A stretch of DNA of 15,941 nucleotides from an uncultured Candidatus Saccharibacteria bacterium (lineage in GTDB: Bacteria; Patescibacteriota; Saccharimonadia; Saccharimonadales; Saccharimonadaceae), in NCBI GenBank assembly GCA_937990205.1, contig CALKRO010000002.1, positions 1 to 15,941 of the forward strand. The letters are read 5' to 3'. The first letter of the stretch is position 1. Each line of letters opens with the position of its first letter. Positions 1 through 15,941 of this stretch are shown in pieces. The translations under genes were made by a program, and so were the position numbers. The notes beneath the pieces were generated by a model, which worked only from the letters and a program-made list of their open reading frames with translations, ran no database searches and was not told the origin of the DNA.

Positions 1-423
1 CAGCTAGACGATTACAGCATGTTTGAAAAAGAAGAAATTACCCTATATAGTCGAATTCTGAAAAATCAGATTTATTGCTACCCTAAGGGCTACATTCCTT
101 CGCGCGCTTACGTGGTTGATACTCTTGAAGCTGTACTTTGGTCGTTTCTGACCACTGATAACTTCCAAGATGCCGTACTTACTGCAGTTAATCTCGGCGA
201 TGACACCGATACAGTCGGCGCTGTCACTGGTTCGCTCGCTGGTATTCAATACGGGCTCAAAAGTATTCCGGAAAAGTGGGCCACCACTTTGAAGCGTGGC
301 CGATATCTGATTAAACTCTGTGATCAATTTACTGAAACCGAAATTGACACCACAGATATTTCGCCAGAATCCACTTCCATTCCACACGTTGAAACCACCA
401 ACCTCAATCGGCTTGGCGCCTAG
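1..423 (+). CDS. ADP-ribosylglycohydrolase (ARH/DraG family), C-terminal part, 5' end outside window
   Basis: The reading frame is open from base 1, so the start lies upstream and only the last 140 residues are visible. The segment YVVDTLEAVLW followed by NLGDDTDTVGAVTGSLAG and a later IPEKW is the hallmark C-terminal part of ADP-ribosylglycohydrolases; the aspartates of DDTDT (about visible residues 65-70) coordinate the two active-site metal ions. Most relatives read NLGGDTDT, so the first Asp of the pair here is a small deviation. Known members remove ADP-ribose from proteins, nucleic acids or small molecules in the cytosol. The last 35 residues are Thr/Ser-rich and go beyond the usual domain. 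The gene ends at an intrinsic terminator and converges on a minus-strand operon whose large protein may carry an ADP-ribosyltransferase-like segment, a meaningful neighbourhood if that reading is right. Family call is firm; substrate unknown. Confidence 0.88.
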   Translation, partial: QLDDYSMFEKEEITLYSRILKNQIYCYPKGYIPSRAYVVDTLEAVLWSFLTTDNFQDAVLTAVNLGDDTDTVGAVTGSLAGIQYGLKSIPEKWATTLKRGRYLIKLCDQFTETEIDTTDISPESTSIPHVETTNLNRLGA

Positions 424-441
424 CTTCACTGTTTTCTCACT

Positions 442-474
442 AAACTCTCGAATTTTTCGAGAGTTTATTTTTTT
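442..474 (+). terminator. Intrinsic terminator after the ADP-ribosylglycohydrolase
   Basis: Perfect 11-bp inverted repeat AAACTCTCGAA / TTCGAGAGTTT with a TTT loop, followed by TTATTTTTTTT. It lies 19 bases after the stop codon. The stop codon of the convergent minus-strand gene (465) falls inside the right arm, so the two genes end practically back to back. The U-run favours the plus direction. Confidence 0.85.
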
Positions 475-848
475 AAGAACGCCTCAATCATTTCCGCTTC
501 ACTTGTAAAATCCTCCCCTGAAACCAACGAATCTTTCACTTCACTATAATATTTTTCCAGCGTCAATGGCGTAAAATAATACTTACCACCCCCATCAGCC
601 TCTAGTCTCTCAAAAGCCAAGCATTCACCCACTCGCCAAACCAATTTCGCGCGCATCACCCGCTCCCGCACCGTATCAAACCACTTCACCGAAATAAATT
701 CCTTTCCCTCAGAAAATCGCCGCACTACCTCTAGCTGCATCGCCACCAGCACTGTTTCATCGGTCTCGCATTCCACCAGATAAACCGCCCCCGGCAATTT
801 CTCCACGCGTTCACGCCCATTTTTCACTATCTCTCTAAAAGTCCTCAT
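465..848 (-). CDS. Small acidic protein of unknown function, translationally coupled to the upstream 624-aa protein
   Basis: 127 residues from the ATG at 848-846. This start is preferred over an upstream in-frame TTG at 857 because the ATG overlaps the TGA stop of the preceding gene as ATGA, the classic sign of translational coupling. I recognise no family. The sequence alternates hydrophobic beta-strand-like stretches (GAVYLVECETDETVLVAMQL, FISVKWFDTV) with a charged helical C-terminus (SEAEMIEAFLKK). There is no signal peptide and no membrane segment, so it is probably cytosolic. Tight coupling suggests that it works with the larger protein at a fixed ratio. Since that protein may contain an ADP-ribosyltransferase-like region, an immunity, chaperone or regulatory partner is possible, but this is inference from context only. 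Confidence 0.75.
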   Translation of the reverse strand: MRTFREIVKNGRERVEKLPGAVYLVECETDETVLVAMQLEVVRRFSEGKEFISVKWFDTVRERVMRAKLVWRVGECLAFERLEADGGGKYYFTPLTLEKYYSEVKDSLVSGEDFTSEAEMIEAFLKK

Positions 849-2719
849 ACCGTCCAACCCTTCGCTTCCTCATACATTTGGCCAAAATCCACTCCCAATT
901 GATTTTTCGCAAATAAAAACACCCCTAAATCATTCGGCGCAAAATCTTTTGGCAATTTCCCCGAAGCTAAATTTGCCAAATCTTCCACCCCTAATACCTG
1001 GCCTAAATGCGTTTCGAGATCCGTCTTTAGTTTCGCGCCTCCGCTCTGTCCCATAATCGCTTCCGCCAGGGAAACAAAAGTGTCATTAAAATCTTCCGAA
1101 GATTCCGCGAGCGCCGTCAACTCACCAAGACTCACTTCTTTCACTTCACCGTTATAAATTGCCTCAATACGCTCCTGCTTTCTTAAATTCTGGGCCAGAA
1201 AATCCTCCACCGATTCGCCCGCCCCTTCGAAATTACCCCAATCGCGCCAATCGTCATCATCGTCCTCATCGTCCTCATCGAATTCTCGCGCCACAATCAC
1301 TTCTTCAATTGGTCGACCATTCACTTCGGAAAGTCCCTTTTCACGAAGCCCTTCAAGTAATTCATCACGGTCTAACTCATCCACCTCTATCGCTTCAATA
1401 TAATCCACCCCGATACCCGTACGAAACATCTGCTCATTGTCTGCCGAATAGTGTTTTAAATCACCCATGGTGCGTCGAAAAATCTCCTCCGGCGCCAATC
1501 TCCCGGCAAAATGCGCCTCATTCGTCGAACCATAAGAATCCACATTATAGGCATACCAATCTGTGCGATCAAAAATTTCCGGCTTTAAGACCACCGCATG
1601 ATTCTGAATTTTACTGCGTTGCTCCGCATTCATAATCCTAGTAAATACATTGTCCGCACCCCCCGAATCGATATCCAGTACCGAGGAGATTCCATTTTTC
1701 ACCACTCCTCGGCTGAACCGCTCGGTCGTACTCATCAAACCAGTAGTTAATACCCGATAAACCGAGTCCACACTCATCGAATTCAACATATGGACCGCGC
1801 GTACATCCTCACCATACTTGGCCAGATATTCTTCATGTTTCCCATTTTCTACATATGTAGAGTAACCTGGAAAAACCTCACGGCGTGTCAATTTTTCCGC
1901 TCGCCCAAGCTGCTCCGCATTGAGGTCCTCTAGCTTATATTGCCACTTTAATCTCGCTATCTTATAATCGCGTTCCGCCCTCTCCGAAACTTCGTCTAGT
2001 GCATCTTCCACTCCGAGGTCCTGCCTAAAAATTTCATCCAGCGTCTGTTGCGCCGCCATATCATCCATCGCTTTTGGCACTTCCATTTGCACCAAACCAA
2101 TCGCCGCTCGTACTAGATTACTGGTATTACGCTTCCTAGAAACTACTCCGTCACCCAGTTCCCGCGCCGTAGCATCCGCCAAAGATACCTTAATCCCATT
2201 TTTCTCAAACACCAGGGCATCACACAAACGAAATTCACGCTTCGATTCTAAATCATGATAAGTAATTTCTCCGAGGCGCACCGAAGTACCACTTTTAAGC
2301 TCCGCCACGCCGTCTTTTTCGCGTGATTCCGTACGCAATTTCTGTCCCAATTCTGAAATTTCCGTCAAAGGTTCACGCAACTTAAAGCGATATTCCAAAG
2401 TCTGATTTTCCAGATTTTCTACCACATCCACTCGCTGATTTTCGATATGGTCACGGTCACAAATAATTTCATGTCTTTCCCGTATTAAATATTCTTGGCT
2501 ATGTTCCTTCTCTGTATCTGATGCCAATTTTTCCTTGCGACCTAGAATCCCCTCGAGATCAAAATCACTCACACTTTCGGCTCGTTTTTCTTCAGCTTTC
2601 GTCTTTTTCTCCCCAAAGAACTCAACATCTTTCAGCGCCGCCATCAACTTCAGATAATTATCGTTTATCTCCTGCTCTCCCGCTTTTTCCAAACCATTTG
2701 GCGCCAAATTATGATTCAT
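845..2719 (-). CDS. 624-aa protein with a possible ADP-ribosyltransferase-like segment and an acidic tract
   Basis: Start ATG at 2719; stop TGA overlaps the next gene. Residues 1-135 are highly charged and probably helical or coiled-coil. Residues 310-335 (H310-MLNSMSVDSVYRVLTTGL-MST) resemble the His motif of ADP-ribosyltransferases of the PARP/KptA kind, where His is followed by a helix ending in a GL turn. Then come GISSVLDIDSGGADNVFTR (343-361) and NEAHFAGRLAPEEI (400-413), the latter resembling the catalytic-Glu strand and following 'PEEI' helix of that fold, with E401 the candidate. An Asp/Glu tract spans 480-490. No signal peptide or membrane segment is visible. The convergent neighbour is an ADP-ribosylglycohydrolase, which fits. 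The ART reading rests on motif resemblance by eye and could be wrong; the remainder is unrecognised. The gene itself is secure from its length, promoter and coupled downstream gene. Confidence 0.82.
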   Translation of the reverse strand: MNHNLAPNGLEKAGEQEINDNYLKLMAALKDVEFFGEKKTKAEEKRAESVSDFDLEGILGRKEKLASDTEKEHSQEYLIRERHEIICDRDHIENQRVDVVENLENQTLEYRFKLREPLTEISELGQKLRTESREKDGVAELKSGTSVRLGEITYHDLESKREFRLCDALVFEKNGIKVSLADATARELGDGVVSRKRNTSNLVRAAIGLVQMEVPKAMDDMAAQQTLDEIFRQDLGVEDALDEVSERAERDYKIARLKWQYKLEDLNAEQLGRAEKLTRREVFPGYSTYVENGKHEEYLAKYGEDVRAVHMLNSMSVDSVYRVLTTGLMSTTERFSRGVVKNGISSVLDIDSGGADNVFTRIMNAEQRSKIQNHAVVLKPEIFDRTDWYAYNVDSYGSTNEAHFAGRLAPEEIFRRTMGDLKHYSADNEQMFRTGIGVDYIEAIEVDELDRDELLEGLREKGLSEVNGRPIEEVIVAREFDEDDEDDDDDWRDWGNFEGAGESVEDFLAQNLRKQERIEAIYNGEVKEVSLGELTALAESSEDFNDTFVSLAEAIMGQSGGAKLKTDLETHLGQVLGVEDLANLASGKLPKDFAPNDLGVFLFAKNQLGVDFGQMYEEAKGWTV

Positions 2720-2725
2720 TCTTCC

Positions 2726-2731
2726 ATTATA
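2726..2731 (-). promoter_or_regulatory. -10 box just upstream of the 2719 start, probably a leaderless transcript
   Basis: On the minus strand TATAAT (2731-2726) ends only 6 bases before the ATG at 2719, so a transcript starting at the usual distance begins at or within one or two bases of the start codon. No clear -35 box is present at 17 bp. The intervening GGAAGA is too close to the ATG to be a normal ribosome site. Confidence 0.6.
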
Positions 2732-2810
2732 CTATAAGCTTATGCTTCATGAACCCCGCCTCTTCATAAAAAATCATAGCCACCTTTCATGCTCTCCATC
2801 TACGCTTATT

Positions 2811-2839
2811 TTGACAAAATAAGCATCTCATGTGATAAT
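2811..2839 (+). promoter_or_regulatory. Sigma70-type promoter of the 2894 gene
   Basis: TTGACA (2811-2816), 17-bp spacer, GATAAT (2834-2839) with an extended -10 TGT directly in front (2831-2833). Transcription should begin near 2846, giving a leader of about 48 bases. The leader contains GTTCTTTTACA (2866-2876), which recurs exactly in the leader of the minus-strand gene starting at 4924. Confidence 0.82.
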
Positions 2840-2893
2840 AAATGGAAACTTTGTATCTATTACACGTTCTTTTACAAAATGAAAGGGGAAAAT

Positions 2894-3985
2894 ATGAATC
2901 AAAAATTCCAAATTATGTTTCAAATCGCGGAATCTAGTTTCCAGGAACTGCCCAGAGTCTGTCGTACTCCCGCCTATGTCAAGCGCTATCTTGACCTACA
3001 TGATGCGCTTTACACCGCTATGACGCTTGCCCGTACCAAAGCGGAGCGCGGCAGAGTTTATCGCATTTCACAAACCATCTGGTCCGAACTTCTAGCGGCC
3101 GGCGCCAACCCCAGCGAGGTTAGGGAACTACTTAGCCCCAGCTACATCTGGCGTCACTACGACAAAGTCAAAGCCTCTAAAATCAATGTCAATTCTTATG
3201 AATTAATGTACCAACTAATTCAAATCAAAGGCCGTGGATTTGTCCTGAGAAACCTCAAAAAATTTCAGCAACGCGGCATCGATATCGACACTATCGCCAT
3301 GAACTGCTACCGAATAGAAACTAAACATGATCTCGAAGTTCAATGCGCCGAAATGCGCGTCCTCGGCGTCAATCTCACGACGATTTTCGTAATGGCCAAC
3401 CAGCTCCTCACTAAGGAATCTCCAAAACCTGCTAATGTTTACTGCCTACTCTATTTTTTCTATCAGCAGAATCTTTCACTCGGCCTCATTGCTGCCTGGA
3501 TTAAAGATCACCTCACTGAAAAAATCCTCGACAGTATCATAGCCGCTGATCCGCTCGATTGGACCATCTTCGGTATCAATCTCGACGATTATCGACCAAT
3601 TTGGGTTACTGGTAACCATTCACGTTTCTTCGACCCAGAACCCAATTTTAAAAAACTGCCACCCACTATTACCACCACTCAATTTCTCGGTTATCTTAAT
3701 ATTCAGCAAATTTACATCGCCACTAGATATGGTTGCGATTTTGAGAATTTTCTCACCAAGAATTACTTAGTATCTAGTGGTCAGATCGATCTACTGGCTG
3801 AAAAATTTGAACATGATAACCTATTTTGTCCAACAGAGGATAAACTTAAAATTGGCATTGCCTTGCTTAAATATGGTGCCACCAATATTAATCGGGAAAA
3901 ACTTATAGAACTCTTTAATCGATGCGATTTATCGAAAAATAAACGCATCAAATACGGTAAAGTCCTCAATCAGAAAGAAATCTAA
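2894..3985 (+). CDS. Helical-repeat protein of unknown function, paralog 1 of 3
   Basis: 363 residues from the ATG at 2894, chosen because AAAGGGG lies 6-9 bases upstream; an earlier in-frame ATG (2879) precedes that ribosome site and is unlikely. The body is a series of short helical units marked by a G-[AVI]-[ND]-h motif: LLAAGANPSEV (67-77), FQQRGIDIDTI (124-134), MRVLGVNLTTI (154-164). The second half holds the segment shared with the 5554 and 8796 proteins: YFFYQQNLSLGLI, DPLDWTIFGINLDDYRPIWV, then LPPTITTTQFLGYL and a C-terminal LLKYGATNINREKLIELF. No signal peptide, membrane segment or known catalytic motif is visible. The repeats suggest a protein-binding scaffold, which is inference. 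It is the most divergent of the three and is transcribed alone, from its own promoter to its own terminator. Confidence 0.85.
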   Translation: MNQKFQIMFQIAESSFQELPRVCRTPAYVKRYLDLHDALYTAMTLARTKAERGRVYRISQTIWSELLAAGANPSEVRELLSPSYIWRHYDKVKASKINVNSYELMYQLIQIKGRGFVLRNLKKFQQRGIDIDTIAMNCYRIETKHDLEVQCAEMRVLGVNLTTIFVMANQLLTKESPKPANVYCLLYFFYQQNLSLGLIAAWIKDHLTEKILDSIIAADPLDWTIFGINLDDYRPIWVTGNHSRFFDPEPNFKKLPPTITTTQFLGYLNIQQIYIATRYGCDFENFLTKNYLVSSGQIDLLAEKFEHDNLFCPTEDKLKIGIALLKYGATNINREKLIELFNRCDLSKNKRIKYGKVLNQKEI

Positions 3986-4049
3986 ATCTCAGATTCCCTA
4001 AGATCGAATTTTCTAATCTTCGCTCTCTCATCCTCTTTCATCACTCAAA

Positions 4050-4076
4050 AATCCTCGGTTCGCCGGGGATTTTTTT
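4050..4076 (+). terminator. Intrinsic terminator after the 2894 gene
   Basis: AATCCTCGG / CCGGGGATT stem (one T-G pair) closed by a TTCG tetraloop and followed by seven T. It lies about 65 bases after the stop codon at 3985. Confidence 0.88.
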
Positions 4077-4080
4077 CATA

Positions 4081-4107
4081 AAAAAAGGCTCGAAATAAAT
4101 CCGAGCC
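4081..4107 (-). terminator. Intrinsic terminator after the 4122 gene (minus strand)
   Basis: On the minus strand GGCTCG and CGAGCC arms (4102-4107 and 4087-4092) flank a 9-base AT-rich loop, followed by six T (4086-4081). It begins 15 bases after the stop codon. Confidence 0.85.
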
Positions 4108-4121
4108 CGAAGGTGAATGTC

Positions 4122-4463
4122 TTATAAATCACGTGCAGAAGCTAGCCCTCTAAAACCAATCAGCGCCCCCTCGTCATCCGTAACTGGAAACACCGGTAAA
4201 TATAGATCATCAATCGTTCGACCGAGATCCTTGGCCGCCCGCACCACAATTGGTTTCACGATATAGAACACACCCTCTTCATAACTTGGCAGACCCACCA
4301 TCTTCGAGAACGCAATTTGGAAAATTGGCACCACTCCAATATGCTCACGTAGCATACTTTTTGCCTCAATTTCAATCGCCCCCTCCTCTGGTTGGTATGT
4401 CGTTAGTATTTCATCATTGTCATCCAAAATTCGGCAGACATGTGATAAGTAATTTTTAATCAT
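4122..4463 (-). CDS. Small conserved-looking protein of unknown function
   Basis: 113 residues from the ATG at 4463, with AGGTGGGGAG ending right before the start as a strong ribosome site. The region GVFYIVKPIVVRAAKDLGRTIDDLYLPVFPVTDDEGALIGFRGL (64-107) has the layout I associate with a widespread small phage/plasmid-type family: 'IYIVS.IVA.A' then 'R.D...P' then 'DE.G.IIG.R.L'. I cannot name a function for that family. The N-terminus (1-45) is mixed and charged, with VVPIFQIAF preceding the conserved part. No membrane segment. The 4544 gene lies 80 bases upstream in the same direction and no terminator or strong promoter is visible in the gap, so co-transcription is likely. The family link is from memory and moderate. 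Confidence 0.8.
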   Translation of the reverse strand: MIKNYLSHVCRILDDNDEILTTYQPEEGAIEIEAKSMLREHIGVVPIFQIAFSKMVGLPSYEEGVFYIVKPIVVRAAKDLGRTIDDLYLPVFPVTDDEGALIGFRGLASARDL

Positions 4464-4543
4464 CTCCCCACCTTTCTAAGTATTGAACTTATAAAATCAA
4501 AAAACTACTGACGTCGAGAATAATTTGTGCATCCAAGCATCAC

Positions 4544-4924
4544 CTAAAACCTCATTGGCTTTAATCTCAGTGACCCTGTTCGAAGCTTCGCATTGTAATC
4601 CATCGAAAAACGAAAATTTCGATAAGTATTACACTTATTCATCGGAGATTTCACATCCGCATCACAGGTTCCCTGAATATTAAAATCATATCCAGTGCGA
4701 TCAGTGTGAACCACCCCCATGATTTGCAGATTTTTCAATGCCATAAAATCTCGAGTCGTTCCACCAGCCGGATTTTCTCGTTTTGCGAAAACTACTTTAA
4801 ATTCCAGATCAATATACATATTCTGATCAAAAGCATACATATTTGCAATATGAATGCGATCCCTGCTTGGTCCATTCATTACTTCAAAAGCCAATGAATC
4901 ACCATTTCTTACTTCACTGTGCAT
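4544..4924 (-). CDS. Small protein of unknown function, paralog of the 11389 product
   Basis: 126 residues from the ATG at 4924, chosen because AGGAGG sits 6 bases upstream; the frame stays open 11 codons further but without a ribosome site. The C-terminal half aligns with the 11389 protein: DLEFKVVFAK (39-48) with RIEFQVETGK, KNLQIMGV (64-71) with KDFQILEL, and YRNFRFSMDYNAKLRTGSLRL (101-121) with YTKYKFDANYDVKRRTGSISF. The pattern of alternating hydrophobic residues suggests a beta-sheet domain ending in an invariant RTGS turn. No signal peptide or membrane segment. The gene has a strong promoter, a hairpin leader and the pyrimidine box GTTCTTTTACA before its ribosome site. The function is unknown; being duplicated and separately promoted on the minus strand suggests that both copies matter. 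Confidence 0.82.
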   Translation of the reverse strand: MHSEVRNGDSLAFEVMNGPSRDRIHIANMYAFDQNMYIDLEFKVVFAKRENPAGGTTRDFMALKNLQIMGVVHTDRTGYDFNIQGTCDADVKSPMNKCNTYRNFRFSMDYNAKLRTGSLRLKPMRF

Positions 4925-4947
4925 ACAACACCTCCTGTAAAAGAACC

Positions 4948-4969
4948 ACCTCGGCATACGTTACGAGGT
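4948..4969 (-). promoter_or_regulatory. Leader hairpin of the 4924 gene
   Basis: On the minus strand ACCTCG / CGAGGT arms with a 10-base loop, followed by GGTTCTTTTACA and AGGAGG. It sits between the promoter and the ribosome site, in the same position as the unrelated-sequence hairpins in front of 5209 and 8796. It could control transcription or start-site access. Confidence 0.5.
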
Positions 4970-4999
4970 CAACCACTTAGCGATACAGCTAATTAGCAT

Positions 5000-5028
5000 A
5001 TTTTAACATACTTATGGTAATATGTCAA
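5000..5028 (-). promoter_or_regulatory. Sigma70-type promoter of the 4924 gene (minus strand)
   Basis: On the minus strand TTGACA (5028-5023), 17-bp spacer, TAAAAT (5005-5000) preceded by an extended TGT. The same TGTTAAAAT -10 form is used before the 10521 gene. It gives a leader of roughly 70 bases. Confidence 0.82.
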
Positions 5029-5111
5029 TGTAAACCACATCGCTTGCCAAATCCCGCAAATTCAGCTAATTGCCGAGATGTGAATCCGTCGCCCCCCTCA
5101 AGTACAACACC

Positions 5112-5140
5112 TTGACAAACCCCATATACTCTGCCATAAT
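5112..5140 (+). promoter_or_regulatory. Sigma70-type promoter of the DUF1653 / 5554 operon
   Basis: TTGACA (5112-5117), 17-bp spacer, CATAAT (5135-5140) with an extended -10 TGC. The layout and the following bases are almost identical to the promoter at 8704-8732. Confidence 0.83.
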
Positions 5141-5161
5141 ATAGCCGTTAAACTCATGTTT

Positions 5162-5185
5162 AGCTCGCGCAAATTTTTGCGAGCT
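5162..5185 (+). promoter_or_regulatory. Leader hairpin, conserved copy 1
   Basis: AGCTCGC / GCGAGCT arms around the loop GCAAATTTTT, followed by CTTTT. It lies about 15 bases after the predicted transcription start and resembles a short intrinsic terminator, so it may attenuate transcription. The whole element recurs at 8754-8777 with the same arms and loop. Confidence 0.6.
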
Positions 5186-5208
5186 CTTTTACAGAAAGGG
5201 GAATTGTT

Positions 5209-5538
5209 ATGGAAGAAAAAGAATTTGTCCATAATCCAAGGTACAAAACGCGTGGTATTTATCATCATTTCGAGGGGGAATCCTATCTCCTCATCGATAC
5301 CGCCATCAATAATGACACCGGGGAAAGAGAAGTAGTTTATTTGGCACTTTATGACGATCTTCAACTCCATGTTCGTTCGTACGAGAAGTTCTTTGAGGAA
5401 TTGGATCCGGTCAAGTATCCTGATGCTAAGCAGAAATATCGTTTTGAGCTGCTGGATGTTAGTGATTTTGACTACAATGTCTTCAAGAAGCAGCCGTCTC
5501 ATAAGTACCAATACGTCGGCTTATTATTCAATGATTAA
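5209..5538 (+). CDS. DUF1653-containing protein
   Basis: 109 residues from the ATG at 5209, with AAAGGGG upstream. Residues 16-83 match the DUF1653 layout: GIYHHFEGESYLLIDTAI, then TGEREVVYLALYDD, LQLHVRSYEKFFEEL and finally YRFELL. Family members typically read GxYRHFKG, then VVYQALYG, then LWVRPLxMF, then PRF. DUF1653 is a small beta-rich domain with no firmly established biochemical role. The 25 residues after the domain (DVSDFDYNVFKKQPSHKYQY) have no known match. It is the first gene of an operon: the 5554 gene follows after 15 bases and has its own AAGGAGGGG site. Expression likely passes the leader hairpin at 5162. The third paralog unit (8796) has this same promoter and leader but no DUF1653 gene, so the pairing is not obligatory. 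Confidence 0.88.
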   Translation: MEEKEFVHNPRYKTRGIYHHFEGESYLLIDTAINNDTGEREVVYLALYDDLQLHVRSYEKFFEELDPVKYPDAKQKYRFELLDVSDFDYNVFKKQPSHKYQYVGLLFND

Positions 5539-5553
5539 TTCAAGGAGGGGTAT

Positions 5554-6657
5554 ATGAATATCATTAACAAATTACACATCTTAAAGGACACTGCATCACT
5601 CACCTATGAAAAATTAAGTCAGAATTTCTGGTGTGGCACTTTCCAAGCTTTACAAAAATGCATTCAGGAATCAGAAGACGAGAAAAAATTAAGTTCAGCC
5701 TACAGTTTTTTGGCCAAGCATTGGCCTAAAATGCATGAAGCTGGCGTCGACCTAGAGGAAATTGTTCAAGTTTTACATCCATTAGATATTATTGAGCAGT
5801 TCGAAGCACTCCAAGATGCCGGCGCACACTTAGATATTGATCAAATTGTCCGCTCTATTCCTGGAGGACACGGTAAGATAGACCTACATCGCCTTCATTC
5901 CTTGGGCGCAGATATGGACTTAATTGCAATTCATGATGATAGTCTCGAGCCCTGTTCGTTCGACGAGATTAACGACCTGATCATTAATGGCGTTTCTGTC
6001 CAAGTCACATTTGACTTATCTGAAAGTCTCATCTTAGGTAGTGCGGAACATCCAGATACCTTATTTAAGATAATCTATTTCTTTTACTCTAATGGTATTG
6101 ATTCATGGAAAATTCGCGAAATGATCAATAAAATCATTCCAGTAAAGTTCATCGATGAGTCAAGTCTGCTATATATTGCTGACCTTATCGACGACATTAT
6201 TGAGGACCCGTCCAATAGGTGGCCTGTTATTGGTATTAAACCTAAAGAATACTCCAAGCCTTGGATTTACCTTCACTGTGACGATTATCTCGGCATAAAG
6301 CCTGAAAAAACTCTAGCAAATCTGCCGAAAGCCATCTCTATACGTGATTTCATTCACTTTACTGGACTTCCGTATATTATAAGCAAAGTTAATTACCATG
6401 GTCTAACCCTCAAAGATTTTATCGATCTCAATTATCTGCCAGCTGGGGGTGACATTGAAGAATTAACCAAAGAAGCCAACTACGCGAGATTGCAGTATGA
6501 AGACCCAATCGATTGGCTTACCCTAGCTTACCTCAGCGACTCGGGTAGTAAATTAGTTAATCGAAAAATGCTACTTGAGTACGGTGACCCATCACGCTAC
6601 AATGCGATAGACTATGATTTTGCCAAAAAATTCATGGAGAATAACTCAGATCACTAG
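5554..6657 (+). CDS. Helical-repeat protein of unknown function, paralog 2 of 3
   Basis: 367 residues; ATG at 5554 preceded by AAGGAGGGG. Residues 55-160 show a repeating unit of about 30-36 residues built on L..aGahld.I: HEAGVDLEEIVQVL, LQDAGAHLDIDQIV, LHSLGADMDLIAI, LIINGVSVQVTF. From about residue 108 onward it aligns over its full length with the 8796 protein: DEIN-LIINGVSVQ, FKI--FFY, IIP--FID, IGI-P-EY-KPWI, LA-LPKA-S--DFIH, LPAGGDIE-L and a C-terminal LVNRKMLLEYGDPS. No signal peptide, membrane segment or catalytic signature is visible. It is co-transcribed with the DUF1653 gene and ends at a shared bidirectional terminator. The solenoid-like repeats suggest binding to a partner, as an inference; no function is recognised. 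Confidence 0.88.
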   Translation: MNIINKLHILKDTASLTYEKLSQNFWCGTFQALQKCIQESEDEKKLSSAYSFLAKHWPKMHEAGVDLEEIVQVLHPLDIIEQFEALQDAGAHLDIDQIVRSIPGGHGKIDLHRLHSLGADMDLIAIHDDSLEPCSFDEINDLIINGVSVQVTFDLSESLILGSAEHPDTLFKIIYFFYSNGIDSWKIREMINKIIPVKFIDESSLLYIADLIDDIIEDPSNRWPVIGIKPKEYSKPWIYLHCDDYLGIKPEKTLANLPKAISIRDFIHFTGLPYIISKVNYHGLTLKDFIDLNYLPAGGDIEELTKEANYARLQYEDPIDWLTLAYLSDSGSKLVNRKMLLEYGDPSRYNAIDYDFAKKFMENNSDH

Positions 6658-6663
6658 TTCCCC

Positions 6664-6698
6664 AAAAAAACAAGCCTCGGACTTAACCGGGGCTTTTT
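6664..6698. terminator. Bidirectional intrinsic terminator between 5554 and the HD hydrolase gene
   Basis: AGCCTCGG / CCGGGGCT stem with a 6-base loop, TTTTT on the plus side and AAAAAAA on the other, so it serves both convergent genes. The stop codon of the minus gene (6697) touches it. Confidence 0.88.
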
Positions 6699-7734
6699 AT
6701 GTTAATCTTACCCCCGGAAGATACAGATATCCCTCCATTTTATAGGCCAAATTTTTTTCAATATAGCCCTTTGCAATTTTACAAGCTTTCGACATCCGTT
6801 CATCTTGCCATAACGGATCAATATAGCGCACTTTCGCCTGGCAGTTCACTACGTACACTCCGTCCGGGCATTGCTCAAAACTTTTCGCCTTCTTTATTTT
6901 CTTCGCCTTCTGCCAAGCTAAAAAAGCATCACAGTAATCTGAAGCTAAAATCATTTCAATCACTTCCGATTCTTTCCTTTGATATAAATCTGCCACCGAA
7001 ATCCTTCCAGATTCACTCATTTTCTTCAAAATATCGGCAAGAAACTGCATTGAGTAGCGTGTTCGATCTTCACGATAAAATAAAGACAATTGCGAAGTTA
7101 GTTTAACAAATTTTCGTGCGATTTTTTTCGTTTGAAATCCCAATTCTTTCACTCCATTTTCGTCTGATTGCACCACAATATCCGCATACATTTCACGGAT
7201 TTCTGTCAAATCTGCCACTCCATACGCGAACAGCATATTCACCAGTGAATATTCCAAACGATCTGCTGATAACTTCGGCGTGTTATTATCCGCAATTGGA
7301 TATAAGTGGTAATCGTCCACCTCTGAGATTAGAATACCGTCCCGCTTAAGCAAACAACTGATTTCCGGCGACCCTACAATCACCTCTGTCGTCAAATCTT
7401 CTGTCGACTCCTGCATCAAATGGTCACCATTCATAAAATCCACACAATGTTTAAAAACTGGGGTCGCAATATCATGAAAAAGCCCCGCCAAAGTCTGCTT
7501 TTTGTCGTGAGTAAAATGCCAAACTATCAACGCCACCCCTATTGCATGATCTAAACTTGAATAAAATCTCTGACTCTCAAATAAATCCGAATAAATCGTT
7601 CCGCAAGTGATGCTGATGTGCTTCTGCCTCTGTAAGACTGGTGTTTCAATATATTCCTGCAGCCACTCCGGAAAATCTGACTCCAAAATGGCATGGAATT
7701 TTCGAATCAATTCTTCTACCTCACACTCTGTCAT
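6697..7734 (-). CDS. HD-domain phosphohydrolase
   Basis: 345 residues. The HD metal-site motifs are in order: H63 in SSLDHAIGVALI, H87-D88 in LAGLFHDIATPVFKH, and D158 in SADRLEYSLV; H96 and H105 (NGDHLMQE) may add ligands. The run RFYSSLDHAIGVA...FHDIATPVFKH resembles the dNTPase-like/COG1078 branch, where the text is RF.HSLGVA...LLHDIGH.PFSH. Such enzymes hydrolyse phosphate esters of nucleotides or signalling nucleotides; the substrate cannot be read here. Residues about 215-345 form an unrecognised C-terminal region. The start ATG lies inside the end of the upstream DHH gene (14-base overlap) and has no good ribosome site, so translation is probably coupled. The pairing suggests joint processing of a phosphorylated nucleotide or pyrophosphate-type compound. 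Confidence 0.88.
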   Translation of the reverse strand: MTECEVEELIRKFHAILESDFPEWLQEYIETPVLQRQKHISITCGTIYSDLFESQRFYSSLDHAIGVALIVWHFTHDKKQTLAGLFHDIATPVFKHCVDFMNGDHLMQESTEDLTTEVIVGSPEISCLLKRDGILISEVDDYHLYPIADNNTPKLSADRLEYSLVNMLFAYGVADLTEIREMYADIVVQSDENGVKELGFQTKKIARKFVKLTSQLSLFYREDRTRYSMQFLADILKKMSESGRISVADLYQRKESEVIEMILASDYCDAFLAWQKAKKIKKAKSFEQCPDGVYVVNCQAKVRYIDPLWQDERMSKACKIAKGYIEKNLAYKMEGYLYLPGVRLT

Positions 7735-8647
7735 ATTCTATATTATTAAACTCAATTGCGCGCTTTAGGATTTCTTTTCTCAATATAAAATCGTTAAGCA
7801 CCACAAGATTTTCGTGATTGCTTTTTGTGTCAAACAGTTTTTCTAGTCCAGATTGCGTTTCTTTGCTGTCACAGTAAAGATAGCTACGCCCATCCTCAAG
7901 GGAGATGATATTTATCATCCACTTATCGAAGTTGGCAAAAACTTCATTTAATAATTCTTCTGTAATTCTATCTCGATTAAATAAAATTATTTGGCCAATT
8001 ACCTCGGGAAGTAATGGACTAACCCATTCCGTTTTCATGTCGTCTATGATTGCAGTTTTTGGGTCTTGCATCTGTTCGCTTTCGCAGGCCCTGAAATATT
8101 CTCGACCAAAATCATCTGTTAGTCCACCGAGTTTCTTTAGCTCCGTGTAAGCTTTTTTATCGCGTTCTGTAGTAATTTTGGATCTCAAATTGATGGTATT
8201 ATCTAAAATTCCAGCTATGAGTAATTTACATAAATCTTGATCTAGTAAATCCGCTTTGTCGGCTTTGATAAAACGTTCGTAGATCTGCGTGCAAACTGCG
8301 CCAATTACTTCTATTTGGCTCTTTACGGCTTTATTCTGGCGCCAATATTCTTCATAGCCTGGATGATGGTCGATAACTTCAACGATGCACTCCGGATCAA
8401 CGAAGGTATCAAAGAAATCTGGATTTGAGACATCCAGTAGCACAAATTTTGTTTTTTCTATGTCTACTGGTTTATCTAGCGTATATTTCAAGCTACGCAA
8501 CATCGGCGGTACAGTTTTATTCATTTTTGAAGTAGAGATTGCCAATGTTTCCTCATCAGTCGTCACCCTAAGCAATTCTCTATAAGCAATCATGCTCGCA
8601 TAAGCGTCGGTATCGATATATTTTCGTCCAGCGGCAACAACTATCAT
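7721..8647 (-). CDS. DHH-family phosphoesterase, resembling family II inorganic pyrophosphatase / PPX1
   Basis: 308 residues, the usual length of manganese-dependent family II pyrophosphatases (about 310). Motifs: D12-T-D14 near the N-terminus, D72 in FVLLDVSN, the signature D93-H94-H95 in VIDHHPGYEEYW, GAVCTQIYE (116-124) and D149 in AGILDNTINLRS. These are the expected metal ligands except that the N-terminal GHxxPDxD motif reads GRKYIDTD: the His ligand is replaced by R8. The C-terminal part ends with DFILRKEILKRAI, in the place where pyrophosphatases carry the substrate-binding SRKKQ; only part is kept. It may therefore act on a substrate other than pyrophosphate, such as a polyphosphate or a nucleotide. 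It is the first gene of an operon with the HD hydrolase and ends with TGA. The -10 box directly before the ATG implies a leaderless message. Confidence 0.86.
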   Translation of the reverse strand: MIVVAAGRKYIDTDAYASMIAYRELLRVTTDEETLAISTSKMNKTVPPMLRSLKYTLDKPVDIEKTKFVLLDVSNPDFFDTFVDPECIVEVIDHHPGYEEYWRQNKAVKSQIEVIGAVCTQIYERFIKADKADLLDQDLCKLLIAGILDNTINLRSKITTERDKKAYTELKKLGGLTDDFGREYFRACESEQMQDPKTAIIDDMKTEWVSPLLPEVIGQIILFNRDRITEELLNEVFANFDKWMINIISLEDGRSYLYCDSKETQSGLEKLFDTKSNHENLVVLNDFILRKEILKRAIEFNNIEYDRV

Positions 8648-8654
8648 GCTTTAT

Positions 8655-8663
8655 ATTATAGCA
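8655..8663 (-). promoter_or_regulatory. Extended -10 promoter of the DHH-HD operon, leaderless
   Basis: On the minus strand TGC-TATAAT (8663-8655) is followed by 7 bases (ATAAAGC) and the ATG at 8647, so transcription should begin at or next to the start codon. No clear -35 box is visible. There is no room for a ribosome site. Confidence 0.7.
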
Positions 8664-8703
8664 TTCTTGGTAAATCCGTATGAGGTTCAGCACCTTAACT
8701 ATA

Positions 8704-8732
8704 TTGACAAAATATAATCTTAATGCCATAAT
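8704..8732 (+). promoter_or_regulatory. Sigma70-type promoter of the 8796 gene, copy of the 5112 promoter
   Basis: TTGACA (8704-8709), 17-bp spacer, CATAAT (8727-8732) with extended -10 TGC, followed by ATAGTCGTTAAACT. The corresponding bases at 5141 read ATAGCCGTTAAACT. Confidence 0.83.
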
Positions 8733-8753
8733 ATAGTCGTTAAACTTAAGTTT

Positions 8754-8777
8754 AGCTCGCGCAAATTTTTGCGAGCT
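8754..8777 (+). promoter_or_regulatory. Leader hairpin, conserved copy 2
   Basis: Same AGCTCGC / GCGAGCT arms and GCAAATTTTT loop as at 5162-5185, followed by CTTT and the AAAAAGGGGG ribosome site. A 12-base palindrome AAACTTAAGTTT sits just before it, where copy 1 has AAACTCATGTTT. Confidence 0.6.
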
Positions 8778-8795
8778 CTTTAAAAAGGGGGTATC

Positions 8796-9629
8796 ATGAA
8801 TATTTTTAGAAAAGAAAAGATCGAATCAGACAAGGTAGATTTACATTACCTGCATTCACAAGGTGCCGATATGGACCAAATTGCTCGTCATTATAATCTC
8901 GAGACTTGTTCACTCGACGAGATTAACAACCTGATTATTAATGGCGTTTCTGTACAGACCGCCTTTGAATTATCTGAAGATTATATCTTGAGTAATGCAG
9001 AGTATCCAGATAACCTATTTAAGATACTCAGCTTCTTTTATACTCTTGGTATTACCTCAGAACAAATTCGCAGTATAATCAGTAGGATTATTCCCACCAT
9101 GTTTATCGATAAAATAAAACTTTTTTCGATTAAAAGCACTGTCGACGATATCGTCAGTTCTTCGCCTGACAAATGGTCAAGTATTGGTATCGAGCCTAGT
9201 GAGTACGTTAAACCCTGGATACGTCTTAACTACTGTCGTTACCTTAGTCTAGATTCTGGCAGAACTCTAGCTGATCTACCAAAAGCTGTATCGCTACACG
9301 ATTTCATCCATAACGTCAAACTCAGTGAAATTGAACGTGAATTCCATTATCAAGACTACACCTTCGATCAGTTTATTCGAAGAAGCTTTTTACCAGCTGG
9401 CGGTGACATTGAGCAATTAGTTCAGAAATCTTTTTGCGAGAACATAGAATACGAAAACCCAGTAGGATGGCTAATTCTTGCTGCTATCTATGTTAATGGC
9501 GGCAAATTAATCAACAGGTATAAGTTATCTAAATATGCCAATCCAACCAATTACTTCATCGTTGATCTAAAGTTTGTCACAGAGTATTTCCCCAACATTT
9601 TCACGAATAGAGAAAAAGATTTCACTTAA
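8796..9629 (+). CDS. Helical-repeat protein of unknown function, paralog 3 of 3, N-terminally shortened
   Basis: 277 residues; ATG at 8796 after AAAAAGGGGG. Apart from about 13 N-terminal residues the whole protein aligns with residues about 108-367 of the 5554 protein: KVDLHYLHSQGADMDQIA, DEINNLIINGVSVQ, FKILSFFY, IIPTMFID, IGIEPSEYVKPWI, TLADLPKAVSLHDFIH, FLPAGGDIEQL, and a C-terminal GGKLINRYKLSKYANPTN. The N-terminal repeats of that paralog and the DUF1653 gene in front of it are missing, while the promoter and leader are kept, pointing to duplication followed by deletion. It keeps an intact reading frame, ribosome site and terminator, so it is not an obvious pseudogene. Function unknown. 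Confidence 0.87.
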   Translation: MNIFRKEKIESDKVDLHYLHSQGADMDQIARHYNLETCSLDEINNLIINGVSVQTAFELSEDYILSNAEYPDNLFKILSFFYTLGITSEQIRSIISRIIPTMFIDKIKLFSIKSTVDDIVSSSPDKWSSIGIEPSEYVKPWIRLNYCRYLSLDSGRTLADLPKAVSLHDFIHNVKLSEIEREFHYQDYTFDQFIRRSFLPAGGDIEQLVQKSFCENIEYENPVGWLILAAIYVNGGKLINRYKLSKYANPTNYFIVDLKFVTEYFPNIFTNREKDFT

Positions 9630-9660
9630 CCTAAAGTTGAGTAATTATCTCTATCTATGA

Positions 9661-9686
9661 AGCCTCGACTCCCGTCGGGGCTTTTT
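9661..9686 (+). terminator. Intrinsic terminator after the 8796 gene
   Basis: AGCCTCGAC / GTCGGGGCT stem (one T-G pair), loop TCCC, then TTTTT. The T-run nearly touches the TTGACA of the next promoter at 9689. Confidence 0.88.
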
Positions 9687-9688
9687 CT

Positions 9689-9717
9689 TTGACATAAATT
9701 ATAAAATATATTATAAT
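9689..9717 (+). promoter_or_regulatory. Consensus sigma70-type promoter of the alphaCTD-like gene
   Basis: TTGACA (9689-9694), a 17-bp spacer of only A and T, and TATAAT (9712-9717). It matches the consensus at every position, so this gene should be highly transcribed. The leader contains two TTTCATACA repeats (from about 9734 and 9753) before AGGAGGGG. Confidence 0.88.
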
Positions 9718-9772
9718 ATAATTATTGTATTATTTCATACACATTGCACATTTCATACATAGGAGGGGAACT

Positions 9773-10252
9773 ATGACCGAACACATTACTAACCGTGGTA
9801 ACAGACGATCTATTTATCAGGATAAGGACGATTTTCAGAAATTTCGTGACCTCGTCGAAGCGCATCAAGCAATTTCCGCTTCCGCCGCCTGTCGTCAAGA
9901 AGCTGCGCTTAAACTAGCCCTGAAAAAGCTTCAGCAGACAGAGGAAATTAAGACTCGTGACCGTATCTTAATCGAACTTCGAAAACTTAGTCAAGGTATC
10001 AGCGAACCAGCCGTTATGGCTTCTAAGTACCTGATTAAGAACGATCCCGGCCACGCCAGTATCGATATCTTGAATCTCAAGCCTAGACCTTATCACTGCC
10101 TAAGAAATCGTAATATCAATACTATTCAAGATGTTTTAGCGCTTGACTCACTCGATTGGGGTAGGATTCGTAATCTCGGCAAAGTTTCCATTCAGGAAAT
10201 CATCCAGGCCATGCATGACCTCGGTTATGCCGATTTCTACATTCCACATTAA
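9773..10252 (+). CDS. Stand-alone RNA polymerase alpha C-terminal-domain-like protein
   Basis: 159 residues from the ATG at 9773, chosen because AGGAGGGG lies 6 bases upstream. Residues about 96-152 match the alphaCTD: SIDILNLKPRPYHCLRNR, NINTIQDVLAL, then WGRIRNLGKVSIQEIIQAM and LGY. In E. coli alpha the DNA-contacting Arg265 lies in VRSANCL and corresponds to R105 in PRPYHCL; the NLGKKS turn corresponds to N134-LGKVS. N268 is replaced by His and K298 by Val. Residues 1-90 are a charged, mostly helical region (QEAALKLALKKLQQ) without an alpha N-terminal domain, so it cannot assemble polymerase. It likely binds UP-element DNA or the transcription complex in place of, or together with, the normal alphaCTD. 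It is monocistronic, with a perfect-consensus promoter. The domain call is firm; the regulatory role is inferred. Confidence 0.88.
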   Translation: MTEHITNRGNRRSIYQDKDDFQKFRDLVEAHQAISASAACRQEAALKLALKKLQQTEEIKTRDRILIELRKLSQGISEPAVMASKYLIKNDPGHASIDILNLKPRPYHCLRNRNINTIQDVLALDSLDWGRIRNLGKVSIQEIIQAMHDLGYADFYIPH

Positions 10253-10258
10253 TTCAAA

Positions 10259-10289
10259 AAGCTCCCAAAGTCGGGGGCTTTTCTTTTTT
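10259..10289 (+). terminator. Intrinsic terminator after the alphaCTD-like gene
   Basis: AAGCTCCC / GGGGGCTT stem with a 6-base loop and a run TTTTCTTTTTTT, starting 6 bases after the stop codon. Confidence 0.88.
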
Positions 10290-10355
10290 TAAAAAACACT
10301 TAAAAGCCCAACTATTCTTCTCTTGGCATAACCATTTTACATCATGTTCTCTACA

Positions 10356-10384
10356 TTGACTTTTCAAACTTTTTATGTTAAAAT
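10356..10384 (+). promoter_or_regulatory. Sigma70-type promoter of the 10521 gene
   Basis: TTGACT (10356-10361), 17-bp spacer, TAAAAT (10379-10384) preceded by an extended TGT. Transcription should begin near 10391, leaving a leader of about 130 bases, the longest in the window. Confidence 0.8.
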
Positions 10385-10390
10385 ACATAG

Positions 10391-10487
10391 ATTAAGTCAT
10401 CCCGACTTAATTGGCGATTCTTCGTATGAAGAACGTTTCATCACACTGAAAAGTGAGTACCTTAAAAGAAGATTTAAAGTTTAAGGT
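10391..10487 (+). promoter_or_regulatory. Structured leader with four successive hairpins upstream of 10521
   Basis: In order: ATTAAGTC / GACTTAAT (8 bp, loop ATCCC, 10391-10411); TTCTTC / GAAGAA (loop GTAT, 10418-10433); CACT / AGTG closed by a GAAA tetraloop (10444-10455); ACCTTAAA / TTTAAGGT (8 bp, 13-base loop, 10459-10487). The last stem is followed by the pyrimidine-rich CTTTCATTTTTCTATTTTT and then AGGAGGG, so it could act as a terminator or as a switch. I do not recognise a known riboswitch class. Confidence 0.6.
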
Positions 10488-10520
10488 CTTTCATTTTTCT
10501 ATTTTTAGGAGGGTAAAGAT

Positions 10521-11180
10521 ATGAAACATGAAACTAACATCGTAGAGAAGACAAAAGTTAAATCCGCCAGCCTGCTTGACCACATTTGTCATTTAGGCCT
10601 CAGTAAGCACACTGAGAGCTACCTCAGCAACAAATTCGGCACCACGAGTGAACTGCTCTGGAAGGTTCGCCACGAAGCATACCTTAGAGAGCATCATCCA
10701 GAAAACAGCAGTTATCTCGAGAAGCCACTTTGGGATGCCTTGGTCGCTTTTGATCGTGCCGGCTACATTCGACACGACATTAAGCCCGAGGATTTTATTC
10801 TCAATCGACTTCGTAGACTGGCCAAATCCGAGCAATATCAAGCCTGGAATTGCGCTGCTGATCTCGAAGATTTTTGCGAAGTTCGTCCAGAACAGGGAAG
10901 TTCCGATCAATCTGACTTCGCTTATGGTAACCAAAGGTATGAAAATTTCACACCACTCACCGAAAAACAGCGTGAGGAAATTCGGCAGATTCTAAAAGAT
11001 GTTATTCCTGACGAGTTGACTTACCGGATTATTTGTTTTCGGTATTCGCTCGGAGATGGTAAATGTCATACTACCGCCGAGGCCGCGTCGATACTTAATC
11101 GTAAGATTAGCAAAATCCGTGGTCTGATGAAGAAAGCCTATTTCTATATTAATGGCTGCGATCTTTTCGACATTATTTAA
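10521..11180 (+). CDS. Predicted alphaCTD-like / sigma region 4-like hybrid protein, paralog 1
   Basis: 219 residues, ATG at 10521 after AGGAGGG. Residues 18-83 (HLGLSKHTESYLSNKFGTTSELL...WDALVAFDRAGYI) follow the alphaCTD/helix-hairpin-helix plan 'LGLS.R..N.L...gi.Ti.dLl' ending in 'aL...GyI', with an insert in the middle. Residues about 148-212 resemble sigma70 region 4: LTEKQREEIRQILKDVIP, ELTYRIICFRYSLGDG, then HTTAEAASIL and ISKIRGLMKKAYFYI, the last two matching the turn and recognition helix of the 'R.GL.....TLEE.a..l.vsrervRqie..al' pattern. Sigma regions 1-3 are absent, so it cannot be a normal sigma factor. It is likely to bind promoter DNA or RNA polymerase as a regulator. The sigma4-like half is fairly clear; the alphaCTD-like half is a weaker resemblance. 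Confidence 0.82.
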   Translation: MKHETNIVEKTKVKSASLLDHICHLGLSKHTESYLSNKFGTTSELLWKVRHEAYLREHHPENSSYLEKPLWDALVAFDRAGYIRHDIKPEDFILNRLRRLAKSEQYQAWNCAADLEDFCEVRPEQGSSDQSDFAYGNQRYENFTPLTEKQREEIRQILKDVIPDELTYRIICFRYSLGDGKCHTTAEAASILNRKISKIRGLMKKAYFYINGCDLFDII

Positions 11181-11187
11181 ATCTTCG

Positions 11188-11213
11188 AAACCCCGCCTCA
11201 TCGCGGGGTTTTC
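11188..11213 (+). terminator. Intrinsic terminator after the 10521 gene
   Basis: AAACCCCGC / GCGGGGTTT stem, 6-base loop, then T-rich TTCTCTTGTTT, 8 bases after the stop codon. The right arm plus the tail is repeated 35 bases further (11240-11252). Confidence 0.88.
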
Positions 11214-11223
11214 TCTTGTTTAA

Positions 11224-11249
11224 AAAACCTACTTTCGTTGCGGGGTTTT
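11224..11249 (+). terminator. Possible second, weaker terminator
   Basis: AAAACCT pairs with GGGTTTT across a 12-base loop. The right side GCGGGGTTTTCT repeats the right arm of the terminator just upstream, so this looks like a partial copy acting as a back-up. The rest of the gap up to 11331 is AT-rich and holds nothing I can identify. Confidence 0.4.
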
Positions 11250-11331
11250 CTGTTATTAAAATTTCCCACCATAGAGCATATTACTTATTTTTATAAAAAC
11301 CATCCATGTAAGAAATCTTTATTTTTCACAT

Positions 11332-11360
11332 AAAAAAGACTGCTTAATCTCTAAGCAGTC
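11332..11360 (-). terminator. Intrinsic terminator after the 11389 gene (minus strand)
   Basis: On the minus strand GACTGCTT / AAGCAGTC (8 bp, 7-base loop) followed by six T. It starts 28 bases after the stop codon. Confidence 0.87.
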
Positions 11361-11388
11361 AAAAGATTGAAAAGGTAATAAAACAAAG

Positions 11389-11841
11389 TTATTCATTTCC
11401 AGCATTACTAATTAAATTACGGTTTCGTATTAAGCCATATTTCGTAAAGCTAATACTACCCGTGCGTCTTTTGACATCATAGTTCGCATCGAATTTATAC
11501 TTAGTATAAACCGCTTTTTCCTCGCAAGCACTAGATAAGTCAGCCAAACATCTTCCAATTACTTTTACGTAATCATAAGAAAGGCCAGAATATTTCAGTT
11601 CTAGGATTTGAAAATCCTTCACCAGAAGAAGCTCTTCTCCCTGCGCATAACATTTATTCGCCTGGAATTTTCCGGTCTCCACCTGGAATTCGATGCGCAT
11701 TAGCTCATTATCACGAGCTAACTTAAACCCCTCTAAAAGCTCCGACAGATATGGTCCATCTTTAATCCGATAGACCCTCGCGTCGCAATTTTCGTCGATC
11801 GACAAACTTTTGTGTTCATTGCCATTTTCGTTGATATCCAT
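11389..11841 (-). CDS. Small protein of unknown function, paralog of the 4544 product
   Basis: 150 residues from the ATG at 11841, chosen because AAAGGAG lies 8 bases upstream; an in-frame TTG at 11859 has no such site. Residues 1-35 are polar and not shared with the paralog. From residue 48 it aligns with the 4544 protein: RIEFQVETGK, KDFQILELKY, then YTKYKFDANYDVKRRTGSISF (112-132), with the RTGS turn conserved. Cys residues at 64, 98 and 106 are not consistently shared, so a metal site is not supported. No signal peptide or membrane segment. It is transcribed alone from its own promoter between two hybrid alphaCTD/sigma4 genes on the other strand. Function unknown. Confidence 0.82.
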   Translation of the reverse strand: MDINENGNEHKSLSIDENCDARVYRIKDGPYLSELLEGFKLARDNELMRIEFQVETGKFQANKCYAQGEELLLVKDFQILELKYSGLSYDYVKVIGRCLADLSSACEEKAVYTKYKFDANYDVKRRTGSISFTKYGLIRNRNLISNAGNE

Positions 11842-11913
11842 ACCGATATCTCCTTTCAAAGAACTATCCCATTAGGGACAACCAACATGATTCGCTATTG
11901 AATCAATATTTAT

Positions 11914-11942
11914 ATTTTGACATAAGAATAAAAGAAAGTCAA
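11914..11942 (-). promoter_or_regulatory. Promoter of the 11841 gene (minus strand)
   Basis: On the minus strand TTGACT (11942-11937), 17-bp spacer, CAAAAT (11919-11914) preceded by an extended TGT. The leader includes a small hairpin TCCC-TAAT-GGGA (about 11867-11878), then AGTTCTTTGA directly before AAAGGAG. Confidence 0.65.
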
Positions 11943-12010
11943 GGGACGAAAACCGAACAGTAAATCTAATTAGTTCCACCCGATTTCAACACTTCCACCC
12001 CTGTTATTCA

Positions 12011-12039
12011 TTGACAGAAAATGTATCACATTGTATAAT
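12011..12039 (+). promoter_or_regulatory. Consensus sigma70-type promoter of the 12124-12634 operon
   Basis: TTGACA (12011-12016), 17-bp spacer, TATAAT (12034-12039), a full consensus match. Transcription should begin near 12046. Confidence 0.87.
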
Positions 12040-12044
12040 ATAAA

Positions 12045-12102
12045 GGTAGTTTTTACTCGCACCTTAAAATTTTGGAACCCTGCCTACCATGTTTTAAGGT
12101 GC
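12045..12102 (+). promoter_or_regulatory. Leader stem-loop with possible pseudoknot upstream of 12124
   Basis: GCACCTTAAAA (12059-12069) and TTTTAAGGTGC (12092-12102) form a perfect 11-bp stem with a 22-base loop. GGTAG at the very 5' end of the transcript (12045-12049) is complementary to CTACC inside that loop (12084-12088), which would make an H-type pseudoknot. The stem ends 10 bases before GAGGAGGA. The arms share ACCTTAAA / TTTAAGGT with the last hairpin in the 10521 leader. Confidence 0.6.
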
Positions 12103-12123
12103 ATTTCTTATGAGGAGGATATT

Positions 12124-12597
12124 ATGAAACTACCCCAGATTCATCACGATACGCATGCCAAAAATATCGCCATTTTGAAAAAATGGCAACTCTTTTTCGA
12201 AGAAAAAGACGGTTATACCAATCGCCAAGAAGTCATGCTGGATTTTAGTCGATTCTGCCACCATCTGAAGAATCATGAAGTAACTATTTCCGGCAAGTGT
12301 CTCCTGGGTGGTCTGATTTATGGCGACCCTAGGTTTAAGGATGGCGAAGAAATTTTCACCAGCCACATTACGCATTTTGAGCGCGTAGCCAAAGAGTATT
12401 GTCGTGGCGTCGAGCATGAATTAATCTGTGCCACCACTAAAACTCAGCATAAATATTATTTTTATGCCGATCACTACAGTGATGATATGTCCAATATGTT
12501 ACTGGATATGGCTAAATTTAATAAACTCAGTCTCATCCGAGGTTATTATTTACCCACTAGACTTCAGTATCCGAACATCGATCGTCACTTCATCTAA
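12124..12597 (+). CDS. Small protein of unknown function with a YGDPRFxDG motif
   Basis: 157 residues from the ATG at 12124, set by GAGGAGGA 5 bases upstream; the frame is open further but that part lies in the structured leader. Residues 1-50 are helical and charged. Residues 56-115 read SGKCLLGGLIYGDPRFKDG-EEIFTSHI, then ICATTKTQHKYYF, which resembles a small beta-barrel-like domain found in phage and bacterial hypothetical proteins with the pattern 'G.vYg.pRF.DG..I.TS.i' followed by 'v.T.sG..Y.L'. I know no function for that domain. The C-terminal 40 residues (MSNMLLDMAKFNKL) are predicted helical. It is the first gene of an operon with the hybrid alphaCTD/sigma4 protein 36 bases downstream. 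Confidence 0.82.
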   Translation: MKLPQIHHDTHAKNIAILKKWQLFFEEKDGYTNRQEVMLDFSRFCHHLKNHEVTISGKCLLGGLIYGDPRFKDGEEIFTSHITHFERVAKEYCRGVEHELICATTKTQHKYYFYADHYSDDMSNMLLDMAKFNKLSLIRGYYLPTRLQYPNIDRHFI

Positions 12598-12633
12598 TCT
12601 CATCTGAGATTCACTTCTATGGAGGCAATGCCT

Positions 12634-13281
12634 ATGAAAAAATTAAAATGTAAACCTGCATCTACACTGAAATCCGTTTCCGGACTCGGGCTTAGCAAGC
12701 GCGCCGAACGTTACGTGGAGAAAAATTACTATTCCATGGATCAATTAGTTTGGCACGTACGTTTTCTGCACTATATGATGCAGTATCACCCAGAAACTTT
12801 AAAAGCCTATCGCCCAAAAGTTTTCAAGGAAATCATCAGCGCTTTGAACACTGCCGGTTATATTCGTACAGATTTTGTCGCCGATTCTTTCGGTCTTAAA
12901 TATCTTAAACGTGTGTTACTCGGCAATAAGTGCGAACCGGTCATTCTGGAATGTTTTTTACCGGAATTTTGTAAGAAATCCAATCGTTTTCGTTTAACGA
13001 ACCGGCCAGACGATCAAAGTTGTTTGGAATGGAATAAAATTTACGAAAATGACAAGCTTCTTTATAAAAAAACTCTCAAAACTTTCCGTTCCAATCTTCG
13101 CACCTATCTGTCCGCGGCTGAAATGAAGTATTTTGATTACCGTTTCGGCTTCAATAAACACCGGACTCACACTTTATCCCAGACTGCTGCAGAATTTAAG
13201 CTCACCATTCCAGAGGCTAAAAAACAGGAGAAGGAAATCCTGAAGAAAATTGAACTTAGTAAAATTATTTACATGATTTAA
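12634..13281 (+). CDS. Predicted alphaCTD-like / sigma region 4-like hybrid protein, paralog 2
   Basis: 215 residues. The ATG at 12634 is preferred over those at 12619 and 12628 because GGAGG (12621-12625) lies 8 bases upstream of it. Residues 14-77 (SVSGLGLSKRAERYVEKNYYSMDQLVWHVR...IISALNTAGYI) carry the same N-terminal unit as the 10521 protein. Residues about 82-148 form a middle part (LKYLKRVL-GNKCEPVILE, then LEWNKIYENDKLL) shared mainly with the 14065 protein. Residues 150-207 match sigma70 region 4: YLSAAEMKYFDYRFGFNKH, HTLSQTAAEFKLTIPEAKKQEKEILKKI. This is the copy in which the 'YRFGf......TL...A..f.l' pattern is easiest to see. It lacks other sigma regions. It ends at a bidirectional terminator and is co-transcribed with the 12124 gene. 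Confidence 0.83.
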   Translation: MKKLKCKPASTLKSVSGLGLSKRAERYVEKNYYSMDQLVWHVRFLHYMMQYHPETLKAYRPKVFKEIISALNTAGYIRTDFVADSFGLKYLKRVLLGNKCEPVILECFLPEFCKKSNRFRLTNRPDDQSCLEWNKIYENDKLLYKKTLKTFRSNLRTYLSAAEMKYFDYRFGFNKHRTHTLSQTAAEFKLTIPEAKKQEKEILKKIELSKIIYMI

Positions 13282-13298
13282 TTTGAAAACTTGGTTCC

Positions 13299-13336
13299 AA
13301 AAAATAAACCCCTCATTACGAGGGGTTTTATTTTTT
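13299..13336. terminator. Bidirectional intrinsic terminator between 12634 and 13346 genes
   Basis: AACCCCTC / GAGGGGTT perfect stem, loop ATTAC, TTTTATTTTTT on one side and an A-run (AAAAAAT) on the other. It serves both convergent genes. Confidence 0.9.
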
Positions 13337-13345
13337 CCATTTGCG

Positions 13346-13855
13346 TTACTTCAATTCTTCCCAGTCGATATCAACCGTATCATCTACAGCCTCCGCGAAT
13401 TCAGGATGCATCATTCCGTCAAACAACAGAATCATTCTGCTCTCCTTCGTGAATCCCAGATAAACATTGTCTTGCATATGTTGATCTCGTGTCTCCCTAA
13501 AGAAGAAACGATTCAAAATATACTTCTTAGCATTTTCTGAAACCACAATCCGCATCAAGAGATCTAGTCCTAGCATGATACAGGGCTTATCCAAGATTTT
13601 ATCTTTGCTATCCTCTAGATTCTTTAGAGGATATCCCTGCAACATTACTCCAGGCTGGAAATTTACTATTTCCGACTTGTGAAATTTTAAGTCCCCCATA
13701 GTATTGACGGCTTTCTCTAGCTGTTCATCTCTGTCTTCACCAACTGGCACTGTCAAGCGCCAAACATCATAGACAATCGCCTCATCGCGAATCACCTTGT
13801 CCACTAGTCCCCGATTTGTAAACGGCATTACACTACTTAACCCCTCATTTCGCAT
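13346..13855 (-). CDS. Protein of unknown function
   Basis: 169 residues from the ATG at 13855, with GGAGG 8 bases upstream. I recognise no family. Alternating hydrophobic and polar segments (IVYDVWRLTVPV 27-38, CIMLGLDLLMRIVV 92-105, SRMILLFDGMM 139-149) suggest a beta-rich globular domain, followed by an acidic C-terminus (AEAVDDTVDIDWEEL). There is no signal peptide, and the hydrophobic stretch 92-105 is too short for a membrane helix. It is transcribed divergently from the 14065 hybrid gene, with the two -35 boxes only 9 bases apart, so both may answer to one regulator bound there. The leader carries distant GTAAC / GTTAC arms and the GGTTCTTT box. Confidence 0.8.
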   Translation of the reverse strand: MRNEGLSSVMPFTNRGLVDKVIRDEAIVYDVWRLTVPVGEDRDEQLEKAVNTMGDLKFHKSEIVNFQPGVMLQGYPLKNLEDSKDKILDKPCIMLGLDLLMRIVVSENAKKYILNRFFFRETRDQHMQDNVYLGFTKESRMILLFDGMMHPEFAEAVDDTVDIDWEELK

Positions 13856-13936
13856 CTTTCCACCTCCATAAAACAGAAAAATCGTAACGTCTTAGAAAAT
13901 TAAAGAACCTATTCAGTTACGACTGACTACTCTGTT

Positions 13937-13965
13937 ATTCTATAATATTTAACCTATTTTGTCAA
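13937..13965 (-). promoter_or_regulatory. Sigma70-type promoter of the 13855 gene (minus strand)
   Basis: On the minus strand TTGACA (13965-13960), 17-bp spacer, TAGAAT (13942-13937). It lies back to back with the plus-strand promoter at 13975. The leader arms TCGTAAC / GTTACGA (about 13880-13890 and 13915-13922 on the plus strand) could pair over a long loop. Confidence 0.75.
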
Positions 13966-13974
13966 TCTAAAACA

Positions 13975-14002
13975 TTGACAAACTCATTATTTAGTTTATA
14001 AT
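13975..14002 (+). promoter_or_regulatory. Sigma70-type promoter of the 14065 gene
   Basis: TTGACA (13975-13980), 16-bp spacer, TATAAT (13997-14002). A short hairpin CGGT-TTT-ACCG (14011-14021) marks the start of the leader, and AGGAGGGG precedes the start codon. Confidence 0.84.
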
Positions 14003-14064
14003 TATGCTATCGGTTTTACCGTATCGTACCTTTAGTTCAAATCACATTTTTTTAGGAGGGGACA

Positions 14065-14733
14065 ATGAAAAATGAAGTTAGTAAAGCTTGGAAAGTCGAC
14101 AGTTTAAGTCAGCTCGGCTACAACCATCTCATCGATGGCAATGTCAAAAATTATGTCGAACGTAATTATGAAACCGTAGAGCATTTGATCTGGGATTGCC
14201 GCTACCTCTATTATATGGAGCAGTATCATCCAGGAGTTATTCGAAGAATTCCACATTCGCTCAAGATTTGTATGGAAATTTTTGAATACAATCACTTAAT
14301 TTGCCGAAACATCGATTCCAGAATCATCGGCATGTATTATCTCTATCGTACGGTTTACGGCGACGATTATGAACCTTTGATTTTGGAATATCGTGACCCC
14401 AGAATCACCAAAAAGGCTCATAATTATCAGCTCACTGATCGCGCCAAAATTCTCACCGTCCACGACTGGAATCAGCTCTACGAGGAAGATATTTGTATCG
14501 ATCTCGAGAGAAGCCAGAAAGAACTCAAGCATCTCGAAAACATTCAGCGGGTTTTACAGCGTGAGTTAACCAAGCGAGAATATCGCATCGTTAATTTCAG
14601 CTTCGGTTTACAAGGTGATAACATTCACAATCTACGTGAAACTGCAGTCCATGAAGGTTTGCTTCTCACCCAGACCGATCGTCATCTGAAGTCCGCGCTC
14701 AAAAAAATCCAGCCGTATCTAACTAAAATCTAG
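14065..14733 (+). CDS. Predicted alphaCTD-like / sigma region 4-like hybrid protein, paralog 3
   Basis: 222 residues, ATG at 14065 after AGGAGGGG. Residues 13-80 (SLSQLGYNHLIDGNVKNYVERNYETVEHLIWDCRYLYYMEQYHP...) correspond to the N-terminal unit of the 12634 protein, with NYVERNYETVEHLIW aligned to RYVEKNYYSMDQLVW. The middle part shares YLYRTVYGDDYEPLILEY and HDWNQLYEEDI with it. Residues about 160-216 are the sigma70 region 4-like part: LQRELTKREYRIVNFSFGLQGD, HNLRETAVHEGLLLTQTDRHLKSALKKI, i.e. the 'lt.rE..i..f.fGL......l.e.a...gl...q....l..al.kl' pattern. It lacks the other sigma regions. The gene has its own promoter and terminator and is divergent from the 13346 gene. DNA binding is expected from the helix-turn-helix; polymerase contact is inferred. 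Confidence 0.83.
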   Translation: MKNEVSKAWKVDSLSQLGYNHLIDGNVKNYVERNYETVEHLIWDCRYLYYMEQYHPGVIRRIPHSLKICMEIFEYNHLICRNIDSRIIGMYYLYRTVYGDDYEPLILEYRDPRITKKAHNYQLTDRAKILTVHDWNQLYEEDICIDLERSQKELKHLENIQRVLQRELTKREYRIVNFSFGLQGDNIHNLRETAVHEGLLLTQTDRHLKSALKKIQPYLTKI

Positions 14734-14754
14734 CCCCTATCTAGGGGCTTTTTA
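14732..14754 (+). terminator. Intrinsic terminator after the 14065 gene
   Basis: AGCCCCT / AGGGGCT perfect stem, loop ATCT, then TTTTT. The left arm begins within the TAG stop codon. Confidence 0.88.
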
Positions 14755-14769
14755 GTGCCAAATTGAAAA

Positions 14770-14800
14770 TAAAAAAGAGCCCCTCATCCTTTAGGAACTC
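14770..14800 (-). terminator. Intrinsic terminator of the 14928 transcript / candidate RNA (minus strand)
   Basis: On the minus strand GAGTTCCT (14800-14793) pairs with AGGGGCTC (14784-14777), 8 bp with two U-G pairs and an 8-base loop, followed by six T. Confidence 0.82.
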
Positions 14801-14891
14801 TTGGTAGAAAAACTTAGACGATGACTCACTGGCACTAGATACGGGTCACCCCGGTCGCTCTATCTAGCGCCAGACAGGTCACCTACCCAAG
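14770..14891 (-). ncRNA. Candidate structured RNA or structured 3' UTR with its own terminator
   Basis: Read on the minus strand: CTTGG(G)TAG (14891-14883) can pair with CTACCAAG (14807-14800), enclosing GTGAC/GTCAT (5 bp), then a 12-bp stem TGGCGCTAGATA (14872-14861) / TATCTAGTGCCA (14841-14830) with one G-U pair. Above it lie a 7-base bulge GAGCGAC and a 4-bp stem CGGG/CCCG capped by GUGA, a GNRA tetraloop. GNRA exists only on this strand. An intrinsic terminator follows at once. It begins about 37 bases after the stop codon of the 14928 gene, so it could be that gene's 3' UTR or a processed small RNA. I see no separate promoter. It matches no RNA class I know. Confidence 0.6.
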
Positions 14892-14927
14892 CTGCTCTAC
14901 ACCCACAACGTTTACGCCAATATATAT

Positions 14928-15455
14928 TTACTCGTCCAATGTGGCGAGTGTGGCGCCCTGATGAATTTGCTCCAAGCGATCTTTAAAAATCGGCTTGGCG
15001 TCCGTCGAAATCAGATAATACTTATCCATTTTCGAGGTTACCAAGTAAATCTCGCTATCACCGATAGTTTTCTGCATCTCCTTCCAGTTTTCTGGTCGGA
15101 AAATATTAAGCAGCTCCTCTTTGCTCATTAGCGGCAAATCGAGCTTCTCAATCGACTGAATATTCAGAATCTCACTCGGCCTCCTTGCATCATCGGAATC
15201 TATTCCACGCAAGCGAATTCTTACATCATCGGATTTTATTCCGCGCAAGCGAATTTCTTCCTCAAAATCGAATTTCGGCAGATGTCCGTAGTAAAATGCA
15301 TTGAACATCTTAAGCAAAGCAAACTGATCTATCGCCGTATGAGGTTCCATAAATTCGAAACTCCATCGACTCACCAGGGAATAATCCCGGCGAATTCGCA
15401 AATTTGCTGCAGCACGAAGTTCTTGAGCCTTCTCACGTTCGCGTCTTTTCGACAT
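14928..15455 (-). CDS. Protein of unknown function with an internal 12-residue duplication
   Basis: 175 residues, ATG at 15455 with AAAGGTGGGG upstream, the same ribosome-site form as in the 4122 gene. The N-terminus is strongly basic (SKRREREKAQELRAAANLRIRRD), possibly for nucleic-acid binding. Residues 68-91 contain a tandem repeat, IRLRGIKSDDVR then IRLRGIDSDDAR. The C-terminal part (EIYLVTSKMDKYYLISTDAKPIFKDRL 135-161) looks like a small beta-sheet module. I recognise no family, signal peptide or membrane segment. It is transcribed alone from an extended -10 promoter lying directly behind the terminator of the preceding gene, and its message probably runs on through the structured RNA at 14770-14891. 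Confidence 0.8.
   Translation of the reverse strand: MSKRREREKAQELRAAANLRIRRDYSLVSRWSFEFMEPHTAIDQFALLKMFNAFYYGHLPKFDFEEEIRLRGIKSDDVRIRLRGIDSDDARRPSEILNIQSIEKLDLPLMSKEELLNIFRPENWKEMQKTIGDSEIYLVTSKMDKYYLISTDAKPIFKDRLEQIHQGATLATLDE
15188..15259 (-). repeat. Two 36-bp tandem repeats inside the 14928 gene
   Basis: Units 15188-15223 and 15224-15259 both begin CATCATCGGA and contain ATTCC-CGCAAGCGAATT, differing at a handful of positions. The 36-base period keeps the frame and adds 12 residues. The differences indicate an older duplication rather than a fresh slippage. Confidence 0.8.
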
Positions 15456-15522
15456 ACTATCCCCACCTTTCTGTCGTGTGTCATCGACTAAAACTAAATG
15501 TACTTTAAAACTTAACCTTTAT

Positions 15523-15531
15523 ATTATACCA
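15523..15531 (-). promoter_or_regulatory. Extended -10 promoter of the 15455 gene (minus strand)
   Basis: On the minus strand TGG-TATAAT (15531-15523), with no good -35; the -35 position falls into the stem of the terminator at 15541-15569. The leader has a small hairpin GTCG-ATGACACA-CGAC before the ribosome site. Confidence 0.65.
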
Positions 15532-15540
15532 CATTTAATG

Positions 15541-15569
15541 AAAAAATCCCAGCCGTTGAAGCTGGGATT
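15541..15569 (-). terminator. Intrinsic terminator after the 15586 gene (minus strand)
   Basis: On the minus strand AATCCCAGC / GCTGGGATT, 9 bp, 7-base loop, then TTTTTT. It starts 17 bases after the stop codon. Confidence 0.88.
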
Positions 15570-15585
15570 CTCATTAATGCTTAGA

Positions 15586-15941
15586 TTATGGTTTCTTTTT
15601 TCGCTTTTTACCATCCTTAGGTTTGCCTTTTGGCTTATCATTTTTCTTAGAGCCATCTGAACCAATATCTTTCTTTTTCGAGTCATCCATCTCCAATGTC
15701 GTCGACGTTTGGCCGCCAATATTAGGTCTACTCGAATTACCTGGTTTGTTTTTCGCTTCACCATCGGTCCTCTCGAATTTCTCGTCGTCCTCAAAAAAAT
15801 CATCTTCACCTATCCCAGAATACCCCATCGCGCCACCAAAATCGTCCATGAAATTCAGCGCCGAGAAAATCTCTCGATCTAGTATCATACGATTTAAATT
15901 ATGGTCATCTAAGACTGAATTGACTTTCCTATTTTGCTCAG
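15586..15941 (-). CDS. C-terminal end of an unidentified protein with a charged, low-complexity tail; 5' end outside window
   Basis: The frame is open to the window edge, so 117 residues are visible and the start lies beyond; an internal ATG at 15888 has no ribosome site. After a short ordered part (SVLDDHNLNRMILDREIFSALNFMDDFGGAMGY) the sequence becomes disordered: acidic (GEDDFFEDDEKFERTDGE), then Ser/Asn/Gly-rich, then a Lys-rich end (KPKGKPKDGKKRKKKP). Such acidic-then-basic tails occur on secreted, envelope or nucleic-acid-binding proteins, but nothing here decides between these. No family is recognised. It is followed by a good terminator and by the 14928 gene with its own promoter. Confidence 0.75.
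   Translation of the reverse strand, partial: EQNRKVNSVLDDHNLNRMILDREIFSALNFMDDFGGAMGYSGIGEDDFFEDDEKFERTDGEAKNKPGNSSRPNIGGQTSTTLEMDDSKKKDIGSDGSKKNDKPKGKPKDGKKRKKKP

Follow-up and report, generated by a model that had tools for sequence, protein, structure and literature searches.

A gene cluster in a Candidatus Saccharibacteria contig probably encodes a family of small transcription regulators pieced together from alphaCTD and sigma region 4, the modules with which RNA polymerase reads promoters; we hold it somewhat better than an even bet that the cluster is such a Saccharibacteria family and that its three-part form has been split here. The basic form would run from an alphaCTD-like unit (the N-unit) through sigma region 4 and a helical linker to an alphaCTD. 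In this lineage, the first two modules would have become three diverged paralogues, the hybrids 10521, 12634 and 14065, and the linker plus alphaCTD a separate gene, 9773. The composition of the family rests on profiles and, for sigma region 4, also on fold. The window, i.e., the whole stretch analyzed, is 15,941 nt of contig CALKRO010000002.1 (assembly GCA_937990205.1), to which all coordinates refer; the features described lie on the + strand. An earlier note on this DNA had recorded a cluster of stand-alone alphaCTD and hybrid proteins, and the observation is confirmed by PF03118 on 9773 and by the sigma region 4 profile and fold of the hybrids.

The 9773 protein (9773–10252, 159 aa) is a stand-alone alphaCTD. 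Its domain, residues 94–148 (10052–10216), matches PF03118 with an E value of 5e-13 and passes the gathering score (49 bits vs. a cut-off of 23.8), and its matches among solved structures are alpha chains (best E 2e-8). Reading of the sequence finds the DNA-contact residues R105, G136, S139 and E142, which we take to be the equivalents of R265, G296, S299 and E302 in E. coli alphaCTD numbering; at the position presumably equivalent to K298, the contact lysine is replaced by V138. Unlike the RNA polymerase alpha subunit, 9773 has no NTD. The claim of an alphaCTD freed of its alpha NTD, R105 included, thus stands.

The first 94 residues of 9773, taken alone, gave no significant match by BLAST or phmmer. 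Residues 35–74 resemble the linker of three-part relatives, and the N-terminal part scores 12.7 bits against a linker profile, the best of 500 shuffles reaching 9.0. Among 182 database proteins plus the retrieved hybrids, the best match of 9773 is P0060, and the next five are three-part chains in which the alignment starts at residue 44–50 and exceeds the alphaCTD. The match to the linker and alphaCTD of P0063 spans residues 45–158 (E 4e-20, in this small database). P0060 is a single database sequence with the first part of 10521 fused to the 9773 alphaCTD; this fusion may be an assembly artefact and carries no weight in the argument.

The proteins 10521, 12634 and 14065 form a single family. 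Hybrid 1 (10521–11180, 219 aa) has its N-unit at approximately 10566–10775 and sigma region 4 at residues 146–206 (10956–11138). Hybrid 2 (12634–13281, 215 aa) has the N-unit at residues 8–78 (12655–12867) and region 4 at residues 143–215 (13060–13278), and hybrid 3 (14065–14733, 222 aa) is an alphaCTD-like unit followed by region 4 at approximately 14521–14730. The C-terminal halves are sigma region 4 by profile and fold, and the family profile of the hybrids retrieves RpoD region 4. When the HTH was checked for closer kinship to another family, it proved to be that of region 4. The hybrids are similar to RpoD region 4 in fold and keep the RFG-type motif in part (YRFGF, FSFGL and FRYSL), and they lack RpoD regions 1–3. 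In agreement with what had been read from the sequence, the window hybrids gave no match to sigma region 2.

The identity of the N-unit is a subtler matter. The Pfam scan of the three window hybrids found no PF03118 match there, and these N-units are far more diverged from the PF03118 alphaCTD than 9773 is. When 29 N-units were compared as a profile with 95 database alphaCTD segments, the match had a Prob of 95.4 and an E value of 1.8e-8 over 58 columns, vs. 0.1–2% for RuvA, LigA and sigma region 4 control profiles. One N-unit profile was built without L008 and L075, another without L008, L075, L119 and L124. The controls used four of six RuvA segments and, for LigA, four of seven and again four of seven, the rest being dropped because of stop codons inside, with some loci not in the match orientation; 16 RpoD seeds (after a length and motif filter) and 27 RpoA seeds were used. 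In each of six comparisons, none of 200 column shuffles matched the real score. A generic helix-hairpin-helix identity is rejected, given the low RuvA and LigA control values.

Could the N-unit instead be an unrelated helical domain of chance likeness, so that the sigma region 4 half alone derives from polymerase? The missing Pfam match would fit, as would the low window-only scores: window-type N-units alone gave Prob 42 and 3.8 against the alphaCTD profile, with a LigA control at 3.1, and in the fold search their scores were low and none significant. Against this, the family profile is strong and its controls are clean, and alphaCTD chains ranked first in the fold search. The helix-hairpin-helix loop (NLGKKS type) is lost in the window hybrids, yet a hairpin loop persists as GIG or GVG in the bridging relatives L069, L116 and L125. 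We judge an unrelated domain improbable. The evidence favors an alphaCTD origin; the alphaCTD plan proposed earlier for this half is supported by the family profile, whereas the fold search returned no significant match.

Relatives of the hybrids show the modules in combination. Eight of ten chosen relatives end in a PF03118 alphaCTD (L011, L015, L069, L073, L009, L068, L070 and L125). In six of these, region 4 scores above its cut-off as well; L068 stays below it (20.0 vs. 24.1 bits), and in L125 Pfam finds no region 4. L070 has alphaCTD and region 4 with the N-unit absent, and L123 has region 4 only. With L078 (genome G048) included, 7 of the 10 scanned relatives carry both Pfam domains above cut-offs in one chain. 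L078 shares two modules with the window hybrids and differs in their order: it is 470 aa long, with the alphaCTD first and a long C-terminal part that has weak winged-helix-like matches. Since relatives unite region 4 and a bona fide alphaCTD within a single protein, the proposal of the earlier note that polymerase parts have been recombined into small regulators gains support beyond what that note could draw on.

In the database, 113 of the best 120 listed matches of the three-part L011 have both PF04545 and PF03118. Coverage of L011 is at most 80% in 100 of these 120, and 20 proteins (P0063–P0082) span 98–100% of it. Region 4 precedes the alphaCTD in all 15 matches inspected, and the inspected proteins lack the N-unit except for P0063, P0067 and P0081. 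The window hybrids, in contrast, have the N-unit and region 4 without the C-terminal alphaCTD. A tree of 59 rows (P0002–P0006, P0009–P0054, P0057–P0062 and rows of poor model coverage were excluded) places the window proteins in one clade with their orthologues (11 rows in all, support 96/91), with two duplications. Three-part rows sit on several branches around this clade, in a tree that is unrooted and has many long branches. A C-terminal alphaCTD went undetected in 29 rows; on visual inspection, four of these (L111, L112, L118 and L122) look as if they have a degenerate one. We infer that the three-part form is older and was split and duplicated in this lineage; the split is read from the collinearity of 9773 and the hybrids with its modules.

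A genome-contig search found a sole locus for the 10521 family, SDRH01000023.1 of TM7 oral taxon 351, in which the gene order 10521, 11389, 12124, 12634, 13346, 14065, 14928, 15586 is the same. Protein identities are 91% (10521), 83% (11389), 89% (12124), 92% (13346), 99% (14928) and 76% (15586, over 83 residues). Because the hybrids have dN/dS values against oral taxon 351 of about 0.05–0.08, namely 0.077 for 10521, 0.067 for 12634 and 0.048 for 14065 (dS 0.59, 0.36 and 0.31, respectively), all three are constrained genes under purifying selection.

The neighbors of the hybrids are mostly of no known function, and to the 12124 gene (12124–12597, 157 aa), upstream of hybrid 2, no family is assigned. 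Conserved partner genes were sought and rejected. The 11389/4544 family has a match in 16 of 37 genomes; in two of them, G001 and G058, it is on the same contig as a hybrid, though at a distance in G058, and in G005 it is near an alphaCTD gene. The 12124 family is matched in 6 of 37. In G001, G043, G174 and G062 (a weak match, E 4e-4), a gene for a hybrid, a lone N-unit or an alphaCTD is found no more than about 2 kb away; in G004, G038 and a second place in G001, no such gene is near.

Such surroundings would suit DNA-binding proteins that work outside transcription initiation, in the nucleoid, replication or defence, with a borrowed helix-hairpin-helix and HTH; PglW of BREX also has an alphaCTD-like domain (PMC12839542). 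Promoter recognition, though, is the specific source of both modules. The scans of window proteins recognized no gene for defence or replication, and the best PADLOC match, for nine window proteins, has an E value of only 0.027. A role of this kind is rather unlikely.

The earlier note had credited the genes with strong promoters. Perfect sigma70-type promoters (12 of 12 consensus bases) precede 9773 (TTGACA-17-TATAAT, 9689–9717), the 12124–12634 unit (12011–12039) and 14065 (13975–14002), and a TG-extended promoter with 10 of 12, TTGACT-17-TAAAAT with TG before the −10, precedes 10521 (10356–10384). The perfect consensus promoters suggest high expression of the cluster genes. Terminator-like hairpins lie downstream of 9773, 10521, 12634 and 14065. 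Structured leaders, also claimed, are found for 10521 (10391–10520, z −3.4) and the 12124–12634 unit (12046–12123, z −2.6), their starts being inferred, but for 14065 the leader folds no better than shuffles.

The first two leaders are conserved beyond synonymous sites (dS 0.31–0.59): 127 of 130 bases in the 10521 leader and 74 of 75 compared bases in the 12124–12634 leader are identical in oral taxon 351. The two have in common a stem, ACCTTAAA/TTTAAGGT, at 10459–10487 and 12061–12100, which is not expected by chance; the palindrome ACCTTAAA-TTTAAGGT is a candidate autoregulatory site. The 14065 leader is identical at 48 of 56 bases, and its small hairpin has one compensatory change, CGGU/ACCG to CGGC/GCCG. 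These leader elements could act at the RNA level or as operator sites in the DNA. Rfam gave no match in the window at gathering score; at a lax E value, the 10521 leader and a hairpin at 14.8 kb had weak matches, all below the cut-off.

What the hybrids might read is suggested by the region 4 recognition helix, where the window proteins have KISKIRGLMKKAY, TIPEAKKQEKEIL and LLTQTDRHLKSAL in place of TRERIRQIEAKAL of RpoD. In sigma70, R584 and E585 touch −35 bases (PMC2613000); their equivalents are missing from all three window proteins. Of 30 three-part rows, 19 retain the TRERxRQ helix, as does 1 of the 29 other rows, which include 11 window-type rows; none of the three window proteins has it. 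Since the recognition helices have changed, the window paralogues probably read sites other than TTGACA.

The same changes could mark polymerase-binding decoys of the anti-sigma or appropriator type: the region 4 module would occupy the beta flap, or the alphaCTD-like unit would bind RpoD region 4, and RpoD would be displaced or redirected by a protein that does not itself read DNA. Loss of the −35-reading residues with partial retention of the RFG-type motif is what such decoys might show, and the high expression suggested by the promoters would suit them. A decoy needs no −35-reading helix, however, and the three-part relatives often keep theirs intact; AsiA and Gp67-type factors, moreover, have folds that differ from those of the hybrids. 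The strong protein constraint favors retargeting over loss of DNA reading, and we regard decoys as unlikely.

As DNA-reading regulators, the family proteins would bind promoter DNA in trans: region 4 would recognize a −35-like site in the major groove, while the alphaCTD-type units would hold on to the adjacent minor groove and/or polymerase. Through these contacts, each protein would have promoters of its own at which it recruits or blocks the single-sigma polymerase. A further version, possible although we doubt it, is that in bacteria with one sigma factor they act as promoter-recognition arms in trans: a second alphaCTD-sigma4 clamp would send housekeeping polymerase to alternative upstream elements, with the split and duplicated parts combinable. 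If so, the work of alternative sigma factors would be done without region 2.

In 21 of the 23 genomes scanned out of 28 that bear hybrids, there is one and only one match to sigma region 2, complete and within an open frame of 257–360 aa; the exceptions are G173, where two incomplete matches sit at the ends of contigs, and G222, where there is none. This count bears on the idea that a hybrid teams up with a separate region 2 protein to make a sigma factor of two subunits. Such a split sigma, SigO-RsoA, is described in PMC8103513 and PMC10141391, which assign sigma region 4 to different partners, SigO vs. RsoA. A region 4 protein without region 2 is common to both systems and suits one half of such a pair, but the hybrids add an alphaCTD-like unit, and no second region 2 protein was seen in the genomes scanned. 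Given a lone region 2 in nearly all of these genomes, we reject a split sigma of the SigO-RsoA type as very improbable.

A match spanning N-unit and region 4 occurs in at least 28 of 393 relative genomes (among the matches listed, to near E 6e-16), with only a partial N-unit/sigma4 match listed in G047. When 379 genomes drawn from across the phylum were searched at E 1e-15, the matches listed included just G001 and the partial G047. From these genome counts, the N-unit family is sparse and confined to Saccharibacteria relatives at the thresholds used. Region 4-alphaCTD chains without an N-unit, in contrast, are common in the database (best 120 listed L011 matches).

The likeness to phage-type factors suggested earlier found no support, unlike the recombination proposed with it. 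Searches with 12634 of 50,697 phage records (tblastn) and with the window of 72,556 plasmid records (megablast) gave no match, and two viral-contig scans found no relative of the hybrids; a phage or plasmid origin is thus rejected. P0098, a database region 4-alphaCTD protein, is covered to at least 80% in 1 of 48 matching phage records and in none of 193 plasmid records. A third viral-contig scan, with an unrelated 624-aa protein, gave two loci, with 49 residues matched.

Titles and abstract openings found in literature searches do not name such hybrids, and the searches made found no functional description of the database region 4-alphaCTD proteins. New here are the three-part form, the interpretation of 9773 as the end that came loose from it, the occurrence in bacteria with a single sigma and the altered recognition helices. 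We consider this a real and unusual family, its parts correctly recognized in the earlier note, whose function is presumably regulatory.

Saccharibacteria have very small genomes, and the relatives of the host of this window are tiny and dwell in the mouth; to our knowledge, how such bacteria switch gene programmes is little understood. In the three-part relatives, sigma region 4 and alphaCTD occur in cis, so that nature offers a parallel to the alphaCTD-sigma4-DNA complex of PDB entry 3n97. Regulators made from the DNA-reading domains of polymerase, with recognition helices that differ from one paralogue to the next, would offer an easy route to promoter specificity.

The hybrids of the window (10521, 12634 and 14065), which join an alphaCTD-like N-terminal unit to sigma region 4, have counterparts in relatives. 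In oral taxon 351, the TM7 relative that conserves the window's gene order, a fourth hybrid is found (locus L003, 6940–7827); it is diverged, carries a C-terminal extension, and is placed by synteny past the window's end. Genome G048 encodes a 470-aa protein (locus L078, 1572–2984) consisting of an alphaCTD, a sigma region 4 HTH and further domains, i.e., the same modules as in the hybrids but assembled differently. Directly downstream of the hybrid gene at L012/L090 of genome G071 lies a frame that, judged by eye, resembles the start of rpoB.

Relatives of the 12124–12597 gene lie at most about 2 kb from hybrid, alphaCTD or N-unit-only genes in genomes G001, G043, G174 and G062, the G062 relative being a weak match. 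G004 and G038 also have relatives, none within about 2 kb of such a gene.

Elsewhere in the window are three paralogous proteins (2894–3985, 5554–6657 and 8796–9629), none with a Pfam match above cut-off. The latter two share 49% identity, and 2894 is 21–25% identical to them. On the minus strand lie two overlapping genes (6697–8647). One product is weakly assigned as an HD-domain protein; the other resembles Mn-dependent pyrophosphatases, matching NF003877 at E 2e-17, which is under that model's cut-off.

Also on the minus strand, a long rod-like RNA hairpin (14768–14930; folding z −5.6) sits between the end of gene 14928 and that gene's terminator. Across about 14741–14929, 173 of 189 alignment columns are identical in oral taxon 351. 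An Rfam search of the hairpin's minus strand gave no match, even at E 5. The hairpin is possibly a small RNA.

The leaders preceding hybrid 10521 (10391–10520) and the 12124–12634 unit (12046–12123) are conserved beyond the level of synonymous sites and have ACCTTAAA...TTTAAGGT stems in common. Both are candidate autoregulatory elements.
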